Source of the DNA: Gammaproteobacteria bacterium
GTDB lineage: Bacteria; Pseudomonadota; Gammaproteobacteria; Pseudomonadales; Azotimanducaceae
NCBI GenBank assembly: GCA_009837185.1
Contig: VXUA01000042.1
Location: forward strand, 54,816-118,815
Reading direction: 5' to 3'
DNA length: 64,000 bases
Part shown: positions 1-64,000 of the stretch, piece after piece
How the letters are laid out: each line of letters opens with the position of its first letter
How positions within the stretch are numbered: position 1 is the stretch's first letter
Program-made: the position numbers and the translations under genes
The notes under the pieces: model-generated
What the model was told of the DNA's origin: nothing
Database searches by the model: none
Seen by the model: only the letters and a program-made list of their open reading frames with translations

Positions 1-362
1 TATCCTCGCGCAATGCATTCGACTGGAATGACCTCAGTTCGACGACAGAGCATCATCCGGTCTTGCAAAACAGTCCGCTCGGAAGCGGACAGACCCGGTA
101 CGTCGGCGGGATCAGTACTGATCAGATGGTGATCGACAGTATCAGCAAAAAACTCGAACCAAAATTTCGAAATTTGGGTAAGAACTCGACCCTTACCCGG
201 TAAACCTGTAGCTAATACAACATCGAAAGCGCTGATCCGGTCCGTGGCAACAATGAGTAGAGCTGTTTCGCGTTTCGTTAGTTCAACATCGTAAAGGTCT
301 CGAACTTTCCCTTGTTTTCGGTTGGGCAAGTTCAAGTGGGTTTGAAGGACAGTCTCTACCAT
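1..362 (-). CDS. purC: SAICAR synthetase PurC (N-terminal part, cut by window edge)
   Basis: Phosphoribosylaminoimidazole-succinocarboxamide synthase, the purine-biosynthesis step that joins aspartate to CAIR in the cytoplasm. No stop codon is reached before the left edge, so only about 120 N-terminal codons are present. Reading from the ATG at 362-360 gives GKVRDLYDV near residue 18, then VATDRISAFDVVL, GKGRVLTQISKFWF and a final VIPVECIARG. These are the nucleotide-binding and substrate-binding blocks of the family, in the right order. The spacing resembles the longer yeast Ade1-like PurC group rather than the short E. coli enzyme. The start has no clear ribosome site. The gene lies 124 bp downstream of the attH-like gene on the same strand. 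Confidence 0.9.
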   Translation of the reverse strand, partial: MVETVLQTHLNLPNRKQGKVRDLYDVELTKRETALLIVATDRISAFDVVLATGLPGKGRVLTQISKFWFEFFADTVDHHLISTDPADVPGLSASERTVLQDRMMLCRRTEVIPVECIARG

Positions 363-486
363 CAATAGACCAACGCGTAAGGGTAATCGAACACTGGTGA
401 ATCCCAAAAATCAAACGATATAGTATGCACAGGAAAATTCTTAAGTGTTCGAGAAATCGGCCCATAACTATTTAAAAGAGTGCCCT

Positions 487-1581
487 TCATTCGTATCCAG
501 TTAGTTCCATGTATCCTCGTCCGACTATTGCATCCGCCTTCTTTACCTCGACGACCCCTTCCCAGTACCTAATGCTTGTGTCCACAACTTGGTTGTCAAA
601 TTTCGCGGCAATCAAGTAGCGAATATCCTCCAATTCTAAGGTCCACTCAACAGGGTATGATTTCCAGTATCGTTTCGGTGTGATCTTCCAGTTTTCTGAG
701 GGAATGAGAGCGGTTCTCCCATCGGGTTCAATCCACATCGCGGTGGGCAGAGTTTTCACATCGTTGTCATCACCACGGAGTTCGAACACCACCAACTCGC
801 GACCGTCATCGAAGTTGAGCGAAAACCAGTACCAACCTCGGTAAGGATCGCTGAGAATTTGACTACTCCACTCTCTGTCCAACCACGAGAAACCTGAAAC
901 CGCGAACTCCTCTCCATCGATCTCCAAAATTCCCTTAGTGGGTAATCGCGAGAACGTGTAATAGTAAGAAGCGTGATCTGGACTTTTTTGTGAATAACCG
1001 TTCTTGCCGTGTAGGATCATTGGTTTACCACGATCGATAGAGAGTGAGACTCGGTGTTCAGGAGTCCCTGCTGATAACACTAATGGGAAATAAGAAGACT
1101 CTTGCGAAGCTAACTCCCAATCTTCAATGAAGACTCGAAACGGTTGTATTTGCGCACCAGCAAGTTCTGGATGCTCCCGACTAAATCGTTCATTGTTCAA
1201 ATGATTTTTTGCTTGAATGTCAGAAATCGCAAAGTGTCCCATATAAGCTTGTCCCGTACGCCACGGATTCGAAGAAACGTTGTTGGCAGCTAAGGCACGG
1301 CGAAAAATCGTAAATTGCACGCCAAATTCACGACCCTTTGGGTCGTCTAGGATCGCCGTAAGATACCACCATTCAAAAACGAAGTCGTCGTGTGATCCAT
1401 GGTCAAGGGGAAAACTGAGTGTGTAGGTGCCGTTTACTTGTGCAAACGCTTCGGTATTGATGTTCGACCCCATCCAAGTGCTCAATTCTGTGGAAGAAGA
1501 GGGCGGACTACAGCCCCAACAAGTAAACCCCACAAAAAAGAGTGTCGCTAGAACCCTTAGCAGTTTTTTCCCGCGTTTCAT
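487..1581 (-). CDS. AttH/CrtC-type lipocalin-like lipoprotein of an ABC system
   Basis: A 364-residue exported protein. The N-terminus has a positively charged stretch, a hydrophobic segment and a lipobox-like CWGC, with Cys24 as the probable acylation site. The body has the tryptophan/tyrosine-rich beta pattern of the AttH (CrtC N-terminal) fold, for example DHGSHDDFVFEWWYLTA near residue 60, SWLDREWSSQ near 235 and RGWYWFSLNFDDGREL near 250. In the family AttH is the periplasmic partner of an FtsX-type ABC system; its substrate is not established. Its ATG overlaps the stop of the permease gene (ATGA), so the two are probably translationally coupled. Family call is firm; transported ligand unknown. 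Confidence 0.85.
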   Translation of the reverse strand: MKRGKKLLRVLATLFFVGFTCWGCSPPSSSTELSTWMGSNINTEAFAQVNGTYTLSFPLDHGSHDDFVFEWWYLTAILDDPKGREFGVQFTIFRRALAANNVSSNPWRTGQAYMGHFAISDIQAKNHLNNERFSREHPELAGAQIQPFRVFIEDWELASQESSYFPLVLSAGTPEHRVSLSIDRGKPMILHGKNGYSQKSPDHASYYYTFSRLPTKGILEIDGEEFAVSGFSWLDREWSSQILSDPYRGWYWFSLNFDDGRELVVFELRGDDNDVKTLPTAMWIEPDGRTALIPSENWKITPKRYWKSYPVEWTLELEDIRYLIAAKFDNQVVDTSIRYWEGVVEVKKADAIVGRGYMELTGYE

Positions 1582-3890
1582 TTCAACTTAGGACCTGCAA
1601 AAAACCAAGGTATTACTGATGCAAGTACCGCAGCACTCAAACCGAGTAAAAGAGGATATCCCAAGGTCAGTGGGGTAACATGCAAGCTTATCGTCCATTG
1701 AAAAGCGCGCGGGTTGACGAGTTCACACAATATCCAAGCAATTCCGATCCCTAGAGGTACAGACAGCAAACAACAGACAAACCCAAGTAACGATGATTGG
1801 GCAAACGCCTGCCGGAATAACTCTAGCCTAGAAAATCCCAGCGTGTTCAACAATCTATATTCGTCCCTCTTTGCACTTTGCATCGCAAGAGCTGAATTGA
1901 ATAATCCGATTACAGCCACCGCTACGGTAATTAGTGCAATCAGGTTTGTCAGAGCAAACGTCCGGTCGAAAAATTGGACTGCTCGTTCTCGGATCTCTCT
2001 GTGGTTCAACACCGTCGCACTCGGATACGCCTCCTGTAGCTTTCGTTCAACGGCAGAAAAAGAATCAGGCTGTACGACTATCAACAAACGATCTCGTACT
2101 AGTTGACTAGAGAAAATTGGGTTAATTGGTAGCAGAACAACACGCGACACTTCTCCGTATGACTTAAATATGTGATTGATCGGAAGACGTATCGGAGTCA
2201 TGCTGGGCAGTTTCAACACCAATTCGTCGCCAACTCTTGCTTGAAGTTGTGTCGCGACTTTTTCGTTTACATACACACCGACACGGTCTGTGTCGGATTC
2301 GTAGCCGTACCGACTAGCTTCAAATTCGTCAAGTGAAGTTGCTATCACATCCGTCTTGCCTATGGATAAATTGCCCTCTCCTCGGTAGTATTCACGCACT
2401 TCTTCCACACCTGTCCATTGTCTGATGATCGTTCGGTCTAGTTTGCTGGCCTCACGTATCTGAATTCCAGGAGGTAGTCGTGCATCCAGTAGTTCAACAA
2501 AGTCCGTACGAAGGCTACCGACCATTATGGTAATCCCTACTGCAGTAGCGATGGCGAGTGAGAAGGCGATAGTAGCAAACTTCGCTTGTTTTAGATGGTG
2601 CCACATCGCACGAACATTGATCCTAGAAATCAGACTCTTAGGCGTGTACCGAGGTAGGAGCGCATCAAGAAATCGGATAATCGCTGGTGTCAAGGCAATG
2701 ATGTGCAAAACGCAGAGTGCGAGAACGGCTAGGTAAGCACCAACGAGCGTGGTAGTCATCCAAATTCCGAAACACAACGTCGCAACGGCTATTACAACCC
2801 CAAGTACAAGAACGAACCAAGAGACTCTGCGCACTTCGCGGGTGAGGGCAAGCATTACTCCGATCAGCGCGGTCGACATTCCAAGAACCAGTCCTTTGGA
2901 CGTAGCGATTAGAAACGTAGTCTTGGGTACACTGCTAATGGGAGCGTTTTGTTGAAGAAACACAAATGCAAGCACCGCCGCAACGAGTGCTGAGACCAGC
3001 ACTAAGGAGGTTGCTTCTAGTATTAACACAGATCGAATCTGAAGAACTGAAACTCCAATTGTCCGTAAGCGGTCGAACTCTTGTGCCCGACGTTCGATGC
3101 TACGTACCGTGGCTTCATAGACGATGAAACCTGAAACCAACACAGCTAGCATACCCAACAGTCCCATGTTGAACGCGATTGACCCTACGAATGTTTGAGT
3201 CGGTTGCCAAAAGTCCATGGATTCGATGTCGAAACCTGTTAACGAAATTTCTGGTCGGCTAAAGCCAAATCCCGTAGTGATTCCTGGGGAGAGATGTTCC
3301 ATCCATTCCCATGCGGGTACTCGGTTGTACCGAAGCCAGGCTACATCAATTTCTCCCTTTCGATCGAGTAAATTTTGGGCCGTAGCAATGTCTGCGAGCA
3401 GGAATGTTTGCTGTCCAGATCGAAATTCCAACACTTTGATGTGGTCTGGAAATGATGTATTTACTATCTCATCACCGAACACGATAACAGAATCTTGAGT
3501 TACTAGTTGTGTCGACAATTTGGCGTCCCCAAGATCAAACGTCGCTTGCGAATCGCTTACCAAATCGATACCAATCAATGGAATAGCGCGCCCACCGATC
3601 TCAAGATTTCCTTCCAAGACCGGTACCATCCCGACTATTTCAGGTAGTTCGCCAGTTCGCCATCGTTCCCGAAATGTGAAATACGAACTCTCGCGATTGT
3701 CCGCAAATGGAACCACATAGTGGTACGAATACTGAGGTTGTCCCTCGTCAAACTCATGCACAAGAGTGTGGCTCGCCACATGTACTACAGTGATCGCAAA
3801 CAGTGCGAGCACTAGATTTGCGAGTAAAGCTGTCAAGACTAAGGGGCGCGAAACTAAATCACGCCACTGGCTGCGAACGAGAAGTTTCAA
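1578..3890 (-). CDS. FtsX-type ABC permease, AttF/AttG fused
   Basis: A 770-residue inner-membrane permease. I place the start at a TTG (3890-3888) that overlaps the ATPase stop as TTGA, giving the N-terminus MKLLVRSQWRDLVSRPLVL. The longer reading from 3983 lies wholly inside the ATPase gene. One N-terminal membrane helix is followed by a large periplasmic domain (about residues 45-235) and a block of about six to seven helices. A second periplasmic domain follows (about 465-630), then three C-terminal helices. This is the layout of two FtsX/MacB permease units in one chain, matching AttF plus AttG. The ALAMQSAKRDEYRLLNTLGFSRLELFRQ stretch is typical of FtsX-type cytoplasmic loops. It works with the ATPase upstream and the AttH-like lipoprotein downstream. 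Confidence 0.85.
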   Translation of the reverse strand: MKLLVRSQWRDLVSRPLVLTALLANLVLALFAITVVHVASHTLVHEFDEGQPQYSYHYVVPFADNRESSYFTFRERWRTGELPEIVGMVPVLEGNLEIGGRAIPLIGIDLVSDSQATFDLGDAKLSTQLVTQDSVIVFGDEIVNTSFPDHIKVLEFRSGQQTFLLADIATAQNLLDRKGEIDVAWLRYNRVPAWEWMEHLSPGITTGFGFSRPEISLTGFDIESMDFWQPTQTFVGSIAFNMGLLGMLAVLVSGFIVYEATVRSIERRAQEFDRLRTIGVSVLQIRSVLILEATSLVLVSALVAAVLAFVFLQQNAPISSVPKTTFLIATSKGLVLGMSTALIGVMLALTREVRRVSWFVLVLGVVIAVATLCFGIWMTTTLVGAYLAVLALCVLHIIALTPAIIRFLDALLPRYTPKSLISRINVRAMWHHLKQAKFATIAFSLAIATAVGITIMVGSLRTDFVELLDARLPPGIQIREASKLDRTIIRQWTGVEEVREYYRGEGNLSIGKTDVIATSLDEFEASRYGYESDTDRVGVYVNEKVATQLQARVGDELVLKLPSMTPIRLPINHIFKSYGEVSRVVLLPINPIFSSQLVRDRLLIVVQPDSFSAVERKLQEAYPSATVLNHREIRERAVQFFDRTFALTNLIALITVAVAVIGLFNSALAMQSAKRDEYRLLNTLGFSRLELFRQAFAQSSLLGFVCCLLSVPLGIGIAWILCELVNPRAFQWTISLHVTPLTLGYPLLLGLSAAVLASVIPWFFAGPKLK

Positions 3891-4549
3891 GCTAATTGAA
3901 TTGTGCTCGCAGCATATGCTCCAATGTCGTCGCTGTGCGTCGCGACCACAAGATTTGTACCCAATCGATCGTGCTCGTCCCAAAGCAACTTGAAGACTTC
4001 GGCAGAATTTTCTGCATCTAAGTTTCCAGTAGGTTCGTCGGCAAACAGGAACTGAGGTTCGTGCGCGACCGCTCTAGCGATTGCTGCTCTCTGCTGTTCA
4101 CCTCCAGACAGTTGCGCTGGGAATGCATTCACATGAGATCTCAAACCTAGTTTGTGCAGACGATCGAGTGCCTGGTCTCGTAAGTGTCCTCGCTTTGTTA
4201 ACGCTAGTGGCAACAGTACGTTTTCTTGGACTGTTAGTGTGGGTACGAGATTAAAAAATTGGTATACAAATCCGATATGATCTCTGCGAAATCGTAGTAG
4301 TTCGCGGGTATTTAAACGATTTAACGAAATTGGTACCGACGAGTCTTTGAGGTTTAGCTCAATCTCTCCCTTGTCTGGTTGGATTAAGCCAGCAATCAAG
4401 TTGAGAAGTGTGGTTTTACCAACTCCACTTGGTCCGCGGATTACTGTAGCTTGTTGAGGTTCAATTTTGAAGGAGACATCTTCAATTACCCAACGTTCTC
4501 CCTTACCGTCGGGAAACTTTTTACTCACACTCTGGACGTGAATTACCAC
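3887..4549 (-). CDS. ABC transporter ATPase, AttE/LolD-like
   Basis: A 220-residue ATP-binding subunit of the MacB/LolD class. The start is set at GTG 4549-4547, which overlaps the Nudix stop; the longer frame upstream would lie inside the Nudix gene. Walker A is GPSGVGKTT near residue 46, followed by the Q-loop (GFVYQFFNLVPTLT), the signature QLSGGEQQRAAIARA, Walker B FLFADEPTGNLD and the switch histidine in VATHS. All ATP-binding and hydrolysis motifs are intact. Overlaps at both ends place it in one coupled unit with the FtsX-type permease and the AttH-like lipoprotein. Confidence 0.92.
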   Translation of the reverse strand: MVIHVQSVSKKFPDGKGERWVIEDVSFKIEPQQATVIRGPSGVGKTTLLNLIAGLIQPDKGEIELNLKDSSVPISLNRLNTRELLRFRRDHIGFVYQFFNLVPTLTVQENVLLPLALTKRGHLRDQALDRLHKLGLRSHVNAFPAQLSGGEQQRAAIARAVAHEPQFLFADEPTGNLDAENSAEVFKLLWDEHDRLGTNLVVATHSDDIGAYAASTIQLA

Positions 4550-5364
4550 TGATCGAGAAAGGGTTGCATCCCTTGTAGTTGCTTTCCCGGACGGACTGGA
4601 ATTTTGTGATAGCCCGTTCGTACGTGCTTGATAAGCTCTTCCGTATCGGCATAGTGCGAGATCATGCGTAGTGTCGTCAGCGTAGGTAGGATCATTCGCC
4701 ACTCATTGGTTCTAAATTTTTCAAGGGCTACTGCCGGACGAACCCAACATGCTGAAACTATTTCAGTGGATTGAACGTCAGTTTTTTGCTCTGGTGGAAT
4801 CTTGGCGAGAAAAAACCTTGTATTGAATCGTGTAGGAGCAATTTTCGGAGTGATCCAATGGCTAAAGTAATGTACTTCGTCAGTCGCTAACGTGAGTTTG
4901 TGTGCCTCGAGTAGGAGTGGGAAATCCTCAGAAGAAGTCGACACTTTTTGAGCCCACTCCCGTACTCGCAGTCGTTCTGTTTCAGTTCGTACTGTGAGAA
5001 TCTCATCTTTTTGCCGGGCGAATAGTACGCTGCATTCTTCGAAACACTCCCGAATCGCGCAAACCCAAAAACGCAAACCATTGTCCTTTACACTTAGTAG
5101 TTGCGAAGCTCTTCCGTCTGACAACAAAGGACAATACTGTGCTAATTCCGAGTCTGAGGGATCGATTTTGCCTCCAGGAAATACATGAAGCTTTGGAAAA
5201 GCACCTTTTGCGGGACGTTCGATCATGAACACTTCATATCCCGTAGGTTGGTCTCTAACTAGCACCATGGATGCGGCGAGTAAAGGCTGGTCAACGGTTG
5301 CATTGTTGATCGTGCCTTCGTCGCTATGGCTGGCGTGGTTGCTAGTCGGTCCGTTCGACATCAT
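4543..5364 (-). CDS. Nudix hydrolase, NUDT19/CoA-diphosphatase-like
   Basis: A 273-residue Nudix-superfamily hydrolase. The Nudix box is split by an insertion: GGKIDPSDSE near residue 66 is followed about 30 residues later by AIRECFEECSVLF, which carries the metal-binding REXXEE glutamates. That insertion and the length resemble the NUDT7/8/19 group that cleaves CoA and acyl-CoA; substrate assignment from this is an inference. The gene overlaps the 3' end of sbcB by 23 bp and the start of the ABC ATPase by 7 bp, so it sits in the middle of a coupled leftward string. Confidence 0.85.
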   Translation of the reverse strand: MMSNGPTSNHASHSDEGTINNATVDQPLLAASMVLVRDQPTGYEVFMIERPAKGAFPKLHVFPGGKIDPSDSELAQYCPLLSDGRASQLLSVKDNGLRFWVCAIRECFEECSVLFARQKDEILTVRTETERLRVREWAQKVSTSSEDFPLLLEAHKLTLATDEVHYFSHWITPKIAPTRFNTRFFLAKIPPEQKTDVQSTEIVSACWVRPAVALEKFRTNEWRMILPTLTTLRMISHYADTEELIKHVRTGYHKIPVRPGKQLQGMQPFLDQW

Positions 5365-6811
5365 ATTGGGTCGCCAGCTGCTGAAGGTAATCGTGAAACT
5401 CTTGCAACGCTAGAGTTTCCTCCGTACCTGATTCTTGTTTCAGCAATTCCTTTGTATTCTCTTGCATTTCGAATAGATTTCGATCGGTACGGACGAGTTG
5501 TTGCCGTACAAATTGGCGATAGTCTTGCAGTTCGGTTTTGGTTAACTTCTCCGGGGCAATCTTAGTTTTTAGACGGGCGTAAAGTTCGCGTAAACGCGGA
5601 TCTTCAAAATGCGCTATAGTCCACGAGTTGCCATTTTTCAAATCCTTCCAAAAGTTCGCGCATGCGATCCGGTCGTTGTCCGGGATAAAGTCTTCATACA
5701 GTGCTTCCTCGGCGATTTTTGGTTGATTGTCTCGTTCGCGTGTTCCAAAAATCGCTCGTAGTTTCTTTGGAAGATTGGTTGCTGCTAGCACTCGTCTCGA
5801 ATTTCTTTCAATTCTGTTCAGATCAATGTTGAGCCTTTTGATGTTTTCAGGTAGCAGGGCTTTGAGTACTACAACCATTGGAGCTTGGTTGATGGCGACT
5901 ACGTTGACATTGAGTCGCTCTTCTGGTTCGACTTTTTCGTCGGTGTCAGAGCGTTCGAACAGTAGCCTAGCTAGTTCATCCGCGCTGGACGACAACAACA
6001 AGTCGATGTTACTTCCTAAATCAACAACAATAACGCGATTAAACATATCGGGATGTCGCGTAATGGGTAAGACTGGCGCAATGCTGTAACGAGCATTGCC
6101 ATACTTGGGAGACACGTGCAGGATAGCCTGTCGAGCCTCTGGGTCTAACAACTTTTTCGCTGTACCTTGTTTTCGTAGAGTGTAGGCGTATTTCCAGAGT
6201 TTTGGTTGTGCAACTTTAACTTTGCGTGCTAACTCGAGAGTCATGTTCACATCGGCTAACGCGTCGTGTGCGTCGTCAATTGCAATGCCGTTAGCCGCCG
6301 CTAGATTCCCCAAAGCAAACGAAGGAACGCCATCAACGACCGGCCACTCCAATCCTTCGGGGCGTAACGCACCTGTCAGTCTTACGATGCTGAGAAAATC
6401 TAATCGACTGTTTTCCCGCTTGTGTTCGTGTTCGTAGGGTGGTAGAAGATTCCGGTACATTCCAAAACGAATGAAGTTGTCGTCAAACGATATATTGTTA
6501 TATCCTATGATGCAAGTGTTTGCCCTACTTAGATCTTGTCTCAATTTACTAAATAGTTCATACTCGGGAATACCTTGTCCCGCCAGGGTTGTCGGTCGAA
6601 TCTTTGTAATCTGAAAAGACTCGGCAGTCGGCACGATCTCGGGAGGTAGCTGGACGTAAGCACTTAGTGGTTTGCTGAGAAGTTTTAGGTTCAGATCAGT
6701 CCGTTGTCCAGCAAACTGAATGATTCGATCGTAACTACTCCGCAGCCCCGTGGTCTCGGTATCGTACCAATAAAATGACGGTTTCTTTCGAGTGGAATAG
6801 GTTTTACGCAT
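5342..6811 (-). CDS. sbcB: Exodeoxyribonuclease I (SbcB)
   Basis: 3'-5' single-strand DNA exonuclease of recombination and mismatch repair. The start chosen is the ATG at 6811 (MRKTYSTRKKPSFYWYDTETTG). The upstream reading to 6883 adds 24 residues unlike the family. From this start the DEDDh catalytic set falls at D17, E19, D110/D111, H182 and D187, almost the same positions as in E. coli SbcB. Other family blocks are TCIIGYNNISFDD, GALRPEGLEWP and HDALADVNMT, followed by the SH3-like and C-terminal helical regions. The length of about 489 residues is normal. It heads the leftward gene string and diverges from the DASS transporter, with the two 5' ends only a few bases apart. Confidence 0.95.
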   Translation of the reverse strand: MRKTYSTRKKPSFYWYDTETTGLRSSYDRIIQFAGQRTDLNLKLLSKPLSAYVQLPPEIVPTAESFQITKIRPTTLAGQGIPEYELFSKLRQDLSRANTCIIGYNNISFDDNFIRFGMYRNLLPPYEHEHKRENSRLDFLSIVRLTGALRPEGLEWPVVDGVPSFALGNLAAANGIAIDDAHDALADVNMTLELARKVKVAQPKLWKYAYTLRKQGTAKKLLDPEARQAILHVSPKYGNARYSIAPVLPITRHPDMFNRVIVVDLGSNIDLLLSSSADELARLLFERSDTDEKVEPEERLNVNVVAINQAPMVVVLKALLPENIKRLNIDLNRIERNSRRVLAATNLPKKLRAIFGTRERDNQPKIAEEALYEDFIPDNDRIACANFWKDLKNGNSWTIAHFEDPRLRELYARLKTKIAPEKLTKTELQDYRQFVRQQLVRTDRNLFEMQENTKELLKQESGTEETLALQEFHDYLQQLATQYDVERTD

Positions 6812-6819
6812 GGTGGAAG

Positions 6820-8217
6820 ATGGCATTAGTTGATCAAAGAGTCGGATTGACTCTTGGTCCGTTGCTCGCGGTATTAGTAGCAATTCTAATGTGGTGGGGT
6901 GGATTACCTACTGCTGCCTGGATTACTGGAAGTGTCACTACGCTTGTAGTGATATGGTGGATGCTAGAACCCATTCCCATTCCTGTGACTTCACTGATTC
7001 CACTCTTTGCATTCCCGCTGTTTGGCGTAATTGAAATCGCCGACGTAAGATCAGCTTATGGCCATCCCTTGATCTTGCTACTGCTCGGTGGTTTCATCCT
7101 CTCGACAGCAATGGCGAAAAGTGGACTTCACAAAAGACTAGCGTTTGTGATGTTAAGAGTGTTCGGTGCTACGAGCGGCCGACGCTTAGTAATGGGTTTC
7201 ATGGCGACGGCAGCTATTTTGTCAATGTGGATGAGTAATACTGCGACCACGTTGATGCTCCTTCCAGTCGCGCTCGCGATCTTGGACCGAATCAATGACC
7301 CACGTCTAGTTGCACCTTTGCTGTTGGGTACGGCCCATGCTGCCAGTGTCGGTGGCATCGGAACTCCTATCGGCACGCCACCGAACGTGGTTTTTCTTGG
7401 TGTTTACTCCGAGACGACCGGTACTGAAATTGGATTCTTTGAGTGGATGACTTGGGGAGTTCCTGTGGTCGTACTGATCGTACCATTGTTAGCTCTCTGG
7501 TTGACCAGGCATGTAAACTACAAGACTCAGATTGAGCTACCAAAAGTAGGTAAATGGACGCAGGCAGAAGTATTAGTGCTGGCTGTATTTACTTTAACTG
7601 CGTTACTTTGGATAACACGAAAATTACCGGAACCATTCTTTGGTTGGTCGCATTTATTCGGAGATTTTTTTAATGGTGCGACTAGCGATTACATGGCCGC
7701 TTTCTTCGCTATCGTCCTACTATTTTTGATTCCAGACGGTAAAGGTGGTAAATTGCTTGACTGGGAAACAGCGACAACGATCCCTTGGGGAATGTTGATT
7801 CTCTTCGGTGCTGGCCTCAGTATTGCAACGGCCTTCACGAGTTCGGGACTGAGCGAAATTCTCGGCACACAACTCCAAGCACTCGATGTGCTACCAGTCA
7901 TCGTAGTTGTAATCATCATTTGTGTTGGAGTAACTTTTCTTACCGAGGCGACGAGTAATACCGCGACCACAACTTTGTTGCTTCCAATCCTTGGAGCAAC
8001 CGCGGTTGCATTGGCTGTAGATCCAAAGTACTTAATGGTCCCAGCGACGATGAGTGCAAGTTGCGCGTTCATGTTACCGGTGGCAACGCCTCCGAACGTG
8101 GTCGTATTTTCTAGTGGTAGGTTCCCGATAGAAAAAATGGCACAAGAAGGATTTGTGCTGAACTTGATCGGAGCCGCAGTAATCTCGACGATGTGCTTTT
8201 TCTACTTCGGACTGTGA
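6820..8217 (+). CDS. DASS/SLC13-family sodium:anion symporter
   Basis: A 465-residue inner-membrane transporter for dicarboxylates, citrate or sulfate (the exact anion cannot be read from sequence). The start taken is the ATG at 6820 (MALVDQRVGLTLGP) preceded by GGTGGAAG. A further in-frame ATG at 6775 would overlap the sbcB coding start. About eleven to twelve hydrophobic segments are visible. The two diagnostic DASS sodium-binding clefts are present: WMSNTATTLMLLP near residue 140 and EATSNTATTTLLLP near 385. GGIGTPIGTPPNVVF near 185 and a second ATPPNVVVF near 425 complete the internal repeat. Confidence 0.92.
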   Translation: MALVDQRVGLTLGPLLAVLVAILMWWGGLPTAAWITGSVTTLVVIWWMLEPIPIPVTSLIPLFAFPLFGVIEIADVRSAYGHPLILLLLGGFILSTAMAKSGLHKRLAFVMLRVFGATSGRRLVMGFMATAAILSMWMSNTATTLMLLPVALAILDRINDPRLVAPLLLGTAHAASVGGIGTPIGTPPNVVFLGVYSETTGTEIGFFEWMTWGVPVVVLIVPLLALWLTRHVNYKTQIELPKVGKWTQAEVLVLAVFTLTALLWITRKLPEPFFGWSHLFGDFFNGATSDYMAAFFAIVLLFLIPDGKGGKLLDWETATTIPWGMLILFGAGLSIATAFTSSGLSEILGTQLQALDVLPVIVVVIIICVGVTFLTEATSNTATTTLLLPILGATAVALAVDPKYLMVPATMSASCAFMLPVATPPNVVVFSSGRFPIEKMAQEGFVLNLIGAAVISTMCFFYFGL

Positions 8218-8248
8218 TCGCCCGTTAATTTTTTAATCGACTTTTATA

Positions 8249-9094
8249 GTGCACACCCTACGAGGAGTCGTTAGTTTTGCGATTCTTTTCTGTTACACAC
8301 TTGTAGGCTGCGCGTCCGTCTACGTCTTAGCGCTGGCACAGTTACTCTGTCCTGTACCACACTGGCGGAGACGTATACGAGGCGCGAACGACGATGTAAT
8401 CACAGCATGGGTGTTTCTCAACGAGAAGATGTGCCATCTGTTTCGTTGGATTCGAATTGAGTCGACACTGCCGAACAACTTAGCTACTCGTAAAGACTGG
8501 TGGATCATCGCCAGTAATCACCAAAGCTGGGCGGACATAGTGATCTTAGAGATCGTGTTTCGGAAGCTTGCGCCCCCCATCAAATTTTTTACGAAACGCG
8601 AATTGATTTGGGTTCCGTTTCTGGGCTTCGGTTTATGGTTGTTGCGCTTCCCCTATGTGCGACGCGGTAAGCGCGAGAAAGGACAATCGCGACAGCAAGT
8701 ACAACACAAAAATCGTCAAGAATTACAACGTGCAGAAAGACAGTTCCACGAACGTCCGATTTCGCTGTTGTTGTTCTTAGAAGGTACTCGGTTCACCCCC
8801 GTAAAACACGCCCAACAACGTCCAGTGTACCAACACTTATTGCGTCCGAAACTGGGAGGCTTAGCTTTTAGTTTGGAAGCGTTAGCGGACGATGTTGACC
8901 GTATCGTCAACGTCACTGTCAACTATGAGGGTGCAGTTCCTGGATTCTGGCAGTTTTTGTGCGGACGGTGCTCACACGTGTCCGTTCATGTCGAAACCAT
9001 TCCTCTTACCGCTAGTTTCAACCAAAACTTGAAAAAGGAAGTTATGAAACTATGGGAGGAAAAAGACCATGTACTGTCAACGATGCGTTCTTGA
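8249..9094 (+). CDS. PlsC-type 1-acyl-glycerophosphate acyltransferase-like protein (YihG type)
   Basis: A 281-residue membrane-bound acyltransferase starting at GTG 8249, 31 bp after the DASS gene. One or two N-terminal membrane helices are followed by the HX4D catalytic motif NHQSWAD (H91, D96), an RxxxxWVPFLG block and FLEGTR (178-181), the phosphate-binding motif. The long basic insert after RFPYVRRGKREKGQ and the overall length fit the YihG group better than canonical PlsC, which is about 240 residues. Probable role: acylation of lysophospholipids at the inner membrane. Acyl donor and exact acceptor are unknown. Confidence 0.88.
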   Translation: MHTLRGVVSFAILFCYTLVGCASVYVLALAQLLCPVPHWRRRIRGANDDVITAWVFLNEKMCHLFRWIRIESTLPNNLATRKDWWIIASNHQSWADIVILEIVFRKLAPPIKFFTKRELIWVPFLGFGLWLLRFPYVRRGKREKGQSRQQVQHKNRQELQRAERQFHERPISLLLFLEGTRFTPVKHAQQRPVYQHLLRPKLGGLAFSLEALADDVDRIVNVTVNYEGAVPGFWQFLCGRCSHVSVHVETIPLTASFNQNLKKEVMKLWEEKDHVLSTMRS

Positions 9095-9107
9095 GTCGAA
9101 CTACGGC

Positions 9108-9500
9108 TTATTCTGTGCGAGACGTTGAACCGAACTCCTTGTCGAGGTGGTAAGCTCTTCCCTGTAAATTCCTTGCAGCTTGAAAGTGGTTGTTACATTC
9201 CTGGTCGGTGGGTGAGTCACTACCGCAAGCCGTCGCAAGTTCATTGAATTCACGTTCGATCTTCTCTAATACAGTTGTTAAGGGCGACTCACGATCTAGC
9301 GACGTAACCGTGTTGTGGTCGTAAAAGGCTATGTGGTAGTGAGGGACGTTGCGAAAACAGTCGAAGCGAGCGAGTTCCTGAGTTTCACCGCGCACCGGAC
9401 CAAAGAATCGAATGGTAACGCCTTCGTCTCCTTCAAGTTTCCGGTACTTCACGTTCCAGTGAAATCTACCATTGTTGATTTGTTCTTCTGTGGTGTCCAT
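9108..9500 (-). CDS. Conserved-looking hypothetical protein (130 aa)
   Basis: A small soluble protein with no signal peptide. Its N-terminal half is beta-rich (RFHWNVKYRKLEGDEGVTIRFF), followed by an HYHIAFYDHNT segment, and its C-terminal half is helical (residues 75-125) with two cysteines. I do not recognise the family. It converges with the acyltransferase gene and is followed on its own strand by no close gene. A real ATG start and even codon use support it as coding. Confidence 0.6.
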   Translation of the reverse strand: MDTTEEQINNGRFHWNVKYRKLEGDEGVTIRFFGPVRGETQELARFDCFRNVPHYHIAFYDHNTVTSLDRESPLTTVLEKIEREFNELATACGSDSPTDQECNNHFQAARNLQGRAYHLDKEFGSTSRTE

Positions 9501-9531
9501 ATTCGTTATTCTTTTTTGCTTGTGGATACGA

Positions 9532-10197
9532 TCAGTTCCCGGATTCTAGTTCTTGTAGGCGTTTTCGAATGTCCAGTATGGAGGAATTCGTTTGTCTTCG
9601 AAAGTCATCTATTGAACCGATATCGTCGTCGTGGCGTTCAACGCGTAGTTCGAGTTGTTCAAGTAACGAGTTGGTCGTTTGTAGTGTCGTATTGAGTTCA
9701 TCAGTCAGATTTCGCTGTTGCCGTGTGATCTGTTGCAACGTATTCTCGATATCCGTCACCGACGTCTGAATGGTAGTCATTCGCGCATCCAATCCGTCAA
9801 TGTCTTGCCGCATCTTGTTTATTAAGGGTGTGTTTTCGTTAATCCAATCTTGGTGGCGCTGGTAGCCTGCCCAGACTTTCCTTGTTTCGCTCTCCCAAAA
9901 GGTAATTTCCTCGTTCATGGTCTCATCTGATTGGCTGAGGGTTTCAGCACTAGCCGACAACTGTGACTCCAGTGTGGCGATACGTCGAGCACTCTCCTGC
10001 AAAACTTCCGTGCGTTCGTTAAGTACAGAATTGATTGACCAGACAAACCAGCCAAGTGTGATGAGAGCTGAAATGGTAAAGAGCACAAAAACAACTCGTC
10101 CGATACTGAATCCGGTACTATCTGAACGAGAGTTTCTCGGACGACGCTCCACTCCTGGTGGCGTGCCTGAGCTTGAAACTATGGGGAGGTCATTCAT
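9532..10197 (-). CDS. Single-pass membrane protein with long coiled coil
   Basis: A 221-residue protein. A hydrophilic N-terminus rich in Ser, Pro and Arg (1-30) is followed by one membrane helix (VVFVLFTISALITLGWFVW, about 32-50). Then comes about 165 residues of heptad-like helix rich in Gln, Glu, Leu and Thr (for example LTDELNTTLQTTNSLLEQLELRVE). The topology suggests an inner-membrane anchor with a periplasmic coiled coil. No enzymatic motif is visible and no family is recognised. It lies between the unknown 130-aa gene and the PuuD-like gene, all leftward. Confidence 0.65.
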   Translation of the reverse strand: MNDLPIVSSSGTPPGVERRPRNSRSDSTGFSIGRVVFVLFTISALITLGWFVWSINSVLNERTEVLQESARRIATLESQLSASAETLSQSDETMNEEITFWESETRKVWAGYQRHQDWINENTPLINKMRQDIDGLDARMTTIQTSVTDIENTLQQITRQQRNLTDELNTTLQTTNSLLEQLELRVERHDDDIGSIDDFRRQTNSSILDIRKRLQELESGN

Positions 10198-10292
10198 GTA
10201 TTGCTGACTAGCTACGATCCAAATTGAAAAATTGTATCTAAGGAGCTATTGTCTTAGCCCCTCGGGGTCAGTCCAGATACACGAAATTCGGA

Positions 10293-10967
10293 TTAGAGAT
10301 AGTTCAGTAGAAGTAGCGTAATAGCTGTCAACACGATCCCTGATGTAATCACACCTTGCACGCTCTTGAGTAATGGGTTCATTTTCCCGAATATCGCGTT
10401 CAATTCGATGATCAAGATCAAAGCGAGTAAACCAAACATCCCGTAGGATTCAGCCGTGATACCACCTCCAAAACCGCCTCCAACGTGCGCGCTCGAAACC
10501 ATCGTAGCTACCATCGGGATAGAAAACAGAGTGTTCGTGCGACTTGCGAGTAGAGCCGCGGCCGCTGCACTGCCTTGATTGGGGTCAGCTTCTCCACCAT
10601 CCCTCAAACTCTCGCTTGATTTAATCACAATCTTTTGATTCGGCCAGATGATGAGCCAAACATTCGCAGCCATTAATGTTGCCATGAGGGCAGCTATGAG
10701 CGTGTCTTCCGAAAACGTACCTTTAGACCAAATGCTGTGAACCAAATACAAACCAGTCAACAAGGTCAATAACGCTGCCCAACGAAACCACCACAATGCT
10801 TTCGGGACAAGACCTGTAAAAGTGCTAATCTTGGCTTCGTTGGAAGCTTTGGCTAAGTATCCACCCTGTACGAAATTGAAATAGTACAGTAAGCCAATCC
10901 ACGCAATACCAAAAACAATGTGGGAAAAGCGGACAAAGTAATCAATAATCGCCATGTCAAATTCCAT
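10293..10967 (-). CDS. Short PuuD-like membrane protein (urate oxidase N-terminal domain)
   Basis: A 224-residue integral membrane protein. The start at 10967 is fixed by a GAGGAG ribosome site seven bases upstream. Six hydrophobic segments are visible. FSHIVFGIAWIGLLYYFNFVQGG, PKALWWFRWAALLTLLTG and the FSIPMVATMVSSAHVG block are characteristic of the urate hydroxylase PuuD / Urate_ox_N family. The full PuuD enzyme has a C-terminal cytochrome c domain. This protein ends after the membrane part and has no CXXCH, and no purine-catabolism genes are nearby. Function in urate oxidation is therefore doubtful. Confidence 0.75.
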   Translation of the reverse strand: MEFDMAIIDYFVRFSHIVFGIAWIGLLYYFNFVQGGYLAKASNEAKISTFTGLVPKALWWFRWAALLTLLTGLYLVHSIWSKGTFSEDTLIAALMATLMAANVWLIIWPNQKIVIKSSESLRDGGEADPNQGSAAAAALLASRTNTLFSIPMVATMVSSAHVGGGFGGGITAESYGMFGLLALILIIELNAIFGKMNPLLKSVQGVITSGIVLTAITLLLLNYL

Positions 10968-11367
10968 CGTAATCTCCTCTTATTCGTTGCTGATTCCAGA
11001 TAATCAATTCCAACTGTTGCATTCGATTATGCAGTCTACGCACGCAACATATGTCAATTGTAAAAGTTTTTGGGATTGGTTCATTTTGTAAGCGGAGGCA
11101 ACGCCAAGTATTGACAACGTTTTGCTAGCAACAAAGATTCCTTCGCCTCTCACATCGGACAGTCTCTTATGCATCCCGACGATCTTGAACGCGACTGTGT
11201 CTTTTCCCGGTGTTACCGCATCTGCCCTTCTTAAAGGGCATTAGGTTTAGAATATTGACATGCGACGGTTCACCCATTCACATTCGTACTAGGCTATTCA
11301 TCGAGAGATTGCGTTAGTCTGGTATGATTCTTGCATTAAGAAAGTTCTCCAATAAGCCCAAATTTCA
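10968..11367. other. 400-bp divergent intergenic region
   Basis: Separates the leftward PuuD-like gene from the rightward RND-ABC fusion gene. It contains no credible gene. Visible elements are a GCCCTT/AAGGGC hairpin with a CTTA loop near 11224-11239 and the extended -10 listed separately. Confidence 0.6.
11320..11328 (+). promoter_or_regulatory. Candidate extended -10 promoter of the RND-ABC fusion gene
   Basis: TGGTATGAT fits the TGnTATAAT extended -10 pattern with one mismatch and lies 39 bp before the GTG start. No good -35 box stands at the usual spacing, which extended -10 promoters tolerate. Prediction only. Confidence 0.35.
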
Positions 11368-14300
11368 GTGACGTCCATTCTCGAGCGAGTACCGTCTAGA
11401 GTTCGTAGTCTCTTGAGCCTTCCGGTGTTGCGACCGGTTGCGATTTCGATGTTGTTCCTAGCAATGGTGATCTTGGGAACCATAGGCATCTCTCGAATGC
11501 CGGTGGAACTGGTTCCTTCCTTTGAAGGAAATGTGATTACGGTAAGTTTTGCACGTCCCGGAAGTACCGATGAGGTGGTCGAACGCGAGATTTTGCTCCC
11601 CTTAATGTCCCGAATCTCTGGATTAGGTGGCGTGATCGACGACCATGCCACAATTTCTCGTTCCTTAGGTAGCCTAACACTAGTCTTTCATCCTTTGACA
11701 AATATGAAAGTGCGCGAACGCCAGGTCAAAGATATTGCATCCATTTTAGTTCGGCAACAGCCCAAAAATTCAACATATATTAATGTCGGTAATAGTGCGG
11801 GTAATGGTCAATTGGGGGCTGCTGGAAATCGCACGGTCATGCAGCTGTTGGTCACTTCAGAAGGACTTCACTCTGACGCGATCTATGATATTGCGAGTGA
11901 TCGAATTGAGCCGAGGCTAGCTTCGGTACCCGGAGTAGCAACGGCACAACTCCAAGGCGGAGGAGGACGTCAAGTAAATATATTTGTGGATCCCGATGCT
12001 GCCGTTGCATTAGGAATTTCTCTTGGGGACGTTCGGGGGGCGATCGCAAATAGTTTAGGGCAAGTGGCATCTGTTGGTACTTTGGATTCCGGAAATGGAC
12101 GAACCAACGTTATGGTCGATGGGCAGGTCGATTCAATCAATCACATTAGGAACGCGCGCGTTGATCCCGCTCGAGGCGTTACGGTTACCCACATTTCGAC
12201 AATTGAACTCGGATACGCGCTCGGTGAGACGCGGTTGCGGTACAACGGTAATCCAGCAATCAGGCTTCAAGTATTTCAAGAACCAGGTTCGAATCTCGTA
12301 AAGGTCGGTAAAGCCCTTGAGAAGAGAATCGAAGAAGTCAGAAGAGAGATCCAACACTTTGGCTTGGGTCTCGAAATACTCAATAATCAAGCTGAGATCA
12401 TAGACAATCAAATTGACCGAGTTTACAAGCTCGGATTTATTGGACTCGCTATTGCTCTAGTAGTACTTTTCTTGTTCTTACGACGCTGGCGTGCAGTGCT
12501 TGTTGTGGGAATTTCCGTCCCTGTAAGTGTAACTTTTGCTCTGGCGGGACTGTATTTATTGGGTCAAACTGTGAATTTACTCACTCTGTTTGGACTCACC
12601 ATGGCGATCGGTCTATTGGTAGACAACAGTGTTGTGGTCTACGAATCTATTCTGCGCGGTCTGGAACGAGGGCTTAGCACGGTGCAGGCAACCAGAATAG
12701 GACTGCGTAAGACCGTGCGCGCGATTGTCGCCGCCAGTGTTACCACTACGATAGTGTTTTTACCTATATTTATTGTAGGTTTAGAAGATCCCATCCTACA
12801 ACAACAGGTTGAAACTCTCGCGATAGCGGTGATTCTTCCAATAATCGCTTCCATGTTGGTAGCAGTGGGTCTGGTGCCACTGTTAGCGCACAAATTAGCA
12901 GCGCCAGCTGCATTTAAACGCATCCAGCAACGACGAGAAGTGCGCAAACTCCGTGGTGGTTTTCGCACCCCAGAACCTATGAAAATTTTGTTGTCGGGTT
13001 TCGCTGCTAAGGCAATCCGACATCCCGCTTCTTGGATTGCAGGGACGATCATTTTGGTTTTGGCTACACTGGTGTCGACGCTTGCTTTCAATCTCGTTGC
13101 AGTAGGCGGCCTTGCACGCGAAGCGGAACAAGCGAACAACATATTTGTCCCGATACGAGTCCACGAAAACAAACGGGCGGAACTAGATCAGATTGAGCAA
13201 CACATTCAAGTTATCGAAGAAATTCTATTAGACACAGCAGGGGTAGAGTCGATTCAGTCTAGTGTGAACGTACAACGTGTATCGTTGGACATTGCTTTTG
13301 TTGACATCAACGACCGTCCTGACGACTTTCGTGCTAGTGAATTTCGTCCCCTTGTGGATCGTATCATTCAAGAAAAAAACATGACAGATGTCTTCGATCT
13401 TGTGGGCGTTTATCGTGGTTACCGAGGTGGGTGGAGTGGTCAAGGCTACTATGGAGGATCTTGGTTTCGCGGCACTCCAAAAGAAGTCATCGTCTCTGGT
13501 CCGGATCCCAAACTCCTTTATGAAGTGGCACATGATATCAGTACCCGCCTTCGAGAACACCCTAGAGTCCAATCCGCCGAAGTTCCAATAACTCGAAGCT
13601 CTCCAGAACTTTGGATAGAGCCCAACCGTCGCGCCTTAGAAGCGTTTGGTCTAACACTGCAGCAAGCGATGTCATTTGTTGATTTGTCCGGCCGAGGGTC
13701 AGGGTCTACCCAAATCAATTTTCCGCTATCTAATGGTCGTGAAATACCTATTTACATTGAACTTGAGAGCGCGAGAGACCGGAACGTAGCGCTACGAGAA
13801 CTGAGGGAGATGCATGTCCAAACTCCCAATGGAGCTCTCCCCGTAACCGAGTTGGCTAGCATTAGACAGGGGACACCACCGGCAACTATCACGTATAGAA
13901 AGGGTCGCCGCGAATTGCCGGTGAATTATTCCCTAGATGACGACGTACCAGACAGTGGCCCGGAGCGCGTCGCAATTGAAGAAAACGTCAAGGAATTTAT
14001 TCGGCAAATTCCACTACCGGCTGGTTATGTAGTAGATACGCCAAGTGAAGGGGAACAATTTAGCTACGCAAAGAAACTAGTGCTGCCGGTACTAGGATTA
14101 CTGTTCCTTGTATTAGCGTTTACGTTCGAATCCCTTGCGGTTCCGGTGTTAATATTTCTTGCGATTCCACTAGTGATCGTGGGGTCATTGTGGGGATTAA
14201 TCCTAACGGGTACGCCTTTTGAATTTTTTGCATACTTGGGATTCTTCGTACTCGCCGGTTTGAGCATAAATCCCTCCATCTTATTGCTTGATCGGATGCA

Positions 14301-16200
14301 ACAATTTTCTCGCGCCGGGTTTACCCGCGGAGGAGCAGCTTTCGCATCGGTGCTCGAACGGACTCGGCCGGTTTTGATGACCACAGCAACTACGGTTGCA
14401 GCCCTATTTCCTCTCGCCATTACCACCGGCCGCGAAAACGAAATGTGGCCACCGTTCGCCATCGTAGTCATGGGTGGCTTAGTTTCCAGCGCGATATTAA
14501 CTCTCATCATCATCCCCGTCGGTTATGTGTTTCTCAAACGCCTAGATGAGACCTTTGGTCGACTAGGTGCTTGGCTCATGATTGGTTGGATGACGCTTAC
14601 CATCGGGACGGTGTTCGTTTTTGTGGAATTTGCTGGCTTAAAAGCGTTTTTCTGGCAGATCGTTTGCTCGGTTTTGATCGGTGGTTTTTACCTAGGCTTG
14701 ATCGTGCTGATATTCCGGCGGGTTGAGTTACCGGAACCGGAAGCGCGCGACGGCCCTCCGAAGCTTGTTGTTACCTACCTTCGCAAGATTTACGGTTTAC
14801 CTGGAGCGATACGGCGCGCGCTGAATTCCCGCAAGGAATTCGTCGCTAAAGTACTAGAAGCTAAGGGGACGATCTTTACCCGGGCGGAAACGCTGGAGCG
14901 AACGATGGTACTGCTCATTTTGGCCGTTGGTTTTAGTGCTATCGGTTGGATAAACAACGCCGGTGGATGGAAATTGATGTTTTGGTTGGCCGCTTCGGCA
15001 TTCCTAGCGTTGATCTGTGTTGAAATTCGGAAGTTTCGAGGATACGTCACACCAGAGGGTGTTCACGTTCGCGGTGGTATAGAAGGCTTTTTCAAGATAT
15101 TGCTACCTTGGATCGCGGTGCTCAGTTTCTGCTACTTGGAAATTGTCAATCCCGTGTATCTAAACGATGAACCAGCGCGGACAAACTGGTTCTGGCCGAT
15201 AGTGTTCAGTACGTTGCTACTATTTGGACAAATGGTTCGTAGAAATGCACTACAACAATCCACCGGGAAAATCGCGCCGCGCGTTACTCGTGGTTTTTTG
15301 AAGTATCCGCGCACATGGTACCGTCGGATGACATTAAAACTTGGAGGGTTAGATCTTCCAGGCAAGGAAATACATGCATTGTCATCCGTATCTTTCACCG
15401 CGACTAAGGGAATGATCGGAATTTTGGGACCTAACGGTGCTGGTAAAACGACGCTGCTCCGCCAACTTGCGGGCATACTTGATCCTACTCGAGGCAATGT
15501 CCGATATGGTGGAGTATCGCTCGGTCCGATTCGAAACGTTCTCGCACGTTGGGTTGGATACTTGCCGCAAGATGCTGGTCTCCCTCGCAATCTGTCGTCG
15601 CGTGAATATCTAGCGTATTACGCAGCACTTTATGAGATTCCTCCAGAAGAGCGAGCTGAACGTGTTCGCACACTTCTAAAGGAAGTCGGGCTGGGTGATA
15701 AGATTGATGAAAAAATAGGGTCCCTGTCTGGTGGAATGCGCCAACGCGTAGCAGTCGCACGGACGTTGTTGAGACTACCTTCCATCATTATCGTTGACGA
15801 ACCAACCGTGGGGTTGGATCCACGCGAGCGCATTCGTTTTCGCAATCTGCTCTCACGGCTAGCTGCCTCGCGTATCGTGCTATTTTCGACTCACGTAGTT
15901 GAAGATGTAGCTATTTCGTGTGATCGTGTGTTGGTTATCGCGAAGAGTCGACTAAGATTTGACGGTAGTCCAACGGATCTGGCCCAGCAGGCGACCGACA
16001 AAGTTTGGGAGGTGGAGCTTGAACCAGGCGCAAGCTTTGAACTTCCAACGGGTGCCACCCTAGCCGAGGAATCGCCCACACCGGCCGGCGGAAAACTTCA
16101 ACGCATCGTCGCCGCGGTGTCACCGAGCGAGAGGGCGAAGTCGATCGGACCACGACCAGAGGATGGTTATCTTTGGCTCCTTGCACAGGCAGAAACGTGA
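11368..16200 (+). CDS. RND efflux permease fused to six extra TM helices and an ABC ATPase
   Basis: A single 1,610-residue chain starting at GTG 11368. Residues 1-1060 form a complete HAE1/AcrB-like RND permease. TM1 is near 25-42, the first porter domain spans about 45-350, TM2-6 cover 355-510, TM7 is near 556-575, the second porter domain spans 590-895 and TM8-12 cover 900-1055. TM4 reads [13 protein letters not shown], with D419 followed by Asn. TM10 reads [12 protein letters not shown], without the usual Lys. Residues 1070-1290 add about six hydrophobic segments. Residues 1310-1610 are an ABC ATPase of the ABC-2 (CcmA-like) type: Walker [10 protein letters not shown] 1354-1362, signature LSGGM 1453-1457, Walker B IIIVDEP 1473-1479 and switch His1509. 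The frame is open throughout with no internal stop. The next gene overlaps as GTGA and encodes an ABC-2-like permease. No membrane-fusion protein or outer-membrane channel gene is adjacent. The fusion is seen directly; its mechanism is unknown. Confidence 0.93.
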
Positions 16201-16931
16201 GAAATTTTTGGGTAAAAATTTCGCAATGGTTTGAATTGATTCGACTTGCGATGGTGGCAATAGCCGGGCATTTTTTTTGGATTTGGCCGCTTGTACTAGT
16301 CGTTGGTTGGTTGTCGGTACATACTTTCCTCGAACACGATAAGATCAACATTATCAATTCGATCACCGTATCGGATGTTCAGAATCGAATGTTGGGCATA
16401 CCGTTAGCAATATTGGGTGGGATACTCGGACTAAGAATCATCGCCGGAGAAATAAATGCTCGGACGATTGAGATCATCTACACGGTACCGGGCGGCGCGA
16501 ACCGTGTTTGGACGATCAAGTTGCTCGCAGCAATTTCGATGGTCGTCTTCACTGAAATCGTTCTCGCGTTGTACACTTGGTTCTACTTTACTCACTTCCC
16601 CATCGAAGCAATGTTGGGTGCATTTCTAGCCGCCATGTTTTTCATGGTGATATCCATGGGATTCTCTGCGCTCTTTCGCAGTGAAGTGTCCGGCGCGATT
16701 ATTGCTGTGGTGGTGTTTGTTTTTAGTTTGCTCTTGCTACAGGGGCCTGGGGAAGAAGGCATGAAAAAATTCTTACCGTTCTTCAACCCATACGCGGCGA
16801 ACATCGATGAGTCTGTGAACTTGCTATCTCTAACGATTCAAAACCGAATCGGCTACATTCTTGTCATACTGAGTCTGATCTGTTTGGCCTACATGCGCGG
16901 CGAACGACGCGAAAAGCTACTCAGTGTCTAA
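16197..16931 (+). CDS. ABC-2-type permease-like membrane protein
   Basis: A 244-residue inner-membrane protein. The start is the GTG at 16197, overlapping the stop of the RND-ABC gene (GTGA). The earlier in-frame ATG at 16173 lies inside that gene. Six hydrophobic segments are visible, with a cytoplasmic loop [30 protein letters not shown] near residue 85. That loop resembles the coupling region of ABC-2 permeases such as NosY and GldF. The ATPase domain at the end of the preceding protein is of the type that pairs with such permeases, so the two probably form one complex. Cargo is unknown. Confidence 0.8.
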
Positions 16932-17556
16932 TGCACTGCAATACGATCACCTAGTTCAGGTAGCGTTTAACAGCACCACAACTCCAATCATACAAGAAGA
17001 CGGAATCGTTCAGTATGTTCCGGGCTTCTTATCTCCGACCACCAGCGATCATTTGTTAGCACGTTCTCTGGTTGAAATTGTCTGGGCTCAAGATCACATC
17101 AAACTCTTCGGAAAGTCGATGCCCGTTCCACGTATGTCGGCTTGGTTCTCTAACATCAATGCCTCATACCGATACTCCGGTTTAGAGCACCAACCTCAAG
17201 TAATGCCGGATTTTGTTAGAGATCTGCTAAGTGAAGTTTCAAAGAGGACTGAGATCGAATTCAATTCTATATTGGTGAATCTCTATCAGGATGGTACCCA
17301 TAGTATGGGCTGGCATGCTGATAACGAACCTGAACTTGGACCAGAAGTGTCTATTGCTTCGCTAAGTGTCGGAGCCGAACGCGAACTGAGATTTCGACAC
17401 CGACATAACAACGGTCGGCGTTTAGCAATCTCCCTCGAGCACGGTTCGTTATTGATGATGTACCCGCCGATACAAGAGTATTGGTTACACGAACTACCGA
17501 AACGACGTAGTATTACTGAGCCGAGGATAAATTTTTCGTTTCGCGTACTAGGTTAA
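16924..17556 (+). CDS. alkB: AlkB-type Fe(II)/2-oxoglutarate DNA dioxygenase
   Basis: A 210-residue enzyme that oxidatively removes alkyl groups from bases. It begins at GTG 16924, overlapping the permease gene by 8 bp. Iron ligands are H131 and D133 in [13 protein letters not shown] and H189 in YWLHELP. The 2-oxoglutarate arginines are R201 and R207 in [12 protein letters not shown]. The substrate-pocket block [18 protein letters not shown] is also present. The length fits the short ALKBH2/3-like bacterial group. Its overlap with an efflux operon suggests co-transcription, but no shared function is implied. Confidence 0.93.
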
Positions 17557-17561
17557 GAATT

Positions 17562-18644
17562 ATGCGCGCCACTGTTTTAAGAGAAGTTAACGCGCCCTTG
17601 ACAATCGAAGAAGTTGACATTAGCGAACCCGCTGCTCGAGAGGTTTTAATCCGAACTGTCGCTGCCGGGATTTGTCATTCTGATCTACATTTCCAACTAG
17701 GGTCATTTCCTTGTGAATTACCGACAGTTTTAGGACACGAAGCCGCAGGTGTGGTTGAATCAGTTGGCAAGGATGTGGCCTATGTACGACCTGGAGATCA
17801 TGTAATCACATGTCTATCCGCGTTCTGTGGTCAGTGTGAGCATTGCTTAACCGGACACTTAGTTCGTTGTTCGGTATCGACTCTAGAGCGAGATAAAAGT
17901 CAAGAACCTAGGCTATGTCAGGGACCTCACAAAATTCATCAATTTCTCAATGTCTCGGCGTTTGCCGAGTATATGTTGGTTCACGAACACGCACTCGTCA
18001 AGATTCGGCCAGACATGCCGCTTGACCGCGCGGCATTGATTGGCTGTGCCGTCACAACAGGAGTCGGAGCAGTCGTGCACACTGCTGCCGTCGAATTTGG
18101 TTCGTCCGTTGCAGTGATTGGCTGTGGTGGTGTCGGTCTCTCTTGCATCAATGGTGCAGCGTTGGTCGGCGCGGGACAGATTATTGCGATCGATACAGTC
18201 GACAACAAACTACAGCTAGCCAAGAAGTTTGGAGCAACAGACACAATCAACGCGTCCAATACAGATCCAGTGAGTGCTGTTCGCGATCTTACAACCGATG
18301 GTGTGCACTACTCATTTGAGGCGATCGGTCTCAAGTCCACTACGGAACAAGCTTGGAATATGCTTCGCCCAGGAGGCTGTGCGACAGTCATCGGCTTGAT
18401 TCCAGAAGGAACGATGATTTCCATTCATGGAATAGACTTGATTCAAGAGAAGAAACTGCAGGGTTCCCTAATGGGTTCAAACAGATTTCGAGTCGACATG
18501 CCGAGACTAGTAGAGTTTTACCTCAACGGAAAATTAAACCTTGACGATTTGATCTCCGGTCATGTCCAGCTTGAACACATTAATGACTGTTTCTCACAAC
18601 TCCGCTCTGGTGAAGTGACCAGAAACGTCATAATGTTTGAGTGA
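17562..18644 (+). CDS. Zinc-dependent medium-chain alcohol dehydrogenase
   Basis: A 360-residue NAD(P)-dependent alcohol/aldehyde oxidoreductase of the MDR family. Catalytic zinc ligands are C38 (GICHSDLH), H59 and E60 (GHEAAG); the third cysteine is near 163 (IGCAVTTG). The structural zinc cysteines are C89, C92, C95 and C103. The Rossmann glycine motif is VIGCGGVGLSC near 184-194, followed by IIAIDT, whose Asp suggests preference for NAD. It starts 5 bp after alkB. Length and motifs fit class III-like ADHs, but the substrate cannot be set. Confidence 0.9.
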   Translation: MRATVLREVNAPLTIEEVDISEPAAREVLIRTVAAGICHSDLHFQLGSFPCELPTVLGHEAAGVVESVGKDVAYVRPGDHVITCLSAFCGQCEHCLTGHLVRCSVSTLERDKSQEPRLCQGPHKIHQFLNVSAFAEYMLVHEHALVKIRPDMPLDRAALIGCAVTTGVGAVVHTAAVEFGSSVAVIGCGGVGLSCINGAALVGAGQIIAIDTVDNKLQLAKKFGATDTINASNTDPVSAVRDLTTDGVHYSFEAIGLKSTTEQAWNMLRPGGCATVIGLIPEGTMISIHGIDLIQEKKLQGSLMGSNRFRVDMPRLVEFYLNGKLNLDDLISGHVQLEHINDCFSQLRSGEVTRNVIMFE

Positions 18645-18652
18645 GTAACGCT

Positions 18653-18727
18653 TGGAGCGGGTGAAGGGAGTCGAACCCTCGTCTCCAGCTTGGGAAGCTG
18701 GGGTAATAACCGTTATACGACACCCGC
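18653..18727 (-). tRNA. tRNA-Gly (anticodon CCC)
   Basis: Read on the minus strand, the acceptor stem GCGGGTG pairs with CACCCGC. The anticodon arm is CCAGC-TTCCCAA-GCTGG with anticodon CCC, and the T arm contains GGGTTCGACTCCC. The 3' CCA is encoded (18655-18653). Overall it closely resembles E. coli glyU. It stands alone between the alcohol dehydrogenase and the molybdenum hydroxylase cluster. No integrase or attachment repeat was seen beside it. Confidence 0.95.
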
Positions 18728-18772
18728 TTCGATTCGTCAAACGAACTACTTCTAATAAATTTTCAATCCAGA

Positions 18773-19555
18773 CTATGCAATCTTAGCAACAGCGCGTTTG
18801 GTCATTTCAGTTACGAGATGGCCGCGAAATTCTTGCGAAGCGTGGATATCGGAATTGAAATTTGAGTGATCTACTGAGACTCCTTCAACAGCAGCTGGTC
18901 GAAAGTCTCGTTGTAATACATCTTCGATTGCTGTCGCTCGAAATACGCACGAACCAGCACCCGTAACCGCTACTCGGATTCCCGCTGAAGTATCCGCGAC
19001 GAAGACTCCAACGACGGCATAACGAGAGGCAGGATTGGGAAATTTCACGTAGGCAGCTCGTTGTGGTTGAGGGAACGATACAGCAGTGACTATCTCGCCC
19101 ATCTCGAGTGCTGTCTCGAATAAATCTACGAAGAAGTCGTCGGCACCAATGTCTCGATTATTGGTATGTACCGTAGCACCGAGGCCAAGCAAGGCTGCGG
19201 GATAGTCCGCCGCGGGATCGTTGTTGGCGATTGAACCACCTATCGTGCCACAATTGCGTACCTGTAAATCTCCGATACCGCCAGCCAAGTCTGCAAGCGC
19301 GTGGATGTGTTGATTACACGCTACGTCCGCATGGCACGTGCGACTACCCACTCGGATGGAACCAATCTCTGCAACGATTCCTTCAAGATCATCGATCCCA
19401 CGTAAGTCGATCACATCGGTAGGATAGTCGAGTCTTTGCTTTAAGGTCGGTATGAGCGTCATGCCACCCGAAAGATATACAGCAGATTCGCACGAGTCAA
19501 ACAACGCACTCGCTTCTTCCGTAGAACTAACGCAGTGATAGTTAAATGAGTACAT
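18773..19555 (-). CDS. CO-dehydrogenase-like medium (FAD) subunit, CoxM type
   Basis: A 260-residue FAD-binding subunit of a xanthine oxidase family enzyme. It passes electrons from the iron-sulfur subunit to the acceptor. The two FAD-binding stretches of CoxM are present: YLSGGMTLIPTLKQRL near residues 28-43 and RNCGTIGGSIANNDPAADYPAAL near 100-122. It lies one base after the large-subunit gene and is the last gene of the L-M part of the cluster. It is slightly short for the family (about 280-290), mostly at the C-terminus. Confidence 0.9.
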   Translation of the reverse strand: MYSFNYHCVSSTEEASALFDSCESAVYLSGGMTLIPTLKQRLDYPTDVIDLRGIDDLEGIVAEIGSIRVGSRTCHADVACNQHIHALADLAGGIGDLQVRNCGTIGGSIANNDPAADYPAALLGLGATVHTNNRDIGADDFFVDLFETALEMGEIVTAVSFPQPQRAAYVKFPNPASRYAVVGVFVADTSAGIRVAVTGAGSCVFRATAIEDVLQRDFRPAAVEGVSVDHSNFNSDIHASQEFRGHLVTEMTKRAVAKIA

Positions 19556-19556
19556 G

Positions 19557-21905
19557 TTATTCTCCAGTAAGTGCTCGCCAGACCGTTTCCGCAGTAGCTG
19601 GCATTGCGAGTTCGTTTACATCTAAGGCATTGGTGATAGCGTTCATCACTGCGGCAGTCGCACCGATAGCCCCTGCCTCACCACAGCCCTTAGCACCTAA
19701 AGGGTTATGAGTGCAGGGGGTAACAGTAGTGTCAACAATGAAATCAGGTACGTCATCGGCTCGCGGCATGGCGTAGTCCATGTAAGACCCTGTTAGCAGT
19801 TGTCCGTCGTCGTCGTACACGCCGTGTTCTAACAGAGCTTGTCCAATACCCTGGGTAATACCACCATGGACCTGTCCCTCCACAATCATTGGGTTGATGA
19901 CGGTACCAAAGTCGTCCACCGCTACAAAAGACTCTATCTTGGTAGTCCCGGTGCCAGGATCTACTTCAACCTCGCAAATGTGCGTACCCGCAGGATAGGT
20001 GAAGTTTGCCGGATCATAAAAAGCTTTCTCAGATAATCCCGGCTCTAATTCCTCGATAGGAAAGTTCCCGGGTACATATGCTGAAAACGCGACTTCGCCA
20101 AATGACAGTGATTCGTTAGAGTCTGGAATCTTAAATATGCCGTCGTCAAACGAAACCTGTTCCTCGGTGCTGTTCAACATATGCGCAGCTATCTTCTTCG
20201 CCTTTGCGATCACTTTGTCGGTTGCTGTCGCGATCGCTGAGCCCCCAACTGCTAAGGATCGTGACCCGTACGTCCCAAGACCGTAGTCCGATTTACTCGT
20301 GTCTCCGTGCACGACTGTTACGTTTTCAAAGGGAATACCCAATTTATCGGATACAACTTGTGCAAAGGTCGTCTCGTGGCCTTGACCGTGACTGTGAGTA
20401 CCTGTCATAACCGTTACCGATCCCGTTACATCGACTCGAACTTCTGCAGACTCGAAGAGCCCGACACCCGCGCCCAAAGATAGAGCAACTTGAGAAGGAG
20501 CTAATCCACAAGCTTCGATGTAGCAGGAGAAACCAATGCCTCGTTTCCTACCATTCGCTTCACTTTCATTTCGTCTCTTAGCAAACTCAGAGTACTTTGC
20601 GAGGCTTAAAGCTCTCTCTAAGCTGGCTTCGTAGTCGCCAGTATCGTAGGTAAGCGCTACTGGAGTCGCATATGGAAAGTCGCTCGGCTGAATGAAATTC
20701 TTTCGCCGCAGATCCGCTGGGTCAACTCCGAGTTCTCTTGCAGCGGTTTCGACTAGACGCTCCACCACATATGTAGCCTCGGGTCGTCCAGCACCGCGAT
20801 ACGCATCGACGGGGGCAGTATTCGTAAACACTGATTTGACCTCAACGTGAATGGCAGGTGTCCTGTACTGTCCAGACAGCAACGTGCCGTAGAGATAAGT
20901 GGGTACACTCGATGCGAACGTCGAGAGATAAGCACCCATATTTGCGATGGTTTTTACCCTCAATCCAAGAAAATCTCCTTCCCTAGATAGTGCAAGTTCT
21001 GCGTGGGTAACGTGGTCGCGGCCATGAGCGTCGGCTTGAAAAGACTCAATTCGCTCCGCGCGCCACTTAATTGGTCGACCAACTTTTGCGGTTGCCCATA
21101 TAACCGCGGTCTCTTCTGCGTACACGAAAATTTTTGAACCAAATCCACCGCCAACGTCAGGAGAAATGACGTGAAGTTTTGCTTCAGGTGCGACATTTAC
21201 GAACGCAGCGAGAATCAAGCGTTCAAGATGTGGATTTTGAGACGTCGTATACAGCGTGTACAAACCAGATGCTGGGTCGTGATTACCAAGTGCCGCTCTA
21301 GGTTCGATCGCGTTTGGAATCAATCGATTGTTCACTATGTCGAGAGAAGTGACGTGGGTGGCATTTGCAAAAGCCGCCTCCGTCGCCGCGCTGTCCCCCA
21401 ATTCCCAGTCATAACATTGATTGTGCGGTACGTTTTCGTGGATCTGGTCCGCTGTAGTTGCCGTCGCGACATCTACAACCGGAGTGAGAATGTCAAAGTC
21501 GGCTTCGACCAATTCTGCAGCATTCTTCGCCTCTTCAATGGTTTTTGCGATAACCATGGCGTAGATGTCACCGACGTAGTTCACGTTTGTCGTCGCGATG
21601 GCGGGATGAGACGGTGCCAGCATGTCGGACCCATCCTTCGACTTCACCATCCAACCGCAAGGCAAATCTCCAATCCCATCGGATCGAAGGTCCTCTCCGG
21701 TGAAAACAGCTATTACGCCTTCCGCGCTTTCCGCATCGGTGGTATCAACACTCTTGATGACTGCACGCGCGTGTGGCGAACGAACGAAAACGCAATAAAC
21801 CTGACCGGGGAGACTCAAATCATCGGTGTATCCTCCAGTTCCAGTAATAAATCGAGCATCCTCTTTACGAACGACCGAAGCTCCAATACCAGTTTTAGAT
21901 GTCAT
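19557..21905 (-). CDS. Form II CO-dehydrogenase-like molybdopterin large subunit (CoxL type)
   Basis: A 782-residue catalytic subunit that binds the Mo-cytosine-dinucleotide cofactor. The active-site loop reads AYRGAGR (368-374), the form II signature, not the AYRCSFR of true aerobic CO oxidisers. The molybdenum-site glutamate is E743 in KGCGEAG. Further family blocks are GGGFGSK near residue 252 and [17 protein letters not shown] THSHGQGHE near 500. No signal peptide is present, so the enzyme is cytoplasmic. Form II enzymes act on varied carbon substrates and CO oxidation is not proven for most, so I do not assign CO. Gene order here is S, L, M on the minus strand with almost no gaps. Confidence 0.92.
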
Positions 21906-22379
21906 TTACGCGCTCCTGAGTTGTGTTTGAGCCGCAAGAACCGCTTTTACGATATTTTGGTAGCCAGTACATCGACAGAAATTTCCTTCCAATCCTTCAC
22001 GAATTTGATCGGCGGTCAGCGGTTCTGTCGAATCGTTGATCATTTCAATGGCGGTCATGATCATACCGGGCGTGCAAAAGCCACACTGCAACGCGTGGTT
22101 GTCCCGAAATGCAGCTTGCATTGGATGTAGGTCAACAGGCGTTCCTAGACCTTCAATAGTAGTTACCGAGCCATTGTTTGCTTGAGCTGCAAGTAGGGTA
22201 CAGGACTTAACCGCGCGACCGTTTAATTCGACGGTACAACTCCCACACTGGCTGGTGTCGCAGCCAATGTGCGTACCGGTAAGCCTGAGGTTTTCTCTCA
22301 ACAGGTCGGATAGTAAAGTGTTATCTGGGACCGACAGAGAATGGTCTACCCCATTAACAGTGATTGTGATGTCTACCAA
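21906..22379 (-). CDS. CO-dehydrogenase-like small (2Fe-2S) subunit, CoxS type
   Basis: A 157-residue electron-transfer subunit with two [2Fe-2S] clusters. The plant-type cluster uses C40, C45, C48 and C60 (IGCDTSQCGSCTV...SC). The helical cluster uses C99, C102, C135 and C137 (QCGFCTPG...FCRCTGY). It abuts the large-subunit gene directly and is preceded by the coxG-like gene 20 bp upstream. All eight ligands are intact. Confidence 0.95.
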   Translation of the reverse strand: MVDITITVNGVDHSLSVPDNTLLSDLLRENLRLTGTHIGCDTSQCGSCTVELNGRAVKSCTLLAAQANNGSVTTIEGLGTPVDLHPMQAAFRDNHALQCGFCTPGMIMTAIEMINDSTEPLTADQIREGLEGNFCRCTGYQNIVKAVLAAQTQLRSA

Positions 22380-22399
22380 TGTACGCTCCTAGATTGTCT

Positions 22400-22852
22400 T
22401 TAAGCTGATTGTGGTGTGTCCCATCGGGCGCAAAATTTAGTGAAGAACGACGACGCCATCTTATTGGCGACGCTAAGAAATAATCGCGAACCGAGTTGTG
22501 CTAGTTTACCGCTAACGGTACCGGTCACCTCGTAGCTCAGAGTTGTACCTGATTCGTCAGGTATCAAAGATATTTGTGCTTGACCAATACCGAAGCCTGC
22601 ATTCCCTCCGCGGGCGTTGACGGCCAGCGTATAGCTCTCTGGTGCGACTACATTTAGCATACGAATAATCGACCGAAATTTCGCCCGTACGGGACCGAGT
22701 TTGACTCGCACCAATGCTTCGTATTCGTTGGTGTCCAAAGCCGTCATTTCCTCACAACCTTCGATGCATTCTTGCAGGATGTCTGGATTTCTGAGGGCCA
22801 CCCACACTTCTTCTCGCGTAGCTGGTATCACGTGTTCACCTGAAAATTTCAA
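22400..22852 (-). CDS. CoxG-family SRPBCC protein
   Basis: A 150-residue protein of the carbon monoxide dehydrogenase subunit G family (START-like SRPBCC fold). The N-terminus MKFSGEHVIPATREEVWVALRNPDILQECIEGCE is diagnostic. CoxG has been linked to membrane anchoring or quinone handling for form I CO dehydrogenase, through a C-terminal tail. Here the protein ends about where the fold ends and carries no obvious tail. It starts the S-L-M gene string. Confidence 0.88.
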   Translation of the reverse strand: MKFSGEHVIPATREEVWVALRNPDILQECIEGCEEMTALDTNEYEALVRVKLGPVRAKFRSIIRMLNVVAPESYTLAVNARGGNAGFGIGQAQISLIPDESGTTLSYEVTGTVSGKLAQLGSRLFLSVANKMASSFFTKFCARWDTPQSA

Positions 22853-22885
22853 AACGATGTGCGGCTAGTTATATGCGAAGTTGAG

Positions 22886-23548
22886 CTAGCCGAAAGGTTC
22901 TCCGTCGAACGAATCGATCGTTGTAAAGTGCGAGACCGGATTGCGACGTAATTTCGTAAGTTGTTTCACGGGTTTTCCAATCGGCAACACGGCCGCAAGG
23001 GCATATTTGTCAGGGACGTCAAACAGTTCCTTCATCGCAGGCTCTTGGACTGCGGCGAAAGTTGTGAGTGTACCCCCTAGACCCTCATTGCGAGCGGCTA
23101 GCAAAATGTTCCATGCGAACGGGTAAATCGACGCACCCGATACAACTCCAACTCGTTGGTGAGCCGAGTCCATTGATGCGACGACTGACAGATCGACGAA
23201 GATCAATAGTAATACCGGCGACTTGAGATAAGGATCAGCGTAACCTTCTGGCAGTTCAGTTTTCGAAATGTCCGCTTCTGTAATTTCAGTGGGCACAACT
23301 GTGTTGAATGGATTTTCGCCTGCGGCGACTTGAGCACGGTATCTTCGAATCACAGGTTCAAGTAACGGGACCAACTGTTCACGTTTTTCTCTTTCGCGCA
23401 CCACTATCACGCGCCAGCCTTGACGATTCCCGCCACTTGGAGAAAATCTTGCATTGTCTAGTATACGATGAAGCGTTTCGTCAGAGATTTCGTCGTCGGT
23501 AAACTGGCGCGCCGCAAAAGTGGTTCGCATCACTTCATAAAGTTCCAT
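22886..23548 (-). CDS. Nitroreductase-family FMN oxidoreductase
   Basis: A 220-residue FMN-dependent NAD(P)H oxidoreductase. The N-terminal RTTFAARQFTDDEISDETLHRILDNARFSPSGGNRQGWRVIVV holds the FMN phosphate-binding arginines and the SGGNRQ block. The C-terminal LPIGKPVKQLTKLRRNPV is the second FMN contact region. The start at 23548 has GAGGAG upstream. It lies 33 bp before coxG on the same strand and may be co-transcribed with the molybdenum hydroxylase cluster. Substrate unknown. Confidence 0.88.
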   Translation of the reverse strand: MELYEVMRTTFAARQFTDDEISDETLHRILDNARFSPSGGNRQGWRVIVVREREKREQLVPLLEPVIRRYRAQVAAGENPFNTVVPTEITEADISKTELPEGYADPYLKSPVLLLIFVDLSVVASMDSAHQRVGVVSGASIYPFAWNILLAARNEGLGGTLTTFAAVQEPAMKELFDVPDKYALAAVLPIGKPVKQLTKLRRNPVSHFTTIDSFDGEPFG

Positions 23549-23873
23549 TGCTACGCAGCTCTCCTCATCTGGGTCGATTCGTTCAAATAAAGACTAGTCG
23601 GTAATTAACTAAGTGGTAGCGACCTGCTAGTCTAATGAACTGGTTGACCAAGTTCCTAAAGCGGGAAATTGGGTTCGTTCGAACGACAAATACAAACTGT
23701 ATAGAGTCAACTGCAAAACATTTGTTGTTTAAGAATCTCAAGTTACTTACAAACGTGTTCACCATACCAGAAATCCTACGGCTGAACTTAGCATTCACTC
23801 GAAAATTTTATTGTTACTTTGCAAGTTGGTTCGTTCACGGTTGCTAGATAAAAACACACGTCAATTCGAAGGT
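23549..23873. other. 325-bp intergenic region without a supported gene
   Basis: Lies between pntB and the nitroreductase gene, both leftward, so it probably holds the nitroreductase promoter and the end of the pnt transcript. Overlapping frames of 70-71 codons on both strands have no ribosome site and no recognisable protein. I see no convincing terminator hairpin. Confidence 0.5.
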
Positions 23874-25235
23874 TCAATCTTTGAATTCGGTAATTAACGA
23901 CGAGATCGATTGTTTGGCATCTCCAAAAAGCATTCGAGTATTGGAGTTGAAAAACAAGGGGTTATCGACGCCGGAAAAACCAGATGCTAACGAGCGCTTT
24001 AGTACAAAAACCGTCTTGGCGGCATCCACATTGATGATCGGCATTCCATAGATTGGACTGGATTCATCTTCCCTCGCTGCTGGATTGACAACATCATTTG
24101 CGCCGATGACGACTGCTACATCAATGGTATTCATCTTTGGGTTGATATCATCCATTTCCAACAATTGATCGTAAGAAACGTTAGCTTCTGCCAGTAGTAC
24201 GTTCATGTGCCCAGGCATCCTACCTGCGACTGGGTGGATTGCATAAGTCACATCGGTTCCACGTGTTTCCAAAAGCGTACCAAGTTCGTGGACCACGTGT
24301 TGTGCTTGAGCAACCGCCATGCCATAACCCGGAACGAAGGCCACCGAATTTGCAGCTTCCAAGATTAGGTAAGCGTCCTCTGGAGTGATGGGATTTGCTT
24401 GTCCTTCGACTTTAGCGGCTGACTTTTGTGCGCCGAATCCACTGAACAAGACATTCGCGAGCGAACGGTTCATAGCTTTACACATGATGTTGGTCAGAAT
24501 GATGCCAGCAGCTCCTACTAGTGCCCCCGATACAATCAGGATCACATTATTGATCGCGAGTCCCGCGGCGCAAGCGGCAAGACCCGAGTAACTGTTTAAC
24601 AACGAGATCACTACGGGCATGTCCGCGCCTCCGATCGGTAACACGGTCAAAATACCGAGCAACAAAGCAATACCAATGATTGCGTAAAGATAGGATGACG
24701 TCGGAGCTGGTTCTACCACAAACAGTACAGCACACACGATTAGCGCGATAAACAGGGTGGCGTTTATGAACCTCTGACCGAGGAAGAGTAAGGGTTTGCT
24801 CGCGAGCACGGCCGAGAGTTTACCCCACGCAATACCGCTACCCGCAAACGTGATACCACCGATGACAACGGAAAGAGTCACAGCGATGGCCACAAACCGT
24901 TCGGAGCTCCCAAACAGCGCTACCCAAGCAACCAACATACTCGCGCCACCACCTAAGCCATTGAAAACAGCAACCATCTGGGGCATCGCGGTCAGTGCGA
25001 CGAGACGTGAGGCTAGTACGCCAATCACGCTGCCAATGGCGAGGCAAACAATGATTGTCGTCCAGTCCACGATTTCCTTGGAGAGTAGAGTTACCACTAT
25101 TGCAACGAGCATTCCTAGTGCGGAGAGCAAATTTCCTGTCCGCGCAGTCTTGGGTTTGCTTAACAGCTTTAGACCAAGAATAAAGAGTATTGCAGCGATC
25201 ACATAGACCGCGTTAATGTAAAACTGACTTAACAC
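23874..25235 (-). CDS. pntB: NAD(P) transhydrogenase subunit beta
   Basis: A 453-residue inner-membrane subunit of proton-translocating transhydrogenase. It carries about nine membrane helices followed by the NADP(H)-binding domain III. In domain III, VPGYGMAVAQAQHVV near residue 300 is the dinucleotide loop, with KMNTIDVAVVIGANDVVNPAAR near 365-386 and KRSLASGFSGVDNPLF near 405-420. Length is normal. It is the last of three pnt genes, all leftward, making NADPH from NADH using the proton gradient. Confidence 0.96.
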   Translation of the reverse strand: MLSQFYINAVYVIAAILFILGLKLLSKPKTARTGNLLSALGMLVAIVVTLLSKEIVDWTTIIVCLAIGSVIGVLASRLVALTAMPQMVAVFNGLGGGASMLVAWVALFGSSERFVAIAVTLSVVIGGITFAGSGIAWGKLSAVLASKPLLFLGQRFINATLFIALIVCAVLFVVEPAPTSSYLYAIIGIALLLGILTVLPIGGADMPVVISLLNSYSGLAACAAGLAINNVILIVSGALVGAAGIILTNIMCKAMNRSLANVLFSGFGAQKSAAKVEGQANPITPEDAYLILEAANSVAFVPGYGMAVAQAQHVVHELGTLLETRGTDVTYAIHPVAGRMPGHMNVLLAEANVSYDQLLEMDDINPKMNTIDVAVVIGANDVVNPAAREDESSPIYGMPIINVDAAKTVFVLKRSLASGFSGVDNPLFFNSNTRMLFGDAKQSISSLITEFKD

Positions 25236-25273
25236 TCAATCGAATTCTTGGAAGTGATGGGATGTGGTGCTAT

Positions 25274-25585
25274 TTAAGGTCTCCCGTCTTTTTCTGTAGG
25301 CTTAGAACGTTGTTTAAATAGCCCAAGCATTCGGTCGGTTACCAAATATCCACCGACAACGTTAACTGTCGCAAATACCACTGCTCCCGCCCCTAACCAA
25401 GTGGCTAGTTCCTGTGTTCCGCTACCAGTGCCAGCAGCCAAGAGTGCGCCTACCAGCGTGATTCCAGAAATTGCATTCGCACCGGACATTAGCGGTGTAT
25501 GAAGTGTGGCGGGTACCTTCGAGATGAGTTCAAATCCCAAAAAGATTGCGAGAACGAGAATGAGCGCGAGGAATACGATTTCCAT
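25274..25585 (-). CDS. pntAB: NAD(P) transhydrogenase subunit alpha, membrane part (PntAB)
   Basis: A 103-residue membrane subunit with three to four helices (LALILVLAIFLGFELISKVP, GANAISGITLVGALLAAG, GAGAVVFATVNVVGGYLVTDRML). It corresponds to the C-terminal membrane domain of E. coli PntA encoded as a separate gene, as in Rhodospirillum rubrum. It lies 6 bp downstream of pntAA and 38 bp upstream of pntB. Confidence 0.94.
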   Translation of the reverse strand: MEIVFLALILVLAIFLGFELISKVPATLHTPLMSGANAISGITLVGALLAAGTGSGTQELATWLGAGAVVFATVNVVGGYLVTDRMLGLFKQRSKPTEKDGRP

Positions 25586-25591
25586 GAGTAC

Positions 25592-26716
25592 CTAACCGTT
25601 GTGTAGTTCTATCCTGACGTTCCCCGCATGGGTAACTACGCTCGCCTGAGCAATTTCATCTTCAAAGTCTAGCTCAAAGTTTTTTGTGTCGGAGTCAAAA
25701 AATTCTTCAAAATAGTGAAATAGGTTTGCCGAGTACATTTCACTTGCGTGCGTAGCTACCTTTGCTGGTAGATTAGCAAATCCCACCAGTTGAACATCGT
25801 CGACTTCGACGATCTGATTCACCTTAGACCCTTCTACGTTACCGCCGCTTTCCACTGCCATATCGATCACGACACTCTCCGGACGCATTCGCTTGATCAT
25901 CTCAAGGGATACAATTCGAGGGGCGGGTCGACCGAATACCTGAGCTGTCGTTATCACAACGTCAGAACGGGCGATAACGTCCGCCATCCCTTGTTGTTGC
26001 AGCTTGATTTGTTCTGGCGTAAGCTCGCGAGCATAGCCCTGCTGAGTTTGACCGGTCGCTCCTACGTCAATTTCGACAAATCTTGCACCGAGAGAACGAA
26101 CTTCTTCCGCGACGACTGGACGGGTGTCAAATGCGTCAACTCTAGCTCCCAGCCGGCGAGCAGTCGCTATTGCTTGTAACCCAGCTACGCCTGCCCCGAT
26201 AACAAATATCCTCGCTGGAGCTAGGGTTCCTGCAGCCGTCATCATCATTGGAAATATTCGCGGTAAATGGTAAGCTGCGACGATAACCGTCGCATAGCCC
26301 GCTAAATTCGCTTGGGACGAAAGTGCGTCCATTTTCTGTGCGCGCGTTGTACGAGGGATCATTTCCAACGAAACAGCGGTTATTCCATGGTGGGCTAGCT
26401 TTTGCATTAAACCGTTGTTTTGAAACGGGTCAAGAAAGCTTAGATGAACCGTACCTCGACGCATGAGTGAGATGCGCTGATCGGACGGTGGTCGGACGCT
26501 GAAAACAAGGTCCGCGTGTTTTAGAATTTCCTCTACACTATGACCAATGTGTGCGTTGACTTCTAGATATTGTTGATCGGTGAACCCCGCGGAGTTGCCC
26601 AAACTGTGTTGTATCGTTACCGTACAACCGAGGGCCACCAGTTTTTTAGCAATCGCGGGAACAAGCGCGATCCGATATTCACCTGGCCATTGTTCTCGTA
26701 GCACTACTACATGCAC
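25592..26716 (-). CDS. pntAA: NAD(P) transhydrogenase subunit alpha, NAD-binding part (PntAA)
   Basis: A 374-residue cytoplasmic domain I protein of the alanine dehydrogenase/PNT family. The N-terminal domain begins VVLREQWPGEYRIALVPAIAKKL. The NAD-binding motif is VIGAGVAGLQAIATARRLGARVDAFDTRP near residue 170, and the flexible loop region AQVFGRPAPRIVSLEMIKRMRPESVVIDMA follows. It heads the pnt string. Having three genes instead of two is the alphaproteobacterial-style split arrangement. Confidence 0.95.
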   Translation of the reverse strand: MHVVVLREQWPGEYRIALVPAIAKKLVALGCTVTIQHSLGNSAGFTDQQYLEVNAHIGHSVEEILKHADLVFSVRPPSDQRISLMRRGTVHLSFLDPFQNNGLMQKLAHHGITAVSLEMIPRTTRAQKMDALSSQANLAGYATVIVAAYHLPRIFPMMMTAAGTLAPARIFVIGAGVAGLQAIATARRLGARVDAFDTRPVVAEEVRSLGARFVEIDVGATGQTQQGYARELTPEQIKLQQQGMADVIARSDVVITTAQVFGRPAPRIVSLEMIKRMRPESVVIDMAVESGGNVEGSKVNQIVEVDDVQLVGFANLPAKVATHASEMYSANLFHYFEEFFDSDTKNFELDFEDEIAQASVVTHAGNVRIELHNG

Positions 26717-26800
26717 AGGTTAACTATACCTATTAAATTTTGGTCGAAACGCACAGGTGTTTGTACAGCTTGTAATTTGAGGTATTCTATGAAGTGGGAC

Positions 26801-26830
26801 AAAAAAAACGCCGTCATGTGAGTTAGGCGT
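26801..26830 (-). terminator. Rho-independent terminator of the VOC gene
   Basis: On the minus strand ACGCC and GGCGT form a short stem around a 13-nt loop and are followed directly by eight T residues. It lies six bases after the stop codon of the VOC gene and before pntAA, so it separates the two transcripts. Confidence 0.7.
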
Positions 26831-26835
26831 ACCCG

Positions 26836-27285
26836 CTAATCTTTCTCCCAAAAAGGGGCCGTGTTAAGCGGTCCCAGATTCTCACCAAGCTGAATGAGTA
26901 CACCATGCGAACTCTTGGGTGAAATAAACGCGTCGACTCCGCCCGAGTCCCGATCAAAGTTCTTGTCAACCACGCGAACTCCACTTTGTTCCAAGCGACC
27001 GCAAAGTTTAGGAAGATTCGGAGTTTGTAGAGTGATGTGATGAACTCCTTCACCCTTTCTCTCGATAAATTTTGCAAGAAAACCGTCTGGATTGATGGGT
27101 TCGAGTAGTTCGATGCAGAACCCGTTGAGATCAAAGATTCCGAGTTTGAAATCTCCACTGAAATGCACAAATTCTCGTACGAATTCCGCACCGAGTTGGT
27201 CTTCATAGAAACTGCGGGCTTGCTCAATGCTACGAACCGCGATTCCTATATGATCCATTCTTCCAATTGCACGTGAGTGTTTCAC
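26836..27285 (-). CDS. VOC-superfamily protein, methylmalonyl-CoA epimerase-like
   Basis: A 149-residue metalloprotein of the glyoxalase/VOC fold with two beta-alpha-beta-beta-beta repeats. The N-terminal MDHIGIAVRSIEQARSFYEDQLGAEF, the FCIELLEPIN strand, GVHHITLQTPNL and the HGVLIQLGE end supply the metal ligands (His, Glu, His, Glu) at the usual places. This layout matches methylmalonyl-CoA epimerase, but no mutase gene is near, so another VOC activity remains possible. It is followed by its own terminator. Confidence 0.8.
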   Translation of the reverse strand: MKHSRAIGRMDHIGIAVRSIEQARSFYEDQLGAEFVREFVHFSGDFKLGIFDLNGFCIELLEPINPDGFLAKFIERKGEGVHHITLQTPNLPKLCGRLEQSGVRVVDKNFDRDSGGVDAFISPKSSHGVLIQLGENLGPLNTAPFWEKD

Positions 27286-27798
27286 GAACTTTCTCCTTCA
27301 AAAAATTAGATAGAAAACACCGATTGAATTTAAATCTTCAAGTTTGTTTTGATTAATGAGGAACAAAACAGAGAACTAGCGGGAGAACGCATCGGGGGGT
27401 ACACAAACACGTTCGTGGGGCCTCATATGGAACCGGTTTTACTTACGCCCCTAGGGCAATATGTAAAGCCGCCTATTTTTTGGTCACCGTACGATGAGAT
27501 TTAAACGAAGTTCTGACAAATTTTAGAAATTTGATCGCCAATTGTGTTGTACAATGAACCAATGCTAAGATGACTTGGAAACACGGTCCTAGTGGAATGC
27601 ATTTCAAATTTAGGAATCAATTGTAACACAGGATGAAATCAGTCTAACATGGAGACCGCGGTGGCGAAACTCGTACTTTCGAATGTTGGGCTCTAATTTG
27701 GAACCGGAAACAAGATTTCTGTACACACGCTCGAATCTGCGTTAGCTCATTTGTTTCCAATGGTCAATCTTGATCGACGTTTTGATAGGAGTTAATCG
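27286..27798. other. 513-bp intergenic region before the accessory block
   Basis: Lies between divergent genes (VOC gene left, secreted-protein gene right) and must hold both promoters. It is AT-rich near 27480-27560. No gene or clear promoter pair could be assigned. It marks the left border of the duplicated accessory region. Confidence 0.5.
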
Positions 27799-29100
27799 GT
27801 GCTCAGGAGAATTTTATTTGGGTTGTGTGTGGCATTGTTCTTAGTTTCATACACAGTATCCGGCGCGACGTTTAAATATTTCTGGAACATGGGTGACTTT
27901 ACTGTTCCGTCTGATCCGAAAGCTCATATCAAGGAGAGTGCAGAGCATCAAGATGCGTGGCAACAAGCTTTACAGAAATGCCTCCCAATCAACAGAATCG
28001 AGATATCAAAAGACGAAGAATGTCTTGAAGCACTTCAAACGTACTTTCTCAACGAGCCGGTTTGGGCTTATAGCACGTTGCACTATTATGACCGCTCAGA
28101 TGGCTTGCAACCACTCCCGATTAAGCTTGTGAATTCTCGATCACAGGTCTTGCCGTATAGCTATGCAGACTTTCTATCAGATGACATACCGTATTGGCGG
28201 GATATTTTCGATGGGAGTCTCCACCGCCACAGATCTCGTTTCAGGCAAGTCATTGAAGATGATGAATGCATGGAACTAAGCAAACAAACAAGTATTGGAA
28301 TTCAGGAACACTTGGCAAAACAGTGTGCAGCCCGAGCAATGTTTAAATATGCAACATTTCTCGATGCATGCAACGTCTCAATGCAACGAATGATGATTCT
28401 CATAAATAGTCCCCTCTTTAGCGAAGTCTTTAACAGCACGAGCTCCAGCGGGTACGAGGCGGCACAGGAAATCATCGAAGAAAAAATCGAAGATAGAGCA
28501 CAACGAGAGGTTGCCCAGCAACGTTTAGAAAAAGGATTTTTACACGCTATCTGGATGGAGTATGAATGTTCACCTTGGGGTTATTCACTTCTACCCGAAT
28601 TTGATCCTCCTCCACCAAGGGAAGGGACGACGACGATCACGAGGACAACGAGTATTGATCAGATGCATTATCGGATTAAACGCACCCATGACACGTTACT
28701 GAAAATTGCAGCCAAGTGTGGAGATCCTTGGGCAATTCAGAGTTTTCCGTTGGGTATCTTTACTAGTGATGAATTTAATGACGATGTAAAGGAACGGTAT
28801 CCACTACTGATGCACCGACACTTGGGTTCGCACACTGGGTGGTTTCGAAGCGAATTATCGTTTAGGGAGCGTTTGCAACATCAAGCGAAAGCATTTCTCT
28901 TATTGGAGGAATCTGTGGGTGAGAAAAACGCACAGAAAGAGTACGATCCCATCGGACTAGAAGAAGCAATTGAGTATGTTTCAGATGATGGCGAGTTGAA
29001 GTACGCTCGTCCGTTAAGGGATATCTTGAGAGCGAGAGAAAAGCGCTTCAATGAGGAAGAAGACCAAATATTAAAGGAGTCCGGTTTCGAAGTACCATAG
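27799..29100 (+). CDS. Secreted six-cysteine protein, paralogue 1 (unknown function)
   Basis: A 433-residue exported protein starting at GTG 27799, with AGGAG seven bases upstream. A signal peptide (about residues 1-23, ending VSGA) is followed by a soluble, Trp/Tyr-rich, mostly helical domain. I do not recognise the family. It has two paralogues in this window (37227-38576 and the broken 38616-39877). All three share six cysteines (C61, C75, C157, C176, C191, C257 here). They also share FLNEPVWAY, PYSYADF.SDDIP.WRDIFD, FKYAT.LDAC, LKIAAK.GD.WAI, YPLLMHR and a C-terminal YDP..LEE.I.YV. The LKIAAK.GD.WAI stretch faintly resembles Sel1-type repeats. The gene precedes a TonB-dependent receptor gene, so a role with that receptor in the periplasm or at the surface is a reasonable guess only. 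Confidence 0.75.
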   Translation: MLRRILFGLCVALFLVSYTVSGATFKYFWNMGDFTVPSDPKAHIKESAEHQDAWQQALQKCLPINRIEISKDEECLEALQTYFLNEPVWAYSTLHYYDRSDGLQPLPIKLVNSRSQVLPYSYADFLSDDIPYWRDIFDGSLHRHRSRFRQVIEDDECMELSKQTSIGIQEHLAKQCAARAMFKYATFLDACNVSMQRMMILINSPLFSEVFNSTSSSGYEAAQEIIEEKIEDRAQREVAQQRLEKGFLHAIWMEYECSPWGYSLLPEFDPPPPREGTTTITRTTSIDQMHYRIKRTHDTLLKIAAKCGDPWAIQSFPLGIFTSDEFNDDVKERYPLLMHRHLGSHTGWFRSELSFRERLQHQAKAFLLLEESVGEKNAQKEYDPIGLEEAIEYVSDDGELKYARPLRDILRAREKRFNEEEDQILKESGFEVP

Positions 29101-29744
29101 TCCCTGACTTTCGTACGCAAAACCGAAGAATGTCTAGCGATTGCGTGCTACAGGATCGTTGTATTGAATCGATCTGTTTGTTCAGCGACCCCTGACTCGA
29201 AATTTGGAATAGGATTGTATCAACTATGATCGCACTTGCTTCCGTTGATCGACCTATTAGACAACAGTTGTGTATATTGTTAGATCAAGACATCATAGGC
29301 TCGAAGCGGTCACTCCACATGCAAACTCTGGCTAAATGAGGGGCATGTGATGAAGCGAACCACAATTGAAAGTGTGCATCCGTGGAAAAACGGTGTTAGG
29401 TCCACGAATTTGTAATTTTGAAGGTCTCTATTTGAAACAAACATCTTTTCGGGAAGATGTTCTATCGCACATGATCTAGTGTCGATGTCGAAATCGTACG
29501 GAACCATTTCACTCGAGTAATGTCGTAAAAAAACGAAGGTGCGCTCACTGCAGTGAAGTGTGAGAAGATAATCAAAAAATCCAAGGAACCGCCTTTGATT
29601 TCGTGCGTCTACAACGAATGAGAGTGGCTACTTGCAACGTATAATGTTGTGGCAGCATGACAAGAAATTTTTCTTGGATTTGGTGAGATATTCACGACGA
29701 CGTTAGTGCTCTGAACAAATTATTACAACCACTGATAGGAGAAA
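29101..29744. other. 644-bp intergenic region between secreted protein 1 and receptor 1
   Basis: No credible gene. A 12-bp perfect palindrome TCACTGCAGTGA stands at 29545-29556, about 190 bp before the receptor start, and could be an operator. The long gap suggests the receptor has its own promoter. Confidence 0.5.
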
Positions 29745-32534
29745 TTGATGTTAGACAAACCTTTACATTCTCGATTACAAACATTCTTGCTATTTCTCGG
29801 CGGTATTTTCTTAAGTCTCGGTGTGTTCGCGCAGGATGCGAACGATGAAGAAGCATCAGAAGAGATCGAAGAAGTTGTCGTCACTGGGTCGCGCATTGTG
29901 CGAACCGATTTGGAAGGTACAAGCCCGGTACAAATCTTTGATCGTGTTGAAATCACGAGGTCAGGGCAAACGTCTATCGGTCAATTATTACGAGAAATTC
30001 CGTCGGTAGCCGGTGGTGCACAAACCACTCAAATTAACAACGGGGGCGACGGAACGAACAGAATCTCATTACGGGGATTAGGTTCGACGCGTACCTTAGT
30101 GCTGATGAACGGCCGTAGGCTTCCGCCAAGTTCGACTGGTTTAGCTTCCACGAACCTCAGCAGTGCCGTAGACCTGAACACAATTCCTGTTTCTATGGTT
30201 GATCGCATTGACGTATTCAAGGACGGTGCCTCAGCAATTTACGGTTCTGATGCAGTGGCTGGCGTAGTAAACATCATTACTCGACGAGATTTTCAAGGTA
30301 TGGAATTGAACGTTCAGAGTGGGATCACACAAGAAGGGGACGGCGCTCGCAATGTTGTAGATTTAACAATTGGCGGCAGTTCCGATACAGGCTCATTTAT
30401 GGCCTATGCAGGATACGTCGACGAAGGCAGTATCTGTGCGTGTGACCGAGATTGGGCGGCAACTCCTCTGGCATCTATAGGCGGCACTGTGCGATCCTAT
30501 GGTAGTTCTGTGCCTCCATGGGGTCGTTATCGGTTCACCAAAGATGGCGAAGACATGGATGTCACACGTGGTCCTGAATACGGAGACTTCCGTCCTTATG
30601 ATCCCTCCGGCGACGATTCGTACAACTTCGCACCATCAAATCATCAACGACAACCGAGTATCCGATGGAGCATGATGTTTGTCGGCGACCAAAATCTAAC
30701 CGACTTCCCTGTAATAGGGGACGTTCGAGTGTTCGTGCGTGCTAGTTATTTGAACCGTGATAGCAATCAAAAACTTGCCGAAACACCACTCGCGCCATTA
30801 GCGTTCTTTTCATACAACGCTCCATATACTTCAGATAACTTCTACAACCCGTTTGGTGCAGACGTTCCAGATTGGCGCCGTCGAATGGTCGAAGATGGTT
30901 CTCGAACGGAAGACACACTCACTGAAACTAAACAAATTTTGATTGGCTTTGACGGAGTACTGAATTCTTGGCATTGGGACGCGTACCATGCTTTCGGTGA
31001 AACTGCCTCGGAGGGACATTTCGGTAGAATTTACAATCTTGAAAGGGTTGCGAACGCCGTAGGACCGTCGCTAAAAGATGCTGAAGGTAATTGGGTCTTA
31101 GATTCTGATGGCAATCCGATGTGCGCGAACGATACTGCCAACTGCGTCGTGCTTAACACGTTTGGAGAGAATAGTGTGACTCAGGCAATGATTGATTACA
31201 TCACCTTTGTCGATAATCAATCCAGTTTGCAAGATCAAAAAATTTACTCAGTGAACTTTGTCAATCCTGCGATCATGGAGCGAGATGCTGGTCCAATCGG
31301 TATGGCGTTTGGTTGGGAATGGCGCGAGGAGCGAGGAGCTGATGTACCAGACTCACAAGTCAACTCCCTGGGTAGCGGTGCTACAGGAACGCCTCGAAAA
31401 CCGACCTCTGGTGGATACACCGTAAACGAACTTTATGGAGAACTAAACATTCCCATCGTCGCAAACCAAGATTTATTTGAACTCTTAGAGACGAACATAG
31501 CCCTTCGTTTTTCTGATTACGATTCCTTCGGTGCTACCACGAATGGCAAATTTGGACTGAAGTATCGACCGGTTGAGAACGTACTGCTACGAACATCCTT
31601 TTCGCAAGCTTTCCGTGCACCATCGACCTCTAACCTCTTCGGCGGCAGTGGATTTTCATTCCCGGCACTCGCTGATCCGTGTTCTCAGGACCCAACAGAG
31701 CACTGTATCGCGGATGGCGTACCTGCGTCTGGATTCGAACCAATTTCAACTCAAATTCGTACCACGGTAGGTGGCAATCCCAACGCGCAACCGGAGACAG
31801 CTGAGATCCTAACTTATGGAGTGGTTGTTGAACCCTTAGAGGGACTGTCGCTCACGATTGATCGTTTTGACGTCGCTCTAACAGATGCTTTGACAACTCT
31901 GGGCGCAGACTTCATTCTTAGACAATGTGCAGAGTTCGGTAGTTACTGTGAGCTGATTGAACGTTTCATGAGCGGTCCAAATGCAGGTAATCCCATAAAT
32001 GTTGTAAACACTATCACTAACATTGGCGGCGTTGATACTAGTGGTTGGGACATCGGTGCTTATTACGATTGGGGCGAGACTGTCTTAGGAGATGTCTCAA
32101 TTACTTTTGAAGCGACTCTCTTGAGTGAATATTTAATTACTTTTGCGGACGACTCTGAAGAAGACTTAGCAGGCCGTTTCTCGGATGACCTCGATGGATA
32201 TTTCACAGAATATCGAAGTAGCACTAGCGTGGTGTTAGAACGCGACACTTTCACCTTTAGTTACCAAATGAGAATTATCGGTGAGGCTGAAGAAGAATTC
32301 ACGGATTTTGGCACGGGTCTTACTGAAATGAGAACGATTGAGAGCCGGATCTATCACGATGTGCATGCAAATCTTGTCCTACCGGAACACAACATAGTAC
32401 TTTCGGGTGGCATCGACAATTTGTTGGATGAAAATCCACCGTTATCATTGGATGGGTTCAATGACAACACGGATGTAAGGACTTTCGATACTGCGGGTCG
32501 CTACTTCTACTTCAAGATAAATTACTCGTTGTAA
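29745..32534 (+). CDS. TonB-dependent outer-membrane receptor, intact copy
   Basis: A 929-residue outer-membrane receptor that imports a ligand with energy from TonB. It starts at ATG 29745 with AGGAGA upstream. The signal peptide covers residues 1-29 (ending GVFAQ). A TonB-box-like EEVVVTGSR follows near 43-51, then the plug (about 55-185: GQLLREIPSVAGG, ISLRGLGSTRTLVLMNGRR, FKDGASAIYGSDAVAGVVNIITRR). A 22-strand-type barrel runs to a C-terminal aromatic strand (YFYFKINYSL). Two cysteine pairs in extracellular loops (CACD near 225, CANDTANC near 455) are conserved in the second copy. Ligand unknown. A close paralogue lies at 40944-43780. Confidence 0.92.
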   Translation: MMLDKPLHSRLQTFLLFLGGIFLSLGVFAQDANDEEASEEIEEVVVTGSRIVRTDLEGTSPVQIFDRVEITRSGQTSIGQLLREIPSVAGGAQTTQINNGGDGTNRISLRGLGSTRTLVLMNGRRLPPSSTGLASTNLSSAVDLNTIPVSMVDRIDVFKDGASAIYGSDAVAGVVNIITRRDFQGMELNVQSGITQEGDGARNVVDLTIGGSSDTGSFMAYAGYVDEGSICACDRDWAATPLASIGGTVRSYGSSVPPWGRYRFTKDGEDMDVTRGPEYGDFRPYDPSGDDSYNFAPSNHQRQPSIRWSMMFVGDQNLTDFPVIGDVRVFVRASYLNRDSNQKLAETPLAPLAFFSYNAPYTSDNFYNPFGADVPDWRRRMVEDGSRTEDTLTETKQILIGFDGVLNSWHWDAYHAFGETASEGHFGRIYNLERVANAVGPSLKDAEGNWVLDSDGNPMCANDTANCVVLNTFGENSVTQAMIDYITFVDNQSSLQDQKIYSVNFVNPAIMERDAGPIGMAFGWEWREERGADVPDSQVNSLGSGATGTPRKPTSGGYTVNELYGELNIPIVANQDLFELLETNIALRFSDYDSFGATTNGKFGLKYRPVENVLLRTSFSQAFRAPSTSNLFGGSGFSFPALADPCSQDPTEHCIADGVPASGFEPISTQIRTTVGGNPNAQPETAEILTYGVVVEPLEGLSLTIDRFDVALTDALTTLGADFILRQCAEFGSYCELIERFMSGPNAGNPINVVNTITNIGGVDTSGWDIGAYYDWGETVLGDVSITFEATLLSEYLITFADDSEEDLAGRFSDDLDGYFTEYRSSTSVVLERDTFTFSYQMRIIGEAEEEFTDFGTGLTEMRTIESRIYHDVHANLVLPEHNIVLSGGIDNLLDENPPLSLDGFNDNTDVRTFDTAGRYFYFKINYSL

Positions 32535-32595
32535 TTAGATAACAAGCGTTTGTTTTCGGTCGTGCCTGAGACTTCCAACTGAGGCACTACCAAAG

Positions 32596-32755
32596 TTTAG
32601 GTCGATATTGATTTGATTCGCTGCACGAATTCGTTTCAAGTCTAATCCATCAAGTTCGTCTAGCTCATCTTGTCAATAGTGGGTTACGCCCACAGAGCTA
32701 ACCACTAACGATGCTAAATTCATGATCCTATATCTGCGAATGAATCCAAACACGA
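32596..32755 (-). pseudogene. Degraded 3' remnant of the 130-aa membrane-protein gene
   Basis: Read leftward this stretch gives LVVS.VGVTHY, a stop, then QDELDELDGLDLKRIRAANQ. The C-terminus of the intact protein at 45293-45685 reads LVVSPLVVHYKRQDQLDELDELEAKQARAANR. The match continues upstream as IMNLASLVVS against MMHVLFLVVS. An in-frame stop and loss of the 5' part show it is dead. It lies just downstream of receptor copy 1, as the intact gene lies downstream of receptor copy 2 (with larA between). It therefore marks the old extent of the duplication. Confidence 0.75.
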
Positions 32756-32944
32756 TTTCAGGAGGAGTCAAAACAGTTCAAAGCGATATATGAAAGTTTG
32801 AGAGCAATGCTCTAGATACTAGCTTTTTAGCAGCCTATCGCAGACACGCAATGATCACGATATTCTTGCTCTTTAACTTCAGGTGTCGGTACGATTGTGC
32901 TGGCTATCCTGTTGGGAGTAGCGACACTGCCCGTTCGAAATAAA

Positions 32945-32966
32945 AAACCGACCACTTTGTGGTGTC
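32945..32966 (-). terminator. Possible weak terminator, minus strand
   Basis: A five-base stem ACCAC/GTGGT with a three-base loop is followed on the minus strand by CGG and six T residues. The stem is short and no intact minus-strand gene ends here, so it may be a leftover of decayed sequence. Confidence 0.3.
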
Positions 32967-33635
32967 AACGGTAGCTGCTCCCTTCACCAAGAGACCCATC
33001 CATTCTTGAGGTGTGCAATCCCGTCGAATTGCGAGTCTTTAAGAATTTGAAACATCTTAAAAAACTATGGGTTGATTTTCCGGGGAGTATCCTGTGTCTA
33101 AAAAAGACCGTACATACAACATCAAAGAGGAATACGATCAATGCTACACCATCTCAACGCGGCTTTCCCAAAGGACTTTTCCGACACCAAACACGCCTAT
33201 CAGCCATTTACCTAGCAAAATCACTACCGTAGTCTATGCATGTCTCCGATGTGTTATTGCATTAGGTAAAACCGAGCGGTTTAGCACCCACAGTTGCATA
33301 CATGCGCACACAAGAGATCAACTCTAATCTAAGACAGACCGGAGCAAATTTATTACCGGTCATCCGGACATTTTAATTTTTAGGAATTTTGAAGTATTCC
33401 CAGTGAAATCGGGTTAATTCTTAAAAATACGACCAATCCGAGCGGTTTCCTAATTGCGCGTTATGCTCTGTGAAAACACGAATAACCAGTCATTAAAAAA
33501 AATAAAAATCCAGCAAATTTTCTTGACACGAGGGGAGGAATGGATAAGATAATTAAGATTCTGTTCTTCAATGTTCAGTCACTTTTCGTCGCTTCTCGCC
33601 AGACTTTGGGAATAGTTATTTGTGAGGTAAATCAA

Positions 33636-33898
33636 GTGTTCTCAAATTTTAACCGATGTGTGCTTTTCTGCGTCAAAGGCTTTGCGGTAGCAATAATGTG
33701 TTGGTTCGTCGTCAGTACAGCAAGCGGCAATACAGCAAGTAATGTAGCTTGTAGTAAAAATGATAGTCGGACTGGGGTCTGTCAAGTTCAATTTACGCTG
33801 TATAGACAGGAATGCACACAGGGTGTGTCCGTCGTGTGCTCTTGGGGAAACATTTTTGACCCTGAACGCCGCGGCCAGATTTGTAGGACTATATTTAT
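33636..33898 (+). pseudogene. 5' part of an exported-protein gene interrupted by the IS1595-type element
   Basis: The probable start is GTG 33636, nine bases after GAGG; a longer frame begins at 33540. The N-terminus (VLFCVKGFAVAIMCWFVVSTASG) is a signal peptide, and the short mature part has several cysteines. Reading is cut at the element's left end. Removing 33899-36474 and one 8-bp target copy joins this frame exactly to the frame at 36483-36870 (joint codons ATA TTT ATT GAT CGA). Function unrecognised. Confidence 0.8.
33891..33898. repeat. Target-site duplication, left copy
   Basis: ATATTTAT directly abuts the left inverted repeat. The same eight bases follow the right inverted repeat at 36475-36482. 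Eight bases is the known duplication length of the IS1595 family. Confidence 0.92.
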
Positions 33899-33922
33899 CG
33901 GAATGATAAGATACGGGCTTGA
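33899..33922 (+). repeat. Left terminal inverted repeat of the IS1595-type element
   Basis: 24 bases, CGGAATGATAAG... ending CGGGCTTGA, an exact reverse complement of 36451-36474. Confidence 0.93.
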
Positions 33923-33924
33923 GA

Positions 33925-35538
33925 TTATACACCAATAGGTCGCTCACCTGTGTGACCGAACACCCACGGAGTTTTGAACCGCTCACCTGCTAATATCTGT
34001 TCCACTGTCAATATTTGAATCTTCGCAAATGGTCTGTTATTGATAGTGGTGTCACCTGCTTCACCGACAAACTTAGCGAAGTTACTTTTAAGTCGTTCGC
34101 TAAGTGGATGGAGCACAATCAAACCTGCCATCATCGAGTCACTGTTATCTAAAACCCCTTTTAGCTCTCGGAGGGTTGTTATGGACACGTTCTTACCACC
34201 TTTGACTTCCAATATCATGCTCTCAATTTCTTTGTCTTTATACACTGTATTGACTTCAAAATATAGGTGACCATCAATACCACCGTCACTTGTTTTCTTA
34301 GTCGTTACAAAGCCGTCCACTTGTTCCACAGCCCACTTTTGAAAGTGGTATTTATCGCGCTTCCATAGGTCTAATGCTCCCTCAATATTTTGTGGTACGC
34401 CGTCGATCTTAAAGTGTACATTCTCTTTGAGTTTCAGCCGATCTTCCAACCTAACTCTTGCTACACGTTTTATAGCGTGAATAGCAATGTCAATTCCAAT
34501 CCACGACCTATCAAGCCGTTCCGCTGCTTCCATTGTCGTACCACACCCACAAAATGGGTCTAATACAACATCTCCCTTTTCACTAGATACTTTGATAATC
34601 CGTTCAAGCATATCAACAGGTTTTTGCGTCTTGTAGTCTAGTCGCTCGTCAGCAGTACAAGATAATCCAGTCCAAATATTGTTAGGCATTATTCCAGCAC
34701 CCTCCCGATCTTTACGAAAAGGTTTACCATTCACCCAATCTATATCACCTGCTAAATCCTCCTGTTCCAGCTTTTCTTGTGTTATTCTCCAACCCGCAAT
34801 ATTGGGAGGTTTTATACCTTTATACTCGTAACATAAATTAGGTCTAGCACCTGCTCCAATAGAACGAAATGGACTCCGCCTTTTGTACCTACCTTTTGCA
34901 TCAGTCAAAGGAAAAGTTGCTGTAACGTCTTCATAAGGCAAAGCAACTTCATCCGCGAAAAACTTGTACTTATTGGACTTTGTGTAGAAAAAGATGGTGT
35001 CGCTACTTCGTCCGAAGTTTCTTTTGGGATATTGATTGCCTTTGTGTCCTTTAATTCGCTCCCAAATGATCTCGTTCCGAAAGTTTGCGTGACCAAATAT
35101 CCCATCCAAAATAATTTTGAGATAGTGTGACGCGGTTTGGTCGCAATGAACATAGATACTAGCGGTATTCTTCAATCGTGATTTAAGATATAGCAACCGC
35201 TCAGCCATATACGATAGGTACGCGAGTAGTTTAGGATTGGTATTACGTAGCGCGTTCATCCATAACTTCCAAAATACCGCCACTTCGTCTTCAATACCCT
35301 GCTCACGCAACAATACAGGCATTTGCCTAATACTCCGCATTCGCTCCTCATTTAATGTCCAAGTGTCGTTAAATGCTTCCACTTGGTCGGGCAAAGGACG
35401 TCCAGTTTCGTCCTTGTAAATGTTGTTGTACTCGCGGTTGGAATTGAAGGGAGGGTCTAGATAGACCAAGTCAATATGTTCGATTGGAATAATGTCACGC
35501 AATACTGTGAGGCAATCTCCATAGTACAACCGATTCAC
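33925..35538 (-). CDS. DNA methyltransferase fused to an Mrr-like nuclease domain (IS passenger)
   Basis: A 537-residue protein. The start is set at GTG 35538, overlapping the transposase stop (GTGA), giving MNRLYYGDCLTVL, a typical start for this family. Motif IV DPPF is near residue 28 and the SAM-binding motif I LDPFCGCGTT is near 326-335. This order is that of beta-class N6-adenine or N4-cytosine methyltransferases. After the methyltransferase ends (about 380), residues 395-537 contain DGGIDG (418-423) and LEVKGG with E444 and K446. These fit the D...ExK core of Mrr/PD-(D/E)XK nucleases. It could be a single-chain restriction-modification protein carried by the IS, or a methyltransferase with a DNA-targeting remnant. 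Recognition sequence unknown. Confidence 0.85.
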   Translation of the reverse strand: MNRLYYGDCLTVLRDIIPIEHIDLVYLDPPFNSNREYNNIYKDETGRPLPDQVEAFNDTWTLNEERMRSIRQMPVLLREQGIEDEVAVFWKLWMNALRNTNPKLLAYLSYMAERLLYLKSRLKNTASIYVHCDQTASHYLKIILDGIFGHANFRNEIIWERIKGHKGNQYPKRNFGRSSDTIFFYTKSNKYKFFADEVALPYEDVTATFPLTDAKGRYKRRSPFRSIGAGARPNLCYEYKGIKPPNIAGWRITQEKLEQEDLAGDIDWVNGKPFRKDREGAGIMPNNIWTGLSCTADERLDYKTQKPVDMLERIIKVSSEKGDVVLDPFCGCGTTMEAAERLDRSWIGIDIAIHAIKRVARVRLEDRLKLKENVHFKIDGVPQNIEGALDLWKRDKYHFQKWAVEQVDGFVTTKKTSDGGIDGHLYFEVNTVYKDKEIESMILEVKGGKNVSITTLRELKGVLDNSDSMMAGLIVLHPLSERLKSNFAKFVGEAGDTTINNRPFAKIQILTVEQILAGERFKTPWVFGHTGERPIGV

Positions 35539-36419
35539 GCAAAGCAACCACGTAGGAACGTGTTGAACGATTGCTCGTTCTTGCGGTTGTTGTACTTCCA
35601 ACCTGCTTCGGACAAGTACAACATCATGTACTTCAACGAGTAGTGATGATGAGTACCGTACCAGGCGCGTTTTACGAGAGACCAGAAGCCCTCGATGGTG
35701 TTAGTATGCGTGATTCCTCGCACATACTCTTTGCTATGATTGATGACGGAGTGAGCGAACTTCCTATGGACTGGCCAGTAGCCTTTGAACTCGTCCGTCA
35801 TTAACAACGAACCATCGGCTTCCACGTTGTCTTGCACGAAGTGCATGATACTGCGACCTGAGAGATCGGGAGGGATAGCCGTTACTACGTCACCGCCACG
35901 TTCAACCGCACCGATCACGGCTTGTTTCTTAGTACCACGCCCCCGCTTGTTGCTCGGTTGGTCGTCCGAGTCATGATTATTGGACTTGCGAGGCTTCCCA
36001 CCGATAAACGTTTCGTCAATCTCTACAATTCCTTGCAACATGATTTCTTGTTGCTTACTCGCCATTTCAGCACGAATACGGGCTTGTACGTACAACGCGG
36101 TCGGTTGCGTAATGTCAAGGTCTCTTGCGAGCTGGTGGCTTGATATGCTCTTCTTAGCATTGCTCATAAGACCAATCGCCATAAACCACTTTTGCAGAGG
36201 CACTCTCGTTTTCTCGAAAATCGTACCTGACAGGACGTTAAAACTGGACTTGCACTGATGACAATTCCAACGTCCTACACGATGACCATCGCACTTACGA
36301 GCAACGTTCTTACTATTACACAAGGGACAGTATGGATGGTCTCCAAACCGCAAATCTTCTAAGTGCTCGATACAGGACTCTTGGTCGGGGTATCGGCTGT
36401 AAATGTTCAATAAGTTCAT
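35535..36419 (-). CDS. IS1595-family (ISXO2-like) transposase
   Basis: A 294-residue transposase. An N-terminal zinc ribbon uses C31, C34, C53 and C56 (CPLC...CHQC). A helix-turn-helix-like segment follows near 88-110. The catalytic core has D135 (VEIDETFIGGK), D209 (LMTDEFKGYW) and N240 (HTNTIEGFWSLVKR), with K250 nearby. This is the DDN pattern of the IS1595 family. It appears complete and lies 31 bp inside the right inverted repeat. It is translationally coupled to the passenger methyltransferase. Confidence 0.95.
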   Translation of the reverse strand: MNLLNIYSRYPDQESCIEHLEDLRFGDHPYCPLCNSKNVARKCDGHRVGRWNCHQCKSSFNVLSGTIFEKTRVPLQKWFMAIGLMSNAKKSISSHQLARDLDITQPTALYVQARIRAEMASKQQEIMLQGIVEIDETFIGGKPRKSNNHDSDDQPSNKRGRGTKKQAVIGAVERGGDVVTAIPPDLSGRSIMHFVQDNVEADGSLLMTDEFKGYWPVHRKFAHSVINHSKEYVRGITHTNTIEGFWSLVKRAWYGTHHHYSLKYMMLYLSEAGWKYNNRKNEQSFNTFLRGCFA

Positions 36420-36450
36420 AACGTATAGTGTATTGAAATGAAACTAAAAG

Positions 36451-36474
36451 TCAAGCCCGTATCTTATCATTCCG
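36451..36474 (-). repeat. Right terminal inverted repeat of the IS1595-type element
   Basis: Exact 24-base reverse complement of the left end; reading begins TCAAGCCCG and ends CATTCCG. Confidence 0.93.
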
Positions 36475-36482
36475 ATATTTAT
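36475..36482. repeat. Target-site duplication, right copy
   Basis: ATATTTAT, identical to 33891-33898 on the other side of the element. Confidence 0.92.
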
Positions 36483-37217
36483 TGATCGATGTTGGGATGT
36501 GAGTAGGCGTGTTACAGTTTGGGTGAAAGGTGAAACCGAGGACGAACGAAAAGAAAGGATCGTTCATTTTGTGGATGACTTTGTGTCGTTTGGAGTTAGA
36601 GAACTCAAATATTTTGAATGTGAATTGAAGGATAAAGAGGGTTACCCAGTTGGTTCATGGCTTAGGGAAGATTGCGATCAACTCGAAGAAGCGTACCCTG
36701 GGCTTACTGCGTGGCCATTCGGGAGTATTCTCAATAGCATTGGGGATGAAGTTTTGAATACCGGTCGTTTTCGTCTTTCCAATGGAAATTGGTCCGGTTT
36801 TACACTACCACCAACACTTGGACACTTTTACTATGTGGAGAACTTGCCGGGAAGGGAGCGACTCGTATAGATGTGAGGGAAATACAACACAATTGGAGGT
36901 ATTATCGAAGTAGTGGCGGTAACAAAAACAGACAAATTGTGACTACAACAACCCATGAGCGAATACATTTGGCTGATTGGATAGATAATGGAGTATTTGA
37001 CTGGGGAGGCCCCGATTCAACAGAGCATTCAAAGGGAGTGGATCGGGTCAACACTCAAAGTAAATTCATAGCCAAGGAGTTGTCATTTGCGCCGGTGGAC
37101 TGGTCAATAGGTTGCCACCCGCCTTATGAGCCACTCTTTTGGCTCCCAGGCTGGGGTCACGAAATGACTGATCCTATTTATTGTCGAATTGGAGAAGTCA
37201 TTCAAGCACTACGTTAG
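36483..37217 (+). pseudogene. 3' part of the interrupted exported-protein gene, also frameshifted
   Basis: Continues the frame of 33636-33898 when the IS is removed (RCWDVSRRVTVWVKGETEDERKERIVHFVDDFV...) and stops at 36870. A second frame then carries on without a start of its own to 37217 (TRIDVREIQHNWRYYRSSGG... IGEVIQALR). The switch fits loss of one base in the G-rich stretch near 36850-36862. Restored for both lesions, the protein would be about 332 residues. No family recognised. It ends 9 bp before secreted paralogue 2. Confidence 0.7.
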
Positions 37218-37226
37218 GGAGGTAGC

Positions 37227-38576
37227 ATGTACAGTATTACTTTAGTCAGAATTTTCTTGAGCTTCATTATTTTCGGGCTCTTCTTAGTACAACACGCTCA
37301 TTCACATCCAGCGGGGACTGACAACCAAGGATTTGGTTTTTTTCCAGAGACAGAGCCGTTCTTACCGGTTACCGATGAACATCGTGCCGCGTGGACCCGA
37401 GTAGTCGAACATTGTTTTCCCGTAAATACTCGGGATTCTTTGAGCGGTCACTGTCTGACTTCACTAGGAGAATTTTTCGCCAACGAACCTGTTTGGAGTT
37501 ACAGCGAGATGTACGTTTATGGGGGAGACGGTTGGCTACCCTTGTTCCATAACCGATTGGGACAACGAAGAAACTATAGTGCCGCTGACTTTCTTAGTGC
37601 GGATGTCCCGTTCTGGAGAGATATTTTCGATCACGAAATAGAGCAACGCCAGGAGTTATTCTTGCGAGTAGTCAACGATTCACAATGCATAGAAATAACA
37701 AGAAACGACAACGAAGGTATGCAAGACCATTTGGCCGAACGTTGCGCGGTGCGCGAGTTGTATAAATATGCAACCTATCTCAACGCGTGTAATGACGCAC
37801 ACTACAGGATTTCTTGGCTTCAGAACATCCAACAGGAATGGGATGTAGAACCCCCCACCGATGTGTTCGATGATAAGAACTCGTTTGAAATTATTTTTCT
37901 AGAACTTGATGAGTCTGTTTCGAACGAGGCACTAAGGTCGGCGGCGAAGCGCAGTTTGCAAAAAAGTTATCTCCATGCATCCTGGGTTGTAGCACAATGC
38001 CGTCAACATGGTTTTATCTTGAAGCCGGGAGAGATCTTTGGTTCCTACACTTCTACAGATGAGAATTTACCATGGAGTATTGTGCCGTGGAAAAGCACGG
38101 CACCGAGATGGCATGATGAGAGTAAGTACGAGAGGCTACTTTCTCACACGCATGAATTTATAATGAAGATGGCGATAAAAAGTGGCGATTACTGGGCCAT
38201 TCGGAGCGGCTACCTTGGTAGTTCTGTTATCGCCGAATTTAGCGAAGATTTGATGGAGGGTCATCCGTTATTGATGCATCGTACTATAGGCGATTCTCAG
38301 AGTTCTGTTGGGTTTTCGCTCGGACTTAATCCGAGTGAAAAAGCACTCCATCGAGCGAAGGCTTATCTATTACTTGTTGAAGAGGCGGGAGAGGAGTTTG
38401 CGAGACTTGAATATGACCCTGCTAAATTAGTCGAAGAAATCCAATATGTTGAGAGTGGTGGCTTGCTGAAACTTCCGCTCACGAGCGCTGAGATAGAAGC
38501 AAAACGTAGGGAATCGATACGAAAGTACGAAGAAGAAGAGTTGATCCGGGAAGCCCAAGGAGAGTTGTTTAAGTAG
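37227..38576 (+). CDS. Secreted six-cysteine protein, paralogue 2 (unknown function)
   Basis: A 449-residue exported protein with start ATG 37227 behind GGGAGG. The signal peptide runs to about residue 26 (FLVQHAHS). It is the most divergent of the three paralogues but keeps the six cysteines (C63, C76 and the later four). It also keeps ANEPVWSYSE, YSAADFLSADVPFWRDIFD, LYKYATYLNAC, MKMAIKSGDYWAIRSG, HPLLMHR and YDPAKLVEEIQYV. The C-terminus is a charged helix (EAKRRESIRKYEEEELI). Paralogue 3 follows after 39 bp, so the two probably shared a transcript. Intact reading frame. Confidence 0.75.
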   Translation: MYSITLVRIFLSFIIFGLFLVQHAHSHPAGTDNQGFGFFPETEPFLPVTDEHRAAWTRVVEHCFPVNTRDSLSGHCLTSLGEFFANEPVWSYSEMYVYGGDGWLPLFHNRLGQRRNYSAADFLSADVPFWRDIFDHEIEQRQELFLRVVNDSQCIEITRNDNEGMQDHLAERCAVRELYKYATYLNACNDAHYRISWLQNIQQEWDVEPPTDVFDDKNSFEIIFLELDESVSNEALRSAAKRSLQKSYLHASWVVAQCRQHGFILKPGEIFGSYTSTDENLPWSIVPWKSTAPRWHDESKYERLLSHTHEFIMKMAIKSGDYWAIRSGYLGSSVIAEFSEDLMEGHPLLMHRTIGDSQSSVGFSLGLNPSEKALHRAKAYLLLVEEAGEEFARLEYDPAKLVEEIQYVESGGLLKLPLTSAEIEAKRRESIRKYEEEELIREAQGELFK

Positions 38577-38615
38577 ATCTTTTGAACGTTCCAAACAGAT
38601 GAGGAGAGTTTCCTC

Positions 38616-39877
38616 GTGAAAAAAATTTCTCTAGGTATGTGCTTGGTCTGGTATTGGTGTGTGATTCCATCAGGAATGGCAGATTCAATACAGGATTTTT
38701 TATATCCGGGTGACTTTAGCGTACCTACAGATCCAATGTCACTTTTCGAGGAGAGTCCGCAGCAGAAAGCAGCATGGCGACACGCGAAGAAGCAATGTAC
38801 GCCCGTTGATGTGTATGAGCTTTTTGAAGATCAAGGGTGTATGGAAGCACTCACCGAGTACTTTCTTAACGAACCGGTGTGGGCTTACGCTCTGCTCAAC
38901 TATTATGATCATGAGAAGGGGTTGCAACGGTTGCCAATTAAACTGATTAATTCTCGACCCAATATCTTGCCTTTCAGTTATGCCGATCTACAGTCGGACG
39001 ATATCCCCCGGTGGCGAGACATTTTTGACGATGAAATTAATCGAAGATCAAGAACGATTTTGGAGGTGACCGCGAATCCAGAGTGCAGAGTGCTGAGTGA
39101 GCGTACAAGTCCGGGTATCCAACACGATTCGGCGGAAAAGTGTTCGGCTCGTGAACTATTCAAATATGCGACATATCTCGATGGTTGCTTCGTCGCGGTC
39201 CAAAGAGAGAGTATTCTTGTCAACACTCCGCGCATTAGCGGTATCTTGTCGAACGAGTCTGCAAGTACATATGCAGTTGTACGAGAAATCATCGAGGAAA
39301 AAATTCCCAATGTCGAACAGCGGACCATCGCGCAAAACAGATTGGAAAAAGGCTTATTACACGCAGTTTGGATGAGGTCTCAGTGTTCCGAAAACGGCTA
39401 TGCGATGCTTCCAGATATTGAAATTGATGAGACCATGGAGTTTCCGAATTCGTTCTTTTGGCTACCGGACACAAAAAGAGCGTTTCAGCTTATTAACGGT
39501 ACTCACGACATTATCCTCAAAATTGCGGCAAAGAGTGGGGATAACTGGGCGATCCAAAGTTACCCGTTAGGTATTTTCACTAGTAGCGAATTTAATTTAG
39601 ATGTTCAGAAACACTACCCTTTATTATTCACCGCCACCTAGGTTCTCCGACCGGGTGGTTTCGTAGCGAGTTGACAGTACCAGAGCAAGCCCAACATCAA
39701 GCGAAGGCATACCTCATACTGAAGGATATGTTGGGCTCGAAAAACGCGAGTCTCGAATACGATCCAAACGAACTAAAGGAGGAGATTAAGTACGTGACAG
39801 ACGGGCATGAACTTAAATACCCAAGAGCACTGAAAGATATTTTGGAAGCGAGATCGGGTGATCTTAATGAACTCTAG
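38616..39877 (+). pseudogene. Secreted six-cysteine protein, paralogue 3, broken by a frameshift
   Basis: Starts at GTG 38616 behind GAGGAG with a signal peptide ending near GMADS. It follows paralogue 1 closely to DVQKHYPLL, then hits a TAG at 39639. In the next frame, from about 39630, the sequence resumes as HRHLGSPTGWFRSELTVPEQAQHQAKAY... to 39877. This matches paralogue 1 (HRHLGSHTGWFRSELSFRERLQHQAKAF). The shift equals loss of one base near 39622-39630. The six cysteines are all upstream of the break. Either a real pseudogene or a base-calling error. Confidence 0.8.
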
Positions 39878-40084
39878 TTCATATTAGAATGGCCGTCCCC
39901 TGCAAACTTTGCATAGTAATTGGTTTATTGATCCTTCAGCAATAGAACGATTGTTATAGTAGAGCTAAACTTCTTGTAGGATCCACTAGGCATCCTAATG
40001 GTGCTTTCTGAGTTGATATAAACCTTTTACACGTTCGTGGATTCAATTACTAACTGAGCATGAGGAGTAGCCAGGGGTAAGAAA

Positions 40085-40636
40085 ATGTATCCCGCAGCGA
40101 GTCGTGTCGATGCGAAACGAGAACGCGCGGCGAAAGATCGGGGTCGGCTCTCGTATCGAGTTCTTTCCAAACGTGCGTTACATGACCGTGCGCCGACCTC
40201 TGAGGTTACCGTGTTGCAATGTGAACGACGACTGCCAAACAAGGGAACACAAGTGGTGGGAGAATGGGTTACGAACCATGAGATTGCACCGACCGCGGCG
40301 GCTGTTTGGGTCCGGTATGCCCGGCGGCGTTGGCACATCGAGAACTGTTTATTCAAGACGATGAAAGACATTCAAAATATCATTTTTGAACATAACTGTG
40401 GGCATGGTAAACAGCAGCTATGCAATAATGTTGGGCTATTGATGATGGTGGCGGCGTGCATCGGTCAGCTCGGTCAATTGAGTTGTCAACTGTTCCGTGC
40501 GATTAGTGAATGTACCAGTTCTTGGGCTGCGGTATGGGAGCGGCAGCGCGTCCTTTTGAACATGGTCACTCTCACCGGCTGGCCGGGCTGCTATCACAAG
40601 GTATTGTGGGGGCTAGATCCACCCGAAACTAGCTAA
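40085..40636 (+). pseudogene. Transposase C-terminal remnant
   Basis: A 183-codon frame whose middle reads RRRWHIENCLFKTMKDIQNIIFEHNCGHGKQQLCNNVGLLMM. This is the C-terminal signature of a DDE transposase group in which (R)RW.IEN....LK..GY.FEHN.GHG is typical. The N-terminal two thirds, with the first catalytic residues, are missing, and no terminal repeats were found. It sits between secreted paralogue 3 and receptor copy 2, where copy 1 has ordinary spacer. Confidence 0.7.
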
Positions 40637-40943
40637 AACAGTACCCGTTTTGAAACTCTGAGGCTGCGGGTCTTTGACCACAAAGGGAGTCTGTGGTCCG
40701 CGGTTGGATTACGAGTCTGGTGCTTGAATTTAAGGGCTGTTGAACGCGTGAATCAAGCCTAAATAGCTGGTCTCTTGCCTGAAAAAAAGGGCACTTTCGC
40801 GCCTCCTATCCGTTAGAATTACTAAATTGCGAAATTTACACTAAAAAAGTTCTAGACGTGCAGAATTTCTGTCTAGAAATAGAATTACAACCATCCTCGT
40901 CGAATCCTATACAGTACACCAATAAGTAGACCCTGCAAACATT
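40637..40943. other. 307-bp spacer before receptor copy 2
   Basis: No gene. It holds a perfect 8-bp inverted repeat TTCTAGAC/GTCTAGAA at 40850-40857 and 40871-40878 with a 13-base spacer, AT-rich on both sides. This could be an operator or a hairpin in the leader of the receptor gene. Confidence 0.45.
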
Positions 40944-43780
40944 TTGAAATCAATGACAGTGAGTATCGGTTCGAATAGATCACCGGAATCGTACTTATTA
41001 GAGCCCTCAATCTGGGATCAAGTGAGCTTGGTTGCATGTTCCCTACAGAGTTCTCTACTTGTGTTCGTGTTCTTTGTTCTATCGGCACACACACAACACA
41101 CAGAAGGCGCGGGCTCAACTGATCATGAACTTGAAGAGCTAGTTGTTACCGGATCTCGAATTAGTAAGTCAGAGTTAGAGGGTCCGAGTCCAATGCAAGT
41201 CCTTGATCTTGCCTACATTGCGGGTTCGGGTCAGACTTCGGTAGGACAACTACTACGAGAAATACCATCCGTGGCGGGTGGCGCTCAGACTACGCAAGTC
41301 AACTACAACGGCGACGGAACAAATCAGATCTCTTTGCGTGGGTTGGGTTCGACGCGTACTTTAGTTTTGATGAATGGTCGGCGACTGCCACCAAGCACTA
41401 CAGGATTGTCAGCGACAAATATAAGTAGCGCGGTTGACCTTAACACCGTTCCTGTCTCAATCGTCGAACGGATTGAAGTCATTAAAGATGGCGCATCTGC
41501 GATTTATGGATCCGATGCGGTTGCAGGTGTGGTCAACATCATTACTCGACGAGACTTTCAGGGTTTAACGGTAAATGTTCAAACAGGAATCACCCAGGAA
41601 GGTGATGGTGCTCGGAATCTGATTGATGTAACGTTTGGTGACAGCGACGAGCGTAATGCTTTTACTTTTTTTGCCGGATATGTTGATGAACAGGCTATCT
41701 GTGCTTGCGATCGCGAATGGGCTGCAGTGCCTATGGCATACTTCGGTGACGATGTAATTTTTTTGGGGAGTACTGCACCTCCCTGGGGACGTTATGTATT
41801 TTCTGACGGAGGCGAGGAGTTCGATCTGACCCGAGGACCAGAGTTTGGCGACTTTCGATCCTTTAGTTTCTTTGGAGGGGACTCTTACAACTTTGCGCCT
41901 GTGAATCACCAACGACAACCAAGTACTAGGTGGAGCATGATGTTTTTTGGAGATCGTTCCCTCAATGAATTCTTAGGTATGCGAGAAGTACGGACATTTA
42001 TCTCTGCAAGTTACCTAAATCGGGACGGAAATCAAAAAATTGCACCGACACCGCTAGCGCCGCTTGCATTCTTTGCCTATGACGCACCTTACAGTAGGGA
42101 CAACTTCTATAACCCTTTCGGCGTAGACGTATGGTTGAAGGAGGTGCAAGAGTTCAAGACATTATCACACAAACAAAACAACTGACTTTAGGCATCGAAG
42201 GATGGACAGGAGATTGGCAATGGGATGCTTACCATGCGTTTGGAGAAACAACTTCAAAGGGTAACTTCGGACGAGTGTACAACTTGCACAAAGTCGCAAA
42301 TGCCGTCGGTCCCTCATTGCGTGACGAGTCGGGCGATTGGGTGCTTGATGCTGATGGTAATCCCCAATGCGCAAACGACACAGCAAATTGCGTCGTCTTG
42401 AACATTTTCAGCGAGAACAGCGTGACTTTGGAAATGCTTAGCTATTTGACATTTATCGACAACCAATCAAGCGTACAAGACCAGAAAGTGTTTGGCTTCA
42501 ATATAGTAAATTCAACTCTGGTAGCTCGATCAGCGGGTCCTGTGGGTATAGCTGCCGGTTGGGAGTGGCGTGAAGAACGCGGTGTCGACCAACCAGACTC
42601 GCTGGTAAACACTTTGGGAGATGCGGCTACTGGCTTTCCACGCAAGCCGACATCGGGTAGCTATGCTACCAATGAAGTCTACGTTGAACTTAATGTTCCT
42701 TTGATTGCGCAACTGGACTTTGTGGACTTGTTAGAAGCAAATTTTGCCTTGCGTTATTCCGACTACGATTCTTTTGGCGATACCACAAACGGAAAACTTG
42801 GTGTGAAGTATCGTCCAGTTCCCAGCTTGACAATTCGAACAACCTATTCTCAAGCGTTCCGAGCACCATCAATTTCAGATCTGTTTGGTGGCAATGGCTT
42901 TGATTATCCCGCCTTAGTAGATCCATGTTCTCAAAATCCTACCCAGTTTTGTATTGATGACGGTGTGCCGTCTACCGGATTCCAACCGATATCGACACAG
43001 ATCCGAACTACGATTGGAGGGAATTCCGCGGCACAACCGGAGACTGCAGCAATTCAAACGTTTGGATTGGTTTATCGTCCAACGGGAAGTTTTTCCATCA
43101 CCATAGATAGGTTTGATGTAGCTCTTGCCGATGCCTTGTCCACTCTAGGTACAAGTTTCATTCTTAATCAATGCGCAACCGCAGGGAACTTTTGTCATCT
43201 AATCGAGCGATTCACCACTGGTGCTCTTGCTGGGGATCCTGTAAATGTCCAAAACACGGTGACAAATGTCGGAGGAGTCGACACGAACGGGTGGGATATT
43301 GCACTAGCTTATGATTGGTCGAACAATTTCCTGGGCGAGATGTCTTTCCGGTACGAAGCTTCGCTGTTGAGTGAATATCTTATCACCACCGCTGATATGA
43401 CCACCACTGATCTTACCGGGAGGTTTGTGGACGATTTAGACGGATACTTTGCGACTTATCGAAGTAGCATAAGAGTCTCGATGAAACGCGCTAACCTGAA
43501 GTTTAGTTACGAGATTCGCACTATCGGTGAGGCTGAAGAGGACTTCACAGACTTTTTGACCCGCAACACCTTGCAAAGGACAGTAGAAGGACGAGTGTAT
43601 CACAACGTCTTCGCAAGTATGGCATTCACTGATCACGGACTCTCACTGTCCGGAGGTATTAACAATCTATCGAATGAAGATCCACCTCTCTCTCTCGATG
43701 GATTGAATGACAATACGGATGTACGGACGTTCGATACCGCGGGCCGGTACTTCTTCCTCAAACTTAACTACTCTATGTAG
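40944..43780 (+). pseudogene. TonB-dependent receptor, second copy, broken by a 19-bp deletion
   Basis: Two frames (40944-42185 and 42131-43780) together match receptor copy 1 along its whole length. The first covers the signal region, EELVVTGSRIS, the plug and the first barrel strands to NFYNPFGVDV. The second starts at MVEGG and runs to FLKLNYSM. Aligning the DNA with copy 1 shows 19 bases missing between 42130 and 42131 (copy 1: GACGT, 19 bases, ATGGTCGAAG). Both halves are otherwise clean, so the lesion looks young. The N-terminus differs from copy 1 and its start (TTG 40944, ATG 40953 or a later GTG) is uncertain, without a good ribosome site. Confidence 0.88.
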
Positions 43781-43871
43781 AACTTTTTGGACCGTGGGTC
43801 TCCCGATTAACAATAGCGAGTAAACTCGTAGATCTTTCAGGTGTAATGATCGCCCAAGAGTGCCGCGCCTA

Positions 43872-45182
43872 CTACTGTCTAGTCTGTTTGGAGCTGAATC
43901 GTGGAACCACATATGGTCCTTCGGGTATCACTGCAATCTCCGGTGGCTCTTTCGCATGTCGAGCGAGTTCTACACCATGCTCCACTGAAGTTATCCGTTG
44001 CGTTCCGGTAAGTTCAAACTGTTCTCGGGTTAAACCTTCACTGTACAGCATGATGTGAGCGCGTTGTAGAGCTCTCGCTAGTAATTGGGTACTCCATTCG
44101 TCGATATCTGCTTGATCCTTGTCTTTTATTGACTGTAAGAAGGCAACGGTCCCATTCAGACACAGCTTCTCTTGTGCTTGTTGAAAAGACTGGGACCCCA
44201 GCCCCTCTTTACACTCTGCTGCTAGAATTAGAGTACCGTTACGCTCGACAATATCGAGCGGAGTTACTATTCCCTTAATCGCTTGATAGAAAGTTTGGTC
44301 GAGCGGAAAACCTGCGGCAGTAGACAATACGATAGGAAACTGGCGATCCAGATTAACAACTGCCATTCGACGAGAAAAATCCGTTGCTTCTTTATGACTG
44401 GACTCAATCTCACCAAAATTTACAAAGACTAGTTGGCGATCTGCATCGATGACAACATTTACTCCGTAAATGTTCGAACCACTGTATTCGCGCAAACGCG
44501 CGACAATCTCTAATAACTCTGCATGTAACGGATTCTCAGCTACTTCACACACAGAGCAGTGCGGGTCGCTTAAGAATTTTGAGTTGTGTAGCGTACGAAT
44601 CGTGTCTTCATGTGCAATCCCTGGAGCTATCACTTTTCTACCACCGGAAAAACCCGCCATGAAGTGGGGTTCGACTAATCCGAGAACCAGTTTTAAATCT
44701 GCTTGCACGAATCTTCGATCTATCTTAATTGGCGTGCGACGACTGGTGTAACCCAGAGCTACATGCGACTGTGCGGAGCGAGCAAAGTGGTTTTCGACAG
44801 GAATTGACTTCAATATCGGGTCGTTTCCGAGAATTGTTTGGAGTTCTTCTCCTTCATTGGGTCGATGTAGCCCGGTCGCTACTAACAGCAAAATGTCGTT
44901 ATGCGCGATTCCAGAGTCTAGTAGGGTCTCGATTATCGGCGGGAGTAACTCTTGATTCGGTACTGGGCGTGTGATGTCGCATACTAATATACACGCCGTC
45001 CTGCACTGCGATGCGAGTTGTCTCAGGGACGGCGAATCTACTCCAGAATCTAGTGCAAGTTTAATTGCGCGTGCAGGATTACTGAGTACAGGCGTAGACG
45101 GTTTCTCGACTATCGTCGCGCGACAGTTTGGAGGCAGAGTGACCTGTATTCCACGTTTGCCGTATTGGAGTGGCACCATCAC
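43872..45182 (-). CDS. larA: LarA-type nickel-pincer lactate racemase family protein
   Basis: A 436-residue protein of the lactate racemase LarA (DUF2088) family. Family residues align well with Lactobacillus plantarum LarA: DITRPVPN near 69-76, the catalytic histidines H106 (GLHRP) and H173 (EPHFMAGFSGG), the cofactor-attaching lysine K183 (GGRK) and a further His199 (TLHN). The start is GTG 45182 or the adjacent ATG 45179. None of the cofactor genes larB, larC or larE is in the window. The substrate may be another 2-hydroxyacid, since most family members are not proven lactate racemases. It sits between receptor copy 2 and the small membrane-protein gene. Confidence 0.87.
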   Translation of the reverse strand: MMVPLQYGKRGIQVTLPPNCRATIVEKPSTPVLSNPARAIKLALDSGVDSPSLRQLASQCRTACILVCDITRPVPNQELLPPIIETLLDSGIAHNDILLLVATGLHRPNEGEELQTILGNDPILKSIPVENHFARSAQSHVALGYTSRRTPIKIDRRFVQADLKLVLGLVEPHFMAGFSGGRKVIAPGIAHEDTIRTLHNSKFLSDPHCSVCEVAENPLHAELLEIVARLREYSGSNIYGVNVVIDADRQLVFVNFGEIESSHKEATDFSRRMAVVNLDRQFPIVLSTAAGFPLDQTFYQAIKGIVTPLDIVERNGTLILAAECKEGLGSQSFQQAQEKLCLNGTVAFLQSIKDKDQADIDEWSTQLLARALQRAHIMLYSEGLTREQFELTGTQRITSVEHGVELARHAKEPPEIAVIPEGPYVVPRFSSKQTRQ

Positions 45183-45292
45183 CTAGGAACTTCTCCAGTC
45201 GGTGCTACGTTAGTTGGAGAATTTTTAGTAGCAGAAGTAGCGTCGGGTACTCCAAGCAGCCGATTGATAACCTCAACGACACGTATTGAAGT

Positions 45293-45685
45293 TTAGGTGT
45301 ATGAGTATTGACGACGCTTGGGTCGATATCGATTCGCTGCGCGGGCCTGCTTCGCTTCTAACTCGTCGAGTTCATCCAGTTGATCTTGGCGTTTGTAGTG
45401 TACTACCAAAGGACTGACGACGAGAAATAATACGTGCATCATACCATAGCCAAGGGCGAGTCCAATTACGAGAACAAATGGGCCAAGGTCGGTTATTTCA
45501 AACCAGCCGCCGCCGCCACCAACGATTACGGCGATTGCACAAGCTATAAACATTGACAGAAAGGTCAACAGTATGGCAAGAAAACCCCAACCGGCCCCAG
45601 CGTAAAACATGCTAAAAGGACCGAAGAAAAAGGCAAACACGAACGCTAAAAACACAGACTTCACGTTCTGATAGTGATATCGCAT
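45293..45685 (-). CDS. Small membrane protein (130 aa), unknown
   Basis: Three to four hydrophobic segments (about residues 9-30, 31-55, 66-95) with a five-glycine run (VGGGGGWF) are followed by a charged helical tail (YKRQDQLDELDELEAKQARAANRYRPKRRQ). Topology suggests an inner-membrane protein with a cytoplasmic tail. Family not recognised. A degraded copy of its 3' end lies at 32596-32755 behind receptor copy 1, so this gene travelled with the receptor module. Confidence 0.65.
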   Translation of the reverse strand: MRYHYQNVKSVFLAFVFAFFFGPFSMFYAGAGWGFLAILLTFLSMFIACAIAVIVGGGGGWFEITDLGPFVLVIGLALGYGMMHVLFLVVSPLVVHYKRQDQLDELDELEAKQARAANRYRPKRRQYSYT

Positions 45686-45859
45686 CGAGTTATGACCTCA
45701 CTAGTATGCGAGTAATCGGAGTCGGACCTACTATCCATCGACAAAAGATTACAGAGAACATTTTGATTCTAACTTTCTCCGTTTTCTAGTCATCGATAGA
45801 ACTACTTACCTCTCAAAAAACATTCTATACAAAAAAGTTGTACCACTACAATCTTCTGC

Positions 45860-46411
45860 ATGTTTAGATCTGTGTTGCTGCTAGGTCTCGCCGCTGGATT
45901 AATCGTGGCTGCATTGACGTTACTAGTGACCACAGTTGGAGATCCAACTCAACCGACTCTGTTCCCTCTTGTGATCAAATATGTCACTATTGCGGTTGTG
46001 TTATTTTTGTGTTTATTTGGAATTAAACGCGTTCGCGACCGGATGCCAGATAGAACAATTTCACTACCACAGGGTATTGTTGTAGGTTTTGGAATCGTTG
46101 CTCTCGCAAGTCTGATTTATTGCATTTCTTGGGAGGTCTATTACTTTTCAACGGATTATCAATTTGCCCGGGAAGTTTCTCAAAATCTAATTCAAAGAGC
46201 TCAGCTAGAAGGCGCGACTGCGGTTGAAATCGCCGAACTTATGGAACGAAATGGGAAAATAGTAGAAGCCTTTGCCAATCCGTTCCTACGCATTACGATG
46301 GCTTTCTTACAGATGTTTGTTATCGGTGCAGTGGTAAGCATCGTTGGAACTTTGCTCATTCGTAATCCAAAATTCTGGGCAATACAGAGTGAGCACAAGA
46401 ACGACTCGTAA
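45860..46411 (+). CDS. DUF4199-type membrane protein
   Basis: A 183-residue inner-membrane protein with four helices. Pairs of helices flank a soluble loop (about 95-140: FSTDYQFAREVSQNLIQRAQ...). The pattern of WEVYYFSTDYQFAREV followed by a last helix FLQMFVIGAVVSIVGTLLIR fits the DUF4199 family, whose function is unknown. It diverges from the 130-aa membrane-protein gene. Confidence 0.7.
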   Translation: MFRSVLLLGLAAGLIVAALTLLVTTVGDPTQPTLFPLVIKYVTIAVVLFLCLFGIKRVRDRMPDRTISLPQGIVVGFGIVALASLIYCISWEVYYFSTDYQFAREVSQNLIQRAQLEGATAVEIAELMERNGKIVEAFANPFLRITMAFLQMFVIGAVVSIVGTLLIRNPKFWAIQSEHKNDS

Positions 46412-46532
46412 TGCGAATCTCGCGTATCGAAGACAATCTCAAACCTTGCGGTAGCGAACGAAGGAGTAGCGTCTAGACAGCGACGGCCCTCTGCTAGGCA
46501 CTCCAGTTGGGAAGCTGAATCTATATGAGAAG

Positions 46533-47162
46533 TTATTCGTCTCGAGTATAAACGTTCAGCGCGGTTTCAATCTGTTGAGCGAAAAATTCTCCATTATTCG
46601 CATCCGCTTGTCGGAGTTCAGCAATCGCTTCGTCTAACCGTGTCTGTTTCTTTTGGGTCTTATCCGTTAGTAATTCGGTCAGTGCGACCCAACCTGAAGC
46701 CATTTTCTTCCCGCTTGTTTCGTCCGCTGTATCCCGTGCTTTCTCGAAGAATTCAATCGCAATTTCAAAGTTTTTTGCATTCAACTCATGCGCACCGTTG
46801 ATCCACAGTGCGTTAAATGTAATGTCTTCAGCTCGAGTGGCGAAATCAAGTGCGACTCGTGCAGCAGACAATCCTAGTTTTTGATTTTCATTCGATATTG
46901 GACCCGTATCATCCCAGCCTGGCCAAGTGAATGCAGCTATGTTGAACGCGACGCCTCTCGCAAATTTCCGCAATCTGTTCAGTTCTGTTTTATCGTTCTC
47001 ATCGGTTCGCTTGATTTGATTCAGCGCGTAATGTAACTGCAAGCGGGCGACTGGAACGAAAAGATCATCGCGTTGAATCTTGCGGAGTTCACTCATGAGT
47101 TCCGACATATTCTTCCACTCCGCATCTGTTATCGGAGCTGCAGCAAGTTCGTCCGTGAGCAC
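46533..47162 (-). CDS. Hypothetical helical protein (about 209 aa), start uncertain
   Basis: Mainly helical, with a TPR-like stretch (residues 115-205: NALWINGAHELNAKNFEIAIEFFEKARDTADE). The only conventional start is GTG 47162. The same frame continues upstream for about 22 codons without a start and reads like a signal peptide (PLSICLLITGFTPVLTDELAA). An ATG one frame off at about 47208 could begin it if one base were lost. So the protein is probably exported and the 5' end may be damaged. It lies 112 bp downstream of the TorF-type porin on the same strand. Confidence 0.55.
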   Translation of the reverse strand: MLTDELAAAPITDAEWKNMSELMSELRKIQRDDLFVPVARLQLHYALNQIKRTDENDKTELNRLRKFARGVAFNIAAFTWPGWDDTGPISNENQKLGLSAARVALDFATRAEDITFNALWINGAHELNAKNFEIAIEFFEKARDTADETSGKKMASGWVALTELLTDKTQKKQTRLDEAIAELRQADANNGEFFAQQIETALNVYTRDE

Positions 47163-47274
47163 TGGTGTGAATCCTGTTATCAGTAAGCAGATACTAAGCG
47201 GTACATACTCAAGGCTAAGTAAGCAGGCTTAAGTGGATTGACTAAAGCGGAGTTTTTAGAGGGTTTCGGAGACC

Positions 47275-47970
47275 TTAGAAGCTTTTCCCGATGGACAGTA
47301 TAAAACGAAATTCAGCACTAGGGTCATCTAACGTTGAACCAACCAATGAACCAGTAACATCCAATTCAGCGATCGGTACGGTAATACTGAGGCTCGCATC
47401 CATGTAACTGTCTTCACCTGGACCAAAAAAATCCTCGGAGTCAACGCTACTCCAACCGACATGGGCGGCAACAGAAAACTGATCTTCTTGCTCCCAACCA
47501 ACACCGACGAAAGGATAGACGAATGATGGACCATTCGCACCAAAGTATTCATTGGAAAAGTTTAAGCCGAACGAGGCATTCCAAATATTTACTCCAATGG
47601 CAAATTCCATGTAGTCAAGAACATCTCCTTCCGAAGGATATTCAAATCGAATAATGCTCGCACTTACCGTAAACAAATCGCCAATAGTGTCGGACTCCCA
47701 GGACGCATAAAGATCTAATTCCATGGACGTTGCAGAATTAAAGTTTACGTTGGATGCCCATGTGCCGATAGCAAAGCCATTGTCTAATGCGATATCAAAA
47801 CCACCTTGGATCGCGGGGTCCAAACCAGTTTGTGACACGCCGCGGAATGAATAGTCAGAACTCAATGTTACATTTGCTTCTGCTTCCACCCCTGATACAC
47901 TTTGGGCGTATGCAAAAAATGCGAACGCGACAGCAAGATGCAGTCGGGCTAGCTTAGTTAGTCTGTTCAT
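47275..47970 (-). CDS. TorF-family putative porin
   Basis: A 231-residue outer-membrane beta-barrel protein. The signal peptide ends near residue 27 (QSVSGVEA) and is followed by EANVTLSSDYSFRGVSQTGLDPAIQGGFD, the hallmark of the TorF/Gcw_chp family. Alternating strands follow, ending in FRFILSIGKSF with the C-terminal Phe needed for barrel assembly. The ATG at 47970 follows an excellent AGGAGG. Presumed role: diffusion channel. Confidence 0.92.
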   Translation of the reverse strand: MNRLTKLARLHLAVAFAFFAYAQSVSGVEAEANVTLSSDYSFRGVSQTGLDPAIQGGFDIALDNGFAIGTWASNVNFNSATSMELDLYASWESDTIGDLFTVSASIIRFEYPSEGDVLDYMEFAIGVNIWNASFGLNFSNEYFGANGPSFVYPFVGVGWEQEDQFSVAAHVGWSSVDSEDFFGPGEDSYMDASLSITVPIAELDVTGSLVGSTLDDPSAEFRFILSIGKSF

Positions 47971-48063
47971 CAGGGTCCTCCTTTATCGAACAAAGTGACC
48001 TATAGAGTCAAATTGAATCTTACCGGCACCGTGCTCGGGAATACATCCTAGAGCACGCGTTGA

Positions 48064-48582
48064 TTACGACTCTTCTTCTTCGGACTCATCTTCAGATTCG
48101 TCTTCTGTTTCCGTTTCTTCTTCGCCGGTGATTAAGTATCGAATCGCGGCTTCTAACTCTTTGTCTGTGCAATCCAAACAATTACCCATTGGGGGCATTT
48201 GTTCACCGAAGCCATCCTTGGTGTGTTGTAGTAGTACGTCGTAGCCCTGAGCAACCCTTGGATCCCATGCATCGGAGCCAACGAGCGGGGCGTCGGCTAC
48301 ACCTTCATCATGACACGCAAAACAATACGCGTCGTACACTCCCTTTGCCGAAAGTCCTGTACCGCGCCGTATTCTGTTCGGATCGAACGCGATGACTGTA
48401 CCACATTCTTCTCCAATTAAACAAAGCTTGCCAAAAGGTTTTAGGTTTGCCGCGATGGCTTCACGTCGTTTCCATTCTTCTTCGTCGTCACTTGTCGCAC
48501 TAAGAACGAACAATCCTAGCAACACACAACTGCCAATCAAAGCGAAGCGGCGTATCAACGGTACTATAGTGTTAGACTCCAA
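48064..48582 (-). CDS. Periplasmic c-type cytochrome (cytochrome c5-like)
   Basis: A 172-residue monoheme cytochrome. A signal or anchor helix covers residues 10-29. The heme site CFACH is at 87-91 and the axial methionine is probably M129 or M132 in GEQMPPMGNC. Two extra cysteines nearby (NCLDC) are typical of cytochrome c5, as is DAYCFACHDEGVADAPLVG. An unusual C-terminal tail of about 25 mostly Glu, Asp, Ser and Thr residues follows the domain. It ends the leftward string with the TorF-type porin downstream. Confidence 0.9.
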   Translation of the reverse strand: MESNTIVPLIRRFALIGSCVLLGLFVLSATSDDEEEWKRREAIAANLKPFGKLCLIGEECGTVIAFDPNRIRRGTGLSAKGVYDAYCFACHDEGVADAPLVGSDAWDPRVAQGYDVLLQHTKDGFGEQMPPMGNCLDCTDKELEAAIRYLITGEEETETEDESEDESEEEES

Positions 48583-48609
48583 ATAAATCGCGAAAAATTA
48601 TAAGTAGAC

Positions 48610-51600
48610 CTAGGCTTCTATCGCGTCTGTTTCTGTAGCTTTCTCAGGTGATGTTATGATCGAGTTTTTCAGTTCTTGTACGCGATCAGCAACTCGGTCC
48701 CAAGACGCTTGCTTAACATGGCCGTAGCCACGCACTTCGCTGTAACATCGAATGAGTTCAACTGCGTTGGAGAAGTTCTCTTCGTTCAAATTGGTAAGCA
48801 ATGAATTCATCATTTGATCAAATTCGCGCAGGAGCTTCCGTTCAAATTTTCGTTCCTCGATATGTTTAAAGGGGTCTAGGATTGTTCCTCTTACTCCCTT
48901 GAACTTTGCAAGCAGTTTCAAGAACACACGTACCCAACCGTCCACACGAACTTTTGACTTTTGTGCCCGCGGTAGCCACGTCGGGGCAAACGCGAATTGG
49001 AAACTTTGGACATTAGTGAATTGGTCATCCATAAACCTTTGAAAGTTCGGATGGGTAAGTAACCGCGCAACTTCGTACTCGTCTTTAGTAGCCAGAAGTT
49101 TGAAATAGGTCTCGATTGCTAGTTTTGACAGAGTCTCGGAGTCTCCAGCGACCTGTTTTTCTACACTTTGAATCTTGTCCGCAAAAATCTGTAAGCGAGC
49201 TGCGTACTTCGCATCTTGATACTCTGTCAGAAACTCTATTCGATCGTCGATGAGTTCTTCCATCGTTCGTTCGACTTTTGGAAACATTGCTTCTTCAGGT
49301 TGCCCTGATATGTCGAGGAAGTTGGAGTCAAGCGCGAACTTGCGTCCCGCGCGAAACGCTAAGATATTTTTCTCGACAAGGGTGGCGTTGATCGTCAACG
49401 CCTGTTCGATACTGGTTGCCTTTAATGGAATCAACCCCAATTGCCAAGCATAACCGAGCAACGTCATGTTCGCGGTGGTGCTCGCACCACTGACTCGTAC
49501 TGAGAGTCTGTCTGCATCAATGGTCTTCAACGTCTGCCCGAAAGAGGCTAGCTGTTCGACTAGTTCTGAATTTTCAACATCTGCTTGGCGTTGGAGCACA
49601 AACTTCGATGTTGGAACTAGATGTGTATTCACCACGATGTTGGTTCGAGTATTGTCGAGTGTCGTCACTGATTCTTGGGATAGTGAAGTTACGAGATCAG
49701 ATCCGAGGAGTACATCTGTTTCTCGTTCGGAGATTTGGGTGCGAAGAACCTCATTGTCGCTGATTCGGACGTTCGCAAAAACAGCACCACCCTTTTGTGC
49801 GAGCCCGGTCATATCAAGATTCGAAGCGTGTTTACCTTCAATAGTGGCTGCCATTCCTAGTACTTGACTCAAGGTCACCACACCTGTACCACCAACACCC
49901 GCGACCAAGACATTTGCGCTCGTAGGTAGTGCTACACTAGGATCCGGAAGTGAGCTCAAATCAATTTGCACTGTCTTGGGTTCGACAAGCTCGGCTTCAA
50001 CTTCTATCATTGCCGGGCAATAGCCTTGCATGCAACTCAGATCCTGATTACAAGCAGTCTGATTGATCTTGCGTTTCACACCAAGGTCAGTAACGACCGG
50101 TTCTATCGCGCTACACATCGAAGCCCTTGTGCAATCGCCGCAACCTTCGCAAACTGCATCATTGATTACAACGCGTTTCATTTTCTTGGGTATTAAGCCA
50201 CGCTTTCGCCGCCGTCGTAATTCGTTGGCGCAGACTTGATCGTAGATCAAAATGGTGCACCCTTTAACTTGTCGCAACTGGGCTTGCACTCTATCCAAAT
50301 CGTCGCGATGGCTGACTTCGTAATTACGCTCTTCATAGCGTCGAGGATCGTCCGTTACGATATGTACTGCCGAGACGTTTTCTGCGAGTACCTGTCGCAC
50401 AATGTCATCTACAGTGAGATCACCTTCAACAGCTTGTCCACCTGTCATCGCGACTGCGTCGTTGTACAGAATTTTGTAGGTTACATTCACCCCCGCGGCG
50501 ACACAAGCACGAATCGCCATGAGACCGGAATGAAAGTAGGTACCGTCTCCTAGATTCACAAAGATGTGTTGATCATCTACAAAAGGAGCTTGTCCGATCC
50601 AATTCGCACCTTCACCTCCCATATGAGTAAACGTGTGCGTGTTGCGGTCCATCCATTGCACCATGTAATGACACCCAATACCTGCGAGCGCTCGACTGTC
50701 TTCTGGAATTTTTGTTGAGACGCTATGGGGACATCCTGGACAGTACAACGGTAATCTAGATGCGTTAGCCGGCGTGTGCGCACTTCCCCAAGGTTCGCCA
50801 AGAGCTATGTCCGATCTGGGAATAGAAATGCCGTGATCTCGAAATACATCGATGAGCGCACGAACGATCATATCACAGCTTATTTCTCCAACAGTCGGAA
50901 AGAGTTCTTTTCCGTGTCGTGTTCGGCGTCCTTCGATGTCCGGAGCATCTTTTCCATAGAGGATGCTCTTGAGTGTATCTTCCAAATAGGGATACTTGCC
51001 TTCAACCACTAAGATCGCCGGAACATCTTTCAGTAGCGTCTTTACATGAGAGGATTCCAGTGGCCAAACTTGTCCAATCTTCACGATTCGAACACCGATC
51101 GCTGCTAGTGTTTGTTCGTCAGCAAATCCTATCAGTCGAAGTGCCTGCCGGACGTCAGTGTACGCTTTCCCAACACCTAAGATTGCTAATCTCGGGTTGT
51201 CAGTATCGACAGTTATGTGGTTCAGATTGTTGACTGTGCCAAATCGAGCTGCGAGTGCAATTTTTGAAGCGATTCGAAGTTCTTGTTCTTGGGGGGTATC
51301 AAGTAGGCGGATGTGAGGATCTAATTCCGTTTCAGGACACTCAAACGAGAAATTCAGTTTTTCAGTTCTTAGAGTAGTAGCACTATCCATGATTGCGGTG
51401 ATCGCAGTTAGTGCGACCCAACAACCGGAGTACCTCGAGAGTGCCCATGCAGCAATTCCTAGATTGAGTAAATCTTCAATGTCGCATGGTGTTAGGACTG
51501 GGATTTGAAACTCCCGAAGTGCACCGATACTATTGGAAGGTAGAGTAGATGATTTACATGCCGGGTCATCGCCTACAAGTGCAACAACACCTCCATATTT

Positions 51601-52017
51601 TGATGTGCCGGCTCGATTCGCGTGCCGAAACGCGTCGCCGGACCGATCGACACCTGGAGCTTTTCCATACCATAATCCAAACACGCCATCGTAGCTCGCG
51701 GTAGGATAAATGTTCGCCTGTTGGGTTCCCCATACAGACGTAGCGGCTAAATCTTCATTTACTCCTGGCTCGAACTTAATCCTATGGTCTTTGAGAAGCT
51801 TTGCTTCTTGCGTTAACGCTTGATCGACGCCTCCCAATGGAGAACCGCGATATCCACTCACAAATCCGGCAGTCTTTAGTCCATTTCTTGTGTCTAGGCG
51901 ACTCTGCTCTAACAGCAGGCGGGTGATTACTTGCGTCCCGTTGATCCAAATCGGTCCCTCCGTCATCGTATATTTGTCAGAAAGTTGAGTTTCGAAAAGA
52001 TCGGCGCGACGCTTCAT
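48610..52017 (-). CDS. Fused indolepyruvate:ferredoxin oxidoreductase family protein
   Basis: A 1,135-residue single chain joining the IorA and IorB activities, oxidatively decarboxylating aryl- or branched 2-oxo acids with CoA and ferredoxin. The N-terminal pyrimidine domain begins FVSGYRGSPLGGVDQAL. The TPP-binding domain is near residues 455-590 (GIGCHYMVQWMDR, FVNLGDGTYFHSG, ILYNDAVAMTGGQ). A ferredoxin-like domain with cysteines CEGCGDC and CNQDLSCMQGYC lies near 615-660. The gamma domain begins VLVAGVGGTGVVTLSQ and contains the MTGLAQKGGAV block. Divergent from an Lrp-type regulator across a very AT-rich 138-bp gap. Confidence 0.92.
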   Translation of the reverse strand: MKRRADLFETQLSDKYTMTEGPIWINGTQVITRLLLEQSRLDTRNGLKTAGFVSGYRGSPLGGVDQALTQEAKLLKDHRIKFEPGVNEDLAATSVWGTQQANIYPTASYDGVFGLWYGKAPGVDRSGDAFRHANRAGTSKYGGVVALVGDDPACKSSTLPSNSIGALREFQIPVLTPCDIEDLLNLGIAAWALSRYSGCWVALTAITAIMDSATTLRTEKLNFSFECPETELDPHIRLLDTPQEQELRIASKIALAARFGTVNNLNHITVDTDNPRLAILGVGKAYTDVRQALRLIGFADEQTLAAIGVRIVKIGQVWPLESSHVKTLLKDVPAILVVEGKYPYLEDTLKSILYGKDAPDIEGRRTRHGKELFPTVGEISCDMIVRALIDVFRDHGISIPRSDIALGEPWGSAHTPANASRLPLYCPGCPHSVSTKIPEDSRALAGIGCHYMVQWMDRNTHTFTHMGGEGANWIGQAPFVDDQHIFVNLGDGTYFHSGLMAIRACVAAGVNVTYKILYNDAVAMTGGQAVEGDLTVDDIVRQVLAENVSAVHIVTDDPRRYEERNYEVSHRDDLDRVQAQLRQVKGCTILIYDQVCANELRRRRKRGLIPKKMKRVVINDAVCEGCGDCTRASMCSAIEPVVTDLGVKRKINQTACNQDLSCMQGYCPAMIEVEAELVEPKTVQIDLSSLPDPSVALPTSANVLVAGVGGTGVVTLSQVLGMAATIEGKHASNLDMTGLAQKGGAVFANVRISDNEVLRTQISERETDVLLGSDLVTSLSQESVTTLDNTRTNIVVNTHLVPTSKFVLQRQADVENSELVEQLASFGQTLKTIDADRLSVRVSGASTTANMTLLGYAWQLGLIPLKATSIEQALTINATLVEKNILAFRAGRKFALDSNFLDISGQPEEAMFPKVERTMEELIDDRIEFLTEYQDAKYAARLQIFADKIQSVEKQVAGDSETLSKLAIETYFKLLATKDEYEVARLLTHPNFQRFMDDQFTNVQSFQFAFAPTWLPRAQKSKVRVDGWVRVFLKLLAKFKGVRGTILDPFKHIEERKFERKLLREFDQMMNSLLTNLNEENFSNAVELIRCYSEVRGYGHVKQASWDRVADRVQELKNSIITSPEKATETDAIEA

Positions 52018-52155
52018 TTAAGGAACATTACAGTAGACATTGGGGACATATTATGTTATGCAAAATCAATAAAATATGTGCACCATTACTTTCTCTTTAT
52101 TGTAAAATATTAGAATAATTTTTTAATACTATTCAGTTAATTAGTATGGAATGTA
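52018..52155. promoter_or_regulatory. AT-rich divergent control region (Lrp / oxidoreductase)
   Basis: 138 bp, strikingly AT-rich (long A/T runs at 52061-52140), between the leftward 2-oxoacid oxidoreductase and the rightward Lrp-type gene. Lrp proteins commonly bind such AT-rich DNA and regulate themselves and a divergent neighbour. Site boundaries cannot be read here. Confidence 0.45.
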
Positions 52156-52635
52156 ATGCAATTGGATAGACTAGATATTTCCATTCTCCGACAGTTACAG
52201 GAGAATGCATCCGTCTCCATCCAGGAATTGGGCTCTCGAGTTGGATTGTCCGCAACACCCTGTTGGCGTAGAGTCAAGCGACTCCAAAAGGAAGGCTTCA
52301 TTCGAAAGCAAGTCGCGCTGTTGGACGCGCAGTTACTGGAACTTAAAGTCAATGTTTTCGTTCATGTGAAATTGAAAGCCCACAGCGACGAAGTGCTTAA
52401 GAAGTTTGAAGAGTCAGTCGCGACAATTCCTGAGGTAGTGGAGTGCTACAGCGTGTCTGGGGACACTGACTTTTTATTACGAATCGTCGTCGCCGACGTA
52501 GCAACTTACGAGACTCTACTGTATAAGAAACTCATCCAATTGCGCGAAGTCGGGACTCTAAATTCGATGTTTGCGTTGCGTCAGGTGAAGTACACCACTG
52601 AGCTACCCATTACATCGGGACCCACGCCTCGCTGA
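52156..52635 (+). CDS. Lrp/AsnC-family transcriptional regulator
   Basis: A 159-residue regulator. The N-terminal winged helix reads LDRLDISILRQLQENASVSIQELGSRVGLSATPCWRRVKRLQKEGFI. The C-terminal RAM domain has VPEVVECYSVSGDTDFLLRIVV-like sequence (IPEVVECYSVSGDTDFLLR), the effector-binding region. The divergent position suggests it controls the adjacent 2-oxoacid:ferredoxin oxidoreductase in response to an amino acid; that link is inference. It converges with the carboxyltransferase gene, with one base between the stops. Confidence 0.93.
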   Translation: MQLDRLDISILRQLQENASVSIQELGSRVGLSATPCWRRVKRLQKEGFIRKQVALLDAQLLELKVNVFVHVKLKAHSDEVLKKFEESVATIPEVVECYSVSGDTDFLLRIVVADVATYETLLYKKLIQLREVGTLNSMFALRQVKYTTELPITSGPTPR

Positions 52636-52636
52636 G

Positions 52637-54247
52637 CTACATACGGAAAATACCAAACTTCGATGTGTTTGCCGAAAACTCGCGGGCGGCACATTGCAAT
52701 GCCAAACCAAGATTACTTCGAGTATCCACTGGGTCGATGACGCCGTCGTCCCACAAGCGCGCACTAGCATAGTATGGATGTCCCTCTTTTTCATACTGCG
52801 CGCGAATCTCAGCGATAAATTCTGCTTCCTCGGTTTCCTTCCAAGTCTTAGCCTTTACGGTAAGGCTATCTCTCTTTACCGTAGCGAGTACATTCGCGGC
52901 TTGCTCTCCTCCCATCACAGAGATTCTGGCGTTCGGCCAAGTCCATAACATTCGTGCGTCGTACGCGCGGCCGCACATTGCATAGTTCCCTGCACCAAAG
53001 GAACCGCCAATGATGACGGTAAATTTCGGAACGGAAGCGCACGCGACGGCGGTAACCATTTTCGCACCTTCTTTAGCAATTCCCGAATTTTCATATTTTT
53101 TACCAACCATGAAGCCCGTGATGTTTTGAAAAAACACTAGAGGGATTCCTCGTCTATCCGCGAGCTGGATGAAGTGCGCACCTTTCAATGCAGATTCACC
53201 AAACAACACGCCATTGTTTGCCAAGATTGCGACGGGGTAACCAAAGATGCGGGCAAATCCACAGACCAAAGTCTCCCCGTACAAAGGTTTAAATTCCTGC
53301 AACCGGGATCCGTCCACTATTCTTACGAGTATTTCTCTCACGTCGTAGGGAGTTCTCGTGTCGGTTGGAACGATCCCGTAAATCTCCTTGGGATCGTATA
53401 GGGGTTCTTCTGGAGATTCAGTGTCTACACTACTCCGGTACGTTAAGTTGCTGTCACTAACGATGTCGCGAGCGACAGTTAATGCATGCGTGTCATTTTC
53501 GGCTAAGTGATCAGCCACTCCCGATACGCGCGCGTGAACGTCGCCACCTCCAAGTTCTTCCGCACCCACGACTTCTCCAGTTGCTGCTTTGACCAGAGGC
53601 GGACCTCCTAAAAAAATGGTGCCTTGTTCCTTGACAATAATTGTTTGATCACTCATCGCGGGCACATAAGCACCGCCGGCAGTGCAAGAGCCCATCACAA
53701 TCGAAATCTGTGGTAATCCACGCGCCGACATATTTGCTTGGTTGTAAAAAATCCTACCGAAGTGTTCTCGATCAGGAAAAACCTCTGCTTGAGATGGAAG
53801 AAACGCACCTCCAGAATCGACCAAATAAATACACGGAAGGTTGTTCTCTAGAGCTATGGTTTGAGCACGCAAGTGTTTTCTTACAGTGATCGGGTAATAC
53901 GTACCTCCTTTGACGGTTGCGTCGTTTGCAATGATGACACATGGTGTTCCGTGGACTCTACCAATACCGGTGATAATGCCACCACACGGTACGACGTCGT
54001 CATAAAGTTGGTAGGCGGCGAGTGGGGAAAATTCCAAAAACGTCGAATCTCGATCAAGCAGTGTCGAGATTCGTTGTCGCGGTAGGAGCTTACCACGTTT
54101 CAGGTGGAGGCTTCGAGCTTTTTCCGTACCACCCTGCGCGATTTCGTCGAGTAAGGCACTTAGTTTCGACACGAGTGTTTGGTTTTCTTGTTGGTTCTGT
54201 TGGAACGTCTTGTCTCGAGAGTTCACCTTGGACTGAAAATTGTTCAT
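52637..54247 (-). CDS. Acyl-CoA carboxylase beta (carboxyltransferase) subunit, MccB-like
   Basis: A 536-residue carboxyltransferase that moves CO2 from biotin to an acyl-CoA. I choose the ATG at 54247, eight bases after AGGA; a TTG at 54268 overlapping the alr stop is an alternative. Key blocks are [15 protein letters not shown] near residue 170, [33 protein letters not shown] near 200-232 and [16 protein letters not shown] near 425. Length and the [17 protein letters not shown] block fit methylcrotonyl-CoA carboxylase beta best. The biotin-carrying alpha subunit and leucine-degradation genes are not in the window. Confidence 0.9.
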
Positions 54248-54264
54248 GTATTGTCCTGTTTTGT

Positions 54265-55299
54265 TCAATCCCTCACCGTCGCGTTTCCGACCTGAGTAAG
54301 TACCTCATACGCGATCGTATTCGTGGTTGCTGCAACTTCATCGACCGAGATGGTAGGACCAATGAGCTCAACAAAATCACTTTCTTTTAAATCTGTAACC
54401 TGTGTACAGTCTACATGAATTGCGTCCATAGTGACTTTTCCTATTATGGGCATGCGCTGACCACCGAAGGCAACAGACCCGTTATTCGACAGCGCGAGAG
54501 ATATGCCATCCGCGTAGCCGATTCCAACAACTGCTATGCGAGTTTGCATAGAAGTGATAAAGGAAGCACCGTATCCTACGGCTGAGTCTGGTTCTACTTC
54601 TCGAATCTGAAGGACTTGTCCTTCAAGAGTGCATACTGGCTTTACAGGACTCTCTTGATCCACAAATGGGTTACCACCGTAGAGTCCTATACCAGGACGA
54701 ACGACATCCCCTTGAAACCGTTCACCATTCAGAATAGCCGCCGAGTTTCCAACACTCGTGGGCGTGTTGGGGAAATACGTTTTTACTCTCTCGAACTGTG
54801 CGATTTGAACCTCGTTCTGCGGGTGATCGGGTTGGTCGGCACATGCCAAATGGGTTATTAGAAGGCAAACATTAAATGAAGAGAAGTCTAGTCCATCCAA
54901 ATTTTTGGAATCAAAGCCAAGACGTTGCATCCCAGTGTCTACGTGAATCGCACAAGGAAATTCTCGATTGGACTCCCATAGCTTGAGCTGATCCGGCGTG
55001 TTCAAAACTGGGATTAGTTTGTGTTCCGCAATCTGTTGCACAGCCGCGTCGTTCAGTGGCCCAGATAGCACATAGATATTTGCAGTGGTCAGATCGCGAA
55101 TGACGATTCCTTCTCTGGGTGTGGCAACGAAAAAGTGTTGGCAGCCTTCTTGATGTAGTAGCTGCACGACTCGACGAGCTCCGGTTCCGTACGCATTTGC
55201 CTTTACTACAGCACCGCACGCACTCCGAGAGCGCGTTTTGAACAGTGCGTAGTTTGCTAGAAAAGCCTGTTCGTCAAATGTAAAACGCTTGTATGCCAT
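54265..55299 (-). CDS. alr: Alanine racemase
   Basis: A 344-residue PLP enzyme that makes D-alanine for peptidoglycan. The PLP lysine lies in [10 protein letters not shown] near residue 33. The catalytic tyrosine region is [25 protein letters not shown] near 240-265 and the metal/substrate loop is [15 protein letters not shown] near 290. It is slightly short (family about 355-370), with trimmed termini but all catalytic parts. It stands 17 bp before the carboxylase start on the same strand. Confidence 0.94.
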
Positions 55300-55389
55300 T
55301 AAGAGCTAGCGTGCGCACACGCGTCTGTGTTAATACCACTACCGGCTCTGTAGTTTACAAGCCTTACTGTTATTACAAAATACCGTGCT

Positions 55390-57687
55390 TTAACCTAGAT
55401 AAAACCCTTCCTCGCTTATTGGAAGTGTTCGTACTCGGTGCCCACATGCCGCAAAAATAGCGTTTCCTACGGCTGGTGCGAGAGGGGGAAATACGGGCTC
55501 CCCAAGACCTGTGGGAGAATGTTCACCGGTATCGATGAAGTGCGCCTCGACGGCTGGTGAGACTGAAGCACGCATGATTCGATATTTATCGAAATTCGTT
55601 TGTTCGGCCCTTCCATTTTCAAAGGTTATCGATAAGTCCATCATCGTCGATAGAGCGTCGATCACACTACCCTCCACTTGATTCTCGGCACCGCTCAAAT
55701 TTATGATGGGTCCGACATCAGAGGCCACGGTGACGTTATGTACCTTCAGTTTGCGCCGTATGACGTTCTCACCGCTTCGATTTGTAACAGTGTCTTCTTC
55801 GCCCCCGACGCTAACTTCAGCAACTATAGCGATGTGCCCCGCATGACTATAGTAAAAAGCTACGCCCATGCCTGAACTTTTAGGAAGTTCTTTCCCCCAT
55901 CCAGCTTTTTCTGCAGCAAATTTTACGACATTTACCGCTCGACCAGTGTGCATACCTCGCCCTCGCCGACCACCCCCGACAGATCTTGGTTCACCAAGGA
56001 CTTCGAGCAATACTTCAAGAGAATCACGCTGTGCAGCATGTGCCAGTTCATCAAGAAAACTCTGTACCACGAAAGCGAAAACATTGGCTCCGGGCGCTCG
56101 CCACGCGGCACATCGGTGCGCCCAATTTATTGCGGTTTGTTCAACTCGTAAATTTTCGACCAAGCCGCCAGGGAAGACACCACCACTCATGCTATTAGCG
56201 GGTCGCCCACCTGGTGCGAATGCGATATAGCGGTTGCGCCATCCGGTTACTTTTCCATTGTCATCAACACATCCGTCCATTTGGTGAAAACCACCGGCTC
56301 GGAACAGGTCGTACCGCACATCATCTTCACGAGTCCACTGTAGTTTTACTGGATTTTTGGATCGACGGGCAATCGCTGCTGCTTCGAATAGAAAGTCGTT
56401 ATACAATCTCCGCCCAAAGCCACCCCCACAACGCATTTGATGAAGTGTGACTTGAGATTCTTCCAAGCCGGTCAATCTCGCCGCGGTAGGAATGGCCCAG
56501 CTCGGAGTCTGAGTCGGTGCCCAGAGTTCTAAGGAGTCGCCTTTATAGTGTGCAGTACAGTTTTGTGGCTCTAGTGGAGCGTGCGATACAAAGTGATATT
56601 CGTAAAAACCGCGTGAAGTCGCAGTGCCGGTGGACATGGCTGCATCAAAATCACCGTTGTTAGCTATCTGAGTAGCAGGTTCTTGAGCTAGTCTAGCCGC
56701 TTCTTTCCTCGCGGCACTCCAGCTGTCTTTAGCGGCATTAGTCTCGTTCCACTCAATCTTGAGCGCACGTTTTGCTTGGAATGCTTCCCAAGTGCTATTC
56801 GCAATAATTGCGACACCAGGAAGTAGGTCATTGCCGTTGCCGGTTCCTTCTAAAGTGAAAGCATCTACCACACCACGCATTTTTTTGATGTCTTCAATGT
56901 TTGCCGATTGGACAGTACCACCAATCGCCGGACACTTTTGATAGATCGCGTATTTCATATCGGGTAAAGAAACATCGATCCCAAACAACGGCTCGCCGCG
57001 TACCAAAGCTTCGTTGTCGACACCGGTAGTGCGAGTTCCGAGCAATCGAAATTGCTTTGGATCTTTAAGTCTTACATTCTCTGAGGAGGGTACCGGTAGT
57101 GTTGCTGCCATACTTGCGAGTTCTTGATAAGATAACTGTTGACCTGTACCCGCGTGTAAGACCTGACTCAATTCGGTCGATAGCGTACTGGGAGAAACAC
57201 TCCATTGTTCGGCTGCGGCTTGGACTAGCATGGCGCGCGCGGTAGCGCCGGCTTGTCGTAGTTTTGCGTAATTACTTGGAATCGCCGTTGAACCTCCAGC
57301 GTACTGTTGCCCGTATGCCGCTGGATTAATTTCCGATTGGACTACTCTGATTTCAGTCCAATCCGCGTCTAGTTCCTCGGCGACAATCATCGGCAAAGAA
57401 GTTTTGACGCCTTGGCCAATTTCTGGATTGGGTGCATATAACGTTATACCCTCTGAATCGATTTTGATGTAGCCACTTGGATTGAAATCGACATGGTCTG
57501 CGTGAGCTCGAGCGCGTGAAAGAGCAAATCCCAACATCAGTCCACCGCCTGCAATACCGGTCAATTTCAGAAACTGTCGTCGGTCTAATTTGAAGATATG
57601 AGCATTTTGAGTTGCATAGTCCGGTTGAGCTTGCCTTGTGAAGAATTCAGTGATCTCATTTACACTGTCGTAGTTCAAAGTACTCAT
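55390..57687 (-). CDS. Tat-exported molybdopterin hydroxylase large subunit (isoquinoline 1-oxidoreductase beta type)
   Basis: A 765-residue catalytic subunit. The start is the ATG at 57687, five bases after GGAGGT; a TTG six bases earlier is less likely. A Tat motif [22 protein letters not shown] begins near residue 35, so the enzyme is exported to the periplasm. Molybdopterin blocks include [44 protein letters not shown] near 405 and a final [21 protein letters not shown] with the active-site Glu. The chain matches the IorB-type or aldehyde dehydrogenase group, which uses a cytochrome partner rather than an FAD subunit; no FAD subunit is encoded here. Substrate unknown. Confidence 0.92.
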
Positions 57688-57689
57688 CG

Positions 57690-58169
57690 TCAACCTCCGT
57701 TTTGCCCAGACTTATTCTCGTCTGCAACTCGTTTGATCGCGTTGTGGATTCGGATGTACGTGCCACAGCGACAAAGATTAGGATCCATCGCCGCGTAAAT
57801 TTCATCGTCAGTCGGTGTCGGGTTCTTGCGCAACAATGCCTCAGCTGAAATGATTTGACCGGCTTGGCAGTACCCGCATTGGGCGACATCTAGGTCGATC
57901 CACGCTTGTTGTAATCGAGTAAGTGTGCCATCTTTGGCCGCGACTCCTTCGATGGTGGTGACCTGTGCATCTCCCACCGCTGACACTGGATAGAGACAAG
58001 ACTTCATCGCTTCGCCGTTTAGCAGCACGGTACAAGCACCGCATTGACTGATTCCACACCCATATTTGGTACCAAAGAGTGAAAGATGATCGCGTAGTAC
58101 CCAAAGGAGAGGAGTTCGGGGGTTGATTTCACCGAGGTCGTGCGTCGCGCCATTCACGTTGATCTTCAT
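57690..58169 (-). CDS. Molybdenum hydroxylase small (2Fe-2S) subunit, IorA type
   Basis: A 159-residue two-cluster iron-sulfur subunit. Cysteines C38, C43, C46 and C58 hold the first [2Fe-2S] cluster and C98, C101, C133 and C135 the second (CGYCQAG, LCRCGTY). It has no signal of its own and is probably carried through Tat with the large subunit. Its last codons contain the ribosome site of the large-subunit gene. About 2.8 kb downstream of a separate leftward gene group, so this pair forms its own operon. Confidence 0.94.
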
Positions 58170-58439
58170 TGAAAAAATTTTCTCGTGTGTTTAGCTTAAA
58201 AAGAATATGTTATTGAATTGTGTACATATCTGACCACTTCGTGAAACGCACACACATTGAGAAAATTCCTGTTTGCAACCCCAACTAAATCTCAGCTACT
58301 CTAAAGACAAAATATCTTCTTTCACCTTAAAAGATGATTAACTGGTCTCTGCTTTGAAATTGGTTATTAACACGTCGAAAACATCGACGCATATAAACCA
58401 ACTAACGTCGATGAGTCAGATTGTAATTTCTAAACACTC

Positions 58440-59060
58440 TTACTCTGACTCAGGCGAGTCGGTATCTGTCTCTTGATTTGATTCGAGATCGTCGGCGTGC
58501 ATTTTCAGCCAATCCCAAGGTGCAACTGGTTCAATTTCGCGCCACAGCCCCAACTTTCGTTTTTGTGCAAACTTTTCCGCTTCACGGTAAGAGACTACGT
58601 CCGTAATGTCGTCTTCATCGGTGACAGTGGACCAGCCATACCCCTCCATTAGAAGATGTACATTAAAGTTTGAATTTGGATGATTGACGATCAGTACTTT
58701 GACCATTGGTTTTCCTGCGTCATCCGTACTCATTTGTTCCAAGACCACAGTTTCTTTAAGTAGCTCATCCAAGAGATATTGACTAGCTTTTTTTGAAAAA
58801 AACTGCTCTTTGGGTGTTAGTTCAGGGGCATCTATACCCCATAAATCGACTTCCACCCATTCGTCTTCGGAGCACGGTTCGTCCTTGGTTGGACAGTATT
58901 TAAACGTGTCCCCATCAATGATCTCAGTGACTGTACCAGAGGTCACAACAATGTCCGATTCAGTGTCGTCGGTGGATTCGTCCGAGGTCTCGTCAGCTAT
59001 GCAGGCTAATCCAAGTCCCACAATGAACTTGATGATCAGCATTTTTTGCAGCACATGCAT
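58440..59060 (-). CDS. SNase-like lipoprotein lacking both catalytic arginines
   Basis: A 206-residue exported protein. The lipobox GLGLAC gives Cys20 as acylation site. A 20-residue acidic linker leads to a staphylococcal nuclease (OB-fold) domain from about residue 42 to 180. Calcium-binding IIDGDT and GIDAPE (E80, equal to Glu43 of S. aureus nuclease) are kept. The position of Arg35 is D72 and that of Arg87 is K117, so nuclease activity is doubtful. The C-terminal tail is acidic. It may act as a binding protein rather than a nuclease. The ankyrin gene precedes it by 8 bp on the same strand. Confidence 0.82.
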   Translation of the reverse strand: MHVLQKMLIIKFIVGLGLACIADETSDESTDDTESDIVVTSGTVTEIIDGDTFKYCPTKDEPCSEDEWVEVDLWGIDAPELTPKEQFFSKKASQYLLDELLKETVVLEQMSTDDAGKPMVKVLIVNHPNSNFNVHLLMEGYGWSTVTDEDDITDVVSYREAEKFAQKRKLGLWREIEPVAPWDWLKMHADDLESNQETDTDSPESE

Positions 59061-59068
59061 GTGTGTTT

Positions 59069-59521
59069 TTATGAGAGTTTTCCGCCGGTATATGCGTATA
59101 TAAGTTCTTTTAATTTTGTGGTAAAGAACGAATCGTTGCCTTTCTCTTTACACAATTCTATTGCGTAGTCTAGAACAGTTCCCTTTGATGGATGCGCTTG
59201 AATACGAAGGTTAGCACCAAATTCTAGCAGTGTTTGAACTACATCAAGTTGTTCCGAGCGGATTGCACTCAATATTGGAGCTGGACTTTGGCGATTTCGT
59301 TGAGCATTGACTTGGGATCCGGCAACGAGCAGAACACGAGCCAATTTCGCCCTATTTTGGATATCGTCCGGCAATTCGAACAAATTTAACAGTAGGGTGG
59401 AATTTGTTGCATCGCGCCACCTCACAACAGTTGGATATTGAATCAAAAACATTCGTAGCGCGTGGTGATCCGCTACGCTCATTATTTCCATTGCTCTTTC
59501 GAATGCCTGTTCCTCAGTCAT
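59069..59521 (-). CDS. Small ankyrin-repeat protein
   Basis: A 150-residue soluble protein. At least two ankyrin repeats are visible (KLARVLLVAGSQVNAQ near 78-93; SPAPILSAIRSEQLDVVQTLLEFGANLRIQ near 99-128), with degenerate flanking ones. A protein-protein binding role is likely; the partner is unknown. Its ATG directly abuts the stop of the nucleoside hydrolase gene. Confidence 0.75.
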   Translation of the reverse strand: MTEEQAFERAMEIMSVADHHALRMFLIQYPTVVRWRDATNSTLLLNLFELPDDIQNRAKLARVLLVAGSQVNAQRNRQSPAPILSAIRSEQLDVVQTLLEFGANLRIQAHPSKGTVLDYAIELCKEKGNDSFFTTKLKELIYAYTGGKLS

Positions 59522-60433
59522 TTATTGTGTCTCCAAGGAGTCGACTAGTACCTCTATCGCTCTAGTCGCATCAATCTGAGTTGCTACAAGAGTGTTCGGC
59601 AATAGTCGCGGCCGCGTCGTTCGTTGATCAATCACCGTCATTCCACTTGTCAAGGTACCTTGAGTTTCAACCTCAACGAAGTACTCTTCAAACTGAAACA
59701 GAGTTGGATGAGTAACTGCTAAAACTGCGCAAGGATCATGTAATGGTGCCCATCGCGATCTGATCATTTTCTCTGCGCGGTTCAATAGGAACTTTAGGAG
59801 GCTCGCTACGAAAGTACTTTTCTCAGTACCGAGCTCACTTATCAAGGTCACCGTTTCATTGGTTACCTCTAACTGATGAGTTAGATTGAGCCCACACATT
59901 TTGAGTCTTGCACCTGAGGTATAGACCTTGGCGGCTGCATGGGGATCTGCAAATACGTTAAATTCGGCGACGGGAGTGATATTACCAATGGACGTACTTC
60001 CACCCATGATCGATATGCCACCGATACGTTTACCCCACTCCGAATCTCTTGCTAATGCTTCCGCAAGATTTGTCAGCGGACCTAGAGCGATTACCCAATC
60101 GTCCTTCGAAACGCATTCTAAAAGGAAGTCGCAAGCTGAAGCGGATTCACTGGTGCGACTGTGAGAGAATCTGTGGAGCCCGCCTAATCCGTCGCTGCCG
60201 TGACTGACGTCGTTGGAAATCTGTGGTCCTTTGAGAGGTTTACTCGCACCAGCGTACACTGGTGTTTCGACATTCGCAACAGCTACAGTCATCAGTGCAT
60301 TCTCGGTGGACTGAGCAAGTGGTACATTTCCACTAACGGTGGTGATCGCTTTGACATTCGCATGTCTTAGTGCTAGCAAAATCGCTATCGCATCGTCGCA
60401 TCCAGGGTCACAATCGACAACCAGAGACATCAT
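59522..60433 (-). CDS. Inosine-uridine-preferring nucleoside hydrolase family protein
   Basis: A 303-residue hydrolase that releases ribose from nucleosides. The calcium-binding N-terminal cluster is VDCDPGCDDAIAI (D7, D9, D13, D14). GGSTSIGNITPVAEFNVFADPHAA near 145-168 is the second metal and sugar-binding block, and PLHDPCAVLAVTHP near 229 contains the last Asp ligand. Length is normal. First gene of a leftward group with the ankyrin and SNase-like genes, diverging from the O-methyltransferase. Confidence 0.93.
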   Translation of the reverse strand: MMSLVVDCDPGCDDAIAILLALRHANVKAITTVSGNVPLAQSTENALMTVAVANVETPVYAGASKPLKGPQISNDVSHGSDGLGGLHRFSHSRTSESASACDFLLECVSKDDWVIALGPLTNLAEALARDSEWGKRIGGISIMGGSTSIGNITPVAEFNVFADPHAAAKVYTSGARLKMCGLNLTHQLEVTNETVTLISELGTEKSTFVASLLKFLLNRAEKMIRSRWAPLHDPCAVLAVTHPTLFQFEEYFVEVETQGTLTSGMTVIDQRTTRPRLLPNTLVATQIDATRAIEVLVDSLETQ

Positions 60434-60500
60434 GATCTTGTAATCGGTATTATTGCACGCACTTTTAACAGTTTTTTATACAGAAAGAAGGAAAACGACT

Positions 60501-61166
60501 ATGTCGAGTAGAACTCTCAATCTTGATGCATCAGTCTACGCTTACTTACTGCACAACATTCATCCTGAAACTCCAGAGCAACGAGAACTTCGGGAAACAA
60601 CCCGTGAGACGTTGAGCATGTACGCGATGCAAATCTCTCCGGAACAAGGAGCATTTATGGCGTTGTTGTGTCGCGTCCTTAATGCTCGCCTCGCGCTCGA
60701 GGTGGGAACATTCACCGGTTACAGCGCACTCGCCGTCGCGCAAGTTCTACCGGAAGACGGGAAGTTAATAACTTGTGATGTATCGAAGGAGTGGACCGAC
60801 GTTGGACGGGAGTATTGGACCAAAGCTGGTGTTGTTGACAAGATTGATTTGCGACTTGCACCTGCGACCGAGACTCTCTCCCAATTACTTGAAGAATTCG
60901 GAGCAGGAACTTTCGACTTTGCTTTCATTGACGCCGATAAAACCAACTATGACGATTACTACGAACTATGCTTACAGTTGATCAGAGTGGGTGGCCTGAT
61001 AGCCATCGACAACGTTCTTTGGGGTGGCCGAACGTCAGATCCAACGGTGACTGATAATGCGACACTTGCATTACGCAATCTTAATTCGAAGGTTCGCCAA
61101 GACGATCGCGTGTTCGCAACAATGCTACCAGTCGGTGATGGTCTGACTTTAGTACAAAAACTTTGA
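60501..61166 (+). CDS. Class I SAM-dependent O-methyltransferase (caffeoyl-CoA/catechol type)
   Basis: A 221-residue enzyme. The start is the ATG at 60501 behind GAAGGA; an upstream GTG/ATG reading to 60453 has no ribosome site. SAM-binding motif I is LEVGTFTGYSALAVA near residue 67, the metal-binding aspartates lie in FAFIDADKTNYDDYYE near 142, and IAIDNVLWGGRTSDP near 174 completes the active site. The family methylates catechol-like hydroxyls with Mg2+. The real acceptor is unknown. Confidence 0.93.
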   Translation: MSSRTLNLDASVYAYLLHNIHPETPEQRELRETTRETLSMYAMQISPEQGAFMALLCRVLNARLALEVGTFTGYSALAVAQVLPEDGKLITCDVSKEWTDVGREYWTKAGVVDKIDLRLAPATETLSQLLEEFGAGTFDFAFIDADKTNYDDYYELCLQLIRVGGLIAIDNVLWGGRTSDPTVTDNATLALRNLNSKVRQDDRVFATMLPVGDGLTLVQKL

Positions 61167-61200
61167 TAATTGACTGATTAGATAGCTCTTGTCTTGAAAT

Positions 61201-62652
61201 TTACGCTAGCCATGGCCCTTCGATAGCGAACGTAATACCCGGCGATTGTATGTTCACGTAAAGAACTTTACCATCAGGAGAAAAGGTCGCACCTGCCCAT
61301 TCGCTGGATCGATAATTAGAGATCTGTATGGTCTCTTTTTCTGCTAGCGTTTTGTCGATCCGTACATTGTTTTCGGCGATGATTCTGGCGGTATTGTCGG
61401 ATCCGAGAACCAACAGTCGTGCACCGAATATAAGCTCGTCGTCGGCATTGCTAATTCCTGCACCATCTTCGCATACGACGATTTTCCCATTGACAGGATT
61501 AACGGTGATGTTGTCAATTGCGTCAGCCATTAATTCACTGGATGAGGCGAAGCAATTCGTAAGCTTTTCATTTTTGGGATCGTATGCCCATACACTGCCG
61601 TTACGGGTTGGGCCGCCTGCAGTGTCGATGAAATATACTAGACCACCGTGGTACCAACAACCCTCGCCACGACAAAATCTTGCGGCCTGTTGCGCAGTGC
61701 CTTGGAGGAAAGGTCCAGACATTCCCTCACCCACGGCCTTCGGTCCGCCTTCGAAGGCGGGTTTTAAAGTTTGTGGATCGGCATCAGGATCTTGGATTTC
61801 AACCCAACTGACATCGTATTCGCTCTTGAAAGGAGCTTCAATCAAATTCGTCAGTTTCCCCTCGTTAACCTGTAGCATATCGAGTCTACCACCCCGATCT
61901 AATGAACCCGGTTTCTGTGAATCGTCGTTTGGGATGAAACGGTAGAAACCCGACAAGTCGTTATTGTCTTCCGTGAGATAGACGTATCCCGTTTTCGGAT
62001 CGACTGCAGTAGCTTCGTGTTTCATAAAACCCATGTCTTTTATAGGTTTGTGCGAGGACTTCCCGAGATAAACTGGTAGTGCTTCAAACACATAACCGTG
62101 ATCCTTGGGTTTGTGGTCGTTCGTGGACTTTTCTAGAGAGCGTCGATAGACGATCTCTTCACAGCTGAGCCAGGTTCCCCAAGGCGTCGGACCACCCGCG
62201 CAGTTCACCATCGTACCCGCCAGAATGGGCGTCGTCGCCGAATAGTTGCCATTCTTGAGAGTCACCGTTGTTACACCACCTCCGGGCACATCTGGAGTAT
62301 CCGTTCCGTAATCTACTGCTGCTTGGTCGTACGCATCATCCGCCCAATTAGTAAAGCCTGGACCAACATAGCGTTCGTGATTTCGCAGTAGCAAGAGTTC
62401 GTTCGCTTCACTTCCTGCTACTACAGCCATACCGTCGTGCCTATCAGGAGTGAGTTGTCCAGTACTCATTTTGTCCCCGGTCCAACCAAATGATTTGTAC
62501 GTGAAACCTGGAGCAAGCTTAAGCAAATCGAGTCCCGTTGTCGGATCGGAGAGTGGTTTCAATAACGGTTTTGCTTCAGTCGCTTTCAGTCCAAGCAAGG
62601 GTAACACGAAAGGGAATGAAGCACCGAACTTGAGTAGTAGACGTCGATTCAT
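61201..62652 (-). CDS. PhoX/DUF839-type exported protein
   Basis: A 483-residue exported protein. The N-terminus MNRRLLLKFGASFPFVLPLLGL is a Tat-like signal with RR. The body is a six-bladed propeller of the PhoX (DUF839) type, with NHERYVGPG near residue 90, GGPTPWGTWLSCEEIV near 150 and FMKHEATAVDPKTGYVYLTED near 210. PhoX is a calcium/iron alkaline phosphatase. Many DUF839 proteins are annotated PhoX without proof, so phosphatase activity is probable, not certain. Divergent from ctaA. Confidence 0.85.
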   Translation of the reverse strand: MNRRLLLKFGASFPFVLPLLGLKATEAKPLLKPLSDPTTGLDLLKLAPGFTYKSFGWTGDKMSTGQLTPDRHDGMAVVAGSEANELLLLRNHERYVGPGFTNWADDAYDQAAVDYGTDTPDVPGGGVTTVTLKNGNYSATTPILAGTMVNCAGGPTPWGTWLSCEEIVYRRSLEKSTNDHKPKDHGYVFEALPVYLGKSSHKPIKDMGFMKHEATAVDPKTGYVYLTEDNNDLSGFYRFIPNDDSQKPGSLDRGGRLDMLQVNEGKLTNLIEAPFKSEYDVSWVEIQDPDADPQTLKPAFEGGPKAVGEGMSGPFLQGTAQQAARFCRGEGCWYHGGLVYFIDTAGGPTRNGSVWAYDPKNEKLTNCFASSSELMADAIDNITVNPVNGKIVVCEDGAGISNADDELIFGARLLVLGSDNTARIIAENNVRIDKTLAEKETIQISNYRSSEWAGATFSPDGKVLYVNIQSPGITFAIEGPWLA

Positions 62653-62741
62653 AGAGTAGCCTCAATGGGTAAACAAATCTAAGTCATACAATTATGGCGA
62701 ATCGCATAAACCAATTGTTAAATTCACAATAAAGACAGAGA

Positions 62742-63758
62742 ATGGAAGAAACGCAGCCCCCTGAGGTCGTAAATTCGCGACGGTCGCCGCGACCATTGAG
62801 ATTGCTAGTTGGGATTAGCATTTGTGTTGCTTTTGTAGTCGTCGTGCTCGGAGCATACACTCGATTGGTGGATGCGGGGTTGGGATGTCCGGATTGGCCT
62901 GGATGCTACGGGCAGCTGGTGGTACCAAGTACCGACGAGCAAATCGCAGCGGCAGAAGCTCTTTTCCCCGATACACCAGTGGATCAAGCGAAAGCCTGGA
63001 CCGAAATGGTACATCGGTACTTCGCAACTGGTCTGGGTATTCTTATGATTGGAATTGTGGTACTCGCATGGTACTACAAGTCGTCATTACGCTTTCCTCT
63101 ATTCCTGCTTGCACTCGTGATTCTGCAAGGTGCGTTTGGAGCTTGGACCGTGACTTTAAAACTGTGGCCTCAAGTGGTAGTCGCGCATTTATTGGGTGGA
63201 TTTGCTACGCTACTGTTACTTTGGTGGTACATGCTCACTCTTGGGTCATTCAAGTTGCCTGAGATAGCTACGAAATTTCGTGCACAGCTTTATATATTTA
63301 GCGCGTTGCTAGTCGTACAAATTACTCTTGGAGGATGGGTCAGTGCAAATTACGCAGCACTTATTTGCCCGGATTTTCCTTTGTGTCTCGGGACTCTGTT
63401 ACCGGAAATGGATTTCGTTGCAGGACTAAACTTTTTTCAAACGATTGGACCGGATTACACAGGCGGGGAAATGTCGTATGAAGGTCGTGTCGCGATTCAG
63501 AACTTACATCGGTGGGCTGCGTATGTTGTGTTTGTGTTTGGTCTAATTCTGGCTTGGCGAATCCGTGAAGTGCCGGGTTTAGTCCTCGGATTGGCGGTGT
63601 GTGCCCAAGTCGCGTTGGGCATCTCGAACGTTCTGTTCGTATTACCACTACCGATCGCAGTAATGCACAATGCTGGTGCTGCACTGCTGTTGCTAGTGGT
63701 GTTTACTCTATTGCTTCAGTCTCGACCGTTGCGCGAAGAACAGTCTTCTGAGCCCTAG
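62742..63758 (+). CDS. ctaA: Heme A synthase (CtaA/Cox15)
   Basis: A 338-residue inner-membrane enzyme that oxidises the heme O methyl group to give heme A for cytochrome aa3 oxidase. Eight hydrophobic segments form two four-helix repeats. Heme-ligand histidines lie in WTEMVHRYFATGLG near residue 90, VVAHLLGGFATLLLLWW near 148, VAIQNLHRWAAYV near 250 and AVMHNAGAALLLLV near 308. GAYTRLVDAGLGCPDWPGCYG and the second cysteine pair (LICPDFPLCLG) are diagnostic of the type with paired cysteines. No other cytochrome oxidase gene is in the window. Confidence 0.95.
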   Translation: MEETQPPEVVNSRRSPRPLRLLVGISICVAFVVVVLGAYTRLVDAGLGCPDWPGCYGQLVVPSTDEQIAAAEALFPDTPVDQAKAWTEMVHRYFATGLGILMIGIVVLAWYYKSSLRFPLFLLALVILQGAFGAWTVTLKLWPQVVVAHLLGGFATLLLLWWYMLTLGSFKLPEIATKFRAQLYIFSALLVVQITLGGWVSANYAALICPDFPLCLGTLLPEMDFVAGLNFFQTIGPDYTGGEMSYEGRVAIQNLHRWAAYVVFVFGLILAWRIREVPGLVLGLAVCAQVALGISNVLFVLPLPIAVMHNAGAALLLLVVFTLLLQSRPLREEQSSEP

Positions 63759-63764
63759 CTCTCG

Positions 63765-63956
63765 TTATGGATTCTTGGACGGAGCTATGGGTCCAAGAGT
63801 TTCCCGATCTTTTTCGGTGAGATATTGATCGAGATTTTCGATCTTTTTTATCGGAATAGAGTCGTTTCCGTCGTAGAGTACGCAGAGTGCATAGGCTGCT
63901 TTAGAACGCGCTTCCGCGTTCGGAAGATTCGGTAGCATTTCGTAGGGGAGTGTCAT
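63765..63956 (-). CDS. Small hypothetical protein (63 aa)
   Basis: A short soluble frame converging on ctaA with 6 bp between stops. It has an ATG start, mixed helix-like content (AEARSKAAYALCVLYDGND; LDQYLTEKDRETLG) and no signal peptide. Not recognised. A 21-bp inverted repeat lies just upstream. The coding call rests on position and composition only. Confidence 0.4.
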   Translation of the reverse strand: MTLPYEMLPNLPNAEARSKAAYALCVLYDGNDSIPIKKIENLDQYLTEKDRETLGPIAPSKNP

Positions 63957-63965
63957 AAATTACGT

Positions 63966-63986
63966 GTATGGGAAGATTTCCCATAC
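63966..63986. promoter_or_regulatory. Perfect inverted repeat upstream of the 63-aa gene
   Basis: GTATGGGAA and TTCCCATAC flank a 3-base spacer, 10 bp before the ATG of the small leftward gene. A three-base loop suits either an operator for a dimeric regulator or a tight hairpin in the mRNA leader. Confidence 0.4.
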
Positions 63987-64000
63987 TCTCCCCAGAGGAG

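Follow-up and report, generated by a model that had tools for sequence, protein, structure and literature searches.

An RND permease and an ABC ATPase in one reading frame

The locus described here raises two questions: whether an RND pump and an ABC ATPase are truly joined in a single polypeptide, and what kind of transporter such a chain would serve. The original prediction had read one frame of the window (the whole 64,000-nucleotide stretch of DNA that was analysed) as a full AcrB-like RND permease with an ABC ATPase behind it. This frame contains 1,610 codons without interruption, and the gene and its RND part are located as follows:

11368..16200, forward strand: RND-ABC fusion gene, 1,610 aa, GTG start, TGA stop (open frame, Pfam ACR_tran and ABC_tran, full-length conservation in relatives)
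11422..14535, forward strand: RND (AcrB-like) part, residues 19-1056 (ACR_tran, profile positions 5-1020 of 1021)

In a Pfam scan the protein scored 500.8 bits against ACR_tran (cut-off 28), which places the domain in the AcrB (HAE-1) family, and 98.6 bits against ABC_tran (cut-off 25) over residues 1339-1480. The predicted joining of both components in one frame is thus borne out by the Pfam matches, the open frame and the relatives.

The fusion is present in all 18 genomes of the genus that were searched, the window's own included, and in 6 of 31 further genomes of the family, and relatives are also found in another family of the class and in a Deltaproteobacteria metagenome-assembled genome (MAG). 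A permease gene recurs next to it in all 31 loci read. Separate genes, or a stop or frameshift in homologues, had been named in advance as signs that the fusion was spurious; no relatives with separate genes were seen, and one search for an unfused form of the middle block found none. Since this uninterrupted architecture recurs across the genus and far beyond, chance or assembly error is very unlikely, and we regard the RND-ABC fusion as confirmed, real and conserved.

Other searches returned fewer matches. A tblastn search with the middle block through 369 genomes of the class found it in two, again including the window's own, and a profile search of 398 genomes across the phylum matched the own genome alone, a count to be read as at least one because 5 candidates were scored per genome. 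A plasmid collection yielded no match. Among 17 loci from one search for relatives, 11 are fusions and the other six, all from Verrucomicrobiota (L020-L025), match through the ATPase alone; the 3,038 matches of a broad homology search were individually unchecked and are not a number of fusions.

A predicted interruption of the ABC domain by membrane helices

About six extra membrane helices had been expected between the RND and ABC parts. An AlphaFold2 model agrees, with six long helices (residues 1067-1088, 1094-1116, 1172-1195, 1199-1224, 1237-1260 and 1275-1298), and hydropathy gives five main above-threshold peaks at residues 1068-1260, between the RND part and the ABC motifs. The original prediction also had a complete ABC ATPase beginning after this block; the motifs are indeed complete, but the first strand of the domain is predicted to lie before four of the six helices, so that the segment from the end of the RND part onward would be arranged as follows:

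14566..14715, forward strand: two extra membrane helices beyond the RND part, residues 1067-1116 (predicted; AlphaFold2 model, hydropathy)
14764..14793, forward strand: first strand of the ABC domain as predicted, residues ~1133-1142; its last residue is an invariant Tyr (model, structure alignment)
14806..15345, forward strand: predicted insert within the ABC domain, residues 1147-1326, with four membrane helices and two shorter ones (model)
15370..16002, forward strand: rest of the ABC ATPase core, residues 1335-1545 (Pfam, motifs, alignment, model)
16003..16197, forward strand: C-terminal tail, residues 1546-1610 (alignment; strands and a helix in the model)

Solved ABC domains align with the model from about model residue 92 onward, which corresponds to fusion residue 1131, and V1135, K1140 and Y1142 are invariant across 24 aligned rows. 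We take the tyrosine at the end of the strand to occupy what would be the A-loop position. Hydropathy picks up three of the four membrane helices predicted in the insert. The remaining motifs follow in order (Walker A at 1354, LSGG at 1453, the Walker B stretch from 1473 and the H-loop STH at 1507), and among the matches listed the A-loop-type, Q, signature, Walker B and H patterns are present in 119 of 119 proteins longer than 1,500 aa and the Walker A pattern in 118. A DGYLWL-type motif is conserved near the end of the tail. The model therefore predicts an ABC domain that is interrupted by four membrane helices after its first strand.

We rejected the idea that the six-helix block is a fused ABC-2 permease, as four of its helices lie inside the ATPase fold in the model. 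Compared by sequence with solved structures, the block gave no match; only two FliQ entries appeared, with E values of about 0.2.

Proton-relay residues and the origin of the RND subunits

The positions that correspond to the AcrB proton relay were read from alignments:

12622..12627, forward strand: D419 and N420, at AcrB D407/D408 (alignment with E. coli AcrB)
14269..14274, forward strand: N968 and P969, at AcrB K940/N941 (alignments)

Of the three relay residues D407, D408 and K940 only the first is retained; R971 is also kept. Among the 120 matches listed, all 117 fusions longer than 1,500 aa have Asp-Asn at D407/D408 and Asn at K940 (hereafter D-N-N), and the T978 position is occupied by Thr in 99, Val in 17 and Ala in 1. 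In the 24 fusions read from loci the residue after the K940 position is Pro (23) or Ala (1), whereas the second RND subunit found in relatives (RND1) has Asp.

These substitutions invite the reading that ATP has replaced the ion gradient, with the fused ATPase driving the conformational cycle of an RND pump whose proton relay is dead, and ABC motifs that are intact in 118-119 of the 119 proteins among the matches listed fit such a role. We nevertheless consider it rather unlikely. The same D-N-N pattern is found in 10 of the 29 nearest unfused RND proteins (three of the 29 rows were unreadable, two being in wrong frames and one cut); around these ten, an adaptor match adjoins the RND gene in eight, and an ABC match is present in three, 4-6 kb past the adaptor on the opposite strand. 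The retention of D407 and R971 also speaks against this reading, and dedicated permeases would seem needless if ATP powered the RND part alone. Loss of the relay was accordingly rejected as proof of ATP drive: as unfused near relatives carry D-N-N, the sequence does not decide for or against proton coupling. Since these nearest relatives share the pattern, it most likely precedes the fusion event. A wider survey of 50 RND proteins, two of whose rows did not align, contained no D-N-N; 30 were the listed best of their genomes and 20 were hand-picked from the lower end of the matches listed, so that the survey is biased to AcrB- and CzcA-like proteins.

In a quick tree the fusion and RND1 form clades that lie apart, each with a support of 100. 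This tree contains 98 of 142 rows (eight were dropped as fragments or misread frames and others thinned), and composition bias was flagged in 35. An origin of RND1 and the fusion by tandem duplication is not supported by it.

The adjoining permease and a six-gene cluster

The frame downstream of the fusion had been described as an overlapping gene for an ABC-2-like permease, and it fits this description:

16197..16931, forward strand: ABC-2-like permease, 244 aa from a GTG that overlaps the fusion's stop (PF12679; neighbour of the fusion)

The possible GTG start at 16197 lies over the TGA stop, and the protein scores 32.5 bits against PF12679 (cut-off 27.2), as would be expected of the cognate permease of an ABC exporter. 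The permeases of three relatives that were scanned fall below the cut-off or have no match. The list of open reading frames places its start at a TTG at 16173. A permease match adjoins the fusion in 31 of 31 loci, and in 25 of these the permease's start codon overlaps the stop codon of the fusion. Because the fusion and the permease form a conserved unit, it is natural to read them as an exporter in which ABC and RND parts are joined. The original prediction of a dual-energy exporter that hands cargo from an ABC part to the RND part is thereby partly supported, dual energy use and cargo transfer being putative. Such a unit had been foreseen as a two-gene system; it stands as a conserved unit but its extent proved larger, as RND1, an adaptor, a second ABC ATPase and a large permease-like protein (BIG) also belong to it.

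In some relatives the gene order is ABC ATPase, BIG, RND adaptor, RND1, fusion and small permease, and this cluster is contiguous in other genera, in another family of the class and in a Deltaproteobacteria MAG. In the window's genus the fusion-permease pair and the RND1 set are at separate loci: the own genome carries the remaining four genes on a separate contig (C62), and in another genome of the genus (G011) both loci lie on one contig, 357 kb apart. RND1 directly precedes the fusion in 10 of 31 loci. It is present in 21 of 76 genomes, all 21 of which also carry the fusion. The adaptor gene lies directly before RND1 on C62 and in all eight operon loci for which it was read, and the C62 adaptor scores 150.5 bits against TIGR01730 (cut-off 94.9), which identifies it as an RND adaptor; we infer that it is also a partner of the fusion itself.

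BIG combines a predicted M1-peptidase-like domain with an N-terminus that is helical and of membrane type in a structure model (mean pLDDT 67.9). One copy has a single Pfam permease match below threshold (20.4 bits, cut-off 27.2) and another copy has none; together with the predicted helices this suggests a permease-like protein. Neither the HExxH zinc motif nor GxMEN is present in any of eight sequences, two of which are cut at one end, and with HExxH absent an active M1 peptidase is not supported. Defence-system profiles gave no match to the small permease or to two BIG proteins.

The two ATPases are not specially close to one another, as ABC proteins from fusion-less genomes score equally or higher against the fused domain (170.5 bits in G028, which lacks the fusion, versus 154.4 bits for the own C62 ATPase). 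This observation weighs against a single complex, as do three others: the several BIG copies beside the ABC gene on C62 might yield a fusion-independent ABC exporter; at one locus (L014) nothing upstream of the adaptor matches BIG or ABC; and co-occurrence and correlated distances can also come from shared descent.

The separation of the two halves in the window's genus means that the fusion-permease unit could work alone. It would then be self-sufficient, pairing with its own copies, while RND1, the adaptor and the second ATPase made up a different exporter; the invariable company of fusion and permease and the lack of special similarity between the ATPases agree with this. We judge it unlikely all the same, given the contiguity of the genes in distant genomes, the presence of the fusion in every genome with RND1 and the constant position of the adaptor before RND1. 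A purely regulatory or assembly role, in which the ATPase would move no cargo but would open, close or localise the RND pump, is improbable: a permease gene adjoins the fusion at every one of the 31 loci, and the cluster includes BIG and a second ATPase. That two genes were joined by assembly error or by chance read-through has next to no credibility, as the same order and similar length occur across the genus (18 of 18 genomes) and in other assemblies, and the junction block is still conserved, with invariant residues kept, at 27% identity.

Comparison with known transport systems

The fusion resembles HAE-1 pumps such as AcrB and MdtB/MdtC in its full-length AcrB-family match, but differs in its C-terminal membrane block and ABC ATPase and in having Asn at D408 and K940. 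The arrangement in relatives, with an adaptor directly before RND1 and then two different RND genes in a row, recalls mdtABC, although RND1 and the fusion are not sister lineages as MdtB and MdtC are. Both ATPases find their best-scoring NCBIfam ABC models in GldA and DrrA, and an ABC-2-like permease adjoins the fusion as in DrrAB and GldAFG; the fusion's scores are nevertheless well below the equivalog cut-offs (170.6 bits versus 402.6 for GldA, 156.7 versus 312.45 for DrrA), its ATPase shares a chain with an RND pump and, by prediction, contains membrane helices that interrupt it, and the system has a large partner, BIG, with an M1-like domain. Like MacAB-TolC, it unites an ATP-binding inner membrane protein with a periplasmic adaptor, but the Pfam scan found no MacB/FtsX domain in the fusion, the periplasmic part is of RND type and the adaptor exceeds the cut-off of the RND adaptor model. 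BIG in turn departs from M1 aminopeptidases both in the missing motifs and in its membrane-type N-terminus.

A proposed composite exporter

On balance we favour, with some reservation, a single export complex of the fusion, RND1, the adaptor, the second ABC ATPase and the two permease-like proteins, in which the ABC part feeds the RND part. We infer this complex, its cargo and its energetics. In this scheme the two ATPases, fused and stand-alone, would form one pair, and the small permease and BIG's permease-like N-terminus another. The result would be an asymmetric ABC exporter, with ATP powering the movement of cargo across the inner membrane or out of it. In the periplasm the M1-peptidase-like, apparently non-catalytic domain of BIG may take the cargo, which could then enter the porter chamber of an RND hetero-trimer that RND1 and the fusion make up; the cargo's exit would be by way of the adaptor and an outer membrane channel whose gene lies elsewhere. 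Fusion of the two transporters would keep them in register. A putative stoichiometry of two RND1 and one fusion per trimer would, with its one fusion chain, reconcile a three-fold RND assembly with a two-fold ABC unit. Most likely the ABC part contributes an extra loading step powered by ATP, and whatever ion coupling the unfused relatives have is retained in the RND part. More tentatively, at somewhat less than even confidence, ABC and RND, two superfamilies that otherwise act as separate inner-membrane engines, may form one envelope-spanning machine in which ATP serves for loading and ion flow for expulsion, with one ATPase of an asymmetric ABC exporter attached to an RND subunit, a pseudo-peptidase as cargo receptor and an RND hetero-trimer with its adaptor.

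Text searches of the open-licence literature found no description of an RND-ABC fusion; PMC12057347 and PMC4754349 contain the phrases "chimeric RND" or "fused RND". According to PMC8277102, tripartite pumps fall into ABC, RND and MFS types by the engine in their inner membrane. A conserved protein with RND and ABC parts in a single chain cuts across this division, and offers a natural system for asking how a three-fold RND pump, a two-fold ABC unit and two energy sources could combine. The D-N-N pattern, being common to unfused relatives, poses a separate and testable question, namely what powers RND pumps that lack D408 and K940.

The fusion gene and its recurrence

The contig carrying the window (C47) belongs to a genome assembly of 2.77 Mb with a completeness of 95%, and encodes the following overlapping genes:

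11368-16200, + strand: fusion gene, a stop-free open frame of 1,610 aa
possible start GTG at 16197 within a GTGA overlap, + strand: small permease gene, 244 aa from this GTG, with an ABC-2 match above the cut-off (Pfam)

The original observation that an RND permease and an ABC ATPase are joined in one chain next to an overlapping ABC-2-like permease gene is confirmed, since the frame is free of stops, residues 19-1056 match the full ACR_tran domain of Pfam and residues 1339-1480 its ABC ATPase family, all ABC motifs are present where expected, and the overlapping gene matches ABC-2. A urate oxidase N-terminal family match (window 10293-10967) and a 2OG-Fe(II) oxygenase (AlkB-like; 16924-17556) flank the pair; the urate-type neighbour stays close in genus members with fusion identity down to 52-54%.

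The fusion recurs in other genomes: all 18 genomes of the genus, that of the window included, carry it in an open reading frame some 1,600 codons long. Elsewhere in the family, 6 of 31 genomes have it, two of them with the gene cut by contig ends (G023 and G044, the latter retaining only the ATPase and the end of the middle block, the membrane-helix region preceding the ATPase core). It was not found in any of the 29 genomes searched from the order's other families. Identity over residues 1057-1610 drops from 93% to 45% across the genomes carrying it. Most of the 120 database proteins among the matches listed are 1,550-1,630 aa long, and one has Acidobacteriota in its name. Fusions account for 11 of the 17 loci of a further search, the remaining six matching via the ATPase alone; these 11 come from MAGs, with contig labels of Gammaproteobacteria in six cases, Pseudomonadales in three, and OMG group and Deltaproteobacteria in one each. 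Separate genes, proposed as a sign of artefact, were not found when proteins of 305-970 aa were searched with the middle block: the two matches are fragments that still contain RND sequence, although this search relies on shared short words and distant unfused versions could escape it. Judged from these sequences, chance fusion or assembly error is a very unlikely source. Three of the 120 listed fusions (P0069, P0111 and P0114; 1,840-1,876 aa) are extended at the N-terminus by a region that carries an HxxxCxxC motif and precomputed matches to sigma-70 region 4, as if sigma-factor and zinc-finger regulator sequences had been joined to the pump.

The gene cluster and a second locus

The surroundings of the fusion were read in 31 loci (the window, L009-L019, L056-L073 and L077), representing 30 distinct contigs because L013 and L060 are the same contig. 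A permease match adjoins the fusion in all 31, and a start codon overlaps the fusion stop in 25. Outside the window's genus the cluster order is ABC ATPase, BIG (a permease-like protein of ~1,150 aa with a predicted M1-peptidase-like domain lacking the zinc motif), RND adaptor, RND1 (a second RND subunit of ~1,040 aa), fusion and small permease. RND1 lies directly upstream of the fusion in ten loci (L014-L018, L069-L072 and L077), with the adaptor in eight and BIG in seven of these (L014 has the adaptor without a BIG match; L016 and L071 are cut). The ABC gene is found in all three stretches reaching its place (L018, L069 and L077, two of them cut), and in G036 and G048 an ABC match falls, by search coordinates, immediately ahead of the part that was read. 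None of the 19 loci from the window's genus has RND1 within its stretch; L068 and L073, both cut, belong to neither set.

Several loci show further variation. A BIG homologue of 1,186 aa lies just downstream of fusion and permease in L012 (14215-17775), a position occupied by a dehydrogenase-like gene in the window and four near relatives. In L018, from a Deltaproteobacteria MAG, the system is followed by a weak adaptor match, an ABC ATPase and an 823-aa protein (13857-18282), which we take to be perhaps a second exporter resembling the MacAB type. BIG in L072 (1-3256) and the small permease in L017 (12821-13497) are each split over two frames, possibly through frameshift, decay or assembly error.

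Within the window's genome, a second contig (C62) carries ABC, further BIG copies, an adaptor (TIGR01730, above the cut-off) and an RND1 that is 48-55% identical to the RND1 of three operons. Gene-by-gene reading of the RND1 locus in the genus covers this genome; by coordinates only, an ABC match lies within ~6 kb of RND1 on the same contig in 17 of 18 genus genomes, the exception being G001. In G011 fusion and RND1 are ~357 kb apart on one contig. At least two full BIG genes, 34% identical to each other, and part of a third surround the ABC gene of the window's genome (L074 3-1193, 1221-4721 and 5841-9389); one BIG was read in each operon of other genera.

Kinship of the subunits

RND1 was detected at E<=1e-180 in 21 of 76 genomes, all 21 of which have the fusion. 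The fusion without RND1 at this threshold occurs in two genomes, G030, whose RND1 is cut by a contig end, and G044, whose fusion gene is itself cut; the remaining 53 lack both. The fusions fall into a single clade and so do the RND1 proteins, each with support of 100; the two are not sister clades, their deep splits are broadly alike, and their pairwise distances correlate (r = 0.95, 20 pairs). This agreement is consistent with a partnership but is no proof, because shared vertical descent would yield the same pattern. Fused and stand-alone ATPase show no particular closeness to each other, and some higher-scoring ABC proteins exist in genomes without the fusion (170.5 bits in G028 versus 154.4 for C62).

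A proposed exporter

In the best reading of the system, an RND hetero-trimer would be linked to an asymmetric ABC exporter. The fused ATPase would pair with the stand-alone ATPase and the two permeases with each other; the periplasmic domain of BIG would receive cargo, which the RND chamber would hand to the adaptor and the outer membrane. According to PMC4462101, MdtBC is a B2C trimer with different roles for its two subunits, a precedent for a trimer in which a single chain differs from the others, as in the proposed fusion-RND1 complex. Having one fusion chain per RND trimer would also remove the symmetry mismatch of a three-fold RND pump with a two-fold ABC unit.

Databases name the fusion proteins by their parts only, one JGI name joining AcrB and ABC ATPase. 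Searches of open-licence papers for such fusions or their parts listed no description of an RND-ABC fusion. The parts are of known kinds; within the reach of those searches, their combination in a single chain and a single gene cluster is undescribed.

Relay residues and energy

The AcrB proton relay comprises D407, D408 and K940, with R971 and T978 (PMC8277102). At the first three positions the fusion has D419, N420 and N968 (D-N-N), the Arg being kept. D-N-N is found in all 117 fusions longer than 1,500 aa among the matches listed and in each of the 24 taken from loci. RND1 shares the pattern, and carries Asp at the position after the second Asn, in 21 of 21 rows from the 76-genome search and all eight readable of ten operon rows, two sets that overlap. 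The pattern looks like a dead relay. It also occurs in 10 of the 29 closest unfused relatives of the fusion's RND part (L151-L154, L156, L157, L160, L161, L163 and L165), which likewise lack D408 and K940, and on these grounds the change most likely predates the fusion. An adaptor match adjoins the RND gene in eight of these ten stretches, and an ABC match lies ~4-6 kb past the adaptor on the opposite strand in three. As judged from sequence, D-N-N is thus no indicator of whether ATP replaced the ion gradient. The fusion is likely to use ATP, since the ABC motifs are intact in 119 or 118 of the 119 fusions among the matches listed.
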